Under the pieces are notes generated by a model. It worked only from the letters and a program-made list of their open reading frames with translations. It made no database searches and was not told where the DNA came from. Positions 1-64,000 of a DNA stretch of 64,000 nt are shown piece after piece. The translations under genes and the position numbers were made by a program. The stretch spans positions 1-64,000 of the forward strand of contig JAAZMM010000003.1 in assembly GCA_012798805.1 (NCBI GenBank). Reading direction: 5' to 3'. The first letter of the stretch is position 1, and each line of letters starts with the position of its first letter. The DNA is from Bacteroidales bacterium (lineage in GTDB: Bacteria; Bacteroidota; Bacteroidia; Bacteroidales; UBA932).

Positions 1-80
1 CGAAGGTACCATTTTTTTATGAAGGCTGTAAAAAAAATAGTTGTTTTTCAATTAGTTTTGCTTAATTTTGCAGCTCCAAT

Positions 81-153
81 GGGGTATTAGCTCAGTTGGT
101 AGAGCGTTTGAATGGCATTCAAAAGGTCAGGAGTTCGATTCTCCTATACTCCA
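81..153 (+). tRNA. tRNA-Ala (anticodon GGC)
   Basis: Acceptor GGGGTAT/ATACTCC, D-arm TAGCTCAGTTGGTAGAGC, anticodon stem-loop TTTGA-ATGGCAT-TCAAA, T-arm AGGAGTTCGATTCTCCT read directly. Confidence 0.95.
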
Positions 154-162
154 CACCCTTTC

Positions 163-188
163 GCCCCGCAGAATTGTGGGGCTTTTTT
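163..188 (+). terminator. Intrinsic terminator downstream of tRNA-Ala
   Basis: GCCCCGCA-GAAT-TGTGGGGC stem followed by TTTTTT. Confidence 0.75.
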
Positions 189-210
189 GTTAGAGTGGAA
201 AATTCCGGAG

Positions 211-513
211 ATGAAAAGAATACGCATTACTGCAGTTCGCAAGGTCGAACATAAAGATCTGATCGAAAAGTACGAAAATCCCATCGATAATGCTTGCGAT
301 GTTGAGGAGGGTGATGTTTGGATAGCAGAGGGGTGGAAAAGGCCCGAAGGATTTTGTGAGAGCGCATGGGATTCGATCTCTCCCTTCGTGCGGGCTCTTT
401 CGCATGGTGCCACCGGATTTTATGATGGATGGATGAAAAATCCCGCTTCTGCGATGATATCGTGCAACGATGGATTCCGTCCGGTGAGTTTTCTTATTGA
501 AGTGATAGATTAA
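211..513 (+). CDS. TIGR04076-like small conserved protein
   Basis: Start set at 211 (MKRIRITAVRKVEHKDLIEKY...) because the longer ORF start at 112 lies inside the tRNA; sequence resembles TIGR04076 family. Confidence 0.7.
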   Translation: MKRIRITAVRKVEHKDLIEKYENPIDNACDVEEGDVWIAEGWKRPEGFCESAWDSISPFVRALSHGATGFYDGWMKNPASAMISCNDGFRPVSFLIEVID

Positions 514-526
514 AAAACAAAATTTT

Positions 527-1105
527 ATGAAAAAACTGGTTGTCATAGACTCATGTATGCGGGCCGAATCGAGGACAAAAAAGATTCTTGATGCTGCTGT
601 GGCTGAACTTTCCAAGAGATATGAGGTGGAGATCATCGATGTAAATTCTATTGACCTGCCTCCCTTAAACAAGGCTACTTATGTGGATCAACGAGAAAAC
701 GGCAACATCCCGTCGCTGGCTGTAGAGCTGGCGCGTAAAGTGGCGGCTTGTGACCGATTGGTTGTGGCAGCTCCTTTCTGGGATATGAGTTTCCCTGCAA
801 TTCTGAAGTCATTTTTTGAAAATATTTCACTTTTTGACATCACCTTTACTGACGACGGGACTACCTGTGTAGGGCTATGCAAATGCGAAAAAGTGCTCTT
901 TATCACTACACGCGGTATGGATATAAAGACAGGGGATCCGCTTGACCAAGGTTCACCATATCTTTCTGCACTCTCATTTCTCTGGGGCCTCGGCGAAGTG
1001 ATCACCGTCGCCGCCACCAATATGGACTACCTCTCTCCCGACGAGCTGACTTTGCGCCTCGAGTCCACAATCGCGGAGGCGGTTAAAGTATGTGAGGAGT
1101 TCTGA
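527..1105 (+). CDS. Flavodoxin-fold FMN-dependent NADH-azoreductase / NAD(P)H dehydrogenase
   Basis: MKKLVVIDSCMRAESRTKKILDAAV...LVVAAPFWDMSFPAILKSFFENIS, typical of the AzoR-like family. Confidence 0.8.
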   Translation: MKKLVVIDSCMRAESRTKKILDAAVAELSKRYEVEIIDVNSIDLPPLNKATYVDQRENGNIPSLAVELARKVAACDRLVVAAPFWDMSFPAILKSFFENISLFDITFTDDGTTCVGLCKCEKVLFITTRGMDIKTGDPLDQGSPYLSALSFLWGLGEVITVAATNMDYLSPDELTLRLESTIAEAVKVCEEF

Positions 1106-1125
1106 GTTAACTATAATTATTTACT

Positions 1126-2172
1126 CTATTGCTTGTTTTCCATAAGTTTGCTCAATTCGTCTTGCAATAGTTTTTTATCAGGCAAATAAAGTTGGTAACG
1201 GCTCACAAATAGTTGGTTTGAAATACCTTGTGTGGCGTATTCAATCAAGACTTTATCTTTGTATGCGCCAAGAAGTATTCCTATTGGCTCACTATCTCCT
1301 TCTGTGTTTTCTTCTTTCTTAAAGTAGTTTAGATACAGATTCATTTGTCCAATGTCGCTATGTTCAATTTCGCCACGTTTCAGGTCTATAAGTACAAAAC
1401 ATTTCAAGATTCGGTGGTAAAAAACTAAATCAACATAAAAATTACGTGAGCCTATACTTACTTTGTATTGTTGACCAATATAAGCGAATCCTTTGCCAAG
1501 TTCCAAAAGAAAGTCCTGCAAATTTGCTATCAGCCTATTTTCTAATTCTCCTTCCAGATAAACCTGTTGTTTAGGAATGCCCACAAATTCTAACACAAAA
1601 GGGTCTTTCACAATATCCTTGGGATTTTGCACCTCTTGCCCTTGTTGGCTCAATGACAGAACTTCCTCTTTATCTTTACTTAGTGCCAACCGTTGGAAAA
1701 GACAACTTTTCATTTGTCGCTTCAACTCGCGAACACTCCAATTTTCAATTTCGCATTGTTTAGCATAGAAATTAATTTCGAGCTCATCATTTGCTTTTAA
1801 AATCTCGAAATAGTGACTCCAACTCAAAAGGTGAGACAGTGTTTCACTTTTTGGAAAGCACAAATAAAACTTGCGAATATATATAATATTGCTTCGACTA
1901 AACCCTTTGCCATATGCAATCGTTAAATCGCGCGATAGGCGGTCAAGTAACTCTGTTCCATATTCGGCACGCTCTTTCCCTTTCTGTTCGTACTCTACAA
2001 TATAGCGTCCAATCAGCCAATTGGTCTTCACCAATGCTATATTAACTGCTCTAAAAGCCTTGTTGCGTCCTTCATTTAAAGCAATTCCAATAGCTTTAAC
2101 AAGTTCTTTATAGGATAACTGCTCAACACTCTGCATATCTCTACTTATCTTTAATGCGAAGATAGAAAACAA
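1126..2172 (-). CDS. PDDEXK nuclease domain protein (DUF1016/YhcG family)
   Basis: Two-domain YhcG architecture: N-terminal NWLIGRYIVEYEQKGKERAEYGTELL, C-terminal FYVDLVFYHRILKCFVLIDLKRGEIEHSDIGQMNLYLNYF. Confidence 0.9.
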   Translation of the reverse strand: MFSIFALKISRDMQSVEQLSYKELVKAIGIALNEGRNKAFRAVNIALVKTNWLIGRYIVEYEQKGKERAEYGTELLDRLSRDLTIAYGKGFSRSNIIYIRKFYLCFPKSETLSHLLSWSHYFEILKANDELEINFYAKQCEIENWSVRELKRQMKSCLFQRLALSKDKEEVLSLSQQGQEVQNPKDIVKDPFVLEFVGIPKQQVYLEGELENRLIANLQDFLLELGKGFAYIGQQYKVSIGSRNFYVDLVFYHRILKCFVLIDLKRGEIEHSDIGQMNLYLNYFKKEENTEGDSEPIGILLGAYKDKVLIEYATQGISNQLFVSRYQLYLPDKKLLQDELSKLMENKQ

Positions 2173-2248
2173 CTAGTAATGAGGAGTGCAGAAAAGACAA
2201 TTTTAAATAATTATTAATTATCAATTAGTAGCCAAAGGCCAACAGTTG

Positions 2249-2289
2249 GCACAAAAAAAGGAGAGCATAATCGCTCTCCTTTTTTGTGC
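2249..2289. terminator. Bidirectional-looking hairpin (GGCACAAAAAAAGGAGAGC...GCTCTCCTTTTTTGTGCC)
   Basis: Long inverted repeat with A-tract and T-tract next to tRNA-Leu. Confidence 0.7.
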
Positions 2290-2371
2290 CCAGGACAAGA
2301 CTCGAACTTGCACGCCGTTATCCAGCACTAGCCCCTCAAGCTAGCGTGTCTACCAATTTCACCACCTGGGC
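2287..2371 (-). tRNA. tRNA-Leu (anticodon GAG)
   Basis: Reverse strand GCCCAGGTGGTGAAATTGGTAGACACGCTAGCTTGAGGGGCTAGTG...variable arm...TTCGAGTC...CCTGGGCA. Confidence 0.95.
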
Positions 2372-2461
2372 GTGATTGGGATTGCAAATATCAATCAAAT
2401 TTTTCAAATACGCAAAAAATATTTAACTTAGTGTAATTATTTCGCATAAAATACAATAATT

Positions 2462-2920
2462 ATGATTGGACGCTACACAGAGGAGATTGCCAAAATGATT
2501 CCCTCTGCATTCAAATCAAAGGGTCATACCATATACCTACTTGGCAAATTGTCAGATGACGCGGAAGGAAAAATAAATGCCAACCTCTTGACTCCTCTTA
2601 TTGAGGCTATAAAGGATGATTTAGTAGAAAGTGTTTGTTTCCTTGGAGAATCTTCTCTGGTAAATGCCCTTGTGGAATGTTCCACGCCGAGAACCCTTGG
2701 TTTTGATATTACAACTGACTCTGAAATGGATGAGGAAGAGTTCCTTGAGGGTAATTGCGGTTATGCGGCTCTGATTACTCTTAATGCACAGCAGGAGAAT
2801 CCTTTTGTCGAGATGATGTTTGACTCCGGCGTCTCCTTGATGTTGCTGGGCCATGTGACGAAGGGGAGCCTGAGAATTGATGATCGCGCTTGCGGTTATA
2901 TTGGTGATTACATGAAGTAA
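2462..2920 (+). CDS. AIR synthase/PurL-related stand-alone C-terminal-like domain
   Basis: MIGRYTEEIAKMIPSAFKSKGHTIYLLGK... resembles a PurL segment of the type VVDDVxxVVTxAFKxEGDxIYLLG; about 150 aa only. Confidence 0.6.
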   Translation: MIGRYTEEIAKMIPSAFKSKGHTIYLLGKLSDDAEGKINANLLTPLIEAIKDDLVESVCFLGESSLVNALVECSTPRTLGFDITTDSEMDEEEFLEGNCGYAALITLNAQQENPFVEMMFDSGVSLMLLGHVTKGSLRIDDRACGYIGDYMK

Positions 2921-2922
2921 TT

Positions 2923-3660
2923 ATGCTCAGCAAGAATAGGGAATCCATTTCCGGGATGTTTGATGACATTGCCCCGAAATATGACTTTCTCAACCATTTT
3001 CTCTCTTTCGGAATGGATATCTTGTGGCGTCGCCGCCTGGTCAGGCGTTTGGATAAGAAGCTAAGGCTCCGTGCAGGGAAAGATCATGGTGACAACAAAG
3101 CAGCAATCCTGGATGTGGCTTGTGGTACAGGTGATCTGACAATTGCACTTGCTCGCAAAGGGTGGTCACTTACCGGAGTCGATGTTTCTGAGGGTATGGT
3201 GGAGAAGGCTCGTCAGAAGTGTGTTGAAAAGGGCGTTGAGGCCTCTTTTGAGATTGCTTCTGCAGATTCGCTTCCTTATGATGACGGTGCATTTTCGGCT
3301 GTTGCCATCTCTTTCGGTATCCGCAATTTCGATCGCAGATCGGAATGTATTGATGAGATATTTCGTGTTACTGCCCCTTCGGGAGAGTTGATGATCCTTG
3401 AGTTTGCGGTACCACGTTGCAAAGTATGGAGAGCTATTTATCTCTTCTATTTCAAGCACATTCTGCCTTTGATCGGAGGGATGATTTCGGGCAACAGAGG
3501 TGCTTATCGTTATCTGTATGAGTCGGTGATGCAGTTTCCCCGCTATGAGGAGTTCTGCAAAGAGCTTACCGACGCGGGTTATAAAAATGTTTCCTATGAG
3601 TCCCTTATGTGTGGAGTGGCTCTTTTGTATAAAGCTCACAAACCTAAAATGAGATCATGA
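2923..3660 (+). CDS. ubiE: Demethylmenaquinone methyltransferase (UbiE/MenG)
   Basis: MFDDIAPKYDFLNHFLSFGMDILWRRRLVR, ILDVACGTGDLTIALA, ISFGIRNFDRR. Confidence 0.95.
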   Translation: MLSKNRESISGMFDDIAPKYDFLNHFLSFGMDILWRRRLVRRLDKKLRLRAGKDHGDNKAAILDVACGTGDLTIALARKGWSLTGVDVSEGMVEKARQKCVEKGVEASFEIASADSLPYDDGAFSAVAISFGIRNFDRRSECIDEIFRVTAPSGELMILEFAVPRCKVWRAIYLFYFKHILPLIGGMISGNRGAYRYLYESVMQFPRYEEFCKELTDAGYKNVSYESLMCGVALLYKAHKPKMRS

Positions 3661-5138
3661 CCTGGAATTATTTCTGGAAAATACTCTCTTTTGCCCTCTA
3701 TTTCGCCAATTTTGTCTTGGTGGTATATGTGGTATGGAGACTTGTGATGAAAAAGTCAGATCCCGTCAAGACTCTTACATGGATTTTAGTGCTTATTTTG
3801 CTGCCCTTTGTGGGATTAATTCTCTATTTGCTCATAGGTCAGAATTATCGCAAGGATGCCATTTTCAGAAACAAGAGGATAGTGGATCTGGAGGTGCGTA
3901 AAAAACTTGCTCTTAGCCAGCTTGACCACTACAGAGATTTGGAGAATATCGACAATTCAGTCTATCCTTACAAAAAACTCATTCGCCAGAATCTTCTGGG
4001 CAATTACAGCATACTTGCAGCCATAGATAAGATCGATTTCTTTTTTTCCGCCCGGGAAGCACTTGATGCGATGATTGCCGATATGGAATCGGCAACCCAA
4101 CATATTCATCTCCAGACATTCATATTTATGGATGATAACATTGGTATGCGTATTAGGGATATTTTAGCTAAAAAAGCTTCAGAGGAAGTTGAGGTGCGTG
4201 TTATGTATGACAGTATCGGTTCCATAAAGTCAAAAAGGCGCTTTTTCAAGGAGATGCGTGAGGCTGGCATAGAGGTGCTCGAATTTTCGCCCGTGCGTAT
4301 CTTCAGACCAACTTCCAAGATCAATTATCGCAATCATCGCAAGATACTTGTAATTGATGGTCGCGTGGGGTATGTCGGAGGTGTCAATATTGCAGATCGC
4401 TATTATGATGGCGGTGCCTATAAAGAGTGGAGAGATACTCAGATCAGAGTGGAAGGAGAGGCGGTTTTTCCAATGCAGTCCAGTTTTCTGCTCGACAGAT
4501 ATTTTACAATCAACCGCCATTTGGCACGCCGCAAGAAATATTATTCGGATCTCGATTTTGAAAATCTTTATCGTCCTAAGGAAGGAACGGACATTTATTC
4601 GCAATTTCTCACTTCCGGACCGGATAGTGACTGGTCGAGCATAATGGATTGCTATTTCTCTATGATAACCGGTGCTAATCGCCGTATCTGCATCAACACA
4701 CCTTACTTTACGCCTGCGGACTCCTTGATGAAAGCTATTCGTACCGCCGCTTTAGGCGGAGTAGAGGTCAATGTCATGATGCCTGCCCGCACGGATTCAA
4801 CACTGATACACTATTGCTCGAGATCTTATATCAAAGATTTACTTAAGGCGGGAGTAAATGTTTACCTCTTTCAAAGCGGTTTCAACCACTCCAAGAGCAT
4901 CAGCGTGGATGGCGAGATCTGTATGGTCGGCTCAGCCAATATGGACAATCGCAGTCTGTTGCATGACTTTGAGGTGATGTCTGTTATCTACAGTCAGCAG
5001 TGCGCTGCTATCCTGGAAGAGCAATTTGACAAGGATATTTCAAGATGCGAAAAACTATCGCTATCGAAATGGAAAAAGAGGAGAACAAGAGAGAAAATAT
5101 ATGAGGCTCTCGCCAGACTTGTAAGTCCAATGCTATAA
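3657..5138 (+). CDS. cls: Cardiolipin synthase (phospholipase D family)
   Basis: Two N-terminal TM segments; HKD motifs HRKILVIDGRVGYVGGVN and HSKSISVDGEICMVGSANMDNRS. Confidence 0.95.
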   Translation: MTWNYFWKILSFALYFANFVLVVYVVWRLVMKKSDPVKTLTWILVLILLPFVGLILYLLIGQNYRKDAIFRNKRIVDLEVRKKLALSQLDHYRDLENIDNSVYPYKKLIRQNLLGNYSILAAIDKIDFFFSAREALDAMIADMESATQHIHLQTFIFMDDNIGMRIRDILAKKASEEVEVRVMYDSIGSIKSKRRFFKEMREAGIEVLEFSPVRIFRPTSKINYRNHRKILVIDGRVGYVGGVNIADRYYDGGAYKEWRDTQIRVEGEAVFPMQSSFLLDRYFTINRHLARRKKYYSDLDFENLYRPKEGTDIYSQFLTSGPDSDWSSIMDCYFSMITGANRRICINTPYFTPADSLMKAIRTAALGGVEVNVMMPARTDSTLIHYCSRSYIKDLLKAGVNVYLFQSGFNHSKSISVDGEICMVGSANMDNRSLLHDFEVMSVIYSQQCAAILEEQFDKDISRCEKLSLSKWKKRRTREKIYEALARLVSPML

Positions 5139-5175
5139 AAATCTCATTTTTCCCCCGAATTATTAGATTATTAAC

Positions 5176-5183
5176 TACTTTTG
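5176..5183 (+). promoter_or_regulatory. Bacteroidetes-type -7 element (TACTTTTG) upstream of typA
   Basis: Matches TAnnTTTG, about 35 bp before the start codon. Confidence 0.5.
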
Positions 5184-5217
5184 CACGCCCTCTGAAATCG
5201 CGGGGTACTCACAATAT

Positions 5218-7014
5218 ATGAACAATATAAGGAACATTGCGATTATCGCGCATGTTGACCACGGTAAGACTACTCTGGTTGACAGAATGATATATCAGGC
5301 CCGTCTCTCCAGGGATATGGAGAAGATGGGGGAATTGATACTCGATAGCAACGATTTGGAGAGGGAGAGGGGTATTACCATCCTTGCAAAGAATGTTTCA
5401 GTCCCCTATAAGGGAGTAAAAATAAATATTATAGATACTCCGGGCCACGCTGATTTTGGAGGTGAAGTGGAGAGGGTGCTCAATATGGCGGATGGCGTGC
5501 TTCTGCTGGTGGATGCTTTTGAGGGTACAATGCCGCAGACTCGTGTTGTGCTTCAGAAGGCTATTGAGATGGGCAAAAAACCAATTGTAGTGATCAATAA
5601 GGTGGATAAGCAGAACTGCCGTCCCGATGAGGTGAATGAGGAGGTCTTTGATCTGATGTTTTCGCTTAATGCTAATGAGGATCAGCTTGATTTCAAGACA
5701 GTTTATGGTAGTGCTAAACAAGGCTGGATGTCGCTTGACTGGCGCAAACCCACCAATGACATTAGAGCATTACTCGATACCATAATAGCAGAAATTCCCG
5801 CACCGCATATAGAAGAAGGCACTCCGCAGATGCTGATCTCTTCACTCGAGTACTCACCTTATATAGGTCGCATCGCGGTGGGCCGTGTTACCCGAGGCGA
5901 ACTGCACTCCGGTATGAATGTAACTCTCTGCAAGAGATATGATATCAAGGAGAAACAGAGGATCAAAGAGTTGATGGTATTTGAGGGTCTGGAAAAGAAA
6001 AAAGTGGAGAGGGTGGGCTGTGGAGACATCTGTGCTGTAGTGGGTATAGAGGGATTTGAGATAGGTGATACAATTGCTGATTTTGATAATCCTGAACCGC
6101 TTCCTCCGATTACCATCGATGAGCCTACGATGAGCATGCTCTTTACCATCAATGATTCTCCATTTTTTGGAAGGGAGGGGAAATATGTGACTTCGCGTCA
6201 TCTCAAGGAACGCCTGGATCATGAACTCGAAAAGAACCTTGCTCTCAGAGTAAAACCCGGTATCGGCGCAGATTCTTTCGTGGTTTACGGCAGAGGGGTG
6301 TTGCACCTCTCCATCCTCATAGAGACAATGCGTCGTGAAGGGTTTGAGCTACAGGTCGGTCAGCCCAGAGTGCTGGACAAGACCATCAATGGTCAGCGTT
6401 GTGAACCGATTGAATATCTCACCATTGAGGTGCCTGAAGAGTTCGTAGGCAGGGCGATAGAGTATTCCACCAGAAGAAAAGGTGCGCTGATACATATGGA
6501 AGGTAGGGGAGACCGTACCCATCTGGAGTTTGAAATTCCCTCCAGAGGCCTCATGGGCCTTAGAAGCAATCTGCTGACCGCTACACAGGGGGAGGCTGTG
6601 GTTTCCCATCGTTTCAAAGGGTACGAACCCTATAAAGGTGATATTGAGAAACGCACAAATGGTTCATTGGTAGCCTCAGAGACCGGAGTATCGGTAGCCT
6701 ATGCAATGGATAAACTCAAGGATAGAGGGAGTTACTTTATCTTTCCGGGAGAAGAAATTTATTGCGGTCAGGTGGTGGGCGAACATTCACGCGACAGTGA
6801 TCTGGCAATCAATCTTTGTAAGACGAAAAAACTCACCAATATCCGTGCGGCAGGAGCTGATGAGAAGGTAGTATTGCCTCCTCCGATCCGGTTTAGCCTC
6901 GAAGAGGCACTGGAATACATACAGGAAGATGAGCTGGTGGAGGTTACCCCGAAATCGATGCGTATCAGGAAGATTCTGCTTGACGAAACAGCAAGAAAAA
7001 GGGCAAAGCAGTAG
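5218..7014 (+). CDS. typA: Translational GTPase TypA/BipA
   Basis: [49 protein letters not shown]; BipA C-terminal domain. Confidence 0.97.
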
Positions 7015-7033
7015 GGGTTATTAAAAAAATTGT

Positions 7034-7041
7034 TATATTTG
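7034..7041 (+). promoter_or_regulatory. Bacteroidetes-type -7 element (TATATTTG) upstream of DUF177 gene
   Basis: Exact TAnnTTTG, about 30 bp upstream of the start codon. Confidence 0.55.
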
Positions 7042-7069
7042 CAGCCCAATTTTGCAATGTGTAAGCAAT

Positions 7070-7609
7070 ATGGAAAGGGTAACTGACAGCATAAAGGTCC
7101 CTTTAAGAGGGTTGTCCAATGGTAGTCACGCCTTTGAGTATGAGGTAGATGGAGAGTTCTTTCAATCCTTTGGAAGCGAGATCGTCAAGGATGCCATATG
7201 TGCAATTTCGATGGTTGTGATCAAGAGTCGTGACTTTCTCAAACTTGAGTGCACCATTACAGGTACCGTTACAGTCGAGTGTGACAGGTGTCTTGATGAC
7301 TTGCAGATACCGATAGAGGTCGAAAGGGAACTTTTGGTCAAATATGGCTCTGAGGATGAGGATGCCGATATTGGCACCGGAGATGACGATGTGATGTTGG
7401 TTGAGGAGACAGCCACAAAGATGGACCTCAGTCAGTTTGTGTATGATTATGTATGCCTGGCGCTCCCATTGCAGATGGTTCATCCCGAAGGGGAATGCAA
7501 CCCTCAGATGATGGCATATCTGATGAAGGAGTCAGGCGGTGAGGTTTCTGTGGAGTCCAATACCCCTTTTAGTGGATTGAAAGATTTATTAGATAATAAA
7601 AACAATTAA
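7070..7609 (+). CDS. DUF177 (YceD-family) protein
   Basis: CDRCLDDLQIPIEVERELLVKYG, directly upstream of rpmF as is usual. Confidence 0.85.
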   Translation: MERVTDSIKVPLRGLSNGSHAFEYEVDGEFFQSFGSEIVKDAICAISMVVIKSRDFLKLECTITGTVTVECDRCLDDLQIPIEVERELLVKYGSEDEDADIGTGDDDVMLVEETATKMDLSQFVYDYVCLALPLQMVHPEGECNPQMMAYLMKESGGEVSVESNTPFSGLKDLLDNKNN

Positions 7610-7625
7610 AATAATTTAAATTAAA

Positions 7626-7808
7626 ATGGCACATCCCAAACGTAAGGTCTCTAAACAGCGCAGAGATAAGAGAAGAACACATTACAAGGCCACTGTTCCA
7701 ACTTTGGCCACTTGCTCCAATTGCGGTTCTGCTGTAATGTATCACCACGTATGCCCTGAGTGTGGCTATTACCGTGGTCGCCAGCTTATTAATAAAAATG
7801 TCGATTAA
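7626..7808 (+). CDS. rpmF: 50S ribosomal protein L32
   Basis: MAHPKRKVSKQRRDKRRTHYKA...CSNCGSAVMYHHVCPECGYYRGRQ. Confidence 0.98.
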   Translation: MAHPKRKVSKQRRDKRRTHYKATVPTLATCSNCGSAVMYHHVCPECGYYRGRQLINKNVD

Positions 7809-7838
7809 TCACGGCAGAATAAGCCATAGAGGCAGTCT

Positions 7839-7910
7839 GCCCCTGTAGTTCAACGGATAGAACGAAAGTTTCCTAAACTTTAGATAGCAGTTCGATTCTG
7901 CTCGGGGGTA
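7839..7910 (+). tRNA. tRNA-Arg (anticodon CCT)
   Basis: GCCCCTG acceptor, AAAGT-TTCCTAA-ACTTT anticodon arm, AGCAGTTCGATTCTGCT T-arm, CGGGGGTA 3' end. Confidence 0.93.
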
Positions 7911-7965
7911 CTAGGTGGTACTAGGTGCGGGTTACAGGGTGCGGGTTGAGTGTTGAGTACCAGGC
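7907..7965 (+). repeat. Degenerate G-rich intergenic repeat tract, including GGTACTAGGT x2
   Basis: GGTACTAGGT GGTACTAGGT GCGGGTTACAGGGTGCGGGTTGAGTGTTGAGTACC. Confidence 0.7.
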
Positions 7966-8010
7966 GGTTAAGGTTCGGACAATTTGAATCTGGTTAATGC
8001 AAAAAGTAAA

Positions 8011-8037
8011 GACGGGACTAAGCCCGTCTTTTTTTGT
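8011..8037 (+). terminator. Intrinsic terminator
   Basis: GACGGG-ACTAAG-CCCGTC followed by TTTTTTT. Confidence 0.8.
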
Positions 8038-8040
8038 GTC

Positions 8041-8100
8041 TTGCAACTCGCAACTTGCACCCCGACCCTCGCAACACAATATACTACACACTCAGAACTC
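8041..8100 (-). repeat. Degenerate G-rich intergenic repeat tract (minus orientation) overlapping prfA stop
   Basis: Reverse complement GAGTTCTGAGTGTGTAGTATATTGTGTTGCGAGGGTCGGGGTGCAAGTTGCGAGTTGCAA; same word vocabulary as 7907-7965 and 59365-59505. Confidence 0.65.
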
Positions 8101-9180
8101 TCCGCTGGCTTTAAGGCGTTCTGCGTTTTCGGCGATCTGTAATTGATCGATTACCTCCTGGATGGCACCATCCATAAATACCGGAAGGTTGTACATTGTG
8201 TAGTTGATACGGTGGTCAGTCACACGTGATTGAGGATAGTTGTAGGTACGGATTTTGGCAGAGCGGTCTCCGGTTGAAACCATTGTCTTACGCTTAGCCG
8301 CTATTTCATTTAGATATTTCTCATATTCCAGGTTGTAAAGTCGGGTGCGAAGCTCTGCAAGGGCTTTGTCAAAATTCTTGAGCTGCGATTTTTCATCCTG
8401 GCACTGAACTACCAAGCCCGATGGGATATGTGTCAGTCTGATAGCAGAATAGGTAGTGTTGACAGACTGTCCGCCAGGACCCGAAGAGCAAAATGTGTCC
8501 TTTCGTATATCATTCATATTGAGTTCAATGTCAAACTCGTCAGCCTCGGGTAGTACTGCAACCGAAGCGGCCGATGTATGTACACGGCCCTGTGTTTCGG
8601 TTTGGGGTACACGTTGTACCCGATGCACTCCGCTCTCATATTTTAGAGTACCGTAAACATTGTCACCCGTAACCTTGCAGATCAACTCCTTGAAACCACC
8701 CGAAGTGCCTTCGGACTGACTGGTGATTTCGATTTTCCAATTCTTGCGTTCGCAATATTTAGCATACATTCTAAAGAGATCTCCTGCAAAAATCGCAGCT
8801 TCATCTCCACCGGTACCTCCGCGTATCTCAATAATGGCATTTTTACTATCCTGAGGATCAGCAGGGATCAGAAGAAGCTTAATTTGCTCTTCCATTTCAG
8901 GCAACTGTTCCTCAAGCCGGGCAATCTCTTCTTTTGCCATTTCACGCAAATCTTCATCTTTCTCTTCCTGAAGTATCTCTTTGGCACCTTCGTAGTCCGA
9001 CAACAGTTTGCGGTATTTGGTGCCTACGACAATAATTGGTTCAATCTCCTTATACTCCTTGTTGAGCTGCACATAGCGCTTCATATCCGCGATAACCTCG
9101 GGATCTGATATCTGCTCGGCAATAGAATGAAATTTCTCTACGAGTCCGTCCAGTTTTGATAAAATATTGTTTTCTGCCAT
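8092..9180 (-). CDS. prfA: Peptide chain release factor 1
   Basis: GGTGGDEAAIFAGDLFRMY, GRVHTSAASVAVLPE, SSGPGGQSVNTTYSAIRLTHIPSG. Confidence 0.95.
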   Translation of the reverse strand: MAENNILSKLDGLVEKFHSIAEQISDPEVIADMKRYVQLNKEYKEIEPIIVVGTKYRKLLSDYEGAKEILQEEKDEDLREMAKEEIARLEEQLPEMEEQIKLLLIPADPQDSKNAIIEIRGGTGGDEAAIFAGDLFRMYAKYCERKNWKIEITSQSEGTSGGFKELICKVTGDNVYGTLKYESGVHRVQRVPQTETQGRVHTSAASVAVLPEADEFDIELNMNDIRKDTFCSSGPGGQSVNTTYSAIRLTHIPSGLVVQCQDEKSQLKNFDKALAELRTRLYNLEYEKYLNEIAAKRKTMVSTGDRSAKIRTYNYPQSRVTDHRINYTMYNLPVFMDGAIQEVIDQLQIAENAERLKASGEF

Positions 9181-9222
9181 AATGGATTGTCAAATTTTCG
9201 CCGCAAAGATATAAAAAAGGGA

Positions 9223-11841
9223 TTATTCTTTCTTATTATCTTTATCCTTATTCTTATTTTTCTCCTTTCTCTCTTTCTCCTTTTGTTGTCTCTCCTTTAC
9301 CTTTGCCACCTCTTCCGGTGAAAGCCATTTCTCAAGCCAGGCACCTGTCTCATAGAGCAAATGCATCACATTTTCATAAGCATTATAGCCATGGCTCTCG
9401 TAGGGAAGCTGTAGATATCTGGCCGTACCTCCATGGCCTGCAACAGCGTGATACAGACGCTCCGACTGGATGGGGAATGTGCCGGTATTATTGTCCACTT
9501 GTCCGTGGATAATCAAAATAGGGGTTTTGAGTTTGTCAGCGTAGTTGAATGGCGACATTTTATCATAGACCTCTTTTGCCTTCCAATAGCTTCTTCTTTC
9601 ACTCTGGAATCCAAATGGTGTGAGAGACCTGTTGTAAGCACCGCTGCGCGCAATTCCTGCTTTGAATAAATCAGTGTGAGCCAGCAGGTTGGCGGTCATA
9701 AAACCACCGTAGGAGTGACCTCCGATTGCAACTCTGTCTCTGTCGCCGACCCCAATGGAGTCAACAAAATTGATAGCAGCCTCGGCATTCATTATCAGCT
9801 GACTGAGGAAGACATCGTTGGGCTCCTTCTCTTTATCCTCTGCTATGATATACATCGAAATACCATCCAGCACTGCGTAGCCCTGAGTGACCCAAAGTAC
9901 AGCAGATCCGTTGCCCGGCCTGAGGAAATTATATCTTGCGGGACGCCTTTTCTCTGCTTCAGCAACGCATTTAAACTCGTAGGGATAGCCCCACATCAGT
10001 ACCGGGAGTTTGCCATCTTTTTCCTTGTCATAACCTGCAGGTAACCAGAGGTTGGCGCAAAGGGTTACTCCATCTGCGCGCTTGTATGTCACAAATTCCC
10101 TCGTAGCTTTGCTTAGAATGGGCACCGGATTTTCAAAGAAGGTAAACTGTTTGTGACTTTTTCTTCTTTTACCGGTATCCACTGAAAAGTAGTTGGGAAC
10201 CTCAGTGACCGACTGTCGTTCGGAGATGAATTTGAGGCGATTGAAGTCTGTAATTGCCATAACGCGCTCCAGATAGGGTGCAGCTGCACTCCATAGATTC
10301 TCTATTTTGCCATCTTTGAGGGTTATTTTGTCAATGAAAGAGAAATTGTCTCCCTCTGCATCAGGGCGTCTGGTGTCATATAGGAATATATGGGAGCATT
10401 TGCTATCGGTGTAGAGCACATTTTTACCATATTGGTTGGTAACAGTCCATGGGGACCCATATACCGGGAAATTGCCCAGGGTATCCACATCGGTGCTTTC
10501 AGTAAAGAGAATATATTTTGGTGCAATGGTGTCGCAGGGTGTGAATGCTACCGTCCTGCGGAATTTCTGTTTCTGAGAAGTCTCCGTGTAAACTGCGAGT
10601 CCGGAATTTCCCCAGGTGATTCGCCCGATCTTATATTCAGGCGCCAGCACCAGTTGCTTTTGATCAAGATTAAATGGCTCGGAACTCTGATATATTTTGT
10701 CAGTAAAGGTTTTTTCAGGCTTCTCTTCCTCATTGTTGGCACCCGGATCCGGCGCATCAGTTGGTGAGGGTTCGGTTGTTATATCTGTTTCCCTCCATAC
10801 GAGGGTGGCCGGCAAATCATTTCTCCATTCGAAGCCCACTTTGCGAGGATCTTCCGGCTGTTGGGTTATCGTTGAGTCTTTGCGAGCCTTGTCTCGAAGC
10901 TCTTTTTCAGCCTTCTCCTTATTAGTATCGCTCAGTATTACCAAAGTTTCTCCGGAAGTAGTGCGGATTTCACGGATGCTGGGGAAGGAGTTATGGCCCT
11001 CTATATATGAGTAAGGGTGTTGTTCGGTGGTTACTATCATATAGCGACCGTCGGGGGAGAGGTCATAATCACGCACAACTCCTTCGGGACCTGCAATTGA
11101 GGTTTCTCCGTTGTCATATATAGCAAATACTACTGTGCAATAGTAGTCATAGAGTACTTTGTCGAAGGGTGAGGAGAGCAGATCCTGAAATGTCCTGACT
11201 GATCTCCTTTCCCCGATATTTTCCTGTACCACCGGACCATCGGGAAGGGCTGGAGTGGGTACGGGACCTATATCTGCAGGTACGCTTTTATAGATTATTC
11301 TCTCGTCATCCAAAAATTCATAAGGGTTTCCGTTGGAAATAGTGGTGTTGACTTTGTGTTTATTTATTTTTATTGCTTTAGGAACCGTCTCTGTGGCATT
11401 TACACGCCATAGCTCCATCTCCTCGGGAGTCTCATTGAGAAAACAAAAATATTTGCCGGAAGGAGACCATTTTATCTCGCGGATCATCGCATCAGAGGGC
11501 ATTTCAGCTATTTGTGTCAAACCTCCTGTGGCAACATCGAGAAGGGTAATCGTATTGAAAAAGGATTGACGTGTCCGGGTAAAATTACGGGGATTGATAC
11601 GAATGCCGCCAATACGCAGCTCTTCTGCTGCAAGCGTTGCAAGTGGTACAAGAGAAGACTCCCTTTCTGCTATAACTCCCTGCGTATTGTTGGGGCTTAA
11701 TGTTACATTTGGAAAGGGTTTGGACATAATGATTTCAGCAATCTCCTTGGGAGGCATTTGATATTTGATGTCCTGAGCACCTGCGACTATTGAGATAAAT
11801 ATCGCAACTACTATGAGAATGAGATGTTTGAAGTGGTTCAT
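9223..11841 (-). CDS. S9 family prolyl oligopeptidase-like peptidase, exported
   Basis: Signal peptide; GGHSYGGFMTANLLAHTDLFKAGIARSGAYNRSLTPFGFQ, HGQVDNNTGTFPIQSERLYHA. Confidence 0.9.
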   Translation of the reverse strand: MNHFKHLILIVVAIFISIVAGAQDIKYQMPPKEIAEIIMSKPFPNVTLSPNNTQGVIAERESSLVPLATLAAEELRIGGIRINPRNFTRTRQSFFNTITLLDVATGGLTQIAEMPSDAMIREIKWSPSGKYFCFLNETPEEMELWRVNATETVPKAIKINKHKVNTTISNGNPYEFLDDERIIYKSVPADIGPVPTPALPDGPVVQENIGERRSVRTFQDLLSSPFDKVLYDYYCTVVFAIYDNGETSIAGPEGVVRDYDLSPDGRYMIVTTEQHPYSYIEGHNSFPSIREIRTTSGETLVILSDTNKEKAEKELRDKARKDSTITQQPEDPRKVGFEWRNDLPATLVWRETDITTEPSPTDAPDPGANNEEEKPEKTFTDKIYQSSEPFNLDQKQLVLAPEYKIGRITWGNSGLAVYTETSQKQKFRRTVAFTPCDTIAPKYILFTESTDVDTLGNFPVYGSPWTVTNQYGKNVLYTDSKCSHIFLYDTRRPDAEGDNFSFIDKITLKDGKIENLWSAAAPYLERVMAITDFNRLKFISERQSVTEVPNYFSVDTGKRRKSHKQFTFFENPVPILSKATREFVTYKRADGVTLCANLWLPAGYDKEKDGKLPVLMWGYPYEFKCVAEAEKRRPARYNFLRPGNGSAVLWVTQGYAVLDGISMYIIAEDKEKEPNDVFLSQLIMNAEAAINFVDSIGVGDRDRVAIGGHSYGGFMTANLLAHTDLFKAGIARSGAYNRSLTPFGFQSERRSYWKAKEVYDKMSPFNYADKLKTPILIIHGQVDNNTGTFPIQSERLYHAVAGHGGTARYLQLPYESHGYNAYENVMHLLYETGAWLEKWLSPEEVAKVKERQQKEKERKEKNKNKDKDNKKE

Positions 11842-11925
11842 GGTCTAATTGGATATTAATTTACATAAATAACAAAAATAATAAAAAATTTCCAAACATT
11901 TTTTGCATTTAATTGAAATAGTGAC

Positions 11926-11933
11926 TAATTTTG
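11926..11933 (+). promoter_or_regulatory. Bacteroidetes-type -7 element (TAATTTTG) upstream of rpsA
   Basis: TAnnTTTG with an upstream TTTG about 20 bp away. Confidence 0.5.
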
Positions 11934-12000
11934 CACGCCCTTGAAGAAAGGGATCTATAAATAAAGTCTAACTACTTATTACAAAACAAATTATTAACCA

Positions 12001-14013
12001 ATGAGTGAAGAATTAAACAAAGTTGCAGTAGAGGAGCAGGAGCAGACCGCGGCACAAGCGACGGAAGAACAAACTCCGGCACAAGCAACGGAAGAACAAG
12101 CTCCGGCGCAAGCAACGGAAACTCCGGAGCAGGCTCCGATAAAAGAACCGGAGCAGGCAGAATCCCCTGAGGCTGCAGAAGAGGCCCCTAAGAAGGCATC
12201 AAAAATGAGTAATGCATCGGCAGACAACGTTACTTTCGACTGGGATGCATTCGAAAAAGAAGACTTCTATGATGCTGACAAGGCAGCCATAGAGGAGAAA
12301 TACAGCCAGACCCTTTCACGCGTCAATGAAAACGAAGTTGTAGAGGGTGTAGTGGTTGCAAAAGATAAAAGGGAAGTTGTTGTGAACATCGGCTACAAGA
12401 GCGAAGGTGTCATCAACATTTCCGAGTTCCGTTACAATCCCAACCTCGAAATAGGCGATACGGTAGAGGTGTTCGTGGAGAACGCGGAGGACAAGAAAGG
12501 ACAACTTATACTTTCTCACAAAAGAGCGCGTTCTATCCGCGCATGGGATAGGATCAACGAAGCTTATGAGAAGGAAGAAGTCATTACAGGTTTTGTGAAA
12601 TGTCGCACTAAGGGCGGTATGATCGTTGACATATTTGGCATTGAGGCCTTCCTCCCCGGTTCACAGATTGATATCAAACCTATCAGGGATTACGATGCAT
12701 ACGTCAATAAAACCATGACCCTCAAGATCGTTAAGATCAATCAGGAGTTCCGTAATGTCGTGGTATCCCACAAGGCTCTCGTAGAGGCAGAACTCGAGGC
12801 TCAGAGGGCAGAAATGATAAAGAAACTTGAGAAAGGCAATATTGTTGAAGGTACGGTTAAGAACATCACCTCTTACGGTGTGTTTGTTGACCTCGGCGGT
12901 ATTGACGGTCTTATACATATTACCGACCTCTCTTGGGGCAGGATCAACCACCCCGATGAGGTTGTTGAGCTTGATCAGAAGATCAATGTATTTATTCTTG
13001 ACTTTGATGAGCAGAGGAAGAGGATTGCACTTGGTCTCAAGCAGCTCTATCCCCATCCATGGGACTCCCTCGATGAAAATCTTCAGGTGGGAGACAAAGT
13101 TACCGGCCGTGTGGTTGTCATAGCCGATTATGGTGCATTTGTAGAGATCCAGCCCGGCGTTGAAGGTCTGATTCACGTATCGGAGATGTCCTGGTCACTG
13201 CACTTGCGCAGCGCGCAGGACTTCCTGAAGGTAGGTGACGAAGTTGAGGCTTGTATCTTGACTCTTGATCGCGAGGATCGCAAAATGTCTCTTGGTATCA
13301 AGCAACTTAAACCCGATCCATGGGCAACTATTTCAGAGAAATACCCCATCAATTCCAAACATACTGCTACAGTTCGCAATTTTACCAACTTCGGTATATT
13401 TGTCGAGCTTGAGGAAGGAGTTGATGGTCTTGTGCATATTAGTGACCTCTCCTGGACCCAAAAGATCAAACACCCTTCAGAGTTTACCTCAATAGGTGAT
13501 CCTCTCGAGGTAGTGGTTCTTGAAATGGATCAGGACAACCGTCGTCTGAGCCTTGGTCACAAGCAGATTGAGGAAAATCCCTGGGATGAGTATGAGTCAC
13601 TCTTTACAGTAGGTTCAGTTCATGAGGGTACTGTCAAGGCACTTGCCGACAGGGGCGCTACCATCACTCTTGAGCATGGTATTGAAGGTTTTGCTTCAGC
13701 CAGGAACCTTGTAAAGGAAGATGGCACAACTGCAAAGGTTGATGAAGTTCTTCAGTTCAAAGTTTTGGAGTTCAATAAGAACAGTAGGAAGATAACCCTT
13801 TCTCATACCAGAGTATTTGACGACGCTAAGAAAGAAGAAACTCGCGAAAAAAGAGAGTCAGAGGCCACCTCAACTCAGAAAGCAGTGAAGAAGCTCAAAG
13901 CAAATCTCGAGAAGACTACTTTGGGTGATATTTCGGAGCTTGCTGCACTTAAGAGTGAGATGGAAAGCAGAGAGAATGAGAGTGAGAGCGAGAGCGACAA
14001 CGAAGAATCCTAA
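12001..14013 (+). CDS. rpsA: 30S ribosomal protein S1
   Basis: Multiple S1 repeats (GTVKNITSYGVFVDLGGIDGLIHITDLSWGRI, VVIADYGAFVEIQPGVEGLIHVSEMSW, and others). Confidence 0.95.
   Translation: MSEELNKVAVEEQEQTAAQATEEQTPAQATEEQAPAQATETPEQAPIKEPEQAESPEAAEEAPKKASKMSNASADNVTFDWDAFEKEDFYDADKAAIEEKYSQTLSRVNENEVVEGVVVAKDKREVVVNIGYKSEGVINISEFRYNPNLEIGDTVEVFVENAEDKKGQLILSHKRARSIRAWDRINEAYEKEEVITGFVKCRTKGGMIVDIFGIEAFLPGSQIDIKPIRDYDAYVNKTMTLKIVKINQEFRNVVVSHKALVEAELEAQRAEMIKKLEKGNIVEGTVKNITSYGVFVDLGGIDGLIHITDLSWGRINHPDEVVELDQKINVFILDFDEQRKRIALGLKQLYPHPWDSLDENLQVGDKVTGRVVVIADYGAFVEIQPGVEGLIHVSEMSWSLHLRSAQDFLKVGDEVEACILTLDREDRKMSLGIKQLKPDPWATISEKYPINSKHTATVRNFTNFGIFVELEEGVDGLVHISDLSWTQKIKHPSEFTSIGDPLEVVVLEMDQDNRRLSLGHKQIEENPWDEYESLFTVGSVHEGTVKALADRGATITLEHGIEGFASARNLVKEDGTTAKVDEVLQFKVLEFNKNSRKITLSHTRVFDDAKKEETREKRESEATSTQKAVKKLKANLEKTTLGDISELAALKSEMESRENESESESDNEES
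12052..12138 (+). repeat. 27-bp tandem repeat encoding ATEEQ(T/A)PAQ in the S1 N-terminus
   Basis: GCACAAGCGACGGAAGAACAAACTCCG / GCACAAGCAACGGAAGAACAAGCTCCG / GCGCAAGCAACGGAA... Confidence 0.85.
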
Positions 14014-14955
14014 ATGGATTTCTCTTTAACGACAATGGGGACGGCATCAGCCCGTCCCGTTGCCAATAAATATCCAAGCGCCCACGTATTGAAAATACAC
14101 GGGCGTTTGTTTTTGATAGATTGCGGTGAGGGTGTTCAGCTCCAACTCTCCCGTTACGGTTTCTCTCATGTGAAAATCGACAGGGTTTTTATATCGCATC
14201 TCCACGGAGATCATCTGTTCGGATGTTTTGGACTTCTCTCCACTATGGCGCTTATGGGTAGGACCGCACCTTTGTACATCTATGCGCCCGGCAGATTTTC
14301 GGAGATATTGGCCTTTTTTATGAAGCATTTTGGGGAGGGTGTAGTATTTGATATAATTCATGTTCCGCTCACTTCAACTGCCCCTGAGATTGTTTTTGAA
14401 GGAAGATCTGTTGAGGTGAGTGCCTTTAGCCTCAATCACAGGATTGAAACATTTGGATTTCTTTTCAAGGAAAAAGAACCTGCAAGAAATATTCGCAAAT
14501 GGAAAATAGAGAGTGACAATCTCACATTGTCAGAGATCGGAACACTCAAAAGGGGTGAAGATGTTGTCAGGGCTGACGGAGAGGTGCTAAAAGTTGAAGA
14601 TTTTACTTATATTCCATACAAAGGACGCTCGATGGCATTTTGCAGTGACACTGCTCCTTTTCCGGAACTGGCTTCTTATATACGTGGAGTCGATCTTCTT
14701 TATCACGAAGCCACATTTGCGGAGGATCTGGTGGATATGGCCCGCAAGACATTTCATTCTACGGGAGCTCAGGCTGCCACCGTGGCACTTGAGGCCGGGG
14801 TTGGCAGGATGGTCATAGGTCATTTTTCATCCAGATACAGAGATCCGGATGTTATTCTCAAAGAGGCACAGGCTATTTTTCCTGCAACCGAACTTGCCCG
14901 GGAAGGTATGAAATTTGATATACCTCTTGTCAGGTATCCCGCAGAAGCGAAATAG
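14014..14955 (+). CDS. rnz: Ribonuclease Z
   Basis: DCGEGVQLQLSRYGFSHVKIDRVFISHLHGDHLFGCFGLLSTM, FCSDTAPFPEL, YHEATF. Confidence 0.95.
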   Translation: MDFSLTTMGTASARPVANKYPSAHVLKIHGRLFLIDCGEGVQLQLSRYGFSHVKIDRVFISHLHGDHLFGCFGLLSTMALMGRTAPLYIYAPGRFSEILAFFMKHFGEGVVFDIIHVPLTSTAPEIVFEGRSVEVSAFSLNHRIETFGFLFKEKEPARNIRKWKIESDNLTLSEIGTLKRGEDVVRADGEVLKVEDFTYIPYKGRSMAFCSDTAPFPELASYIRGVDLLYHEATFAEDLVDMARKTFHSTGAQAATVALEAGVGRMVIGHFSSRYRDPDVILKEAQAIFPATELAREGMKFDIPLVRYPAEAK

Positions 14956-14964
14956 AGATAGAGA

Positions 14965-16524
14965 ATGAAGAGAATTGTTACCATACTAATTGTACTCCTG
15001 ATGACGACACTCTCTGCGAGCTCGCAAAGTGCCCGTTTCAAAGAGGCAATTGAGATTATTAACTCCAACTATATTGATACTATAAATATAGATCGTTTGG
15101 TGGACAATGCTATCTTGAAAACAATGTTGGAGCTTGATCCTCACTCAAACTTCATACCTGCAGATCAGGTTGCTGCTACCAACGAGTCACTTGGTAGTTC
15201 CTTTGAGGGGATAGGCATCGAATATTTGATGATAGATGACACTCTGACGGTACAGACCGTAGTAACCGACGGACCTTCAGACTCAGCAGGTATCCTGCCC
15301 GGAGATAAATTCATTAGAGCTGATGGACAAAACATAGCCGGAGTTGCGATGCCGACTACTGCCATGCAGAAACTCCTCAGAGGCAAAAAAGGCACAAAAA
15401 TCAGGATTGACTTGCTCAGAAGAGGGGTCAGCGACACCCTTTCATTCATCATAACCAGGGACAGAATCCCGGTTACAAGTGTGGATGCTGCCTATGTGCC
15501 CGAACCCGGTATTATTTATGTCAGATTGAGCCGTTTTGCAATGCAATCTCCCCTGGAATTAACCAAAAGCATTCATGGTCTCTCCAGGGAATACCCCAAG
15601 GGTGTAATACTCGATCTAAGGGGCAACTTTGGCGGATATCTGCACTCCGCCGGAATGATAGCCAATATTTTTCTCTCTGCAGGGCAATTGATATTTTATA
15701 CCGAGGGCCTCAATAGTCCCAGACGCGATTACAATGCCAGAGATAATGGACTCTATCCGGTTGGCCCGCTGGTGGTGCTGGTTGATGAAAATTCAGCTTC
15801 TGCAAGCGAAATAGTGGCCGGTGCAGTCCAGGATTGGGACCGGGGATTGATTATTGGCCGCAGGACCTTTGGCAAAGGAGTGATCCAGCGTCCTTTCAAA
15901 CTATCAGACGGCTCTCAGATCAATCTGACGGTAGCACGCTATCATACCCCATCAGGCAGAGTAATACAGGCGCCATATAAAGAGGGAAAACGCGATGAGT
16001 ATTACCGTCATCAATACTCTGACAGGTATGAAAGTGGCGAGATATTTAGTAAGGATAGTATTAAAGTGGATGATTCACTGGAGTTCAACACTCTCAGGCT
16101 CAATAGGAAGATTTATGGCGGCGGGGGTATAATACCCGATCTCTTCGTGCCTAGAGATACTTCAGGCATTACTCCTTACTACACTGACCTGGTGTTGAGG
16201 GGGCATATAAATAGTTTCATCAATCGCTATGTGGATGACCATAGGGCAGAGTTCGATCCAAAAATACCTTTTGAAGAATTTTACGCCAATTTTGATCTAG
16301 GAGATGAACTGCTTGCAGGATTGATAGAACACGCCCGTGAAGCAGGATTGGAGCCGAATTATGAGCAGATCGTGCTGTCAAACAAACTGATATCAACCCG
16401 ACTTAAGGCGTTGCTGGCCAGAGCTATTTATGGCAGTACCGCCTATTATCGTGTGATCAACATGGAGAGTGACCTTGAATTTGCTACTGCGATGGAGGTT
16501 ATCAGGCGCTGGGAGTATTATTAA
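14965..16524 (+). CDS. S41 family C-terminal processing peptidase
   Basis: PDZ domain; GVILDLRGNFGGYLHSAGMIANIFL, LVDENSASASEIVAGAVQDWDRGLIIGRRTFGKGVIQRPF. Confidence 0.92.
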   Translation: MKRIVTILIVLLMTTLSASSQSARFKEAIEIINSNYIDTINIDRLVDNAILKTMLELDPHSNFIPADQVAATNESLGSSFEGIGIEYLMIDDTLTVQTVVTDGPSDSAGILPGDKFIRADGQNIAGVAMPTTAMQKLLRGKKGTKIRIDLLRRGVSDTLSFIITRDRIPVTSVDAAYVPEPGIIYVRLSRFAMQSPLELTKSIHGLSREYPKGVILDLRGNFGGYLHSAGMIANIFLSAGQLIFYTEGLNSPRRDYNARDNGLYPVGPLVVLVDENSASASEIVAGAVQDWDRGLIIGRRTFGKGVIQRPFKLSDGSQINLTVARYHTPSGRVIQAPYKEGKRDEYYRHQYSDRYESGEIFSKDSIKVDDSLEFNTLRLNRKIYGGGGIIPDLFVPRDTSGITPYYTDLVLRGHINSFINRYVDDHRAEFDPKIPFEEFYANFDLGDELLAGLIEHAREAGLEPNYEQIVLSNKLISTRLKALLARAIYGSTAYYRVINMESDLEFATAMEVIRRWEYY

Positions 16525-16525
16525 G

Positions 16526-17575
16526 TTATTCGGTTTTCGTTTTCGCTTTTTCCCTTTCTCTTGCTGTAAATGCTCTGTGATATGCCCTGGCATTCCTCAG
16601 ATGCTCTGTATAATCTTTTGCAAATGAATGTTGGCCATCAAAAGTGGCTTTAGCGCAGAAATAGATATAGTCATGATCCTCATAGTTGAGGACGGCATCA
16701 AGCGCACTTATTGGCGGTATGGTTATCGGGCCCGGGGGGAGTCCCGTGTATTTATAAGTATTGTAGGGTGAGTCCACGCTCAGGTGAGTTCTTAGAACTC
16801 TTCTTATGGAGCGGTCGCCAATCGCAAAAAGCACCGTGGGGTCAGCCTGCAGCCTCATTCCCTTTTTCAATCTATTCATATAGACTCCTGCTACAGTGGC
16901 CATTTCAGGCTCATATTTGGTTTCTTCAATGACAATGGATGCGAGTGTGCTGACTTGTTCCTTAGTAAGGCCGATGGAGTCGGCTTTTGCGCAGCGTTCC
17001 TCATTCCAGAATCTGTCATACTCCTTTTTCATCTTCTCCAAAAATTCTACCGGAGTTACCGTCCACCACATTTCGTAGGTGTTGGGAATAATCATCCCGG
17101 GATATGAGGCCTCCGTGAAGCCAAATGAGTGCATCAATATGGTATCGGAAAGGACCTGCATAAATAGCGTTGAATCTGCCTCAAGCTTTGAGGAGAGCAC
17201 CTGCGCCAATTTTTCTTTCGAACGAATATATCCGGTGATGGTGACATTAGTCGGGGTTTGCCAGCCATAAGCTAAAGTTCTGACTATCGCCTTGTTGTTC
17301 ATCCCTTTTTTAAACTTGTAGAGGCCCGGCTTAAAAGAGTCTTCAAGTCCCATTACCTTGGCAGCTATATGAAATGTAGCATTATTGGCCAGCATACCTG
17401 ATGTGTCGATAGCTTCACAGATTTGATCATACTCCATATTGCGATAGATCTTTAGAAATCCCTCTTCGGCAATGTTGTTCTTGTGAAATATGGAGTAGTA
17501 ACCAAAAACGAGAAGTGCCCCGACAGCAACTAGTATAGCCAGTACAATCAGGATGATTTTCTTATAAATTTTCAT
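16526..17575 (-). CDS. mltG: Endolytic transglycosylase MltG
   Basis: TLASIVIEETKYEPEMATVAGVYMNRLKKGMRLQADPTVLFA...SPYNTYKYTGLPPGPITIPPISALDAVLN. Confidence 0.95.
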   Translation of the reverse strand: MKIYKKIILIVLAILVAVGALLVFGYYSIFHKNNIAEEGFLKIYRNMEYDQICEAIDTSGMLANNATFHIAAKVMGLEDSFKPGLYKFKKGMNNKAIVRTLAYGWQTPTNVTITGYIRSKEKLAQVLSSKLEADSTLFMQVLSDTILMHSFGFTEASYPGMIIPNTYEMWWTVTPVEFLEKMKKEYDRFWNEERCAKADSIGLTKEQVSTLASIVIEETKYEPEMATVAGVYMNRLKKGMRLQADPTVLFAIGDRSIRRVLRTHLSVDSPYNTYKYTGLPPGPITIPPISALDAVLNYEDHDYIYFCAKATFDGQHSFAKDYTEHLRNARAYHRAFTAREREKAKTKTE

Positions 17576-18510
17576 CTGGGTCTTTTTCTTAAATTAATAA
17601 TGCTGCCCGGAAGAGGCTCTGCCCCGGGAGCCAGATTGTTATATTTGCGGAGGTGTTTCAGCCGAACGCCAAATCTTTGGGAAATGCTCCAGAGTGTTTC
17701 TTCCTCTTCGACAACATGACGGTCGAGATGTTTTGCGCTCTCCTTTCTTTTCTTTTCCAGATAAATAACCATTCCGGGAGTGATTTTCGCCTTTCTGTTG
17801 AGATCGTTGAAGCGGTAGAGCTCAAACCTAAAGAGATTATACTCTTTTGCAAGTGATTTGAAGGTATCATACTCTGTAGCTATGATATAGGCCACTTTGT
17901 TGCGGCTGTAAACTTCGCGGTAAAGGGAGACACGGTATAGGGGAGAGCCCTTTTTGGGATGTATTCTGATAGAGGCTTCAGCTTCGGCCGGGGAGGGAGG
18001 GAGCATAGTCACGGTATCATATTGATAGAGACGGTGCTCTTCGATAATGGATATCAAAAGTTGGGCATAATTGGGTGCTGTGGCGTATCCGGCTTTTTTG
18101 AGGCCATAACACCAACCTTTGTAATCGTCAGGTTCCAGTTCAAAGAGAAATGCATATCTATCCCAATACCTGAGAAAATCGGAATGGTCCCTGAATGACT
18201 CTTCCACATGGTCATATTTTCTGAAACACTCGTTGGGTGCATCATCGGTATGCCTGATTGTTTTTCCCTTCCAGCCGTGGCATTTAATACCGAAATGGTT
18301 ATTGGCCTCTCTTGCAAGATAGGAGTTGCCATTGCCCGACTCCAGACAGGCCTGAGCCAGTGTAATGCTGGCAGGGATACCGGAAATGGCCATTTCTTTG
18401 ATTGCAAGATCACTATAACGCGCTATATATTCGCTGCGGCTCATACGGGTAGATTGCCCTGTGAGCAACTGCGAAACCGCAATGGCCAATATGCATATCA
18501 CTCGTTTCAT
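17572..18510 (-). CDS. Glucosaminidase domain protein with LysM motif (exported)
   Basis: SGIPASITLAQACLESGNGNSYLAREANNHFGIKCH; C-terminal LysM-like EEETLWSISQRFGVRLKHLRKYNNL. Confidence 0.92.
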   Translation of the reverse strand: MKRVICILAIAVSQLLTGQSTRMSRSEYIARYSDLAIKEMAISGIPASITLAQACLESGNGNSYLAREANNHFGIKCHGWKGKTIRHTDDAPNECFRKYDHVEESFRDHSDFLRYWDRYAFLFELEPDDYKGWCYGLKKAGYATAPNYAQLLISIIEEHRLYQYDTVTMLPPSPAEAEASIRIHPKKGSPLYRVSLYREVYSRNKVAYIIATEYDTFKSLAKEYNLFRFELYRFNDLNRKAKITPGMVIYLEKKRKESAKHLDRHVVEEEETLWSISQRFGVRLKHLRKYNNLAPGAEPLPGSIINLRKRPR

Positions 18511-18542
18511 GCTCTGTTCAACTCGACAAAGGTAGCATATTT

Positions 18543-18558
18543 GGTCAAAACTTTGACC
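18543..18558. promoter_or_regulatory. Perfect 7-bp inverted repeat GGTCAAA-AC-TTTGACC (putative operator)
   Basis: Read directly in the divergent cobU / glucosaminidase intergenic region. Confidence 0.4.
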
Positions 18559-18610
18559 CCCTATGTGGAAAATTTCGATTATCTTCGCAGGGAATCTTTA
18601 ACACAATGCG

Positions 18611-19120
18611 ATGAAAAAAGTAATAGTGGTAACCGGTGGTGAGCGTTCCGGAAAGAGTTCGTATGCACAAAAGTTAGCATTAGAGTTCTCTCCAAACCCC
18701 GTTTATCTGGCAACGGCCAGGATTTGGGATGAAGAATTTAACCAACGGGTTATCCGTCATCAGCAGGAAAGGGGGGATGAGTGGAGCAATATCGAGGAAG
18801 AAAAGGAGCTGAGCAGACATCAGTTAGGCGGTAGGGTTATAGTGATGGACTGTGTCACTTTATGGTGTACAAATTGGTTTTACGACTTAAATTCCGATGT
18901 AGATAAATGTTTGGCTGAAATGAAGTCGGAATTTGATCGTTTTACATCTCAAGATGCCGTGTTTATCTTCGTGACCAATGAGATAGGTATGGGAGGCACT
19001 TCGGAAAATGAGCTGCAACGTAAGTTCGTGAACTTACAGGGTTGGATCAATCAATATATTGCAGCTCAGGCAGATGAGGTATTTCTAATGGTGTCGGGCA
19101 TTCCACTCAAAATCAAGTAA
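18611..19120 (+). CDS. cobU: Adenosylcobinamide kinase / adenosylcobinamide-phosphate guanylyltransferase
   Basis: VTGGERSGKSSYAQKLA, VMDCVTLWCTNW, VTNEIGMGGTSENELQRKFVN. Confidence 0.95.
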   Translation: MKKVIVVTGGERSGKSSYAQKLALEFSPNPVYLATARIWDEEFNQRVIRHQQERGDEWSNIEEEKELSRHQLGGRVIVMDCVTLWCTNWFYDLNSDVDKCLAEMKSEFDRFTSQDAVFIFVTNEIGMGGTSENELQRKFVNLQGWINQYIAAQADEVFLMVSGIPLKIK

Positions 19121-19124
19121 GAAC

Positions 19125-20336
19125 ATGAAATACATTATTGTTCTTTGTGACGGTATGTCGGATAGGCCAATAAAGTCTCTGAATAACCAAACTTTGTTGC
19201 AATACGCAAGGACTCCCAATATGGACCTGTTGGCAAGCCTGGGGCGTACCGGGCAGCTTTTGACAATTCCTGCAGGTTTTGACCCCGGCAGTGAAGTGGC
19301 CAATATATCCATTTTGGGATATGATTTGTCGGATATCCACGAAGGGAGGGCGGCATTTGAAGCGGTTGGTAGTGGAGTGGAGTTACAAAATGAGGATTTG
19401 GTGTTGAGGTGTAATTTGATCAATATTGAAGGCGATTTTTTGAATAATCATACAGCCGGATATATCACAACTGAGGAGGCGGAGGTTTTGATAACCTATC
19501 TGCAAGAACATTTAGGCAACGATCGGATCCGGTTTTATAGCGGAAAACAATTTCGTCACCTGGTTGTGATCAAAAAGGGTGACAAACGAGTGGAATGTAC
19601 CCCTCCTCATGAGATTCCATTACGACCATACTCTAATTACCTCTCAAAAGCGATAACGATTGAAGCAAAGGAAACCGCCTCTTTGATCAATGACTTAATG
19701 AGCAAGTCACAAAAATTATTGGCAGACCATCCCATTAATTACGATCGTGTAAGCAAAGGGAAAGTGCCTGCCAATGCTATTTGGCTCTGGAGTCCAAGTC
19801 ATCGCGCAAAGATTAAACCACTATCGGAAATCTACCCTGTGGTCCAAAAAGGTTCTGTTATTTCTGCCACGGATTTGATAAAAGGTATAGGTGTTTGTGC
19901 CGGACTTCACTCCATCAAAGTAGAGGGAGCAACGGGCTTATATGATACTAATTATAAAAATAAATTAGATGCCGCACTCGATGCATTAGTGAGTGATGAT
20001 TTTGTCTATTTGCATATTGAGGCCTGTGATGAGGCCGGCCATGCAGGAGATGCTAAGACGAAACTGCTTTCCATTGAGAATATTGATAAACAGATAGTAG
20101 GTCCTCTTTATGAGGCTTTAAAGAGTTGGGAAACACCCGTATCAATAGCTATTCTTCCGGACCATTCGACCCCTTGCGAGACTCGCACCCATACATCAGA
20201 TCCGGTCCCATTTTTGATTTATTATCCCGGCATTGTTCCTGATAATGTTCAGAAGTTTGATGAGCTGGAGTGTGCAAAGGGAAGTTATGGCCTGCTGAAA
20301 GGAAATCAATTTATGAATGAATTTTTGAGATTATAA
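19125..20336 (+). CDS. Cofactor-independent phosphoglycerate mutase-like protein (ApgM / ThrB2-like)
   Basis: [37 protein letters not shown]...[13 protein letters not shown]...[13 protein letters not shown]...[24 protein letters not shown]. Confidence 0.9.
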
Positions 20337-20337
20337 T

Positions 20338-21375
20338 ATGAGAAAGTTTGCTATTTCCAAGCCTGATAAAAAAATATATGAGGTATTAGTCGATAAAATC
20401 AACAATCTTACAAAACCGAAAGGCTCGTTGGGTCATTTGGAAGAGCTGGCTCTTCAAATCGGGATGATTCAACAAACTTTATCACCTTCGCTCAAGCACC
20501 CTCAAAATATTCTTTTTGCTGCAGACCATGGAATTGTGGAAGAGGGGGTAACTCTTTCACCCAAAGAGGTAACATGGCAGCAATTGATCAATTTTACTCG
20601 GGGTGGCGGTGGAGTGAACCTTTTTTGCAGACAGCACAACTTTACTTTAAAACTTGTAGATGCGGGTGTTGACTATGAGTTGCCTTACGAAAAGGGCATC
20701 ATCAATATGAAGGTTCGAAGGGGAACCCGTAACTATCTCTATGAAGCAGCAATGACGGAGGAGGAAATGGAACTTTGTGTTGAACGGGGTTCGGCGATTG
20801 TAAGGCAGTGTTATGAGGAAGGAAGCAACATCCTCAGTTTCGGGGAGATGGGGGTTGGCAACACCTCTTCTTCCTCTATCTGGATGCATTGTTTTACCGC
20901 TATTCCTTTGGATAAATGTGTGGGGCCCGGTGCCGGATTAAATGATGAGGGCATAATGCATAAGTTGAAGATTTTGAAAAAATCTTTGGAAAACTACAAG
21001 GGAAATGGTGCACCACTTGATATTATTCGCTATTTTGGCGGTCTGGAAATGGTGATGGCCATTGGTGCGATGCTACAGGCAGCAGAACTTAAAATGATTA
21101 TACTTGTAGATGGCTTTATTATGACCAATTCTATTTTGGCAGCAAGTAAACTCTATCCCGATGTGCTGGATTATGCCATATTCGGTCATTGCGGCGATGA
21201 GTCGGGGCATAAGTTGCTGCTTGAAGCAATGAATGCAAAACCGTTATTGGATTTGGGGTTGCGTCTGGGAGAAGGGACGGGAGCCATTTGTGCCTATCCT
21301 ATTGTGGATTCGGCTGTTAGAATGATAAACGAAATGGAGACTTTTCAAAAAGCTTCCATTACAAAATATTTTTAA
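20338..21375 (+). CDS. cobT: Nicotinate-nucleotide--dimethylbenzimidazole phosphoribosyltransferase
   Basis: [64 protein letters not shown]. Confidence 0.97.
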
Positions 21376-21379
21376 AACC

Positions 21380-22123
21380 ATGAATTTGCTGGCTGCCTTC
21401 ATTTTCTTTACGCGGCTTCCATTTTGGAGGATCAAGGATGTTCCTTCCGATTCTTTCAAGTATGTGGTTCCCTATTGGCCACTGGTGGGTTGGTTGACGG
21501 GTGGGCTTATGGCTTTGACTCTTTGGTTGTGCGCTCATATTCTGCCTGTCACAGTGGCCTGGATAGTAGCTATAGTTGTCCGTTTGTTGTTGACCGGAGC
21601 TTTGCATGAAGATGGTCTGGCAGATTTTTTAGATGGTTTCGGCGGGGGAGCAACGCGTGAGAAGGTGCTTTCAATTATGAAAGATTCGCATATTGGGACC
21701 TATGGTGTGATCGGATTGATTGTTTATTATTTGTTGCTGATGCAGATGACTGTTTTGCCGTTGGAGATACTTTGTCTGTTGGTGCTGTGTGGCGATTGTT
21801 GGGCAAAATTTGTAGCTTCTCAGATAACAAATCTATTGCCTTATGCGCGAAAAGAGGAGGATAGCAAATCTAAAGTGGTATATAGTCGTATGCGTATATG
21901 GGAAATATGCATTGCTCTCGTGGCCGGGGTGTTGCCGGCAATCCTTTTACTCCCTATGCGTTTTTGGATAGCACTCTTATTTCCGGTTCCGGTCCTCCTG
22001 TTGCTTTATTTTCTGATGAAGCGGAAAATAGGTGGCTATACCGGCGACTGCTGCGGAGCACTATTTATGTTGTGTGAATTATCATTTTATATAGGAGGTT
22101 TGATCATATGGAAGTTCTATTAA
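21380..22123 (+). CDS. cobS: Adenosylcobinamide-GDP ribazoletransferase
   Basis: ALHEDGLADFLDGFGGGATREKVLSIMKDSHIGTYGVIGL. Confidence 0.97.
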   Translation: MNLLAAFIFFTRLPFWRIKDVPSDSFKYVVPYWPLVGWLTGGLMALTLWLCAHILPVTVAWIVAIVVRLLLTGALHEDGLADFLDGFGGGATREKVLSIMKDSHIGTYGVIGLIVYYLLLMQMTVLPLEILCLLVLCGDCWAKFVASQITNLLPYARKEEDSKSKVVYSRMRIWEICIALVAGVLPAILLLPMRFWIALLFPVPVLLLLYFLMKRKIGGYTGDCCGALFMLCELSFYIGGLIIWKFY

Positions 22124-22638
22124 TTCGTCATACTGCCGTAGATGTGGCTCCGGGTATCTGTTATGGACAGACGGATGTTCCATTAAAGTCCACTTTCGAG
22201 CAAGAAGCGGAAGTTGTAAAAGGTGCGTTGTCATCCTATGAGCCATTTGACGCAGTCTATACAAGTCCGTTGTCCCGTTGTATGCATCTTGCTGTTTATT
22301 GCGGTTATCCGGATGCAATACGAGAGAACCGTATTATGGAAATTAATTTTGGTGAATGGGAAATGCAGCCTTATGCCGAGATTAAAGATCCCCGTTTGCA
22401 GGAATGGTACGATGATCATCTGAATGTGGCGGCCACGGGTGGAGAGTCTTTTGTGATATTGTACGAACGTGTGGCCAGTTTTCTGGAGGAACTTAAAACC
22501 AAACCATATTCCAAAGTGGCTCTGTTTTGTCATGGTGGCTCCATACTCTGTGCGCAAGTTTATGCAAAAACCATTTCTGTTGAAGAGGCATTTAACTCTT
22601 TAACACCGTATGGAGGCATTGTCCGCATCAATATTTAA
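22108..22638 (+). CDS. cobC: Alpha-ribazole phosphatase, histidine phosphatase family
   Basis: VLLIRHTAVDVAPGICYGQTDVPL, YTSPLSRC, NFGEWE, LFCHGGSI. Confidence 0.93.
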   Translation: MEVLLIRHTAVDVAPGICYGQTDVPLKSTFEQEAEVVKGALSSYEPFDAVYTSPLSRCMHLAVYCGYPDAIRENRIMEINFGEWEMQPYAEIKDPRLQEWYDDHLNVAATGGESFVILYERVASFLEELKTKPYSKVALFCHGGSILCAQVYAKTISVEEAFNSLTPYGGIVRINI

Positions 22639-23573
22639 TAGGGGAGCAAGAAACTTAACGAGAGTACCATTGCCATCATTACCAACTCTGTCATTCGATT
22701 AATCCGGATGGCCCTTTCCATATCCTTTGTTGTAAGCAGACGATCATTGTAGCCGATAAATGGCTTCCATACCTCTTCTCCAAAATAGTTGTGAGGACCA
22801 CCGAAACGACAATTCAGGATCCCTGCCAAAGCAGCTTCGGGGTAACCGGCATTCGGACTGGTGTGTTGTTTGCCCTCTTTTCTGACAAACGAAAAGAGAG
22901 AAAACTTACCGGATACCAGTACCATCAAAAAAGCAGTAAGACGAGCCGGCAGATAGTTGACAACATCGTCCAGTCGCGCAGCGAAGCGGCCGAAATCCTT
23001 ATAGCGTTCATTGCGATAGCCAATCATGGAGTCGAGTGTATTGATCATCTTGTAGGCCATCATACCTGGAACACCCGCCAACAAATACCAAAAGAGTGGT
23101 GCTATTACACCGTCACTGAGATTTTCAGAAAGTGTTTCAAGGGCGGCACTTCTTATCTCTTGTGCCGACATTTCCGAAGTGTCGCGTCCAACTATACGTG
23201 CAACTTGTCGCCTTCCTTCCGGTAGTGATTGCTCTACAATAAGAAAGACTTTACGGACCTCCCTAATCAAAGTGGTTCCTGCCAAACAGTAGAATGCGAA
23301 TAAAGCATTTAAGAGAATTAAAAGCAGGGGAGAAAAATTTGCTATAAGCTTTTGCAGTCCCAGCATAAGGAAGAAAATGCCGGCTACCAGCAATAAAGTC
23401 AAAATCATCCCTTTCAAAAAGCGCCTGTTCCCTCTATTGAAAGCCTTTTCCCCGGCATCAATCATCTTGCCGAAGCCTACAACCGGATGTGGCAACGAAA
23501 CAGGGTCACCGAATAGCAGGTCAAGTCCCCAGGCTATTAAAAGGCTGATGGATTTTATCATAAAACTCCTCAA
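22635..23573 (-). CDS. cbiB: Adenosylcobinamide-phosphate synthase
   Basis: LDLLFGDPVSLPHPVVGFGKMI, IVGRDTSEMSAQEIRSAALETLSENLSDGVIAPLFWY, NTLDSMIGYRNERYKDFGRFAARLDDVVNYLPARL. Confidence 0.97.
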   Translation of the reverse strand: MRSFMIKSISLLIAWGLDLLFGDPVSLPHPVVGFGKMIDAGEKAFNRGNRRFLKGMILTLLLVAGIFFLMLGLQKLIANFSPLLLILLNALFAFYCLAGTTLIREVRKVFLIVEQSLPEGRRQVARIVGRDTSEMSAQEIRSAALETLSENLSDGVIAPLFWYLLAGVPGMMAYKMINTLDSMIGYRNERYKDFGRFAARLDDVVNYLPARLTAFLMVLVSGKFSLFSFVRKEGKQHTSPNAGYPEAALAGILNCRFGGPHNYFGEEVWKPFIGYNDRLLTTKDMERAIRINRMTELVMMAMVLSLSFLLPY

Positions 23574-24598
23574 TTATCAATCCATTGGGAAATTGCTGCC
23601 ACCAATAGGTCATTTTCCTTCGGCGTTTGTGTTGCAATACGGAAAAAACGCTCATCCAACCCTTCGAAGTTGGATGCATCCCTTATAAGTATCTCATGCG
23701 TTTTTACCAGGTAATCCTTTAATTCCGAGGCTTTTCCCTCGCGAAGTGAAGCCAGCATGAAATGAGTTTGTGTTTCCAATACTTCAATCCCCAAGCTTTT
23801 AAGGTTGGAGCTCAATCGTTTGGTTTCTTCCAGGTAGGCCTGTAAATCTATTTGTGCTTCCTGAGGGTTATCCAGAAGATAGAGGCCCGCCTGTATTGCA
23901 AGTTGATTGACTGACCATGGCATACGGTGGTTACGCAGTCGTTGTAACAGAGCAGCCTTTCCCGTAATATATCCCAATCGTAATCCCGGAATTGCATATC
24001 GCTTAGTCATGGAGTGAAGCAAAAGCAGATTCGGAAAACTTGCAGCTTCTTTAGCACTGAATGTCTTAGCTAAAGTGAAAAACTCGTAGGATTGATCTAT
24101 GATGAAACAGACTTTAGGATTGTGCTCAATTACCATTTGGAGATGATCAATATCATAAACCTTTCCGGTAGGATTGTTGGGATTACAGAGCCAAAGGGTC
24201 TGAATTTCCTTCGGCAACAAATATGCCTCTTTCTTATCAGGCAGACTAAAAATAGAGCTTACATTGTGTTCATGTATAAGACAAGCATCGGCATATTCGC
24301 TAAATGTAGGCTGGAGAATAGCCGTGTCAGCTCCACGAAAAGCCTGAGCTATCAGGTATATAGCCTCCGTTGCACCGTTTGTTACACATACTTCTTTGCT
24401 GTTCAGGTCTTTTGTGATTGCCAATTTTGCTTCCAATGAATAGGGCTCCGGCTCGGGATAACTTCCTATCTCATTCATACATTTGCACAAGTGCGTTTTC
24501 AGTCCCTCAATGTTTACCTTATTATAAACATTGGAGCTGAAGTTGGCTTTCATCTTCTTGCCATATTTATAGGCATCATCACCGTGTCCTTTAATCAT
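23570..24598 (-). CDS. cobD: Threonine-phosphate decarboxylase / aminotransferase class I-II (CobD type)
   Basis: HGDDAYKYG, NFSSNVY, CVTNGATEAIYLIAQ, LCNPNNPTGKVYD, SMTKRYAIPGLRLGYITG. Confidence 0.88.
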   Translation of the reverse strand: MIKGHGDDAYKYGKKMKANFSSNVYNKVNIEGLKTHLCKCMNEIGSYPEPEPYSLEAKLAITKDLNSKEVCVTNGATEAIYLIAQAFRGADTAILQPTFSEYADACLIHEHNVSSIFSLPDKKEAYLLPKEIQTLWLCNPNNPTGKVYDIDHLQMVIEHNPKVCFIIDQSYEFFTLAKTFSAKEAASFPNLLLLHSMTKRYAIPGLRLGYITGKAALLQRLRNHRMPWSVNQLAIQAGLYLLDNPQEAQIDLQAYLEETKRLSSNLKSLGIEVLETQTHFMLASLREGKASELKDYLVKTHEILIRDASNFEGLDERFFRIATQTPKENDLLVAAISQWIDN

Positions 24599-25535
24599 AC
24601 TCTTTCGTCAGTATTTCGTAAACCAGCGTCATATCGATATGGTTTCGCACCAGTTCTGCCAGCTTGTCGTATTGTTCTTCTTTAAATTGATGATAATCAA
24701 ATGTACTATTTTCTTCGCTCCTATTGAGATGCTGCTTCAACAAAACCTCAGCTACATTGATTTCACCTTTTTTTGCCAGAGAGGATTTGGTAGCGAGGGA
24801 AGCAGAGTCCTCTTCCTCAATATATATATCTTTAAAATAAGGAACAACTCCCAGTACCGGTATGTGGCAAAGCTCTTCTAATATCTTTATGCCCGATTCG
24901 AATAGACGGATATCGCCTCTGAACTTGTTGATGATAATACCTTTAACCCGCTTTCTTTCTTCGGGCTTCAACAGCATCAGCGAGCCGTAAATGCTCGCAA
25001 ATACCCCTCCTCTGTCTATATCACCCACCAATATCACATCCGCACTGGCGTGCATAGCCATAGGCATATTTACAATATCGGTGTCGCGCAAATTTATTTC
25101 AGCAAGGCTTCCGGCTCCCTCCATTACGATAGGGTTAAATCTCTGTGAAAGGCGGTCGAAAGCGGCATATACCTCTTTTCGTAACTCTTCGCGGCCCTCT
25201 TTGCGGAAATAATCATAGGCGTCCTTTTTTCCGATAGGCACTCCGTTAAGCACCACTTGAGAAGTACGTTCACCAAATGGCTTCAATAACACCGGATTCA
25301 TATCCGTATGGCAGGGAATACTTGCCGCTTCGGCTTGAACGGCTTGTGCCCGTGCCATTTCCAGACCTTCAGGTGTGGTAAAGGAGTTTAGAGACATATT
25401 TTGCGCCTTAAACGGAGCGGGATTGTAACCATCCTGCTTGAAAATACGACAAAAAGCAGTCGCAATGATGCTTTTCCCAACATCGCTCCCCGTTCCTGCG
25501 AGCATGATCGGATGAAGTTTTTTGCGTTTCTTCAT
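24591..25535 (-). CDS. cobQ: Cobyric acid synthase CobQ/CbiP, apparently lacking the GATase1 domain
   Basis: IMLAGTGSDVGKSIIATAFCRIFKQDGYNPAPFKAQNMSLNSF...DIDRGGVFASIYGSLMLL...; only 314 aa, with a canonical C-terminal tail FDYHQFKEEQYDKLAELVRNHIDMTLVYEIL but no intervening amidotransferase. Confidence 0.88.
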   Translation of the reverse strand: MKKRKKLHPIMLAGTGSDVGKSIIATAFCRIFKQDGYNPAPFKAQNMSLNSFTTPEGLEMARAQAVQAEAASIPCHTDMNPVLLKPFGERTSQVVLNGVPIGKKDAYDYFRKEGREELRKEVYAAFDRLSQRFNPIVMEGAGSLAEINLRDTDIVNMPMAMHASADVILVGDIDRGGVFASIYGSLMLLKPEERKRVKGIIINKFRGDIRLFESGIKILEELCHIPVLGVVPYFKDIYIEEEDSASLATKSSLAKKGEINVAEVLLKQHLNRSEENSTFDYHQFKEEQYDKLAELVRNHIDMTLVYEILTKEYD

Positions 25536-26101
25536 TTTTTGCGCTTATATGAAAAGTTATGCCATTTCTCTTCCCCCCTGTTTTGTTGCCACATTTCAAA
25601 ACGAGCCATAACAAAAAATAAATCCGAAATACGATTCATGAAGCGTAAGATAAGCTGTGGCACTTCGTCCTGCTTATTAAGAGTCCATAAACGGCGTTCT
25701 GCCCTGCGGGCTACTGCACGTGCAAATTGCAGATGGGCTGCCAAAGGAGTTCCACCTGGTAATACGAAATAATCATTTTCTTCCATTTGAGCAGTAAGTT
25801 CGTCCATCATTTTTTCACAAAACTCCACCAAATCGGGGGGTAATATATTGGGATTTTGTGCTCGTATGGCAGAAGGGGTTGCCACATGACTCATAACGAT
25901 CATTATATTACGCTGAATGGTAAAAAGGGAAGATTGCCATTCGTGCTCAGGAGGCAAGATAGAACGTATTATACCGATGAGGGTATTTAGTTCGTCAATG
26001 CAACCGTTGGCTTCTATGCGAATATCATCTTTGGGGACGCGCTCTCCTCCATGAATGCGTGTCATACCCTTGTCGCCACTGCGTGTATATATACGTCTCA
26101 T
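25532..26101 (-). CDS. Cob(I)yrinic acid a,c-diamide adenosyltransferase, PduO type
   Basis: MRRIYTRSGDKGMTRIHGGERVPKDDIRIEANGCIDELNTLIG, FVLPGGTPLAAHLQFARAVARRAERRLW. Confidence 0.95.
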   Translation of the reverse strand: MRRIYTRSGDKGMTRIHGGERVPKDDIRIEANGCIDELNTLIGIIRSILPPEHEWQSSLFTIQRNIMIVMSHVATPSAIRAQNPNILPPDLVEFCEKMMDELTAQMEENDYFVLPGGTPLAAHLQFARAVARRAERRLWTLNKQDEVPQLILRFMNRISDLFFVMARFEMWQQNRGEEKWHNFSYKRKK

Positions 26102-26253
26102 ACTTTTGTTATATTTATATCATTTGTTATATCACTCTATGGTACTACATACCTTTCAATACACAGTATCGTAGCAGGGCAATCGAACTGGATACGGTCT
26201 TGAAAATATAAAGGAAGTATTGCCGGTCAGGCCACAAAATTAAAAAAATCCTT

Positions 26254-26261
26254 TACATTTG
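26254..26261 (+). promoter_or_regulatory. Bacteroidetes-type -7 element (TACATTTG) upstream of cobJ-cobH
   Basis: Exact TAnnTTTG, about 42 bp upstream of the start codon. Confidence 0.5.
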
Positions 26262-26302
26262 TAAAATCTGCCAATTTCATTATAAATCCTATTGACTACA
26301 AT

Positions 26303-27718
26303 ATGAAAAATCCGCGATTGATTGTTGCCGGCATAGGGCCGGGTAGCACAGAAGATATTACACCTGCAGTTATTCGAGCCATTCAGCAGAGCGATGTAGT
26401 TATCGGCTATAAATATTATTTCAGATTCATTCAATCCTATTTAAATGAAAACACTCTCTGTATTGATACAGGCATGAGGAGTGAGAAAGAGCGTGCAAGA
26501 GAGGCTTTTGAACAAGTAGAGCAAGGCAAAAATGTCTGTGTAATCAGTTCCGGAGATGCCGGTATTTACGGAATGGCTCCTTTAATCTTTGAAATGAAAA
26601 AGGAGCGGCAAAGTACGGTTGAAATTGTGGTTTTGCCGGGTGTTAGTGCCTTTCAAAAAGCAGCCGCTCTGCTTGGGGCACCTATTGGCCATGACTTATG
26701 TATAATTTCCCTGTCAGACTTGATGACTCCCTGGGAAAAGATCGAAAAACGCATATTTGCTGCTGCTTCAGCAGATTTTATTACAGCTATTTATAATCCT
26801 AAAAGTGTAGGGCGCTACTGGCAATTGCACCGATTGAAAGAGATTTTCTTGCAGGAGCGTAATCCGGAAACCCCTGTGGGTTATGTGCGACAAGCGGGTA
26901 GAGAAGAGGAAAGTGTACATATCACGACCTTGGGAGATTTTAATCCGGATGATGAAAATGTAGATATGTTCACCACTATTCTGATTGGTAACACGCAATC
27001 TTTTGTTTGGGATAATAAATTTATTACGCCACGTGGGTATTACCGGGAAAAGTCAGATGTTGAGGTTAAAAATATAGGACAAGAAATAATGATAAACAGT
27101 TTCCGAACTATTGAAGCGGAACTGAACAATCCCAATATACCACTTGGAAAAAAGTGGGCTTTGCTACATGCTATTCATACAACCGCCGATTTTGATATGG
27201 AAAACCTCTTGACTGTGGATGAGCATGCGGTGGAAATGCTATATCAAGCCTTTGAGAGCGGGAAGATTAAGACTATTGTTACTGATGTTACAATGGTAGC
27301 ATCAGGTATCCGTAAAGGAGCTGTAAAGCGATTGGGTGTTGATGTAAAATGTTATTTGTCTGATGAAAGAGTCCCGCAGTTGGCTGAAGAAAAGGGAATC
27401 ACTCGCACACAGGCCGGTGTCCGTCTCGCAGTTGAAGAGCATCCGGAAGCTTTATATGCATTCGGGAATGCCCCCACGGCACTTATGGAGTTGTGTGATT
27501 TGGTTAGGAAAGGAAAGGCGAAACCGGCAGCCATAATAGCTGCTCCGGTGGGTTTTGTAAATGTTTGTGAAAGCAAACATATGGTAAAGCCATTTGCCAA
27601 TATTCCCAAGATTATTATAGAGGGAAGAAAGGGAGGAAGCAGTTTGGCAGCCACTTTGGTCAATGCCATACTCTCCTTCAATGATGCAGAACAATTAAAG
27701 CCCGGCAGAGATGTCTAA
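26303..27718 (+). CDS. Fusion: precorrin-3B C17-methyltransferase (CobJ/CbiH) + precorrin-8X methylmutase (CobH/CbiC)
   Basis: N-terminal LIVAGIGPGSTEDITPAVIRAIQQSDVVIGYKYY...SSGDAGIYGMA; C-terminal HTTADFDMENLL...IVTDVTMVASGI...ALYAFGNAPTALMELCDL...AAPVGFVNVCESK. Confidence 0.95.
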   Translation: MKNPRLIVAGIGPGSTEDITPAVIRAIQQSDVVIGYKYYFRFIQSYLNENTLCIDTGMRSEKERAREAFEQVEQGKNVCVISSGDAGIYGMAPLIFEMKKERQSTVEIVVLPGVSAFQKAAALLGAPIGHDLCIISLSDLMTPWEKIEKRIFAAASADFITAIYNPKSVGRYWQLHRLKEIFLQERNPETPVGYVRQAGREEESVHITTLGDFNPDDENVDMFTTILIGNTQSFVWDNKFITPRGYYREKSDVEVKNIGQEIMINSFRTIEAELNNPNIPLGKKWALLHAIHTTADFDMENLLTVDEHAVEMLYQAFESGKIKTIVTDVTMVASGIRKGAVKRLGVDVKCYLSDERVPQLAEEKGITRTQAGVRLAVEEHPEALYAFGNAPTALMELCDLVRKGKAKPAAIIAAPVGFVNVCESKHMVKPFANIPKIIIEGRKGGSSLAATLVNAILSFNDAEQLKPGRDV

Positions 27719-28898
27719 ACAGCTATTTCACATTATAGGAATATCGGACGAACAGACCTGTGAATTTTCCCCTGAAGTTCTCAAAGTAATTGCTGCAGGG
27801 AAATTCTTTTCCGGTGGCGTTCGACATTATGAAATCATTTCAAACTTACTGCCGGCAGGTGCAAAATGGATAGATATAACCACGCCATTGGACAATGTCT
27901 TCTCTCAATATGAAGGTGTTCCTGAGATCGTGGTTTTCGCATCCGGAGATCCTCTCTTTTTTGGCTTTGCCAATACAATAAGAGCGAGGTTGCCTAAAGC
28001 CAATATTGTGCTATATCCCACCTTCAACTCATTGCAAATGTTGGCTCATCGTATGCTGTTGCCCTATCACGATATGAAGGTCATTTCATTGACCGGCCGT
28101 CCCTGGGATCTATTCGATCAAGCTCTGATTGAGGGAGAAAAATTGATCGGAGTTTTAACGGATCGCAATAAGACTCCTTCGCGTATTGCGGAGAGGATGT
28201 TGGAATATGGTTATGATAATTACCGTATGACAGTTGGCGAAGTGTTGGGCAATAGGGAAAAAGAGCGGGTTCGTACATTTTCTTTGTCAGAGGTAATTAA
28301 AATGGAGTTTGTTTTACCGAATTGTCTCATTTTGGAGAAGGAAGAGGATCGTTTGCGTCCTTTCGGAATACCTGAATCCGACTTCCATCTTTTAGGCGGG
28401 CGAGTAAATATGATTACAAAAGCTCCGGTCAGATTATTGACTTTGAGTATGCTGGATTTACACAACAAGCACTCTTTCTGGGATGTGGGTTTTTGTACAG
28501 GTTCGGTTTCCATTGAAGCAAAATTGCAGTTCCCCCACCTACAGGTAATTGCGTTTGAGAAAAGGGAAGAGGGGAGGGAATTGATGAATCAAAATGCACG
28601 CCGGTTTGGAACACCGGGTATAACGACCTCTATTGGGGATTTTCTTCAAACCGATCTCTCATCATTTCCGGCTCCTGACGCAGTATTCATTGGCGGACAC
28701 GGCGGAGAGCTAAAAAAAATATTACATAAGATCAATCGAGTGCTACTTCCGGGGGGAGTCATTGTTTTTAATGCAGTCAGTGAAAACAGCAAGGAGTTGT
28801 TCATTGAGGGTATAGGGGAAATAAACCGTACTGTGACTAGGCTAATGCGTGTAGCCATTGATTCGTTTAATCCCATTGACATAATGAAAGCAGAATGA
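27711..28898 (+). CDS. cobL: Precorrin-6Y C5,15-methyltransferase (CbiE-CbiT / CobL)
   Basis: CbiE half VFASGDPLFFGFANTI; CbiT half FWDVGFCTGSVSIEAKLQFPHLQVIAFEKREEG, VFIGGHGGELKKIL. Confidence 0.95.
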   Translation: MSKQLFHIIGISDEQTCEFSPEVLKVIAAGKFFSGGVRHYEIISNLLPAGAKWIDITTPLDNVFSQYEGVPEIVVFASGDPLFFGFANTIRARLPKANIVLYPTFNSLQMLAHRMLLPYHDMKVISLTGRPWDLFDQALIEGEKLIGVLTDRNKTPSRIAERMLEYGYDNYRMTVGEVLGNREKERVRTFSLSEVIKMEFVLPNCLILEKEEDRLRPFGIPESDFHLLGGRVNMITKAPVRLLTLSMLDLHNKHSFWDVGFCTGSVSIEAKLQFPHLQVIAFEKREEGRELMNQNARRFGTPGITTSIGDFLQTDLSSFPAPDAVFIGGHGGELKKILHKINRVLLPGGVIVFNAVSENSKELFIEGIGEINRTVTRLMRVAIDSFNPIDIMKAE

Positions 28899-30709
28899 AA
28901 GCAATTGTATTAGTTTCTCTACATAGCCTACCTTTAGCTGAAACCATTCGACAAGAACTGGGTGATGCCCTCGTTTATACCACAAATAAATGTGAAGGAT
29001 GCATCACGATAGACTCTTACACCGGCTTTTTTGCTGAGCACTTTTCGGACTTTGACGCTATTATCTTTATTGGAGCAATGGGTATTTGTGTCAGGACTAT
29101 TGTCCCCTATATCCAAAATAAGTATGAAGATCCTGCTGTAATATGTGTGGACAGTACGGGGAAATATGTTATTCCGGTTCTCTCCGGTCATATTGGTGGA
29201 GCAAATGACCTGAGTCGCCGGATTGCATCAATTGTCGGAGGAGAAGCAATTATCACCACGCAGAGTGATAATGAAGAGCTATGGGCCCTGGATACTTTGG
29301 CATCCCGATATGGTTGGCAGAGTGCTGCTTCGCCATCACACATGAACCAATGTATCCATCTTTTTGTCCAGAAGCAGCCGACTGCACTATTACTTGAGGT
29401 CAAGGATAGGGGAACCGGATATCTTGAAGAGACTTTGCCCGGGCATGTCAGAGTATTTTATCATTTCTCAGAGATCCCATTGCTGGAGGTAGAACTGATA
29501 ATTGCAGTAACTCCATACTTCTACGATGCGGGTGAGATACCTATGCTTACTTTCTATCCACAGGTACTCCATCTCGGTATCGGCTGTCGGAAAGGGTCCA
29601 ATCCTGATGGAATTGTTGACTTTATAGAGCAGAAAATTAAAAAACAGGGCCTAAGTCCGCTGGCTTTAGCCTCAGTCGGTACCATAGAGCTGAAAAAGGA
29701 TGAACCTCTGTTGAAAGAATTGTGCAAAAAATATCCTTATATAAAAAAGCAGATATATAGAACTGAAGAGTTGAAAAATATAGAGGTGCCAAATCCATCT
29801 CAAAAGGCTTTTGAGGTTACAGGTATTTATGGGGTAGCGGAAGCAGCCTCTTTGAAAAGCAGTCATGGCGGGCTGATACTGATAGAAAAACAGAAAGGTG
29901 TGCTGACCGAGGGAAGCCATTTTACATTTGCCTTGTCTTTAGACAGGAGATCATTACGCAGCGGGCATATCGAAATAGTTGGTGCGGGTCCCGGAGATCC
30001 GGAATTGATTTCTGTGCGAGGCAAACGTTTCCTTCAGGAAGCTGATCTGATATTATATGCCGGTAGTCTGGTTCCCGTCGAACTCACTTATTATGCCAAA
30101 AACGGGGCAACTGTCCGAAGTTCTGCTCACCTCGATTTGGATGAGCAGTTTGCTCTGATGAAAGAATTTTATGACCGTGGGCTTCTGGTGGTCCGTCTTC
30201 ATACGGGGGACCCCTGTATCTATGGGGCTATACAGGAACAAATGGCATTCTTCGACAAACATAAAATGAGTTATAATATTACACCGGGCATTTCCTCTTT
30301 TCAGGCTGCCGCTGCCGCCCTTCGTTCTCAGTTTACAATACCGGAAAAAGTACAAACCATAATACTCACAAGAGGAGAAGGTCGTACGCCGATGCCTGAA
30401 AAGGAACAACTCCACAAATTGGCACAATCACAGAGCACAATGTGCATTTATCTCAGTGCGGGAATCGTAGAGCAGGTTCAAGAGGAATTATTGCAAGCCT
30501 ACCCGCCTGAAACTCCGGTGGCAGCTTGTTATAAGCTTACCTGGAAAGAAGAACGTATCTATAGGGGAGAATTAAAAGACCTTGCCCGTATTGTTCGTGA
30601 GAATAATTTGACGCTTACTACTTTATTGGTAGTAGGAGATGCCATTGATAACCGAGAAGGTCAATCACGCCTCTACGCACATGACTTTAAACACCTTTTC
30701 AGACCATGA
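28895..30709 (+). CDS. Fusion: cobalamin biosynthesis protein CbiG + precorrin-4 C11-methyltransferase (CbiF/CobM)
   Basis: CbiG: FIGAMGICVRTIVPYIQNKYEDPAVICVDSTGKYVIPVLSGHIGGANDLSRRIA; CbiF: IVGAGPGDPELISVRGKRFLQEADLILYAGSLVP, RLHTGDPCIYGAIQEQ. Confidence 0.95.
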   Translation: MKAIVLVSLHSLPLAETIRQELGDALVYTTNKCEGCITIDSYTGFFAEHFSDFDAIIFIGAMGICVRTIVPYIQNKYEDPAVICVDSTGKYVIPVLSGHIGGANDLSRRIASIVGGEAIITTQSDNEELWALDTLASRYGWQSAASPSHMNQCIHLFVQKQPTALLLEVKDRGTGYLEETLPGHVRVFYHFSEIPLLEVELIIAVTPYFYDAGEIPMLTFYPQVLHLGIGCRKGSNPDGIVDFIEQKIKKQGLSPLALASVGTIELKKDEPLLKELCKKYPYIKKQIYRTEELKNIEVPNPSQKAFEVTGIYGVAEAASLKSSHGGLILIEKQKGVLTEGSHFTFALSLDRRSLRSGHIEIVGAGPGDPELISVRGKRFLQEADLILYAGSLVPVELTYYAKNGATVRSSAHLDLDEQFALMKEFYDRGLLVVRLHTGDPCIYGAIQEQMAFFDKHKMSYNITPGISSFQAAAAALRSQFTIPEKVQTIILTRGEGRTPMPEKEQLHKLAQSQSTMCIYLSAGIVEQVQEELLQAYPPETPVAACYKLTWKEERIYRGELKDLARIVRENNLTLTTLLVVGDAIDNREGQSRLYAHDFKHLFRP

Positions 30710-32496
30710 TATTGATATTAGGAGGCACTACAGAAGGACGTATGGCGGTCAGAGTGGCCGATGAAGCGGGTTCCTCATATTATTATTCCACTAAGGGCGA
30801 TCTGCAACAAATAGTATGTCGCAATGGTGTACATTTAACAGGAGGATTGGATGCGGAGGCTATGATCTCCTTTTGTAGAAGTCAAGAAATCAGACTTTTG
30901 GTTGATGCTGCCCATCCTTTTGCTGTAGAGTTGCATAATGTGGTTGCTGAAACTTCTGAGGTGTTGGGACTTCCGGTTGTTCGTGTTGAGCGTCGTTATC
31001 CCGAACAATCGGATGATATAGTTTGGTGTGAAGATTATGACGATGCGATCAGGTTATTAAATGAGGACGGAATTGAAAGAGTGTTGGCGTTGACTGGTGT
31101 GCAGACCATAGGTAAGCTTCGTGAATACTGGCAAAAGCATACTTGTTGGTTTCGTATTCTTCCGAGAGAAGAATCTCTTTTAAAAGCAAAGGAAGAGGGG
31201 TTTAGCGAGCAAAATCTTGTTTACTATGAAGAAGGAAATGATTTTGCTCTCTTAGAGTTGCTTAATCCGCAAGCTATATTGACCAAGGAGAGCGGTGAGT
31301 CCGGAGGCTTTATTCAAAAAGTAAAAGCAGCCCGACAATATGGTATTCCCGTTTATGCTATCAAAAGGCCCTCATTGCCCTATGATTCTGTAAAGGTTAC
31401 CGGAGAGCATGGTTTACGTAAACAGATAGAATTGCATGTTCCCGATTTTTTCCCCTTAAGAAGCGGATATACGACGGGAGCATGCGCGACTGCCGCGAGC
31501 AAGGCTGCCTTACTTCTCCTTTTGGGGGAAAAAGAGCCTCAAAGCGTTCCCATTACTTTTCCAAATGGCGAAGTGCTGGAATTGGCGATTGCCAAAATTA
31601 AAAAAGAGAACGGAGGAGTTTCGGCGACAGTTATTAAAGATGCCGGAGATGATCCTGATGTGACTGATGGACAAAGTATTGTCTCAACTATCAGGTTCAA
31701 TGACTCTTCAGAGATTCGTTTTCTGCAAGGGGAAGGGGTTGGCAAGGTAACACTGCCCGGTTTGGGATTGGAAATAGGCGGCCCGGCAATTAATAGAGTG
31801 CCCCGACAAATGATCGAAAGGGAGTTGTCGGCACTCTATTCCGGAGGGTTAGATGTGATAATTTCCGTTCCCGGTGGTCGTGAATTGGCAAAACGGACAT
31901 TTAATCCCAGATTGGGCGTTGAAGGCGGTATTTCCATTATAGGCACCTCGGGTATTGTCCGTCCATTTTCTTCGGAAGCCTACATTGGTGCTATCCGCAG
32001 TGGAATTCACGTTTGTAAGGCAGTTGGATCTCCTCGTCTGGTTATTAATTCCGGAGCCAAGAGCGAGGGCTTTTTAAAGGCTTTATACCCGGAACTTCCT
32101 CCTCAAGCCTTTGTTCAATATGGTAACTTCATAGGTGACGCATTGAGGATAGCGAGTGAACTTAAAATAGAAAAAGTCACTTTAGGGGTTATGATAGGGA
32201 AGGCCGTAAAATTAGCTGAGGGTTTTCTTGATACTCATAGTAAAAATGTGATGATGAACAAGGAGTTTTTGAAACAGTTGGCAGCAGAAGCCGGTTGTTC
32301 GGAATCTGCAGGAGAGATTATTGAGAAAATTACTTTAGCCCGGGAATTGTGGACTGGTTTTACCCTTGAAGATGCGGAACTTTTTTTCCCTTTGTTATCG
32401 TCACGTTGTCTTGCGGTGGCTCGCACCTCTTTTCCGAAGGGTCAGTTGACCCTATTGCTATTGGATGAAGCCGGAAAGGGCATAAAAGCAGAATAG
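30706..32496 (+). CDS. Fusion: precorrin-6A reductase (CbiJ/CobK) + cobalt-precorrin-5B C1-methyltransferase (CbiD)
   Basis: CbiJ: ILILGGTTEGRMAVRVADEAGSSYYYSTKGD; CbiD: LRSGYTTGACATAASKAALLLLLG, VIKDAGDDPDVTDGQSIVSTI, NPRLGVEGGISIIGTSGIVRPFS. Confidence 0.95.
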   Translation: MILILGGTTEGRMAVRVADEAGSSYYYSTKGDLQQIVCRNGVHLTGGLDAEAMISFCRSQEIRLLVDAAHPFAVELHNVVAETSEVLGLPVVRVERRYPEQSDDIVWCEDYDDAIRLLNEDGIERVLALTGVQTIGKLREYWQKHTCWFRILPREESLLKAKEEGFSEQNLVYYEEGNDFALLELLNPQAILTKESGESGGFIQKVKAARQYGIPVYAIKRPSLPYDSVKVTGEHGLRKQIELHVPDFFPLRSGYTTGACATAASKAALLLLLGEKEPQSVPITFPNGEVLELAIAKIKKENGGVSATVIKDAGDDPDVTDGQSIVSTIRFNDSSEIRFLQGEGVGKVTLPGLGLEIGGPAINRVPRQMIERELSALYSGGLDVIISVPGGRELAKRTFNPRLGVEGGISIIGTSGIVRPFSSEAYIGAIRSGIHVCKAVGSPRLVINSGAKSEGFLKALYPELPPQAFVQYGNFIGDALRIASELKIEKVTLGVMIGKAVKLAEGFLDTHSKNVMMNKEFLKQLAAEAGCSESAGEIIEKITLARELWTGFTLEDAELFFPLLSSRCLAVARTSFPKGQLTLLLLDEAGKGIKAE

Positions 32497-32599
32497 AACC
32501 TTCAAAAGGATCTTCTCAAACTCATCAGATGGTGACTAAGCCATTAAACGACAAATTTAGTTTAATGAGGATATATTCTTAATTCTAAAAAACATTTCT

Positions 32600-32607
32600 T
32601 ACTTTTG
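32600..32607 (+). promoter_or_regulatory. Bacteroidetes-type -7 element (TACTTTTG) upstream of the riboswitch
   Basis: Matches TAnnTTTG immediately 5' of the cobalamin riboswitch. Confidence 0.55.
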
Positions 32608-32611
32608 CGCC

Positions 32612-32787
32612 GAATTGGTGTTCGTTTCCTCAATCGGAGGATTCGGCTAAAAGGGAATCAGGTGAAAATCCTGAGCAGACACCGCTGCTGTAAGCTCCGT
32701 GTAATGTCCTTGAAAACCTAAGCCACTGTTCTACAAGAATGGGAAGGCATCAAGGATGGAGCAAGCCAGAAGACCTACCAATTTTGT
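32612..32787 (+). promoter_or_regulatory. Cobalamin riboswitch
   Basis: GGGAATCAGGTGAAAATCCTGAGCAGACACCGCTGCTGTAAG, B12 box AAGCCACTG, GGGAAGGC, AGCCAGAAGACCTACC. Confidence 0.96.
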
Positions 32788-32929
32788 GAGTTTAAAGGCT
32801 TTCGGGTAATAAGAGCCGTGAACATACAGCGATGAATTCCTAATTTAAATAGAATACAAGGGATTTCGTCTTCTATGATGTTCTATCCTATTTGTCCCAA
32901 GGCCGTTGAATGACAACTTAAGCGATAGA

Positions 32930-34909
32930 ATGATAAAGAAAAAAACAGCAAGTTTCTTATTTCTGATACTTATCTGCGCAATTTCCTTTGCGCAAACAAA
33001 GTTTACATTATCGGGCACTGTGACAGATCCGGATGGAGAGCCTGTTTTTGCCGCTGCTGTAGCTCTTAAGAATACCACCTCCGGTACCTACACTGATGAA
33101 AAAGGGCATTATAGCCTCTCTGTAAAGGCCGGTGAGCATCTGTTGATTGTTTCAATGGTGGGCTATGAAACACAGGAACAGACGGTTAAGGTATTTTCGA
33201 ATAAGAAAGTGGATCTGGTATTGAAGGAAAGTTCGGTCCATCTTGAGTCGGCACAAGTTTACGGAAAGAGCAGGGCGCAACTGCTCCGTGAAGGCGCCTA
33301 TTCTGTTAATGCCATGAATGTGAAACCACTAGTTAATACTATTCAAAGCCTGAGTGCCATCGTCAATAGAACTACAGGAGTGAGAATACGTGAGGAAGGA
33401 GGAGTAGGGTCTGATTTTAGTCTTTCAATAAATGGTATGTCCGGTAATTCTATCCGTTATTTTCTGGATGGTATGCCACTGGACACAAAAGGAAGCGGGG
33501 TAACGTTGGCTAACCTCCCGCCCAATATAATTGAACGTATTGAAATATATAAAGGAGTAGTTCCTGCTTACTTGGGGGCCGATGCTCTGGGCGGCGCGAT
33601 CAATATTATTACAAACCAACAAAAACAAAATTACTGTGATCTCTCCTATAGTGTAGGATCTTTCCACACTCATTTATTTAATTTCAACGGGCAGTATGTG
33701 GAGCCCGGGACGGGATTTATCATTAAACCCACTATCGGTGTGAATTATTCCAAGAATGACTATAAGGTCAAAAATGTAGAAGTGTGGAATGAGGAGCAAG
33801 AAAAATATATGCTTGAGGAGAGAAAGCGTTTTCACGACGATTATTTCTCATTATTAGGACAGGTGGAGGTTGGAGTTACAAATAAGAAGTGGACCGATGC
33901 GTTTTTTATAACAGCTTCATACTCAAAGGTGGATAAAGAGCTGCAAACAGGCTCGATTCAATCTGTAGTGTATGGTGAGGCGGAGAGGAAATCTGATTCA
34001 AAAAACATTTCTGCAACGTATAAAAAGAGAAATTTGATTTTTGAAAACCTGGATTTTCAAGCACTTCTATCATACACCTGGGATCATTCGCGCACTATAG
34101 ACACTGTGTTTAGAAAATATGACTGGAACAACAATTACATCAACACTACGCGTAATGAAATATATGGTGGCAGCAGATCTATAAGAAACTATAAACGCCC
34201 CAGGACCGTAGCCCGCCTGAATTTTGACTATGCTATAAATAACAACCACTCTTTAAATCTGAATTATTTGCTGAACAGGCTCGGAAATGAGAGATATGAT
34301 GAGGTGGATAAATCTTTCTCCAGATCAAATGATGTGCTTGCAAAACACATTATAGGACTCTCCTACAACCAGACCTTCTTTGATGGCAAAATGAATAATG
34401 TCTTTTTTGTGAAGGATTATATAAACTATCTTATGGTTACACAAAAAGACAGACCCTGGATTTCAGGCTCAGACGAGATAGACAGCGAGGCGACAAAAAA
34501 CTATTGGGGATATGGTGCTGCAATGAGATTTACAATTTTTGAGCCCCTTGCCCTAAAGGCTTCATACGAACATAGTATAAGGCTTCTTTTGGGAAATGAA
34601 TTGCTAGGTAATGGTATCACCGTGCTGCCCAACCTTACTTTAAGGCCTGAGAATAGCGATAACTTCAATTTAGGACTTTTCGGATCTATAAAGCTAAAGA
34701 ACAAGCACCTTTTCAACTATGAAGCAAATGCTTTCATCAGAGATGCTACCGACTATGTCAGGCTCGTAGTTTCAGAGAGAGATGGATTGTCGCAGTATGA
34801 GAATGTTTCAAGTGTGAAAATTGCCGGTATTGAAGGAGAGTTTTCATATAACTACAAGGACTTCATATGGTGTTTGCTAACTGTAGCTATCAAGATGCCA
34901 GGGATATGA
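32930..34909 (+). CDS. TonB-dependent receptor, N-terminal part, frameshifted near 34861-34870
   Basis: Signal peptide; carboxypeptidase-regulatory-like domain (LSGTVTDPDGEPVFAAAVALKNTTSGTYTDEKGHYSLSV); plug domain; GGAINIIT. Ends in an out-of-frame tail IWCLLTVAIKMPGI*. Confidence 0.9.
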   Translation: MIKKKTASFLFLILICAISFAQTKFTLSGTVTDPDGEPVFAAAVALKNTTSGTYTDEKGHYSLSVKAGEHLLIVSMVGYETQEQTVKVFSNKKVDLVLKESSVHLESAQVYGKSRAQLLREGAYSVNAMNVKPLVNTIQSLSAIVNRTTGVRIREEGGVGSDFSLSINGMSGNSIRYFLDGMPLDTKGSGVTLANLPPNIIERIEIYKGVVPAYLGADALGGAINIITNQQKQNYCDLSYSVGSFHTHLFNFNGQYVEPGTGFIIKPTIGVNYSKNDYKVKNVEVWNEEQEKYMLEERKRFHDDYFSLLGQVEVGVTNKKWTDAFFITASYSKVDKELQTGSIQSVVYGEAERKSDSKNISATYKKRNLIFENLDFQALLSYTWDHSRTIDTVFRKYDWNNNYINTTRNEIYGGSRSIRNYKRPRTVARLNFDYAINNNHSLNLNYLLNRLGNERYDEVDKSFSRSNDVLAKHIIGLSYNQTFFDGKMNNVFFVKDYINYLMVTQKDRPWISGSDEIDSEATKNYWGYGAAMRFTIFEPLALKASYEHSIRLLLGNELLGNGITVLPNLTLRPENSDNFNLGLFGSIKLKNKHLFNYEANAFIRDATDYVRLVVSERDGLSQYENVSSVKIAGIEGEFSYNYKDFIWCLLTVAIKMPGI

Positions 34910-35289
34910 ACCAGTACAAGGAGGATGGTAAAGCATCCATTACCTATAAGAATAAGTTACCAAACAGACCCTGGCTTTTCGGTAATGCTGAAGTTGATTT
35001 TTATTTCAGGGATATTTTTGGAAATGGAGATAAACTGAGAATAGGCTATCATTACCAATATGTGCACTGGTTTTATCTTACCTGGGAAGCCTATGGTTCT
35101 TTGGCCGGAAAATCAAAAATTCCAACTCAACATCAACACAATGCGGTAATTGCCTATTCATGGAAAAAAGAGCGTTATAACATATCACTGGGGTGCAATA
35201 ACCTTTTTGATAAAGAACTATATGACAATTTTATGCTCCAGAAACCAGGTAGGTACTTCTTTCTGAAGTTACGATTATTCATTAATTAA
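34867..35289 (+). CDS. TonB-dependent receptor, C-terminal beta-barrel part (other frame)
   Basis: MVFANCSYQDARDMNQYKEDGKASITYKNKLPNRPW...NISLGCNNLFDKELYDNFMLQKPGRYFFLKLRLFIN, typical TBDR C-terminus, overlaps the preceding ORF. Confidence 0.88.
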   Translation: MVFANCSYQDARDMNQYKEDGKASITYKNKLPNRPWLFGNAEVDFYFRDIFGNGDKLRIGYHYQYVHWFYLTWEAYGSLAGKSKIPTQHQHNAVIAYSWKKERYNISLGCNNLFDKELYDNFMLQKPGRYFFLKLRLFIN

Positions 35290-35300
35290 TTTGTATAAAA

Positions 35301-36596
35301 ATGAAACAGTTAAAATTCCTCTTGATCGCCATTATGGCAGCGTTTGCTTTAGTGTTTACATCTTGTGAAGATCCTATTACACCTGATCCTGAACCAGAGG
35401 ATTTGGTGGAGAAATATTTTGATATTTGGGTAAAAGCAGGTACGGATCAGCCCTCTTACCTTGTAAAAAACGTAGCTGACGTTTCTGACCCATCGGTAGT
35501 AATTGACTACCTGAACGCCGGAGCTGATATTACGGGAAAATTGGATGAAGAGATTATCTTTAGAGATGGATATTATTATGAGATCCCCGTCTCTGCGGAT
35601 CGCTTTGGTAAATATCATATTTATGATGGAAAACTAACTGTGATTGCAGAGCGACCTTTCCAGGGAAATACATATAAAAGGTATCGTTATACGCACTGTT
35701 GGTTGGACAAAACCACCCTTTGTATAATGGCGTGGAATGGAGATAAAGTACAACCGGGCATCATCTGGACTAAAATCAATACTAATGATATGTCAATAAT
35801 TGCAGAGGGTCAGTTGGAAGGTGTTGAAATTGATGCAGAAGCCGGTTTCTATTTTAGCACATCTGGTATTGCAAAATATAGGGAGTCTGACGGTTATATC
35901 ATTTATATGACTCAGAAGAAATCAAGGTTTTGGAGTGAAGATTTCAACGTGATATTTATTAAAGCCAGTGACATGAGCGTGAAATGTGATGTTAAAGAGA
36001 GCAGGGTGCACACTATGGCAGGAACTGCATATGGAGAATTGCTTCAGGACAAAACCTTCTGGGATGACAAAGGCAATCTTTATGTAGCCTGCAATACTAA
36101 AAGGGAAGATGCAACAAGCTATACTCAACAGGTAGGGAACTTGCTGCGTATCAATAAGGGAGAGTTTCAGTTTGACCCTAATTACATGGGGCATAACTAT
36201 GATGCAGGAAAGCTAATCACCTCCACATATATGGGCAATAACAAGGCTATTCTTTATATCCAAGACCCTGTGCACACAAATGCTGCCGGATGGGGAAGTA
36301 ATTATAATTGCTATTTTGCAGTTATTGATTTGACGACAGACGAGAGAACAGAGCTTATGTATGAGGGTAAGCCTCTACCTTATAGTCTTGGCACTTTTGC
36401 ACAATTCGCAGTGGTCAGGGATGGCAAAGTCTATCTGGCGACAAATCCTGAGACAGCTGCTCCCGGCATCTATATCTATGATATTGCAACAAAAACTATG
36501 ACGAAGGGCCTTTCCGTTCAGGAAGGTTACTCATTCAGACGTCTTGTTCCTATGGAAAGAGAGATAGATGTGACATTAGACTTATTTAAATATTAA
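35301..36596 (+). CDS. DUF4374-like surface lipoprotein
   Basis: Lipobox FALVFTSC; FDIWVKAGTDQPSYLVKNV..., repeated beta-strand pattern compatible with a beta-propeller; gene neighbourhood TBDR/PepSY. Confidence 0.7.
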   Translation: MKQLKFLLIAIMAAFALVFTSCEDPITPDPEPEDLVEKYFDIWVKAGTDQPSYLVKNVADVSDPSVVIDYLNAGADITGKLDEEIIFRDGYYYEIPVSADRFGKYHIYDGKLTVIAERPFQGNTYKRYRYTHCWLDKTTLCIMAWNGDKVQPGIIWTKINTNDMSIIAEGQLEGVEIDAEAGFYFSTSGIAKYRESDGYIIYMTQKKSRFWSEDFNVIFIKASDMSVKCDVKESRVHTMAGTAYGELLQDKTFWDDKGNLYVACNTKREDATSYTQQVGNLLRINKGEFQFDPNYMGHNYDAGKLITSTYMGNNKAILYIQDPVHTNAAGWGSNYNCYFAVIDLTTDERTELMYEGKPLPYSLGTFAQFAVVRDGKVYLATNPETAAPGIYIYDIATKTMTKGLSVQEGYSFRRLVPMEREIDVTLDLFKY

Positions 36597-36607
36597 TTTT
36601 GCGGGCA

Positions 36608-38077
36608 ATGAAGAAGTTTGTGAAATATTTACATAGGATCCATAAATACGTAGGGGGATTTATAGCAATATTTTTTCTTATGTGGTTTGTTACGGGAGTT
36701 ATTCTCGTCTATCATCCATATCCGCGTATTTCTGATAAGATGGTTAATGATAGGATGGAGACGATATGTTGTTCTTCATTGCCCGATTTGCCTTCAATCA
36801 GTAGTCGAGTTGATGGAGAAGTCGAATCATTATCCCTGAGACAATTTCAGGGGCAAACATTGTTCGATGTAACAACAGATGGGAACAAAATCTCATTGGT
36901 TGCCGATACATTACAAGAGCAGCAAGTAAAACCCATAACATTCGCTACTATTGAAATTGAGGCTGCGAAATGGTCAGATGCTCCCGTTCTCCGTGTTGAT
37001 ACGCTGCATAAAAGGGAGCAGTGGGTGCTCTATTCCAGATATGACAGGGCTATGCCGCTTTATAAGTTCTATTTTGATGATGAAGATAAAACAGAGCTTT
37101 TTGTTTCCGGAAAAAATGGTATGCCCCAACAAATCACGACCAGGAAAGAGCGTATTTGGGCTTGGGTAAGTGCAATTCCTCATAAACTCTATTTCCCTTT
37201 CATCAGGAGAGATGTGGGCAGGTGGAAAACTTGTATTATCGTCGGCGCATCAATTTGTCTTGTGGCAGCTCTATCCGGATTTATCTTGGGAATATATATG
37301 CTGGCAAATAGATACAGGCAAAAAAAGCGTTTGGAGGTACCTTATAAAAAGGGGTGGAAACGTTGGCATTACATTATGGGTTTAGTTTTTGGGGTCTTTC
37401 TGATATGGTGGGCTATAAGTGGTATTTTTTCAATGTCGAGGGTTCCGCAATGGTTGGTGCCCACCAAAGCTGAACATTGGTTTAATCCTGCTCAATTATG
37501 GGGAAAGGGTTTATCACCTCTTGATGAATATAAGTTGGATTATCGTAACTTGCAGCAAATTTATCCAAATTTGAAAAGAATAGATTGGGTAAGATTTGCA
37601 GAGATACCGGCATATTTTGTAATTGAAGGTGAAAATGAGTTCTATATTGATGCCTCAAGTAGCGATATAGTACCATTGAATGTACCCCAGGAGATAATTG
37701 AAAATGGATTTAAAAAGATTCATGGAGAAGATGTGCCAATTAAGATTACAACTCTTGAAAAGTATGACAATTATTATTTAAATTTGAGGAGAACTCTGGA
37801 GTTACCTGTTTACAAGATAGAATTAGAGGATAGTGACCGAAGTTTATATTATGTCAATCCACGTAATGGGTATATCAGATATTTGAATAAGAACAAGATG
37901 GTTGACAAATGGCTTTTCAGTGCAATTCACTACTTAAATATGGGATGGCTGATAAATCGTCCGGCGCTATGGACATTCTGCTTTTGGTTTTTAAGCCTTG
38001 GATGTGCGACCGTTTGTTTGACCGGAGTTGTATTGGGAGCAAAAACTCTTTTCTGTAGAAGAAGGCAAAAGAAGTGA
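36608..38077 (+). CDS. PepSY-associated TM helix domain protein (putative inner-membrane reductase/permease)
   Basis: MKKFVKYLHRIHKYVGGFIAIFFLMWFVTGVILVYHPYPR; several TM segments; HYIMGLVFGVFLIWWAISGIFSM. Confidence 0.85.
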   Translation: MKKFVKYLHRIHKYVGGFIAIFFLMWFVTGVILVYHPYPRISDKMVNDRMETICCSSLPDLPSISSRVDGEVESLSLRQFQGQTLFDVTTDGNKISLVADTLQEQQVKPITFATIEIEAAKWSDAPVLRVDTLHKREQWVLYSRYDRAMPLYKFYFDDEDKTELFVSGKNGMPQQITTRKERIWAWVSAIPHKLYFPFIRRDVGRWKTCIIVGASICLVAALSGFILGIYMLANRYRQKKRLEVPYKKGWKRWHYIMGLVFGVFLIWWAISGIFSMSRVPQWLVPTKAEHWFNPAQLWGKGLSPLDEYKLDYRNLQQIYPNLKRIDWVRFAEIPAYFVIEGENEFYIDASSSDIVPLNVPQEIIENGFKKIHGEDVPIKITTLEKYDNYYLNLRRTLELPVYKIELEDSDRSLYYVNPRNGYIRYLNKNKMVDKWLFSAIHYLNMGWLINRPALWTFCFWFLSLGCATVCLTGVVLGAKTLFCRRRQKK

Positions 38078-39369
38078 AACCACAATTATTGATAGGAGCA
38101 TTAAATTCGGGAAGCGGTAAAACCACTTTCACAATGGGATTCCTGCGACTTTTGAAAAGGCAAGGGATACAGGTTCAACCTTTTAAATGTGGACCTGACT
38201 ATATTGATACCCGGTTTCATTCATTAGCTTCAGGAGCCGCCTCCATCAATTTAGACACTTGGCTTGCATCGGAAGAACATCTGCGTTATCTGTACAGTTC
38301 GTATGGTAAAGATGCAGATGTCTGCGTTGTTGAGGGGGTGATGGGCCTGTTTGATGGCTATTCGAGGATGAAGGGAAGCAGTGCAGAGGTGGCTGCTTTG
38401 ATGGATATACCGGTGCTCTTGCTGGTAAATGCCCGCTCTATCGCCTATTCCGTAGCTCCGCTTCTCAGTGGTCTTGCCAATTTTTCACCAAATGTGCGGA
38501 TCATAGGCGTGGTCTTCAACCAGGTCTCTTCAATCTCTCATTATGCTCATTTACAAGAGGCATGTCAGGATGTTGGTGTGGAGTGTTTTGGTTATCTGCC
38601 CAACACAAAGTCTTTGAAAATGCCTTCCAGGCAATTGGGGTTAGCTTTTGGTGCCAAAAAACGGATGGATTTGCAAATGGATCAGGCGGCGGAATTGATA
38701 GACAAACATGTGAATATTGGACGGTTGTTGGAAGTTTGTGAGCGTCCGTTTCCCGGCTGTGAAGAGAAACTGGATAGTTCTGGTAATCTGACCATTGCGG
38801 TTGCCAGGGATGCTGCATTCAATTTTGTTTATAGGGAAAATATAGCTCAACTGGATAGATTGGGGAAAATTCTCTATTTTAGCCCATTAAAGGGGGATGC
38901 TTTGCCGGCGGCTGATTTAGTCTATTTCCCGGGAGGTTATCCTGAACTATATGCATACCGTTTGCAGAAGCAGGAACGGCTGATGAATGAGTTGAAGAAG
39001 TATGTGGAGAATGGTGGGCATCTGTTGGCGGAATGCGGTGGGATGATTTTCCTCTCTCGTTCATTGGTCACCAGAACAGGCGAAAAGAGATATATGATGT
39101 CCGGCATTCTGCCTCTGGATTGTACAATGGAGAATGCTCGTCTCCATTTGGGGTATCGGAAGATGAGTATAGCAGGCAGTGAGTGGCGGGGGCACGAATT
39201 TCATTATTCGGAAGTAGTGTTACCTGAGGCAATTCCTTCAGTTGCAACTCAGCAGAATGCCAAGGGTATAGATGTTCCTACACCATTATATCGCTATAAG
39301 AATGTGATAGCCGGCTTCACTCATTGGTATTGGGGAGAAAAGGATATTATGGATTTGTGGAACCTATAA
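38074..39369 (+). CDS. cbiA: Cobyrinate a,c-diamide synthase
   Basis: LIGALNSGSGKTTFTMGFLRLL, CVVEGVMGLFDGY, FPGGYPELYAYRLQ, LLAECGGMIFLSRSL; GATase domain present. Confidence 0.95.
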   Translation: MKPQLLIGALNSGSGKTTFTMGFLRLLKRQGIQVQPFKCGPDYIDTRFHSLASGAASINLDTWLASEEHLRYLYSSYGKDADVCVVEGVMGLFDGYSRMKGSSAEVAALMDIPVLLLVNARSIAYSVAPLLSGLANFSPNVRIIGVVFNQVSSISHYAHLQEACQDVGVECFGYLPNTKSLKMPSRQLGLAFGAKKRMDLQMDQAAELIDKHVNIGRLLEVCERPFPGCEEKLDSSGNLTIAVARDAAFNFVYRENIAQLDRLGKILYFSPLKGDALPAADLVYFPGGYPELYAYRLQKQERLMNELKKYVENGGHLLAECGGMIFLSRSLVTRTGEKRYMMSGILPLDCTMENARLHLGYRKMSIAGSEWRGHEFHYSEVVLPEAIPSVATQQNAKGIDVPTPLYRYKNVIAGFTHWYWGEKDIMDLWNL

Positions 39370-39382
39370 TAAATAATAATTG

Positions 39383-40543
39383 ATGAAGAGAGTTACAATA
39401 CTAAGCATATGCCTGCTGCTAATACTAATGACGGGATGTAAAAACAGGGGGCAACGGATACTCCTAACATCGGTCGGGGACGTAGGGGAGGCTCAGGCCT
39501 TTGTGGAGCAAATAAAGCCGAAGTATGCAAAAGGTTTTCTGGTGACCTATACTGAAGAGGGTTGTCTATTAGAGATCAGAGATCCCCAGAGTACAAGTGA
39601 CAATCGCTCTTTTCATTATTTTTTGATTCCCCGGGGAGTTACTCCCAAACAAGTTCCGAAAGATTACACTTTAATTGAGGTGCCGGTGCGAAGTGTTATT
39701 TGTATGACCTCACTGCAACTATCCAATTTTATCAAGTTGGATGAATTGGATAGGGTCGTGGGAATCACCAGTACCCGACATTTATTTAATGAAGAGATAA
39801 ACCGAAGACTGGAAGATGGAAGGACGCGTAAAATAGGCATTGAGGGCAATTTTGACAACGAGGTAATTATGGGTGTAAATCCGGATGTGATATTGATCTC
39901 TCCTTTTAAACGCGGAGGATATGATGCCATGAAAGAGGTGGATATTCCCCTGATTCCTCATACCGGTTATAAAGAAATGTCTCCGTTAGGACAGGCTGAA
40001 TGGATTAAATTTGTCGGCTTATTGACGGGAACGGAGGATAAGGCCAACATTTGTTTTGCCGGCATAGAACAGAGATACAACGAGTTGAAAGAACTAGCAT
40101 CAAATGTTAAAGATCGTCCGGTGGTTTTTAGTGGTGAAATGCGTGGAGGCAATTGGTATGCAGTTGGAGGAAAGAGTTTTTTAGCTCAATTGTTCAAAGA
40201 TGCAGGAGCAGATTATTTTTTAAAGGATAACCAGGAGTCCGGTGGAGTCGTTCTCGATTTGGAAACTGTCTATTTTCAGGCTGCTGATGCCCGTTATTGG
40301 CGTATTGTCAATAGTTATCAAGGTACTTTTACTTATGATGTTTTGAGGAAAAATGATGACCGTTATGCCGATTTTCGCGCTTTTAAGGAGAAAGGAATAA
40401 TATATTGCAATATGCGTGAGAAGCCCTTTTATGAGAAAATGCCTGTAGAGCCGGAGCTTATTTTGGCAGACTTAATCAAGATATTTCATCCCCAACTGTT
40501 ACCGGAGGATTATCAGCCGGTTTATTATGAGTTGTTGAAATGA
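39383..40543 (+). CDS. ABC transporter substrate-binding lipoprotein (BtuF-like)
   Basis: Lipobox LILMTGC; VVGITSTRHLFNEEINRRLEDGRTRKIGIEGNFDNEVIMGVNPDVILIS; followed by FecCD permease and ATPase genes. Confidence 0.88.
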   Translation: MKRVTILSICLLLILMTGCKNRGQRILLTSVGDVGEAQAFVEQIKPKYAKGFLVTYTEEGCLLEIRDPQSTSDNRSFHYFLIPRGVTPKQVPKDYTLIEVPVRSVICMTSLQLSNFIKLDELDRVVGITSTRHLFNEEINRRLEDGRTRKIGIEGNFDNEVIMGVNPDVILISPFKRGGYDAMKEVDIPLIPHTGYKEMSPLGQAEWIKFVGLLTGTEDKANICFAGIEQRYNELKELASNVKDRPVVFSGEMRGGNWYAVGGKSFLAQLFKDAGADYFLKDNQESGGVVLDLETVYFQAADARYWRIVNSYQGTFTYDVLRKNDDRYADFRAFKEKGIIYCNMREKPFYEKMPVEPELILADLIKIFHPQLLPEDYQPVYYELLK

Positions 40544-41580
40544 GAAGCAGGGTTGTACCATCTATGCTGTTGCTGGCACTATCTATATTGGTGCTTTTAA
40601 TGCTAAACCTTTTTCTGGGTTCAGTATCGATTCCATTCCGCTCTATTTGGAATATATTATGGGGAATGAATGATGGGGAATCTATTATTTGGCACAATAT
40701 AGTCATGAAATCGCGTGTTCCTCAAGCATTGACAGCCATGGTTGCCGGTGCCGGATTAGCAGTCAGTGGTTTACAGATGCAGACTGTTTTTCGCAATCCT
40801 TTGGCCGGTCCATCGGTACTTGGAATCAGTTCGGGTGCCAGTCTAGGGGTGGCTTTCGTCATTTTGTTGTCGGGAAGTATTGGGGGTGTAGCTTTGAGTC
40901 GTTTAGGCTTTGTGGGTGAACTTGCTGTGACCATGGGGGCTATTATAGGTGCTTTGTCTATTATGGCATTGATTGTTTATGTCTCCCAACGGGTGCGCGG
41001 GAATGTAACTTTGCTGATAATTGGAGTGATGATCGGCTATGTTGCGAGTGCTGTTATCGGAGTGTTGAAGTTCTTCAGTGTTGAAGAAGATGTCCGTGCA
41101 TATGTAATTTGGGGACTGGGTAGCTTCGCGCGTGTCTCAGGCAATAAAGTTACTCTATTTGTCTCTATCATGGCTCTCTTGCTTCCACTATCACTCCTGC
41201 TTATCAAGACCTTAAATCTCTTATTGTTGGGTGACGACTATGCTCGGAATTTGGGTCTTAATATAAAGCGCGCCCGTATGTTGGTAATAACCTGTTCAGG
41301 AGTCCTGGTAGCTATCGTAACTGCCTATTGTGGCCCGATTACTTTTCTTGGATTGGCAGTACCCCATCTTTGTCGGGCAATTTTCCAAACTTCAAACCAT
41401 CGTGTTTTGATGCCGGCATCAATGTTTGCCGGAGCAGCATTGGCGTTGCTTTGCAATCTCATTGCCCGAATGCCGGGTTTTGAGGGGGCATTGCCCGTCA
41501 ATTCCGTTACTGCCTTAATTGGTGCGCCCATAGTCATATATGTATTATTCAAGAAACGACGCGAAGAGGTGACTGAATGA
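40540..41580 (+). CDS. FecCD-family ABC transporter permease (BtuC-like)
   Basis: AGAGLAVSGLQMQTVFRNPLAGPSVLGISSGASLGVA, GPITFLGLAVPHLCR. Confidence 0.95.
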   Translation: MRSRVVPSMLLLALSILVLLMLNLFLGSVSIPFRSIWNILWGMNDGESIIWHNIVMKSRVPQALTAMVAGAGLAVSGLQMQTVFRNPLAGPSVLGISSGASLGVAFVILLSGSIGGVALSRLGFVGELAVTMGAIIGALSIMALIVYVSQRVRGNVTLLIIGVMIGYVASAVIGVLKFFSVEEDVRAYVIWGLGSFARVSGNKVTLFVSIMALLLPLSLLLIKTLNLLLLGDDYARNLGLNIKRARMLVITCSGVLVAIVTAYCGPITFLGLAVPHLCRAIFQTSNHRVLMPASMFAGAALALLCNLIARMPGFEGALPVNSVTALIGAPIVIYVLFKKRREEVTE

Positions 41581-42587
41581 TGAAACAGGAAACCATACAA
41601 ATAAAGGAGCTGTCTATCGGGTATAGAGGCAAGACCAGGCCTCACATCGTAGCACAGAATATCAATGCTACAATTTGTAACGGCGAATTAACCTGTCTGC
41701 TTGGAGCAAACGGAGCAGGTAAGTCCACTTTGATACGTACCCTGTCTGCATTTCTAAGGCCATTGGCCGGGGAAATAATAATTATGGGCAAACCTCTGCG
41801 AGAATATACTGACAAGCAACTGGCAACTGTTATTGGCGTGGTATTGACCGGAAAATCTCACTTACGCAATATTACGGTTTCAGAACTTATCGGTCTGGGA
41901 CGTAGCCCTTACACCGGGTTTTGGGGTACATTAAAGAAAAAAGATCAGAGCATTGTGGAGAATGTTATAGAGCTGGTTGGTATTGGGGATCTTAAAACAA
42001 ATATGGTGCATACCCTGAGTGATGGTGAACGCCAAAAGGTAATGATTGCTAAAGCTTTGGCACAGGAAACCCCTATTATATTTCTTGATGAGCCTACCGC
42101 ATTTATTGATTATCCCAGCAAAATAGAGATACTCCATCTACTTCACCGCCTATCCCGTGAGATGCGTAAAACTATATTTTTCTCCACACATGATTTGGAA
42201 TTGGCGCTTCAAATTGCCGACAAGGTTTGGCTAATGGAGAGAAATAAAGAACTCCTGTCAGGCACTCCCGAAGACCTGGCTCTGGATGGTAGTTTGGGTG
42301 GTTTTTTTAAAAGTAAAGGTGTGGCTTTTGACCCCTGGAGCGGTCTTTATCGCGTAGATCACCTCTTTGATAAAGAGCTGCATTTAAAGGGAAACGGTCT
42401 CAAATATGCTATGGTACAGAAAGCTCTGCGCCGTAATGGCATATATGCCTCCTCAGATGTCAACTCGCAGATAGTTGTTGTTGCTGACGATGCTTTAGAT
42501 GGCTATACGATCCATACACCAAAAGAGGAGAAGTTGCATGTAAAAAAAATATTGGATGTGGTGGACGCAATACTATCGATTTTGTAA
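41577..42587 (+). CDS. ABC transporter ATP-binding protein (BtuD-like)
   Basis: LLGANGAGKSTLIRTLSAFL, TLSDGERQKVMIAKALAQETPIIFLDEPTAFID. Confidence 0.95.
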   Translation: MMKQETIQIKELSIGYRGKTRPHIVAQNINATICNGELTCLLGANGAGKSTLIRTLSAFLRPLAGEIIIMGKPLREYTDKQLATVIGVVLTGKSHLRNITVSELIGLGRSPYTGFWGTLKKKDQSIVENVIELVGIGDLKTNMVHTLSDGERQKVMIAKALAQETPIIFLDEPTAFIDYPSKIEILHLLHRLSREMRKTIFFSTHDLELALQIADKVWLMERNKELLSGTPEDLALDGSLGGFFKSKGVAFDPWSGLYRVDHLFDKELHLKGNGLKYAMVQKALRRNGIYASSDVNSQIVVVADDALDGYTIHTPKEEKLHVKKILDVVDAILSIL

Positions 42588-42665
42588 CTTTGATCTACAG
42601 GATAGCACATTTGGCCAAAATTAAAAAATGTTCTACATTCGCAAGATAAACCAAAATATCGCGAT

Positions 42666-43142
42666 ATGACAGAACGACAATTGCATATCAAATATCTCGA
42701 ATATTTTTCCGCCTCTAAATTGCCCTCTCCCGATAGGGAGCTTCTGGAAAGTGCAGTCAGCGCAGCCGATGGTGCCTATGCAAGGTATTCATTATTTAGA
42801 GTAGGTGCAGCTGTGCGTATGAGCAACGGCGAGGTGGTTATCGGATCAAATCAGGAAAATGCTGCATATCCTTCAGGCCTTTGCGCAGAGCGTACTGCAC
42901 TCTTTTATGCCTCAGCCCGCTATCCGAAGGAGAGTGTGGAGGCCATTGCCGTCGTAGCGGTGGATGAGAATGGTGTCTTGTCTGAGTTGACCTATCCCTG
43001 CGGTGCATGTCGTCAGGTGATGGCGGAATATGAGATGCGTGCCGGTCGCGATATAAAGATAATAGTGGGTAGTGCGGGTGCTGTACAGGTTTTCACGGGA
43101 GTGAAATCTTTAATGCCGTTTATATTTGATAATTTGGCATAA
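42666..43142 (+). CDS. cdd: Cytidine deaminase
   Basis: AAYPSGLCAERTALFYA, PCGACRQVMAEY. Confidence 0.95.
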   Translation: MTERQLHIKYLEYFSASKLPSPDRELLESAVSAADGAYARYSLFRVGAAVRMSNGEVVIGSNQENAAYPSGLCAERTALFYASARYPKESVEAIAVVAVDENGVLSELTYPCGACRQVMAEYEMRAGRDIKIIVGSAGAVQVFTGVKSLMPFIFDNLA

Positions 43143-43147
43143 AAAAA

Positions 43148-43244
43148 GGGTAAGCTTGATATATCGCACCGCTACAACCATCTACCCTTGCTGCCTTCCG
43201 ACCCTGGGGGAGTTCAATGGGAGCTGGTCGTATATGACTTACCC
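43148..43244 (-). ncRNA. ffs: Small bacterial signal recognition particle RNA
   Basis: Reverse strand GGGTAAGTCATATACGACCAGCTCCCATTGAACTCCCCCAGGGTCGGAAGGCAGCAAGGGTAG...CTTACCC, poly-T downstream. Confidence 0.95.
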
Positions 43245-43294
43245 AACTACAAAATTAGCTATATTTTCTTTAATAAACAATTTTTTGACTCTCA

Positions 43295-44485
43295 TTGATA
43301 CCGGACAAATCACATAAGATAGCAATAGGCCTCTCCGGAGGGGTGGACTCAAGTGTTGCGGCACTGCTTCTAAAACGTGCCGGATATGATCTGTTTGCCC
43401 TCTTTATGCAAAATTGGCACGACACCACGGGGACTCTTCATGGCGATTGCGAGTGGGAAGAGGATCGGGTTATAGCAGAAATGGTGGCCAAAAAACTCGA
43501 TATTCCTTTTCATTTTGTCGATTTAAGCGACATCTATCGCAAACGTGTGGTGGATTATATGTTTAGCGAATATGAGAAGGGGCGTACCCCCAATCCTGAT
43601 GTGTTGTGCAATCGGGAGGTTAAGTTTGATGCTTTTCTTAAGAGAGCACTTGAACTTGGGGCTGATTTTGTGGCCACAGGCCACTATTGTCGCAAAGATC
43701 ATTTCCGGGATGCTTCCGGAAATACCATTTACCGCATACTTGCGGGCAGGGACCCGGGTAAGGATCAAAGCTATTTTCTTTGTCAGCTCGACCAGCAGCA
43801 GCTGAGTCGTGCTCTTTTTCCGATAGGAGATCTCTTGAAAAGCGAAGTGAGGGAACTGGCGCGTGAAGCTGAACTTCCTACTGCTGAAAAGAAGGACTCG
43901 CAGGGTATTTGCTTTGTCGGAAAGGTGGATTTACCCCAATTTCTTCAGCAGAAATTAAAACCCAGAGAGGGCGATGTAGTGGAAATATTCAGAGAGTACT
44001 ATGACTCTTTGCCCAAACCTAACTCTTTTGAAGAACTTTCCACACCGGTTAGTTATACTCCTTCACAGGGAAAGGTTATCGGACGACATCAAGGGGCGCA
44101 CTATTACACGGTAGGTCAGCGAAAAGGGCTTAATATCGGTGGTCATAAAGAGCCGATATTCATCATCTCCATTGATATAGAGACAAATACCATATATGTA
44201 GGGGAGGGGCAGTCGCATCCGGGACTTTACCGTCCTGCTCTAAAGATTCTCCCCGAGGAGGTTCACTGGATAAGAACTGACCTCGCACTGAAGGTGGGCG
44301 AAGAGTTGGAGTGTGATATACGTATCAGATACCGCCAACCTCTGCAGAAAGGTAGGCTTGTCTGCCGTCAGGAGGGCTTATATGTTCTTTTTGATAAGCC
44401 CCAGAGAGGAATCACGCCGGGTCAATTTGCAGTCTGGTATGCCCCTGACGGTGAAATGCTTGGTAGTGGTATTATCAATAGTTGA
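43295..44485 (+). CDS. mnmA: tRNA 2-thiouridine(34) synthase MnmA
   Basis: IAIGLSGGVDSSVAALLLK, TPNPDVLCNREVKFDAFL, DQSYFLCQL, DSQGICFVGKV. Confidence 0.97.
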   Translation: MIPDKSHKIAIGLSGGVDSSVAALLLKRAGYDLFALFMQNWHDTTGTLHGDCEWEEDRVIAEMVAKKLDIPFHFVDLSDIYRKRVVDYMFSEYEKGRTPNPDVLCNREVKFDAFLKRALELGADFVATGHYCRKDHFRDASGNTIYRILAGRDPGKDQSYFLCQLDQQQLSRALFPIGDLLKSEVRELAREAELPTAEKKDSQGICFVGKVDLPQFLQQKLKPREGDVVEIFREYYDSLPKPNSFEELSTPVSYTPSQGKVIGRHQGAHYYTVGQRKGLNIGGHKEPIFIISIDIETNTIYVGEGQSHPGLYRPALKILPEEVHWIRTDLALKVGEELECDIRIRYRQPLQKGRLVCRQEGLYVLFDKPQRGITPGQFAVWYAPDGEMLGSGIINS

Positions 44486-44530
44486 TTCTTATAACTCTAT
44501 ATTTAAGTCTAAACGCTAACAATAACCATA

Positions 44531-45964
44531 ATGAGCTCTTTCAGAAAATATCTTCTTCTATTGCTGGTTTCAGCATTTGCATTGGCTTCCTGCGGGGATC
44601 CGATTGATCCGAAATCGGTTCTTTCCGATGATGCAAACCTTACTTCAGTCTCATTTTCGAAGGCCGATAATCCTTCAATGTCAGTAACAGCGCATTCTGC
44701 CCCTTGTCTGGGCTATCTTGCCGTGACTGTTCCCGAAGGCACCAATCTTACTGCACTCAAGGCAAAATATTATGTTTCAGATGGTGCCGTGGTGTTGATA
44801 GGGGGGCAGAAACAGGTGAGTGGCGTCACTATTAACGACTTTTCAAATATTGTTGATGTGCAGGTGGTCTCCGAGTCAGGAAACGTTAAGAGAGATTATG
44901 TCATCTATGTCAAGACCGGCAATGCATCGGTGGATGCGAAATTTTACCAGTTTATGGTGAAACACTCAGTGCCGGGAGTCTCTTTCTCAGTGATGAGAAA
45001 TGAAAAGGTGCTCTATTCTACCGGTTATGGTTATGCGGTGGTGGAAAACAGGACTAAAACTACTCCGGATCATCTTTTCCGCCTTGCGAGCATCTCTAAA
45101 CAATTTACCACGCTCTGCATTATGGTGCTTTACGAAAGAGGGTTGCTGAGCATTGATGACCAGGTTTTTGGCGAAAATGGTATTCTTAAAAACGAATTTA
45201 AGATAAAAGGCCAGGAACATTTGATTACCGTGCGTCATCTTCTTCAACATTCGGCAGGATGGACAAGGGATGAAATTGATCCGATGTTCAATAGTGTCAG
45301 AAATGGAAAGACTCTTGATGAACTTCTTCAATGGGTGCTTGACAACCAGACTCTGAAATTTACCCCCGGTACGAATTATAACTACTCCAATGTGGGATTC
45401 TCCTTTCTGGGTCGTGTCATAGAGGTTGTGAGCGGCAAATCTTATGAGGCATTTCTCAAGGAAGATGTGCTCAAGCCGATGGGTATAACCGATATTCATG
45501 TAGGTGGTGGTATTGATGAGCGCAGAGCTAACGAATGTGTCTATTATTCCCAGGATGGCACAAATGGTTATGGCAACCCTATGCAGGTTATCGCAGCCTG
45601 TGGCGGTCTTATCGCCTCCACAAATCAATTGATGAGTGTGCTGGCACATATTGATGGCAGAGATGGTGTTCCCGATCTCCTTAAGCCCGAAACTCTTGAC
45701 CTGATGTATAACTCGGAAATTGACCCGAATGCAGATTCCGGCACAAATCTCCGAAGGTATGGACTTGGATGGAGACGTCTTGCGGGATATTATCCGGGTG
45801 CCCATTGGCATGGGGGCAACATTGCCGGTACGGCTACCATCTGGGTAGGCAACACAAATGCCGGAATGAGTGCGGCTATTCTTTGTAATTCCCGTAGTTA
45901 CGACAAGAGCATTGATGGTGATATGCAGACAATGATCCGTGATCTTATGGAAGTATTTCAGTAA
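44531..45964 (+). CDS. Lipoprotein with N-terminal DUF5018-like domain and C-terminal serine hydrolase (beta-lactamase/class C family)
   Basis: Lipobox FALASC; RLASISKQFTTLCIMVLYERGLLSIDD (SxxK), NYSNVGFSFLGRVIE (YxN), HWHGGNIAGTATI. Confidence 0.88.
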   Translation: MSSFRKYLLLLLVSAFALASCGDPIDPKSVLSDDANLTSVSFSKADNPSMSVTAHSAPCLGYLAVTVPEGTNLTALKAKYYVSDGAVVLIGGQKQVSGVTINDFSNIVDVQVVSESGNVKRDYVIYVKTGNASVDAKFYQFMVKHSVPGVSFSVMRNEKVLYSTGYGYAVVENRTKTTPDHLFRLASISKQFTTLCIMVLYERGLLSIDDQVFGENGILKNEFKIKGQEHLITVRHLLQHSAGWTRDEIDPMFNSVRNGKTLDELLQWVLDNQTLKFTPGTNYNYSNVGFSFLGRVIEVVSGKSYEAFLKEDVLKPMGITDIHVGGGIDERRANECVYYSQDGTNGYGNPMQVIAACGGLIASTNQLMSVLAHIDGRDGVPDLLKPETLDLMYNSEIDPNADSGTNLRRYGLGWRRLAGYYPGAHWHGGNIAGTATIWVGNTNAGMSAAILCNSRSYDKSIDGDMQTMIRDLMEVFQ

Positions 45965-45980
45965 CAAACTATAAGTAACA

Positions 45981-47273
45981 ATGGTGGGCAGGAAAAGTGA
46001 TATGAGTGATATAATTGTAATTGGAGGAGGAGCGGCCGGTATGATGGCTGCCATCAAGGCAGCCGAAATGGGATGCAATGTGACCCTTTTGGAGAAAAAT
46101 GAAATTTGTGGCAAAAAAATTCTCATTACGGGAAAGGGCAGATGCAATCTTACCAATACGAAACCATGGTCGGAGTTTTCCACCCACATCCATCCCTCCG
46201 CAAATTTTCTAAAACCGGCATTTTTCAACTTCAACAATAGCGCAACAATGGAGTTTTTTAATTCCATTGGCTTGCCAACCACGGTGGAGCAGGGTGACAG
46301 GGTTTTTCCTCGCTCTATGCGTGCAGCAGATGTTCCTTTAGTGCTTGTGGCCAGAATGCAGAGTCTTGGAGTGGATCTGAAATGCTCTTCTCAAGTGTTG
46401 AATATCTCCTATAGTGATGACCTTTTTCATTGTGTGTGCGGTAGAAGAGATATTTCGCGCGGTGAGCGCATTGAGGTGGTAAAATATTCTGCTCCGGTAC
46501 TTATTATTGCTACGGGAGGTCTCTCTTACCCGGGTACCGGCTCTACCGGTGATGGATATGAATTTGCAAGGAGTCTGGGGCACACTATAAATGAGACCTT
46601 CCCCTCACTTACGGCTCTGATGCCGAGGGTCTATGATACCGATCTGGTGGGAATAGAGTTGCGCAATGTTGGGCTCTCTCTCTTTATTGATCTGGATCTG
46701 ATTAAAATCGAGGATGGTGAACTCACATTTACCCCAAATGGTATCGAAGGAGCACTCGGTTTTCGTCTTAGCAGACGTGCGGTAAAGGCTTTGATAAAGG
46801 GGCAGAGGGTGGAGTTGGTGCTTGATCTCAAGCCGGCACTCTCGTTGGAAAAATTGCGTGCCCGCATTGCCAGGGATCTGGCTCAGATGGGAGTAACCTC
46901 AGACAATGTAGGCCGTAACAGATTTCGCGCTCTTCTGCGCGGACTTATGCCTGCTGCGCTGGTAGCTCCTTTTCAGCATCATCACAAAGAGCTCACTATC
47001 TCAAACCTTCCGGAAAAGCTCAAAGAGTGGAGATTTGAGATAAAATCCTATACCGGCTATGAACGTGCAGTCGTTACCGCCGGAGGCATCCCTCAGAAGG
47101 AGCTCATTGCCAAAACAATGGCCTCCAGAAAGCAACCTAACCTCTATTTTGCGGGAGAAATAATCGATATTGACGGGGATACCGGAGGATATAACTTGCA
47201 GGTAGCTTTCTCTACCGGAGCCCTGGCTGGAGAATCTGCCGCTCAGCAGATATTGAAACTGAAAAGTTCCTGA
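45981..47273 (+). CDS. HI0933/YhiN-family NAD(P)/FAD-dependent oxidoreductase
   Basis: IIVIGGGAAGMMAAIKAAEMGCNVTLLEKNEICGKKILITGKGRCNLTNTKPW; GGYNLQVAFSTGALAGESAA. Confidence 0.93.
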   Translation: MVGRKSDMSDIIVIGGGAAGMMAAIKAAEMGCNVTLLEKNEICGKKILITGKGRCNLTNTKPWSEFSTHIHPSANFLKPAFFNFNNSATMEFFNSIGLPTTVEQGDRVFPRSMRAADVPLVLVARMQSLGVDLKCSSQVLNISYSDDLFHCVCGRRDISRGERIEVVKYSAPVLIIATGGLSYPGTGSTGDGYEFARSLGHTINETFPSLTALMPRVYDTDLVGIELRNVGLSLFIDLDLIKIEDGELTFTPNGIEGALGFRLSRRAVKALIKGQRVELVLDLKPALSLEKLRARIARDLAQMGVTSDNVGRNRFRALLRGLMPAALVAPFQHHHKELTISNLPEKLKEWRFEIKSYTGYERAVVTAGGIPQKELIAKTMASRKQPNLYFAGEIIDIDGDTGGYNLQVAFSTGALAGESAAQQILKLKSS

Positions 47274-47755
47274 CCTCCCCACTCCATAATAAAGGGTTGA
47301 CTCTTATTCACAACTCTCCTTGGTGCAAGTTCGAATAGCAGCATATCTCCTATGCGGAGCAGAGAGTTGTGCGATATCTTCTCCATCCATTTGCCGATAT
47401 GCTCCGGAGTGATGTCAGGACAAAGTTCCTCTAGTCTCTCAGCAGGGGAAAGGGGAGATGGGACAACAGTAGTTGCATCAAAAGTGGTACTCCTTGTCAG
47501 GGAAAAGAGATCTCCCTCAGCCAGAATGTTTCCTGCGTAGAGAGTTACCCCATAACCTGCCTCATCATAGTAGCGCCTTGCAAATCTCTGTGCAATTGCC
47601 TTGCCGGACTTGCAGATTCTTATACAAATACAGGGGGCAGCCTCCAATACTGAAATAGCATCGGGGCAATAAAAATCCCTCGCCACATGCACAAGAGTAG
47701 TGTCAGGGCGAAAATAGTAATTGTCGCAATTGTAAGGAATGACTATCAGATTCAT
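47243..47755 (-). CDS. FAH-family-like protein, probably divergent or inactive
   Basis: CICIRICKSGKAIAQRFARRYYDEAGYGVTLYAGN resembles the FAH-family segment of the type VVRICRLGKxIAERFAxRYYDExxxGIDFTARD. Confidence 0.55.
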   Translation of the reverse strand: MNLIVIPYNCDNYYFRPDTTLVHVARDFYCPDAISVLEAAPCICIRICKSGKAIAQRFARRYYDEAGYGVTLYAGNILAEGDLFSLTRSTTFDATTVVPSPLSPAERLEELCPDITPEHIGKWMEKISHNSLLRIGDMLLFELAPRRVVNKSQPFIMEWGGQELFSFNIC

Positions 47756-48546
47756 CTTGTGTTGAAGAGATCCTTGAGTTCACTCTCCTTGTATTTCATC
47801 CAGATATCTGTGATAACTTGCTTTGTGTCGCGTGCAAATTCTCCTTTCATCATCCAGTCATAATAGCTGGGTTCTTTTTTGAATACATCAATAACCCTTT
47901 TGCCTTTATGTTTACCGAAGTTGAAGATTGGTTCATCTTCTGAATTACGTGCAATTCTGCCGGCGAAGTCCACTATATTGGCCCTTTCGGAGAAAGAGGC
48001 GAGAAATTCCACATCATTTTTCAGCTCGGGATACTTTTGAACCTGGGCCTCGAGTACTTCGAGGGTGGCAAGAGTGTCGCCTTCGGCGGAGTGTGCTTTG
48101 TCCAGCTCTTTATTGCAGTAGAAACGATAGGCAGCGACCAGTGTCCTGGGCTCCATCTTGTGAAAAATATTTTGCACATCCACCATCAGGCTATCCCTGA
48201 AATTAAATTCGACACCGGCTCTGAGAAACTCCTCGGCAAGCATCGGAATATCAAATTTGAGAGAGTTGAAGCCGGCAATGTCACAGCCACTCATCCACTC
48301 AGCCAGAGATTTTGCTATCTGCTTGAATGTGGGGCAATCCTTTACATCTTCATTACTGATACCGTGAATCTCGCGGGATTCCTCCGAAATGGGAATTTCA
48401 GGGTTGACCCTGCGTGTTTTATGTTCACGGGAGCCATCGGGGTGGACTTTGATAACGCTTATTTCTACGATTCTGTCCTCAGCAATACTCAGTCCCGTGC
48501 TTTCGATGTCAAATACTATGATGGGCCTTTTAAGATCCAGTACCAT
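47752..48546 (-). CDS. 3'-5' exonuclease (DnaQ/DEDD family)
   Basis: IIVFDIESTGLSIAEDRIVEISVIKV, HGISNEDV, AGFNSLKFDIPMLAEEF, AHSAEGDTLATLEVLE. Confidence 0.93.
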   Translation of the reverse strand: MVLDLKRPIIVFDIESTGLSIAEDRIVEISVIKVHPDGSREHKTRRVNPEIPISEESREIHGISNEDVKDCPTFKQIAKSLAEWMSGCDIAGFNSLKFDIPMLAEEFLRAGVEFNFRDSLMVDVQNIFHKMEPRTLVAAYRFYCNKELDKAHSAEGDTLATLEVLEAQVQKYPELKNDVEFLASFSERANIVDFAGRIARNSEDEPIFNFGKHKGKRVIDVFKKEPSYYDWMMKGEFARDTKQVITDIWMKYKESELKDLFNTR

Positions 48547-48550
48547 AGCT

Positions 48551-49669
48551 CTATACGTTGATCATCACAGGCATAAGCAGTGCTTGGAGAGTCTCATCGG
48601 GATCGCTCTCGTCTGCCGATACTATGAGTACGGCTTTGCAGGGGTCGGCAAGCTCCACACATACGTTGGTATAGGGGAGGTTGGTAAGGATTTCGATCAG
48701 GAACTGAGCCTTGAATCCTATTTCCATCTCATCGCCTTCGTAATTGCAGGTAAGACGCTCATAAGCTGATGTGGAAAAGCTCAGGTCTTGTGCAGAAACT
48801 ACCACCTCATTGAGCGATAGTTTAAGCTTAATCTGATTGGAGGCCTGTGCCGAGCAGACTGCGATACGTCTTACAGAGTTTAGAAAGTCAGTCCTGCCAA
48901 TTATGAGCTTGTTGTCATTCTGGGGAATTACACTGCGGTATTGTGGATATTTACCTTCAATTAAGCGGCATACCATCATATTGGTGCCGAAGTTGAAGTA
49001 TGCGTTCTTTGAGTCAAATATGATGGATATATTCTCTTCTGTCTTTGGCAATATGCTTTTAAGAATTGCCGCAGGCTTTTTATGGAGAATGAATGAGCAC
49101 TGTTGTGATACCTTAGCATCATTGAACTCAAAACAGATGAGCTTGTGTGCATCAGATGCCACCATAGCCGACTTTTCGGTACCAAGGTCAAAGAAGATAC
49201 CATTCATTACGGGGCGCAATTCTTCTTCTGCAGTGGCGTAAAGTGTGTTGTTGATGCCATTTAGAAGAGTCTCTGCGGGAATCTCCAAAGTATCACAGGT
49301 CTCGCCCAGGACGGGAAGCTGGGGATAGTCATCAGCATTGAAGCAGGGTATCTTGGACTCTCCGCTTATCCATGTGATCTCCATTGTATTATCGTGACAA
49401 TAGAATGTCAGCGGCTGATCGGGGAACTCTTTTAGATAGTCGGTCAGTCGTCTTGCAGGGACCGCGTATGCTCCTTCCTGTTGTACATTGTCAATACCTA
49501 TAACGGTCTTAAGAGTGGTCTCTCCATCAGAGGCTGTAACTGTAAGGGCATTGTCCTTGAGATCAAAAAGAAAATTTTCCAGAATGCTGGAAGAAGGTTT
49601 ATTGGCTATTACCCTTGATACGGACATCAGTCCGTGTAAGAGTTCTGAGCTTGATACTGAAAATCTCAT
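48551..49669 (-). CDS. dnaN: DNA polymerase III beta subunit (sliding clamp)
   Basis: MRFSVSSSELLHGLMSVSRVIANKPSSSILENFLF... and C-terminal ...LQALLMPVMINV. Confidence 0.95.
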   Translation of the reverse strand: MRFSVSSSELLHGLMSVSRVIANKPSSSILENFLFDLKDNALTVTASDGETTLKTVIGIDNVQQEGAYAVPARRLTDYLKEFPDQPLTFYCHDNTMEITWISGESKIPCFNADDYPQLPVLGETCDTLEIPAETLLNGINNTLYATAEEELRPVMNGIFFDLGTEKSAMVASDAHKLICFEFNDAKVSQQCSFILHKKPAAILKSILPKTEENISIIFDSKNAYFNFGTNMMVCRLIEGKYPQYRSVIPQNDNKLIIGRTDFLNSVRRIAVCSAQASNQIKLKLSLNEVVVSAQDLSFSTSAYERLTCNYEGDEMEIGFKAQFLIEILTNLPYTNVCVELADPCKAVLIVSADESDPDETLQALLMPVMINV

Positions 49670-49799
49670 ATTCTGTAATTTTATATTTTATTTTTCTTAT
49701 TCTTTAATTGCCGAAACTTGGTTTTGACCCACAAATGTAATAATTTTTTGGCATATATTTTGGTTTATTTCATATAATAATTAGAATTAAGTTGAACAT

Positions 49800-50930
49800 A
49801 TGAAACGAAATACCCTCTTTTTGTTAATTACCCTATTGCTTTCACTCACTATTTCGTGGCTTGTCGCGGATAAGGTGGTTGAATCAAAGCTCTCTGCAGT
49901 AGCTTTAGAGGCTGATAGATCGAGATCCTCCGCCACAACGTCGGCTCCGGGCTTGGCTCACCGGAGAGTTGTAACCACAGAAATAGGAAACTTTTCAGAT
50001 GCTGCCGAAACGGCAGTCCATACTGTCGTATATGTCAAAGTTGTCAAAAGGGCTGCCAAAGTGCCCTCTTCAATAATGGACCTTATCTTCGGTTTTGCCA
50101 CACCAAAAGATCAGGTAGGTATGGGTTCCGGTGTAATCATTCGCGAAGATGGTTATATTGTGACCAATAACCATGTCATAGATGGTGCTGATCAGATAGA
50201 GGTGACGCTCGAAAACAACAGGTCTTATCCTGCGAAACTTGTAGGAACTGACCCTGCAACGGATATAGCCCTGCTCAAGATTGAGGAAGACTCACTCCCT
50301 GCTATAGCTCTCGGCGACTCGGATCATCTTAGACTTGGAGAATGGGTGCTTGCCATCGGCAGCCCATACGATTTGCGTTCTACCATTACTGCCGGTATTG
50401 TAAGCGCCAAAGGGCGTTCGCTTCCCAATTATGATGGTCAGTATCGTGTGGAATCATTTATTCAGACCGATGCTGCAGTAAATCCCGGTAACAGCGGTGG
50501 TGCCTTGATCAATACGCTGGGCGAACTGGTAGGTATCAATACCTCGATCATCTCCCTCACAGGCTCTTATGCCGGCTATTCATTTGCAGTTCCTGTCAAC
50601 ATCGTGAAAAAGATAACAGAGGATTTTATCAGCTATGGTGAGGTACGCCGTGCAATACTCGGTATTTCCATGACGGATATCACTAATAGCATGGCAAGGC
50701 AGTTTGAGCTGGATAGCATGGAAGGAGTCTATGTCGCTGAAGTTTATCCTAATAGTGCCGCTGACAAGGCAGGCATCAAAGTCGGTGATGTTATTACGGA
50801 GATAAACCTCAATAAAGTGAAAAACGGAGCAGCAGTCCAGGAGCAGATGAACCGTCTGCGTCCGGGAGAACAAGCTGCAATAACAATCAAAAGAGGTGGT
50901 AAACAGATAGATTTGATAGTTTCTTTGTAA
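49800..50930 (+). CDS. Do/DegP-like trypsin-like serine protease with PDZ domain
   Basis: GMGSGVIIREDGYIVTNNHVIDGADQIEV, DPATDIALLKI, QTDAAVNPGNSGGALINTLGELVGIN; C-terminal PDZ. Confidence 0.95.
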   Translation: MKRNTLFLLITLLLSLTISWLVADKVVESKLSAVALEADRSRSSATTSAPGLAHRRVVTTEIGNFSDAAETAVHTVVYVKVVKRAAKVPSSIMDLIFGFATPKDQVGMGSGVIIREDGYIVTNNHVIDGADQIEVTLENNRSYPAKLVGTDPATDIALLKIEEDSLPAIALGDSDHLRLGEWVLAIGSPYDLRSTITAGIVSAKGRSLPNYDGQYRVESFIQTDAAVNPGNSGGALINTLGELVGINTSIISLTGSYAGYSFAVPVNIVKKITEDFISYGEVRRAILGISMTDITNSMARQFELDSMEGVYVAEVYPNSAADKAGIKVGDVITEINLNKVKNGAAVQEQMNRLRPGEQAAITIKRGGKQIDLIVSL

Positions 50931-51057
50931 AAGTTACTTTTTTTTGTAACTTTTCCTGAATAAATTCGTACAATATAAACATGCGTGAAGTCTCTTCTCG
51001 CATACATATATTTTTTGCCTAAACCATTATTATTAAAATCAATATTATAATTTCTGA

Positions 51058-51918
51058 ATGAGACAACTCAAGATTACCAAATCAATAACCAATCGCGAGA
51101 GTGCTTCGCTCGACAAATACCTGCAGGAGATAGGCAGGGAAGAACTCATTACCGTCGAGGAGGAAGTAGAGCTTGCGCAGAGAATCAGAAAAGGAGATCC
51201 CGAGGCTCTTGAAAAGCTTACCAAAGCCAATTTGAGATTTGTGGTTTCTGTAGCAAAACAGTACCAGAATCAAGGAATCAGTCTTCCCGACCTTATCAAT
51301 GAGGGTAACCTCGGTCTGATAAAGGCAGCGGAAAAGTTTGATGAGACCCGTGGTTTCAAGTTCATTTCATACGCAGTATGGTGGATAAGACAATCTATCC
51401 TCCAGGCACTCGCGGAACAATCCAGAATTGTGCGCTTACCGCTAAATCAGGTGGGATCGCTCAACAAGATCAACAAGGCGCTCTCCAAATTTGAGCAGGA
51501 ACACGAGCGTATGCCTTCTCCCGACGAGCTTTCCGAAATTCTCGACATTCCGAGAGAGAAAATTGTCGATACTCTCAGGGTTTCAGGTCGTCATGTTTCT
51601 GTGGACGCTCCCTTTGTGGATGGCGAGGATAACAGTCTGCTCGATGTGCTTGTCAATAATGATTCTCCCAATGCCGACCGTGGCCTTTTGAACGAATCAC
51701 TCAACAAAGAGATTGAAAGAGCTCTCTCTACGCTTACCGAAAGAGAGCGCGATATTGTCAAATACTTCTTTGGCATCGGATGCCAGGAGATGACTCTTGA
51801 AGAAATCGGCGAACACTTCGGACTTACACGCGAAAGAGTACGCCAGATTAAAGAAAAAGCTATAAGGAGGCTGCGTCACAGTGCACGTAGCAAACTCCTC
51901 AAGAGCTATCTGGGATAA
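51058..51918 (+). CDS. rpoD: Primary sigma factor RpoD/SigA (Bacteroidetes short form)
   Basis: [78 protein letters not shown]. Confidence 0.97.
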
Positions 51919-51950
51919 ACTAATTCAAAACCGAAAATAATACCATTACA

Positions 51951-54032
51951 ATGAAAAAACTAATATTACCTTTTTTAGCAGTACTTATGATGACTGCCTG
52001 TACAGAAACTAATCCTCTCCTTGGAGAGTGGAATACCCCTTTTGAGATACCTCCCTTTGAGCAGGTACGCCCCAAACATTATTTGCCTGCATATATCAAG
52101 GCAATGGAGGTGCACTCTGCCGAGATTGATGCAATTACATCCAATCCGGAGCCTGCCACCTTTGAAAACACCATAGTGGCATATAGCAATTCCGGAGAAC
52201 TGCTTAGCAGGGTGTCTGCCGTATTCGGAAGTGCTTCAGGTGTAAAATCCAACGAGGAGATAAAGGCTATTGCAAGGGAGCTTTCACCTTTGACAAGTGC
52301 CCATTCCAATAAGATCAGTCTAAATGAGGAACTCTTTGCAAGGATTAAAGAGGTCTATGACAACAGGGACAATCTTGGCCTGGAAGAGGATCAGATGCGT
52401 CTTTTGACAGAGATATATAAGGGCTTTGCCCGTAACGGCGCCAATCTTCCCGCTGACAAAAAGGAGGAGCTAAAGAAAATAAACACCGAACTATCGGCCA
52501 ATCAGCTCGCTTTTGGGCAGAATCTTCTTAAAGAAACCGAATGGACATTTTTGGTAGAAAATGAGGAGGATCTCGCAGGTCTTTCCGAGGCACAGATCAA
52601 TACTGCTGCCACACGCGCACAGCAGGCAGGCAAAGAGGGCTGGCTATTTGGACTTGACAATCCCAGCGTTATGCCATTCCTCCAGTCTGCTGACAATCGT
52701 GACCTTAGAATCACAATGCTTGATGCATATCTCAACCGTTGCAATAACGGCAATGAGTATGACAACAATCAGGTGATCAAAAACCTCATTACCCTTCGTC
52801 TGCAGAAAGCAAACCTTCTCGGATACGAAGACTATGCAGCTTATGTTCTTGAAGAGAGGATGGCAAAGAATGCCGATGCCGTTTACTCCCTTCTCAATCA
52901 GCTTTGGACCCCGGCACTCGAAGTGGCAAAAGCTGAGCTTGCAGATATAGAGGCTCTCGCTGCAAAAGATGGTATCACAGAGGTTGTTGCAGCTGACTGG
53001 AGATACTATTTCGAAAAATCGATGCAGAGCAAATACAATATTTCCGATGAAGAGCTACGCCCCTATTTCCAGCTTGAAAATGTGCGTGAAGGCATCTTCT
53101 TCCTGGCCAATAAGCTTTTCGGTATCACCTTTGAGCAGCTTGACAATGTTCCCCTCCCTCATCATGAGGCAGTAGCATTTGAGTGTAAAGAGGCTGACGG
53201 TACTACTCTTGGAATTTTATTTATGGATATGTTCTCCCGTCCGGGTGAAAAACGCGGTGGTGCTTGGTGTGGCGGATTCCGTTCGCAATATTATAAAGAT
53301 GGTGTAAGAGTACTTCCCCTTGTGACCATAGTGGGCAACTTTACCCGCCCTTCGGGTGACAAGCCGGCTCTTCTGAGTACTGATGAGACTGAGACGTTTT
53401 TCCACGAGTTTGGTCACGCCCTGGCATCTCTCTTTTGTGATGTAAGATATAAGGGTCTTGGTCGCATGACACGTGACTTTGTGGAGCTTCCTTCTCAGAT
53501 AATGGAGCACTGGGTGTTTGAGCCTGAGTTGCTTAAGGAGTATGCTAAGCATTATGAGACCGGTGAAGTAATACCCGCAGAACTTATCGAAAAGCTTGAC
53601 AAAGCCGGCAAGTATGGACAGGGCTTCGCTACCGTAGAATATTTGGCAGCTTCCTTCCTCGATATGGACTTCCACGTGTTAAAGAGTATTCCTGAGGATC
53701 TGGAGCCAATAGCTTTTGAGAATAAGGTTCTCGGTGATAGAGGACTTCTGCCTCAAATCCCTTCAAGATATCGTTCTCCCTATTTCAATCACACCTTTGG
53801 AGGTGGCTATACAGCCGGTTATTACAGCTATATATGGGCTGAGGTGCTCGATTGCGATGCATATGAGGCATTTGTTGAGACCGGAGATATCTTCAATCAG
53901 GAAGTTGCGCTTAAATTCCGTAAGGAGATTCTCGAGCGCCCCGGTGTGGATGAGGCTATGAATCTTTATGTCAATTTCCGTGGCAGAGAACCCGGTATAG
54001 AACCTTTGTTGAAAAAAAGAGGACTCAACTAG
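51951..54032 (+). CDS. M3 family metallopeptidase (Dcp-like), lipoprotein
   Basis: ETFFHEFGHALASLFCDVRYKGL, PSQIMEHW, FGGGYTAGYYSYIWAEVLDCDA. Confidence 0.95.
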   Translation: MKKLILPFLAVLMMTACTETNPLLGEWNTPFEIPPFEQVRPKHYLPAYIKAMEVHSAEIDAITSNPEPATFENTIVAYSNSGELLSRVSAVFGSASGVKSNEEIKAIARELSPLTSAHSNKISLNEELFARIKEVYDNRDNLGLEEDQMRLLTEIYKGFARNGANLPADKKEELKKINTELSANQLAFGQNLLKETEWTFLVENEEDLAGLSEAQINTAATRAQQAGKEGWLFGLDNPSVMPFLQSADNRDLRITMLDAYLNRCNNGNEYDNNQVIKNLITLRLQKANLLGYEDYAAYVLEERMAKNADAVYSLLNQLWTPALEVAKAELADIEALAAKDGITEVVAADWRYYFEKSMQSKYNISDEELRPYFQLENVREGIFFLANKLFGITFEQLDNVPLPHHEAVAFECKEADGTTLGILFMDMFSRPGEKRGGAWCGGFRSQYYKDGVRVLPLVTIVGNFTRPSGDKPALLSTDETETFFHEFGHALASLFCDVRYKGLGRMTRDFVELPSQIMEHWVFEPELLKEYAKHYETGEVIPAELIEKLDKAGKYGQGFATVEYLAASFLDMDFHVLKSIPEDLEPIAFENKVLGDRGLLPQIPSRYRSPYFNHTFGGGYTAGYYSYIWAEVLDCDAYEAFVETGDIFNQEVALKFRKEILERPGVDEAMNLYVNFRGREPGIEPLLKKRGLN

Positions 54033-54053
54033 TATTCCGCTACCATTACAAGT

Positions 54054-55451
54054 ATGAGTAATTTCTGGAATGCACTTGGCAACGGCATAACTGTCGTTAG
54101 TGATTTTATTTGTGGCTATCCGCTCTTTTTCCTTCTTATAGGAGGTGGTTTGTTCTTTCTCTTTTATTCGAGATTTACACCGCTACGCAGGTATGGAAGG
54201 GCCATACAGGCACTTAGAGTAAAGGATGACAAAGCTGATGGCCAGATCAGTTCCTTCGAGGCACTCACCAGTGCCATTGCAGCGACAGTCGGAATGGGCA
54301 ATATTGCCGGTGTGGCTATTGCAATTTCGGTTGGAGGTGCGGGAGCAATATTTTGGATGTGGATAAGCGCCATTGCCGGTATGGCAACCAAATTTTTTGA
54401 AGGCACTCTCGCCGTGATGTATAAAGGCAAAGATTCGGCGGGAGAGACACAGGGTGGCACCATGTATATGATTATGACGGGCCTAGGCCCAAAATGGAAG
54501 CCACTCGCGGTCTTTTTCTCGATATTTGGTCTGATAGGTACACTTTGCATAATGCAGTCCAATCAATTGACTGAGTCTGTAACCTCGCTCTTTTTTACTC
54601 CGGAGCAGAATACTCTTCTACTTAGATTTATCATCGGGGTAATTATAACCGTGATTGTCGCCGGTGTTATTATTGGTGGCATTAAGAGGATTTCAAAGGT
54701 CTCCACCAAGCTTGTACCTTTGATGGTTGGGCTCTATTTCATTCTTGTGCTCTATATAATGATCAGGCACATTGGTCATGTTCCTGGAGTCTTCAAGGAT
54801 ATCATAGCCGGTGCCTTCACCCCCCGGGGAGCTCTCGGCGGAGGTATAGGATCGATCATAATGATAGCTCTTACCGGTGTGCGTCGCGCAGCCCTGGTCA
54901 ACGAGGCAGGAGTCGGCACCGCATCTATGATGCATGGTGCCTCAAAAAACAACGAACCGGTGCGTGAGGGTCTCGTGGCAATGATCGGACCCTCAATAGA
55001 CTCCGGCTTGGTCTGCACTCTTACAGCCATAGCCATCCTGATTGGGTCGAAAATTGATCCTTCGATCATGCCCGCAGGCTCGGGAATGAGTTCGATGGAG
55101 GGCCTTAAGTTTGCCATCAACGCCTTCAATGCGTCGATCCCCATGGTAGGTGGTTATCTGCTCTTTATTATGGTGTTGATGTTCGCATTCAGCACAATGT
55201 TCTCTTACTCATACTACGGACAAAAATGTACCGGATTTCTGTTCGGTGCACATTATTCCAAATACTACAACATATTTTTCCTATTGATGCTGATTGTGTC
55301 GGCAATGATCCCGCTCAAGGCAGCGGTCAGCCTGATCGACACTGCCTATGCTTTGATGGCTTTCCCGACGATGTTTACTCTCTTTATGCTGGCTCCCAAG
55401 GCCAAAAAGGAGATGAAAATCTATTTTGCTGCGAATAAGAAAAAAAAGTAA
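54054..55451 (+). CDS. Alanine/glycine:cation symporter family protein (AGCS)
   Basis: FEALTSAIAATVGMGNIAGVAIAISVGGAGAIFWMWISAIAGMATKFFEGTLA; RRAALVNEAGVGTASMMHGAS. Confidence 0.95.
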   Translation: MSNFWNALGNGITVVSDFICGYPLFFLLIGGGLFFLFYSRFTPLRRYGRAIQALRVKDDKADGQISSFEALTSAIAATVGMGNIAGVAIAISVGGAGAIFWMWISAIAGMATKFFEGTLAVMYKGKDSAGETQGGTMYMIMTGLGPKWKPLAVFFSIFGLIGTLCIMQSNQLTESVTSLFFTPEQNTLLLRFIIGVIITVIVAGVIIGGIKRISKVSTKLVPLMVGLYFILVLYIMIRHIGHVPGVFKDIIAGAFTPRGALGGGIGSIIMIALTGVRRAALVNEAGVGTASMMHGASKNNEPVREGLVAMIGPSIDSGLVCTLTAIAILIGSKIDPSIMPAGSGMSSMEGLKFAINAFNASIPMVGGYLLFIMVLMFAFSTMFSYSYYGQKCTGFLFGAHYSKYYNIFFLLMLIVSAMIPLKAAVSLIDTAYALMAFPTMFTLFMLAPKAKKEMKIYFAANKKKK

Positions 55452-55470
55452 ATCATCCAACCAAAACGAA

Positions 55471-57252
55471 ATGAATCCGATAGAAATTTTACAAGAAGCG
55501 ATCAAGGGGGGACTCAAATCACTCTATGGTGTTGAGCTCCCCCAAAATGAGATCCAGGTACAGGCTACGAGAAAAGAGTTTGAAGGCGATTATACTCTCG
55601 TTGTATTTCCGCTACTTAAGATTAGTAAAAAGGCTCCTGAGGCCACTGCACAAGAGATAGGCGAATATATTGAGAAAAATTGTCCGGAGGTTGACTCTTT
55701 TAATGTCATCAAGGGTTTTCTCAATATCAAACTCACTTCTTCTTTCTGGGCAGGAGTGCTCAAATCTATCGGTGACAATGAGAATTTCGGCCGGTTGCCT
55801 TCCACGGGAAAGTGCGTGATGGTGGAGTTTTCTTCACCAAATACCAATAAACCTCTCCATCTGGGGCACATTCGCAACAATCTTCTCGGATGGTCCGTTT
55901 CGCAACTTTTGGCTGCGAATGGACACAATGTGGTAAAGGTCAATTTGGTTAACGACAGAGGAATACATATCTGTAAATCGATGCTTGCCTGGCTCAAGGA
56001 GGGCAATGGTGAGACTCCTGCATCCACAGGATGCAAAGGCGATCATCTTGTGGGCGATTATTATGTGAAATTCAACGATATGCTTACAGCCGAAGTTAAG
56101 GAGATAATGGAGCGTGAAGGGATTGAAAAAGAGGAGGCTGAAAAAAGGGCTGAAGTGTTGAAAGAGGCACAGGAAATGCTCTTTAGATGGGAACGTGGCG
56201 ACAAAGAAATAGTGGATCTCTGGAAAACAATGAATGGGTGGGTTTATGAGGGATTCGATGTTACCTACCGCAATCTCGGTATCGAATTTGACAAAACTTA
56301 TTATGAGTCGGAGACCTATCTTCTGGGCAAATCTTTGGTCCTCGAGGGATTGGAGAGGGGTATTTTTGAGAAACATGAGGATGGCTCCATCTGGTGTGAC
56401 CTTACTGAAGATGGACTAGACAAGAAACTTCTTCTCAGAAGCGATGGTACTTCGGTCTATATGACGCAAGATATAGGAACTGCCCACCAAAGATATGAGG
56501 AGTATAGCTTTGATGAGCATATCTATGTGGTTGGTAATGAGCAAAATTACCACTTCCAGGTTCTTAAGTTGATCCTCAGAAAGCTGGGATTTGAGTGGTC
56601 TGATGCTATTTATCACCTCTCTTATGGTATGGTTGAGCTGCCCGAAGGGAAAATGAAATCCCGCGAAGGTACGGTTGTGGATGCAGACGACCTTATCGAG
56701 CAAATGTACAATACGGCAAAGGAGACCTCTCTTGAACTTGGAAAAATCGAAGATATGAGCGACGAAGAGCAGGATGCTCTTTTCAAGATGATCAGTCTTG
56801 GAGCGCTAAAATATTTCATTATAAAGGTTGACCCCAAAAAGACAATGGTATTTGACCCTAAGGAGTCCATAGATTTCAACGGCAATACCGGTCCCTTTAT
56901 CCAATATACCCATGCTCGTATTAAATCCATACTCAGAAAGGCTTCCGAGCAGGGGCTGGCCCCATCAATGACAGGTGCTTTGCTTCTTCCCAAGGAAGAG
57001 ATAATCATTCAGCTGCTGAGCTCCTATCCCGATAAGATAAGGGAGGGCGGAGATGCACATTCTCCCGCAATTATTGCCAATTATGCCTATGATCTGGCAA
57101 AGGAATTCAATCAGTATTATCACGATACCTCGATTTTGAGGGAAGAGGATGAGGATAGGCTTGTGCAGCGTCTCTATCTGATCTCCATAATTGCACAGGT
57201 CCTCGTCAAAGCGATGGAGATTCTCGGCATTTCGCTGCCGGATAGAATGTAA
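55471..57252 (+). CDS. argS: Arginyl-tRNA synthetase
   Basis: EFSSPNTNKPLHLGHIRNNLLGWSVSQLL; start placed at MNPIEILQEAIKGGL to avoid overlap with the AGCS gene. Confidence 0.96.
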   Translation: MNPIEILQEAIKGGLKSLYGVELPQNEIQVQATRKEFEGDYTLVVFPLLKISKKAPEATAQEIGEYIEKNCPEVDSFNVIKGFLNIKLTSSFWAGVLKSIGDNENFGRLPSTGKCVMVEFSSPNTNKPLHLGHIRNNLLGWSVSQLLAANGHNVVKVNLVNDRGIHICKSMLAWLKEGNGETPASTGCKGDHLVGDYYVKFNDMLTAEVKEIMEREGIEKEEAEKRAEVLKEAQEMLFRWERGDKEIVDLWKTMNGWVYEGFDVTYRNLGIEFDKTYYESETYLLGKSLVLEGLERGIFEKHEDGSIWCDLTEDGLDKKLLLRSDGTSVYMTQDIGTAHQRYEEYSFDEHIYVVGNEQNYHFQVLKLILRKLGFEWSDAIYHLSYGMVELPEGKMKSREGTVVDADDLIEQMYNTAKETSLELGKIEDMSDEEQDALFKMISLGALKYFIIKVDPKKTMVFDPKESIDFNGNTGPFIQYTHARIKSILRKASEQGLAPSMTGALLLPKEEIIIQLLSSYPDKIREGGDAHSPAIIANYAYDLAKEFNQYYHDTSILREEDEDRLVQRLYLISIIAQVLVKAMEILGISLPDRM

Positions 57253-58952
57253 TGTTTCCCACTTCAAAAAAAGAGATTGAAGCCCTCGGCTGGGATGCAC
57301 CCGATATTATTCTTTTTTCAGGTGACGCATTTATAGATCACCCCGCTTTCGGTACAGCCGTCATAGCGAGGGTACTCGAGAGTGCAGGCTATCGTGTGGC
57401 AGTGGTTCCCCAGCCTAATTGGAGGGATGATTTACGTGATTTTAGAAAATTAGGCGAGCCGAAACTCTTTTTCGGAGTCTCCGCAGGAGCGATGGATTCG
57501 ATGGTTAATCATTATACGGCTGCAAAGCGTTTGCGCAGCAATGATGCTTATACTCCCGGTGGAAAATCTTCTTTCAGGCCCGATTATGCAGTCACTGTAT
57601 ATACAAAAATTCTTAAGGAGCTCTATCCGCAAATACCGGTGGTGATAGGAGGTATAGAGGCCTCCCTGCGCCGTCTGACGCACTATGATTACTGGCAGGA
57701 TGCACTCAAGCCCTCTATTTTGGTTGAAAGCGGAGCTGATCTGTTGATTTATGGAATGGGGGAGAGGCCCATCAGGGCAGTTGCCGATCTTCTCTTGAGC
57801 GGTGCGCCTGTTGAGGCATTGCACTCTATCCCACAGGTAGGTTATCTCACCGATAATAAACCCTTGGAGGATCATATAACTCTCGCTTCATTTGAACGCT
57901 GTAAAGCAGACAAACGTGAGTTTGCTGCTAATTTTAAAACTTTCGAAGAGCAGGCCAATCGCCTGGAGCCAAAGATGCTGGTGGAGAAGTGCGGGGAGCG
58001 CTTTGTCTCTATAAATGCCCCTTATTCTCCTGCTACGGAGCAGGAAATGGATGCAATCTATGCTCTTCCTTTTACAAAACAACCCCATCCAAGGTATCGG
58101 GGAAAACATATCCCCGCCTATGAGATGATAAAACATTCTGTTACCACTCACCGCGGCTGCTTCGGGGGATGCAACTTTTGCACGATAGCTGCTCACCAGG
58201 GTAAGTTTATACAGTCCAGGACTCCTGCGTCCATAATTGCAGAGGTAGAGAGACTCGCTGTAATGCCGGATTTCAAGGGAAATATTACCGACTTGGGTGC
58301 CCCGACTGCCAATATGTATCGAATGAGGGGCCGGGATCGCTCACTTTGTGAAAAGTGTAAAAGAGATTCCTGTCTCTTTCCTTCGCGCTGCGAAAATATG
58401 GATACTTCTCATAAAGAGTTGCTCTCGCTTTACGACAAAGTTCTCAAAGTACCAGGCGTCAAAAATGCCTATATAGGCAGTGGTATAAGATATGATCTTT
58501 TTCTGGACGAAGATGGCTATCTGGACCCTACTTCAAAGCCTTATCTGGAGCAATTGATCACAAAACACACTTCCGGTCGTTTGAAAGTAGCACCGGAACA
58601 TACATGCGACCATGTGCTGAAGGCTATGGGAAAGCCCTCTTTCAGGATTTTTGAGAAGCTGAGGCAGGAGTTTGATGCCATATGCCATAGCAATGAACTC
58701 AAATTTCAGCTTGTACCCTATTTTATTTCAGGACATCCCGGCTGCAAAATGGAGGATATGGAGAATCTTTCGCGCAATCCCCATCTGAAAAATCTCTATA
58801 TGGAGCAGGTACAGGATTTTACGCCTACCCCGATGACGCGTTCTTCAGTAATGTTTTATACCGGCATTGACCCTAAAACCGGCAAATCACTCTTCGTTGA
58901 ACGCAACTTAAGTAGAAAAAAGAGACAAAAATCATTTTTTTTCAAGAAATAA
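57252..58952 (+). CDS. YgiQ family radical SAM protein
   Basis: GVSAGAMDSMVNHYTAAKRLRSNDAYTPGG, HRGCFGGCNFCTIAAHQGKFIQSRT. Confidence 0.95.
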   Translation: MFPTSKKEIEALGWDAPDIILFSGDAFIDHPAFGTAVIARVLESAGYRVAVVPQPNWRDDLRDFRKLGEPKLFFGVSAGAMDSMVNHYTAAKRLRSNDAYTPGGKSSFRPDYAVTVYTKILKELYPQIPVVIGGIEASLRRLTHYDYWQDALKPSILVESGADLLIYGMGERPIRAVADLLLSGAPVEALHSIPQVGYLTDNKPLEDHITLASFERCKADKREFAANFKTFEEQANRLEPKMLVEKCGERFVSINAPYSPATEQEMDAIYALPFTKQPHPRYRGKHIPAYEMIKHSVTTHRGCFGGCNFCTIAAHQGKFIQSRTPASIIAEVERLAVMPDFKGNITDLGAPTANMYRMRGRDRSLCEKCKRDSCLFPSRCENMDTSHKELLSLYDKVLKVPGVKNAYIGSGIRYDLFLDEDGYLDPTSKPYLEQLITKHTSGRLKVAPEHTCDHVLKAMGKPSFRIFEKLRQEFDAICHSNELKFQLVPYFISGHPGCKMEDMENLSRNPHLKNLYMEQVQDFTPTPMTRSSVMFYTGIDPKTGKSLFVERNLSRKKRQKSFFFKK

Positions 58953-59019
58953 TGTGAATTACATTTGTAATTAAAAAAAATCTCCTAATATTGCACATAT
59001 ATAATATTCGAATCACGTT

Positions 59020-59364
59020 ATGATAGGCACAAACAAGAAAAGAGCTGTGATTAGCTATGAGAATATGTCTCCCGAACTTGCGGAAGCATTTAAGGAAAAA
59101 TATCCTCGTGGATACTCGGATTATATGGGAGATATCTTTAAGGTTGTCAAACCTGACGGTACTTTTTTTCACGCTGTATCGGTTGAGATCCCTGATGCTG
59201 TGTATCTTGTGAAGATTAAGGTGAAGGTGGATGATTATGATGATGTGCAGAATGGGCTTTTCAAGGATGACGATGATGACGATAGCGATTCGGGTGATGA
59301 CGGATTCCCGGCGAGTGATGAGGATTTTGCTGATGCGCAGGGCTCGGATGACGGGGAGGAGTAG
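59020..59364 (+). CDS. Hypothetical protein with acidic Asp/Glu-rich tail
   Basis: Intact ORF, TATTCG-like upstream element; FKDDDDDDSDSGDDGFPASDEDFADAQGSDDGEE tail. Confidence 0.65.
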   Translation: MIGTNKKRAVISYENMSPELAEAFKEKYPRGYSDYMGDIFKVVKPDGTFFHAVSVEIPDAVYLVKIKVKVDDYDDVQNGLFKDDDDDDSDSGDDGFPASDEDFADAQGSDDGEE

Positions 59365-59505
59365 TTTGGTTAGTTCTGAGTTCTGAGTTTCGAGTTAGGA
59401 GTGAGTAGTGTGTAGTGTGGAGTGTGGAGTGAGGAGTGTTGTGGGTTGCGGGGTACAGGGTGCGGGTTGCGAGATACGGATTACGGGGAGTTCTAAGTTG
59501 TTTAG
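59365..59505 (+). repeat. Degenerate G-rich intergenic repeat tract
   Basis: AGTTCTGAGTTCTGAGTTTCGAGTTAGGAGTGAGTAGTGTGTAGTGTGGAGTGTGGAGTGAGGAGTGTTGTGGGTTGCGGGGTACAGGGTGCGGGTTGCG; shares TACAGGGTGCGGGTTG with 7933-7948. Confidence 0.8.
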
Positions 59506-59582
59506 GAATGAAAATATGGGACGTGGCATCAGGAATGTGAATTAGTTACATTGTAGTAACGATAAGTCCAAGGTAAGTTAAA

Positions 59583-60047
59583 ATGAAAAGACACACAAAA
59601 ATTGTAGGATTGATATCAATAGTGCTTTTAATTGTGGTGTTATTGATTATAATATTCGTAAATAATTTTAGTGCTAATCCGGTAACTCCGGACAAGAAAG
59701 TTGCTGATCTCAAGGATTTTACAATTACTATCGAAATGACTGAGAGGGGAGTGAAACTTCATAGTCTTGAAGGGAGTGCCTGGCTTGATTTGGAGCTTTA
59801 TCCTTTAACCAAAAGAGAGATGGCATTTGATCAATATGGATCAGCAAGCTCCTTTTCTGATGACTCCGCAACAGCAGATTTCATTGAAATCGCAACAGAT
59901 CCTGATCTTGCCAATTATTTAATGACGATAGCTAAATCAGAAGATGGAGTTGTACTTAAAGGGTATAAAGGAACAGCTTGGAAAACATTGACTTTCTCAC
60001 TTCAGGTAGGCGACAAAAAGTCAATTAACCAAAATGGAATGATTTAG
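59583..60047 (+). CDS. Hypothetical single-TM anchored protein with two tandem related modules
   Basis: N-terminal TM; TIEMTERGVKLHSLEGSAWLDLELYPL and TIAKSEDGVVLKGYKGTAWKTLTFSL are internal repeats. Confidence 0.7.
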   Translation: MKRHTKIVGLISIVLLIVVLLIIIFVNNFSANPVTPDKKVADLKDFTITIEMTERGVKLHSLEGSAWLDLELYPLTKREMAFDQYGSASSFSDDSATADFIEIATDPDLANYLMTIAKSEDGVVLKGYKGTAWKTLTFSLQVGDKKSINQNGMI

Positions 60048-60132
60048 TTCAGAGTTTTGAATATACCAAGAGCCAACAGCCAACATACAGAGAGTGGCCC
60101 GAAAGGTTGCTCTCTTTGATTAAAGCAGAGAA

Positions 60133-61896
60133 GTGAAATTATTTAGCAGAATAAGGAAAGGCTTTTCGGCAATACCGGAGCGCACACAGCTTGTGCTGCT
60201 CTCTTTTGTCGTGGGCTTAGGGTGCGGCTTTGCTGCCGTTTTGCTTAAAACTCTGATTAGCTGGATAAGTCATGGACTCACCTTCTGGTTTAGCAAACCC
60301 TCGGATGCATACCTTTATCTAATCTATCCCGGTGTAGGAATGTTGCTCTCCTTCCTTTTTGTCAGATATGTGGCTAAAAGCGATATAAGTCATGGAGTCA
60401 CTAAAGTGTTGTTTGCGATATCACGTAATGAATCTCGCATAGAGCCTCGTAATACCTGGACTTCGATTGTGGCAAGTTCTGTTACTATAGGATTTGGTGG
60501 CTCGGTTGGTGCGGAGGCCCCTATAGTCTATACGGGTGCAGCGATAGGCTCCAATATTGCCAGAAGCATGGGTATGTCCTACAAGAATATGACTATCCTG
60601 CTCGGATGCGGGGCTGCAGGTGCTGTAGCGGGCATTTTTAAGGCCCCATTAGCCGGTATACTCTTTACTCTGGAGATATTGCTTTTCAATATTTCCATGT
60701 CTTCCATACTACCGTTGCTTATTTCTTCGATTACGGCAACGGTGATCTCATACATTTTCCTTGGCGATGCGGTGACTTTTACCAAAACCACTGAGACCTT
60801 TTTGCTGGGCAACATACCCTATTACATTATACTGGGTATCTTTTGCGGCATAATGTCGCTCTACTTCATCAGGACTACTTTGAGGGTTGAGGATAAAATG
60901 AGGCGCATACGCAAGCCTATAAATCGCTGGCTTGTCGGCGCAATTGCGATGGGAGTGTTGGTCTTCCTTTTCCCGCCGCTTTATGGGGAGGGCTACGGTT
61001 CTCTAACGTTGATGCTTAACAACAACCCTTTCGATGTGGCAGGGGGCATTATTGGGGAGCGACTTTTTACCAACAAATGGTTGACTCTGCTCTTTTTTGT
61101 GGCAATTCTTCTGGTCAAAGTCTATGCTACCGCTTTCACAAATGCAGGAGGAGGAGTAGGCGGCACCTTTGGCCCCACTCTTTTTACCGGTGGCATAGCA
61201 GGGTTTGTGATTGGACGCTTCATAAATCTTACCGGAATTCATGTCATCCCAGAGGCCAATTTTGTACTTGTGGGTATGGGTGGAATGATGGCCGGAGTGA
61301 TGCAAGCCCCTATGACCGCAATATTCCTCATTGCAGAAATAACAGGTGGATATGATCTTCTGATACCACTTATTCTGACTTCAGCCATTTCATTTGCTAC
61401 AATCCGTTTGGTAGAGCAATATTCCATCTACACAAAGCGTATAGCACAACAAGGTGATTTGCTCACCCACGATAGCGATCGTGCTGTACTCACATTGCTT
61501 AAAACATCGGACCTTATCGAGACTAATTTCTCTACAATTGATATAGATGGAAATCTGGGAGATCTGGTCAAGGCAATCGCCACATCCAGTCGCAATATTT
61601 TCCCTGTTGTCGATAGTTCCAACCAGTTTCAGGGAATTGTCTTTCTCGATGATGTGAGGAGTATGATGTTTGACCGCAGTCAATATGAGAGCGTTCAGAT
61701 ACGCAGCCTTATGAAGGATGCTCCCGCATTTGTCTATGATGATGAAAAGATGGAGAGCGTAATGGATAAATTTGAACTTACCCAGGCCTGGAATCTTCCG
61801 GTGCTTGATGAGAATAATAAATATCTCGGATTTGTTTCCAAATCCAAAATTTTCTCTTCTTACAGAGAGCAATTGCAACAAGTTTCCCATGACTAA
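60133..61896 (+). CDS. ClC-family chloride channel/antiporter with C-terminal CBS domains
   Basis: GFGGSVGAEAPIVYTGAAIGSN, GAAGAVAGIFKAPLAGILFTLEILL, GGGVGGTFGPTLFTGGIAG; CBS pair. Confidence 0.95.
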   Translation: MKLFSRIRKGFSAIPERTQLVLLSFVVGLGCGFAAVLLKTLISWISHGLTFWFSKPSDAYLYLIYPGVGMLLSFLFVRYVAKSDISHGVTKVLFAISRNESRIEPRNTWTSIVASSVTIGFGGSVGAEAPIVYTGAAIGSNIARSMGMSYKNMTILLGCGAAGAVAGIFKAPLAGILFTLEILLFNISMSSILPLLISSITATVISYIFLGDAVTFTKTTETFLLGNIPYYIILGIFCGIMSLYFIRTTLRVEDKMRRIRKPINRWLVGAIAMGVLVFLFPPLYGEGYGSLTLMLNNNPFDVAGGIIGERLFTNKWLTLLFFVAILLVKVYATAFTNAGGGVGGTFGPTLFTGGIAGFVIGRFINLTGIHVIPEANFVLVGMGGMMAGVMQAPMTAIFLIAEITGGYDLLIPLILTSAISFATIRLVEQYSIYTKRIAQQGDLLTHDSDRAVLTLLKTSDLIETNFSTIDIDGNLGDLVKAIATSSRNIFPVVDSSNQFQGIVFLDDVRSMMFDRSQYESVQIRSLMKDAPAFVYDDEKMESVMDKFELTQAWNLPVLDENNKYLGFVSKSKIFSSYREQLQQVSHD

Positions 61897-64000
61897 ACTC
61901 TATCTCGACCATATTGCAGAGGCAATGGGTGTCAAAGTATGGCAAATTGAAAACTGCATTTCCCTATTCGGGGAGGGTGCTACCATTCCATTTATCAGCA
62001 GATATCGTAAAGAACGCACAGGCGCTCTGGATGAGGCGCAGGTTGCGGAGGTTCGACAATGGTATCTTCGTTTCGAGGAACTCGAAAAACGGAAGCAAAC
62101 AGTTCTTAATAGTATCGAAGAGCAGGGAAAGCTCACTGATGCGCTTCGTGCACAAATAGAATCACTAATTGATCCCCAGACGCTTGAGGATATCTACCTT
62201 CCTTACCGTCCGAAAAGACGCACAAGGGCCTCTGTTGCTAAGGAAAAGGGGCTTGAGCCACTTGCAGAGATGATATTCAACATAAAATGCGATGATCCGC
62301 TGAGTCTGTCGCGCAACTATTTAGGAGAGCAGGTGCCTTCGCAGGAAGAGGCGCTCGCGGGAGCAAACGATATAATGGCAGAATGGATAAGCGAAATGCA
62401 GCCGGTGCGCGCAGATCTCCGCGATCTCTATTCGAAATGGGGACGGATAGTTTCCAAATTATCCAAGGGGAAAGAGGAGAGTGATGAGGCTTCCAAGTAT
62501 CGCAATTATTTCGATTTCTCCGAGCCTCTGAACAGAATACCTTCGCATCGTCTGCTGGCCATCCTCAGAGCTTCTTCCGAGGAGATAGTTGGAGTCAAGG
62601 TCGAGGTTAAGAGCGATTACGCTATTGAACGCATCTCCAGACGTGTTTACCAGGGTAAGCGCAGACCTTCGCCTGCAGTACGCGAAGTGCTGGATGCCGC
62701 CATAGAGGATTCCTATAAGCGTCTGCTACATCCTTCGATCGAGAACGAATCAATTTCTGCAGCTAAAGAGAAGGCGGATCTAGATTCCATCCGCGTTTTT
62801 GGAGAGAATCTTCGTCAACTTCTGCTTGCGCCACCGGTAGGAGAGAAGCGCACCCTTGCGATAGACCCGGGATTTAGAACCGGATGTAAGGTGGTCTGCC
62901 TCGATGCCCAGGGAGCATTACTTCATAATGATACCATTTTTCCCCATCCTCCCAACAATGAGAAAATTGCTTCGATGAAGAAGATTTCCCATTTGGTGGA
63001 GGCCTACAAGATAGAGGTTATCGCCATTGGTAATGGGACTGCCGGTCGTGAGACTGAGGCATTTATAAAGAAAATTGCACTTCCTCAGGGAGTGAGGGTC
63101 TATTCGGTCAGTGAGGATGGCGCTTCTGTCTATTCAGCTTCCGATATTGCCAGGGAGGAGTTTCCGGATTATGATGTTACAGTCAGAGGGGCTGTTTCCA
63201 TTGGTCGCCGTTTGATGGATCCATTGGCGGAATTGGTTAAAATTGACCCGAAGTCGATAGGGGTTGGGCAATATCAGCATGATGTCAATCAAACTCTGCT
63301 CAAGGAGCGTCTTGATACCGTGGTTGAGAGTTGTGTAAATAATGTCGGAGTTAATCTTAATACAGCCAGCAAACATCTCTTGCGTTATGTGTCAGGTATA
63401 GGGCCTGCCCTTGCCGGCAATATTATAGAGTATAGGGATGCCAACGGTGCATTCGGCAGCCGCCGGGATCTGCTCAATGTGCGCAGACTGGGCGAGAAAG
63501 CATTTGAGCAATGTGCCGGTTTTATGAGAATACCCGGTGCCGACAACCCGCTTGATAATTCTGCTGTTCATCCCGAGAGATATGAGCTGGTGGAGCAGAT
63601 GGCTTCCGATCTCGGCGTATCGCTCACCGATCTGATCTCTAATGAAGAGTTGTCTTCAACCATTGATATTTCCAAATATATCTCTGATGAAGTGGGCGAG
63701 CCTACGCTTAATGATATTGTAAAAGAATTGGCTAAGCCGGGCAGGGATCCCCGCTCGATCATCAAGGTATTTGAATTTTCTTCTGAAATACGCTCAATCG
63801 AGGATGTGAAAGTGGGTATGATTCTGCCTTGTATTGTAACGAATATTACCAATTTTGGCGCATTTGTGGATATTGGTATCAAACAAAACGGCCTGATTCA
63901 TGTCTCACAGATCAGCGACAAGCGTGTAAATGATCCTTCTGAAGTGCTTAAACTTCATCAGCAACTACATGCACAAGTGGTAAGTGTCGATTTGGAGCGT
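61889..64000 (+). CDS. tex: Tex-family transcription accessory/RNA-binding protein, partial (runs off window end)
   Basis: ATG at 61889 overlaps the clc stop; MTKLYLDHIAEAMGVKVWQIENCISLFGEGATIPFISRYRKERTGALDE...LAIDPGFRTGCKVVCLD...GVGQYQHDV...S1 domain VTNITNFGAFVDIGIKQNGLIHVSQISD; absent from the ORF track because no stop is reached. Confidence 0.95.
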   Translation, partial: MTKLYLDHIAEAMGVKVWQIENCISLFGEGATIPFISRYRKERTGALDEAQVAEVRQWYLRFEELEKRKQTVLNSIEEQGKLTDALRAQIESLIDPQTLEDIYLPYRPKRRTRASVAKEKGLEPLAEMIFNIKCDDPLSLSRNYLGEQVPSQEEALAGANDIMAEWISEMQPVRADLRDLYSKWGRIVSKLSKGKEESDEASKYRNYFDFSEPLNRIPSHRLLAILRASSEEIVGVKVEVKSDYAIERISRRVYQGKRRPSPAVREVLDAAIEDSYKRLLHPSIENESISAAKEKADLDSIRVFGENLRQLLLAPPVGEKRTLAIDPGFRTGCKVVCLDAQGALLHNDTIFPHPPNNEKIASMKKISHLVEAYKIEVIAIGNGTAGRETEAFIKKIALPQGVRVYSVSEDGASVYSASDIAREEFPDYDVTVRGAVSIGRRLMDPLAELVKIDPKSIGVGQYQHDVNQTLLKERLDTVVESCVNNVGVNLNTASKHLLRYVSGIGPALAGNIIEYRDANGAFGSRRDLLNVRRLGEKAFEQCAGFMRIPGADNPLDNSAVHPERYELVEQMASDLGVSLTDLISNEELSSTIDISKYISDEVGEPTLNDIVKELAKPGRDPRSIIKVFEFSSEIRSIEDVKVGMILPCIVTNITNFGAFVDIGIKQNGLIHVSQISDKRVNDPSEVLKLHQQLHAQVVSVDLER

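Follow-up and report, generated by a model that had tools for sequence, protein, structure and literature searches.

A 403-residue protein encoded inside the cob operon of a Bacteroidales MAG is best read as a phosphotransferase that would phosphorylate L-threonine for CobD, a prediction from sequence to which we assign a probability of roughly 60%. Its gene lies in a window of 64,000 nucleotides (contig JAAZMM010000003.1, positions 1 to 64,000; the MAG holding the window is termed G000), and the surrounding features are collected in Table 1. The tight placement described in the initial annotation is borne out, with gaps of 4 bp after the end of cobU (19120) and 1 bp before the start of cobT (20338). 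Synthesis of L-threonine-O-3-phosphate is favored because it fits this neighborhood, a missing step of the pathway, and superfamily chemistry directed at a hydroxyl amino acid that resembles homoserine.

Table 1. The ApgM/ThrB2-like gene and the cob genes around it (window coordinates)
Feature	Position	Strand	Product and evidence
cobU	18611..19120	+	Adenosylcobinamide kinase/guanylyltransferase, 169 aa; PF02283 179 bits; NF004469 157 bits, just below cut-off 161
ApgM/ThrB2-like gene	19125-20336	+	403 aa, ATG start, intact ORF; predicted L-threonine phosphotransferase (cbiU-like)
cobT	20338..21375	+	345 aa; TIGR03160 410 bits, above cut-off
cobS	21380..22123	+	247 aa; TIGR00317 114 bits, above cut-off; PF02654
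cobC	22108..22638	+	Alpha-ribazole phosphatase, 176 aa; TIGR03162 171 bits, cut-off 162.9; supplies phosphatase step
cbiB	22635..23573	-	Aminopropanol phosphate attachment, 312 aa; TIGR00380 234 bits, above cut-off
cobD	23570..24598	-	L-threonine-phosphate decarboxylase, 342 aa; TIGR01140 best match, 266 bits, slightly below cut-off 290.55; PF00155 only
cbiP	24591..25535	-	Cobyric acid synthase, 314 aa, without C-terminal glutaminase part; NF001989 and TIGR00313 match N-terminal half only
cobA/cobO-type	25532..26101	-	Corrinoid adenosyltransferase, 189 aa; ORF, putative name from reading sequence; 96% in G014

With respect to family, the protein scores 508.4 bits against the NCBIfam profile TIGR02535 ('proposed homoserine kinase'; curated cut-off 446.3 bits), spanning profile positions 1-396 of 397, as well as 511.7 bits against NF003242 (cut-off 426) and 481 bits against TIGR00306 (apgM). 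Together with the ORF, these scores agree with its earlier assignment as an intact member of the ApgM group. The Pfam scan returned PF10143 and PF01676 only, and the GHMP kinase domain PF00288 is absent. Residues D9, S56, D302, H306, D346, H347 and H356 are invariant in a 16-sequence alignment (A1), and from iPGM numbering we take them to be the metal and phosphoserine positions. The zinc ligand D9 of BT2402 agrees with this predicted ligand set (PMC9765024). The cob-linked copy thus keeps all seven of the predicted two-metal and phosphoserine ligands of the alkaline-phosphatase superfamily. An AlphaFold2 model (mean pLDDT 94) finds its top PDB match in the archaeal ApgM 2zkt (TM 0.83), and the solved archaeal ApgM structures (2zkt, 3kd8, 3idd) have the fold and the metal and phosphoserine motifs in common with the protein at ~27-32% identity.

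The CobD-like gene reported in the initial annotation is likewise recovered; its best match is TIGR01140, although below the cut-off, and its product is a plain aminotransferase-fold protein with no added C-terminal domain. The remainder of the operon bears on the best-surviving alternative, in which the protein would be another nucleotide-loop enzyme, either a phosphatase or phosphotransferase acting on alpha-ribazole-5'-phosphate or adenosylcobalamin-5'-phosphate, or a kinase of free aminopropanol. The alkaline-phosphatase superfamily does include phosphatases, and the gene adjoins cobT and cobS, the makers of the ribazole moiety. However, CobC is encoded in the same operon and scores above its curated cut-off, so the protein is not needed as a ribazole phosphatase, and with CobD present free aminopropanol is not an expected intermediate. 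We regard this alternative as unlikely.

Regarding the supply of threonine phosphate, the statement in the initial annotation that no PduX is visible holds for the genome as recovered. The GHMP kinases of G000 number just two, galactokinase and IspE, and a GHMP kinase search found no PduX, an absence limited by MAG completeness. G000 thus combines CobD, slightly below the TIGR01140 cut-off, with an apparent lack of PduX in an incomplete MAG, and its TIGR02535 gene sits inside a nucleotide-loop cob operon (window 18611-22638), as is also seen in a sister-species MAG of the same genus (G014). Salmonella PduX is an L-threonine kinase and would yield the same product as that predicted here, whereas it is an ATP-dependent GHMP kinase of unrelated fold.

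The absence of PduX is nonetheless weak evidence, because neither PduX nor TIGR02535 is present in many cob+ relatives. G007, G011 and G085, for example, are congeners or relatives that carry cobT and cbiB with two GHMP kinases of galactokinase/IspE size and no TIGR02535 protein, and most verified cobamide producers have no pduX in their genomes (PMC6461909). Provided that such relatives produce aminopropanol cobamides, they must obtain threonine phosphate from another source, one that need not have been replaced in G000. The gene in the cob operon is therefore a solution or addition specific to one lineage and does not account for the Bacteroidales as a whole. In congeners, GHMP kinases of ~350 aa were considered as possible PduX proteins, and the two that were scanned are HddA-like heptose kinases. 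No replacement threonine kinase was found among the recurrent neighbors of cobT and cbiB scanned in cob+ congeners (FecR, an ECF sigma factor, CbiK, a PLD-type cardiolipin synthase, and thioredoxin-like, nucleoside-hydrolase-like and MotA/ExbB proteins). As a separate observation, several cob+ relatives of the same genus and family (loci L138-L150 and L160-L178) encode CobD, CbiB and CobT without PduX or TIGR02535.

The operon could also be served by L-serine, phosphorylated instead of or besides L-threonine, with CobD then giving ethanolamine phosphate and the pathway norcobamides, for which the norcobamide pathway of Sulfurospirillum is the model. A CobD-type enzyme would feed CbiB likewise, but no sequence feature of the protein indicates serine, and we consider this version improbable.

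The gene is not peculiar to a single assembly. In G014 (contig JAAYDZ010000065.1, a Bacteroidales MAG), the order cobU-X-cobT-cobS-cobC recurs with gaps that are again 4 and 1 bp, and the arrangement is therefore neither an assembly accident nor chance. The two cob-linked proteins are 90% identical, and comparison of their genes gives dS 0.30, dN 0.051 and dN/dS 0.17, as against dN/dS values of 0.05-0.14 for the neighboring genes; the gene is thus under purifying selection, somewhat looser than that on its neighbors. In the other cob+ congeners examined in which both were found together, cobU directly adjoins cobT, from which it follows that the gene is an insertion, one that is fixed in one lineage of the genus. 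Within the genus set, cobT occurs in 24 of 40 genomes and TIGR02535 above the cut-off in two (G000 and G014), each of which has a single such match, the cob-linked protein.

These data also bear on two other possible roles, that of a moonlighting or backup phosphoglycerate mutase in glycolysis and that of a neutral passenger in the operon. The ApgM fold, together with best solved-structure matches that are archaeal phosphoglycerate mutases, speaks for a mutase. G000 nonetheless encodes a full-length GpmI for that job (contig C10; TIGR01307 672 bits), so the 403-aa protein is not needed for glycolysis, nor is it the sole or main phosphoglycerate mutase of the genome, and the concern of the initial annotation that the genome might hold no other such enzyme is answered accordingly. 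A passenger, for its part, is difficult to reconcile with purifying selection and an identical tight position in two species. Taken together, these two versions seem to us as improbable as the use of serine.

The neighborhood survey and phylogeny proposed in the initial annotation place the gene among homoserine kinase candidates by descent and apart from them by location. In Bacteroidota, thrA and/or thrC adjoin 97 of the 103 related loci examined (a few loci being counted twice), four lie beside neither thrA/thrC nor cob genes, and two are cob-linked, both on the G014 contig; no cob-linked locus was found among these 103 outside the species pair. In a sample of 396 genomes from the phylum, 8 have TIGR02535 matches and 125 have cobT, and by coordinates the two lie side by side nowhere except in the window. 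Plasmid records held no cob-linked copy among the matches listed, and a scan of genome contigs for relatives gave only Bacteroidales-type loci. The 403-aa gene thus has cobU and cobT as neighbors in place of the thrA/thrC surroundings of a homoserine kinase.

The tree groups the cob-linked pair with the thr-operon ThrB2 proteins of Bacteroidaceae, as sister or nested (98/99 support), and keeps it apart from the ThrB2 proteins of its own family; the stem leading to the pair measures 1.44 changes per site, compared with a median of 0.28 for end branches. AU tests rejected a grouping with the ThrB2 copy of genome G061 (p 0.001) but did not reject pairing with that of G052 (p 0.16), a position sister to Bacteroidaceae (p 0.38; nested and sister placements were not separated) or a branching point outside the combined Bacteroidaceae and Tannerellaceae (p 0.11). 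These relationships point to derivation of the cob-linked gene from a thr-operon ThrB2 followed by rapid divergence; transfer from Bacteroidaceae, the direction of which we infer, would be the likeliest route.

This divergence extends to positions that are otherwise nearly fixed. Across the 160 columns conserved at ≥95% in the other 100 sequences, both cob copies differ at 25, as compared with a median of 0 for other single sequences (also 0 for thr-linked copies) and highest values of 14 and 54, the latter belonging to one very distant protein (37% identity) present at two loci of one genome. Three of the changes, A12S, E307A and P348S, are no more than three residues away from a predicted metal ligand; other substitutions include G76A, S82G, V249T and Y258C. 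Such substitutions would be compatible with a change of substrate, without identifying the new one.

Descent from ThrB2 raises the question of whether the protein is still a homoserine kinase that has merely been relocated into the cob operon, as its score above the TIGR02535 cut-off and its grouping with thr-operon ThrB2 would allow. The genomic context argues against this. Neither G000 nor G014 yielded a homoserine dehydrogenase (PF00742), a GHMP ThrB or a true threonine synthase (ThrC), the weak thrC matches being IlvA, although MAG completeness of 85% and 90% limits these absences and the homoserine kinase search covered the GHMP and TIGR02535 types. Because homoserine dehydrogenase, ThrB and ThrC were found in neither species, a homoserine kinase would have no substrate to act on and no purpose to serve; at the completeness of these MAGs, neither genome shows a homoserine supply or a threonine synthase. 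True thrC exceeds the cut-off in just 2 of 40 genus genomes, both of which carry GHMP ThrB, and the ThrB2 here is therefore not left over from a thr operon native to the genus. The initial annotation had named clustering with thr-operon ThrB2, with no other homoserine kinase in the genome, as a result that would count against its reading. This is literally what was observed, APH-type enzymes aside, but the objection loses force because homoserine dehydrogenase and threonine synthase were not found either. Homoserine-kinase and glycolytic roles are both unlikely, and a relocated homoserine kinase is to us the least probable of the readings considered. One 415-aa 'thrC' match in G000, like its G014 counterpart, proved to be a threonine ammonia-lyase. 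More broadly, threonine biosynthesis is apparently widely lost in the genus, with homoserine dehydrogenase kept in two of three congeners checked besides G014.

Returning to phosphorylation of L-threonine for CobD, we infer substrate, donor and mechanism, as well as the course of transfer between lineages, as follows. A ThrB2-type gene of a Bacteroidales thr operon (thrA-thrB2-thrC), closest to Bacteroidaceae copies, would have entered the cobU-cobT junction in a lineage that belongs to another Bacteroidales family and is apparently unable to make homoserine or threonine. The enzyme would have kept its two-metal phosphoserine chemistry while altering otherwise near-invariant residues. A phosphoryl group, perhaps from PEP or phosphoglycerate and not ATP, would pass via Ser56 to the hydroxyl of imported L-threonine. 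The resulting L-threonine-O-3-phosphate would be used by CobD, whose product CbiB would attach to adenosylcobyric acid; CobD, CbiB, CobU, CobT and CobS are all encoded in the window.

In terms of the donor, the ATP dependence assumed in the initial annotation is unsupported. The TIGRFAM curators suggest a donor such as PEP for the TIGR02535 family, and an E. coli thrB mutant was not rescued by BT2402 (PMC7311316). A ThrB2-derived phosphoserine phosphotransferase with a non-nucleotide donor such as PEP would be a threonine kinase with a new type of mechanism, an idea we advance tentatively and hold to be somewhat doubtful. The homoserine kinase activity of ThrB2 is itself not proven biochemically, which counts against our reading.

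The same function has been proposed before for a gene in the same kind of context, which supports our reading. Rupakula et al. (2015) proposed that the TIGR02535 protein Dehre_1608 of Dehalobacter restrictus is an L-threonine kinase and named its gene cbiU (PMC4285132). The cbiU gene resembles the gene in G000 in lying in a nucleotide-loop operon of a genome without pduX, and by the published description the two systems differ in host, a member of the Firmicutes there and of the Bacteroidales here. The passages on cbiU (PMC4285132) state no exclusion of the thr pathway, whereas G000 appears to be without it. We found no later experimental test of the cbiU proposal in the literature searched. 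The L-threonine kinase suggested in the initial annotation therefore stands as the best-supported reading, but it had already been put forward in 2015, and the accompanying PduX-gap argument is weak. The ThrB2/BT2402-type alternative homoserine kinases (PMC7311316, PMC9026213) belong to the same TIGR02535 family, share its catalytic ligands and are phylogenetic neighbors, the nearest named relatives being 54-63% identical to the 403-aa protein. Their genes lie in thrA-thrB2-thrC operons, whereas the present gene lies in cobU-X-cobT and its product departs from the family at the 25 near-invariant positions. New here are the Bacteroidales example, its descent from ThrB2, the substituted residues, and the apparent exclusion of a homoserine role in its host genome.

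Since the homoserine-threonine branch was not found in the genome, the locus separates one candidate for threonine phosphate synthesis from the usual homoserine role of its family. It bears on the route by which most cobamide producers, lacking PduX, form threonine phosphate, on the cbiU proposal, and on the disputed donor and mechanism of the TIGR02535 family, including the alternative homoserine kinase of Bacteroides.

Several further features of the window were observed. Relative to the 499-aa copy of G014, cbiP of G000 lacks ~185 codons in frame, a real truncation or an assembly error; the cell may thus be poorly able to make cobyric acid de novo, a point that weighs against our reading. 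A cobalamin riboswitch (RF00174, 102 bits) lies at 32599-32796 (+), past the cbi genes and downstream of the cobU operon by ~10 kb. A small Bacteroidales SRP RNA (RF04183) at 43144-43251 (-) fits the Bacteroidales origin of the window.
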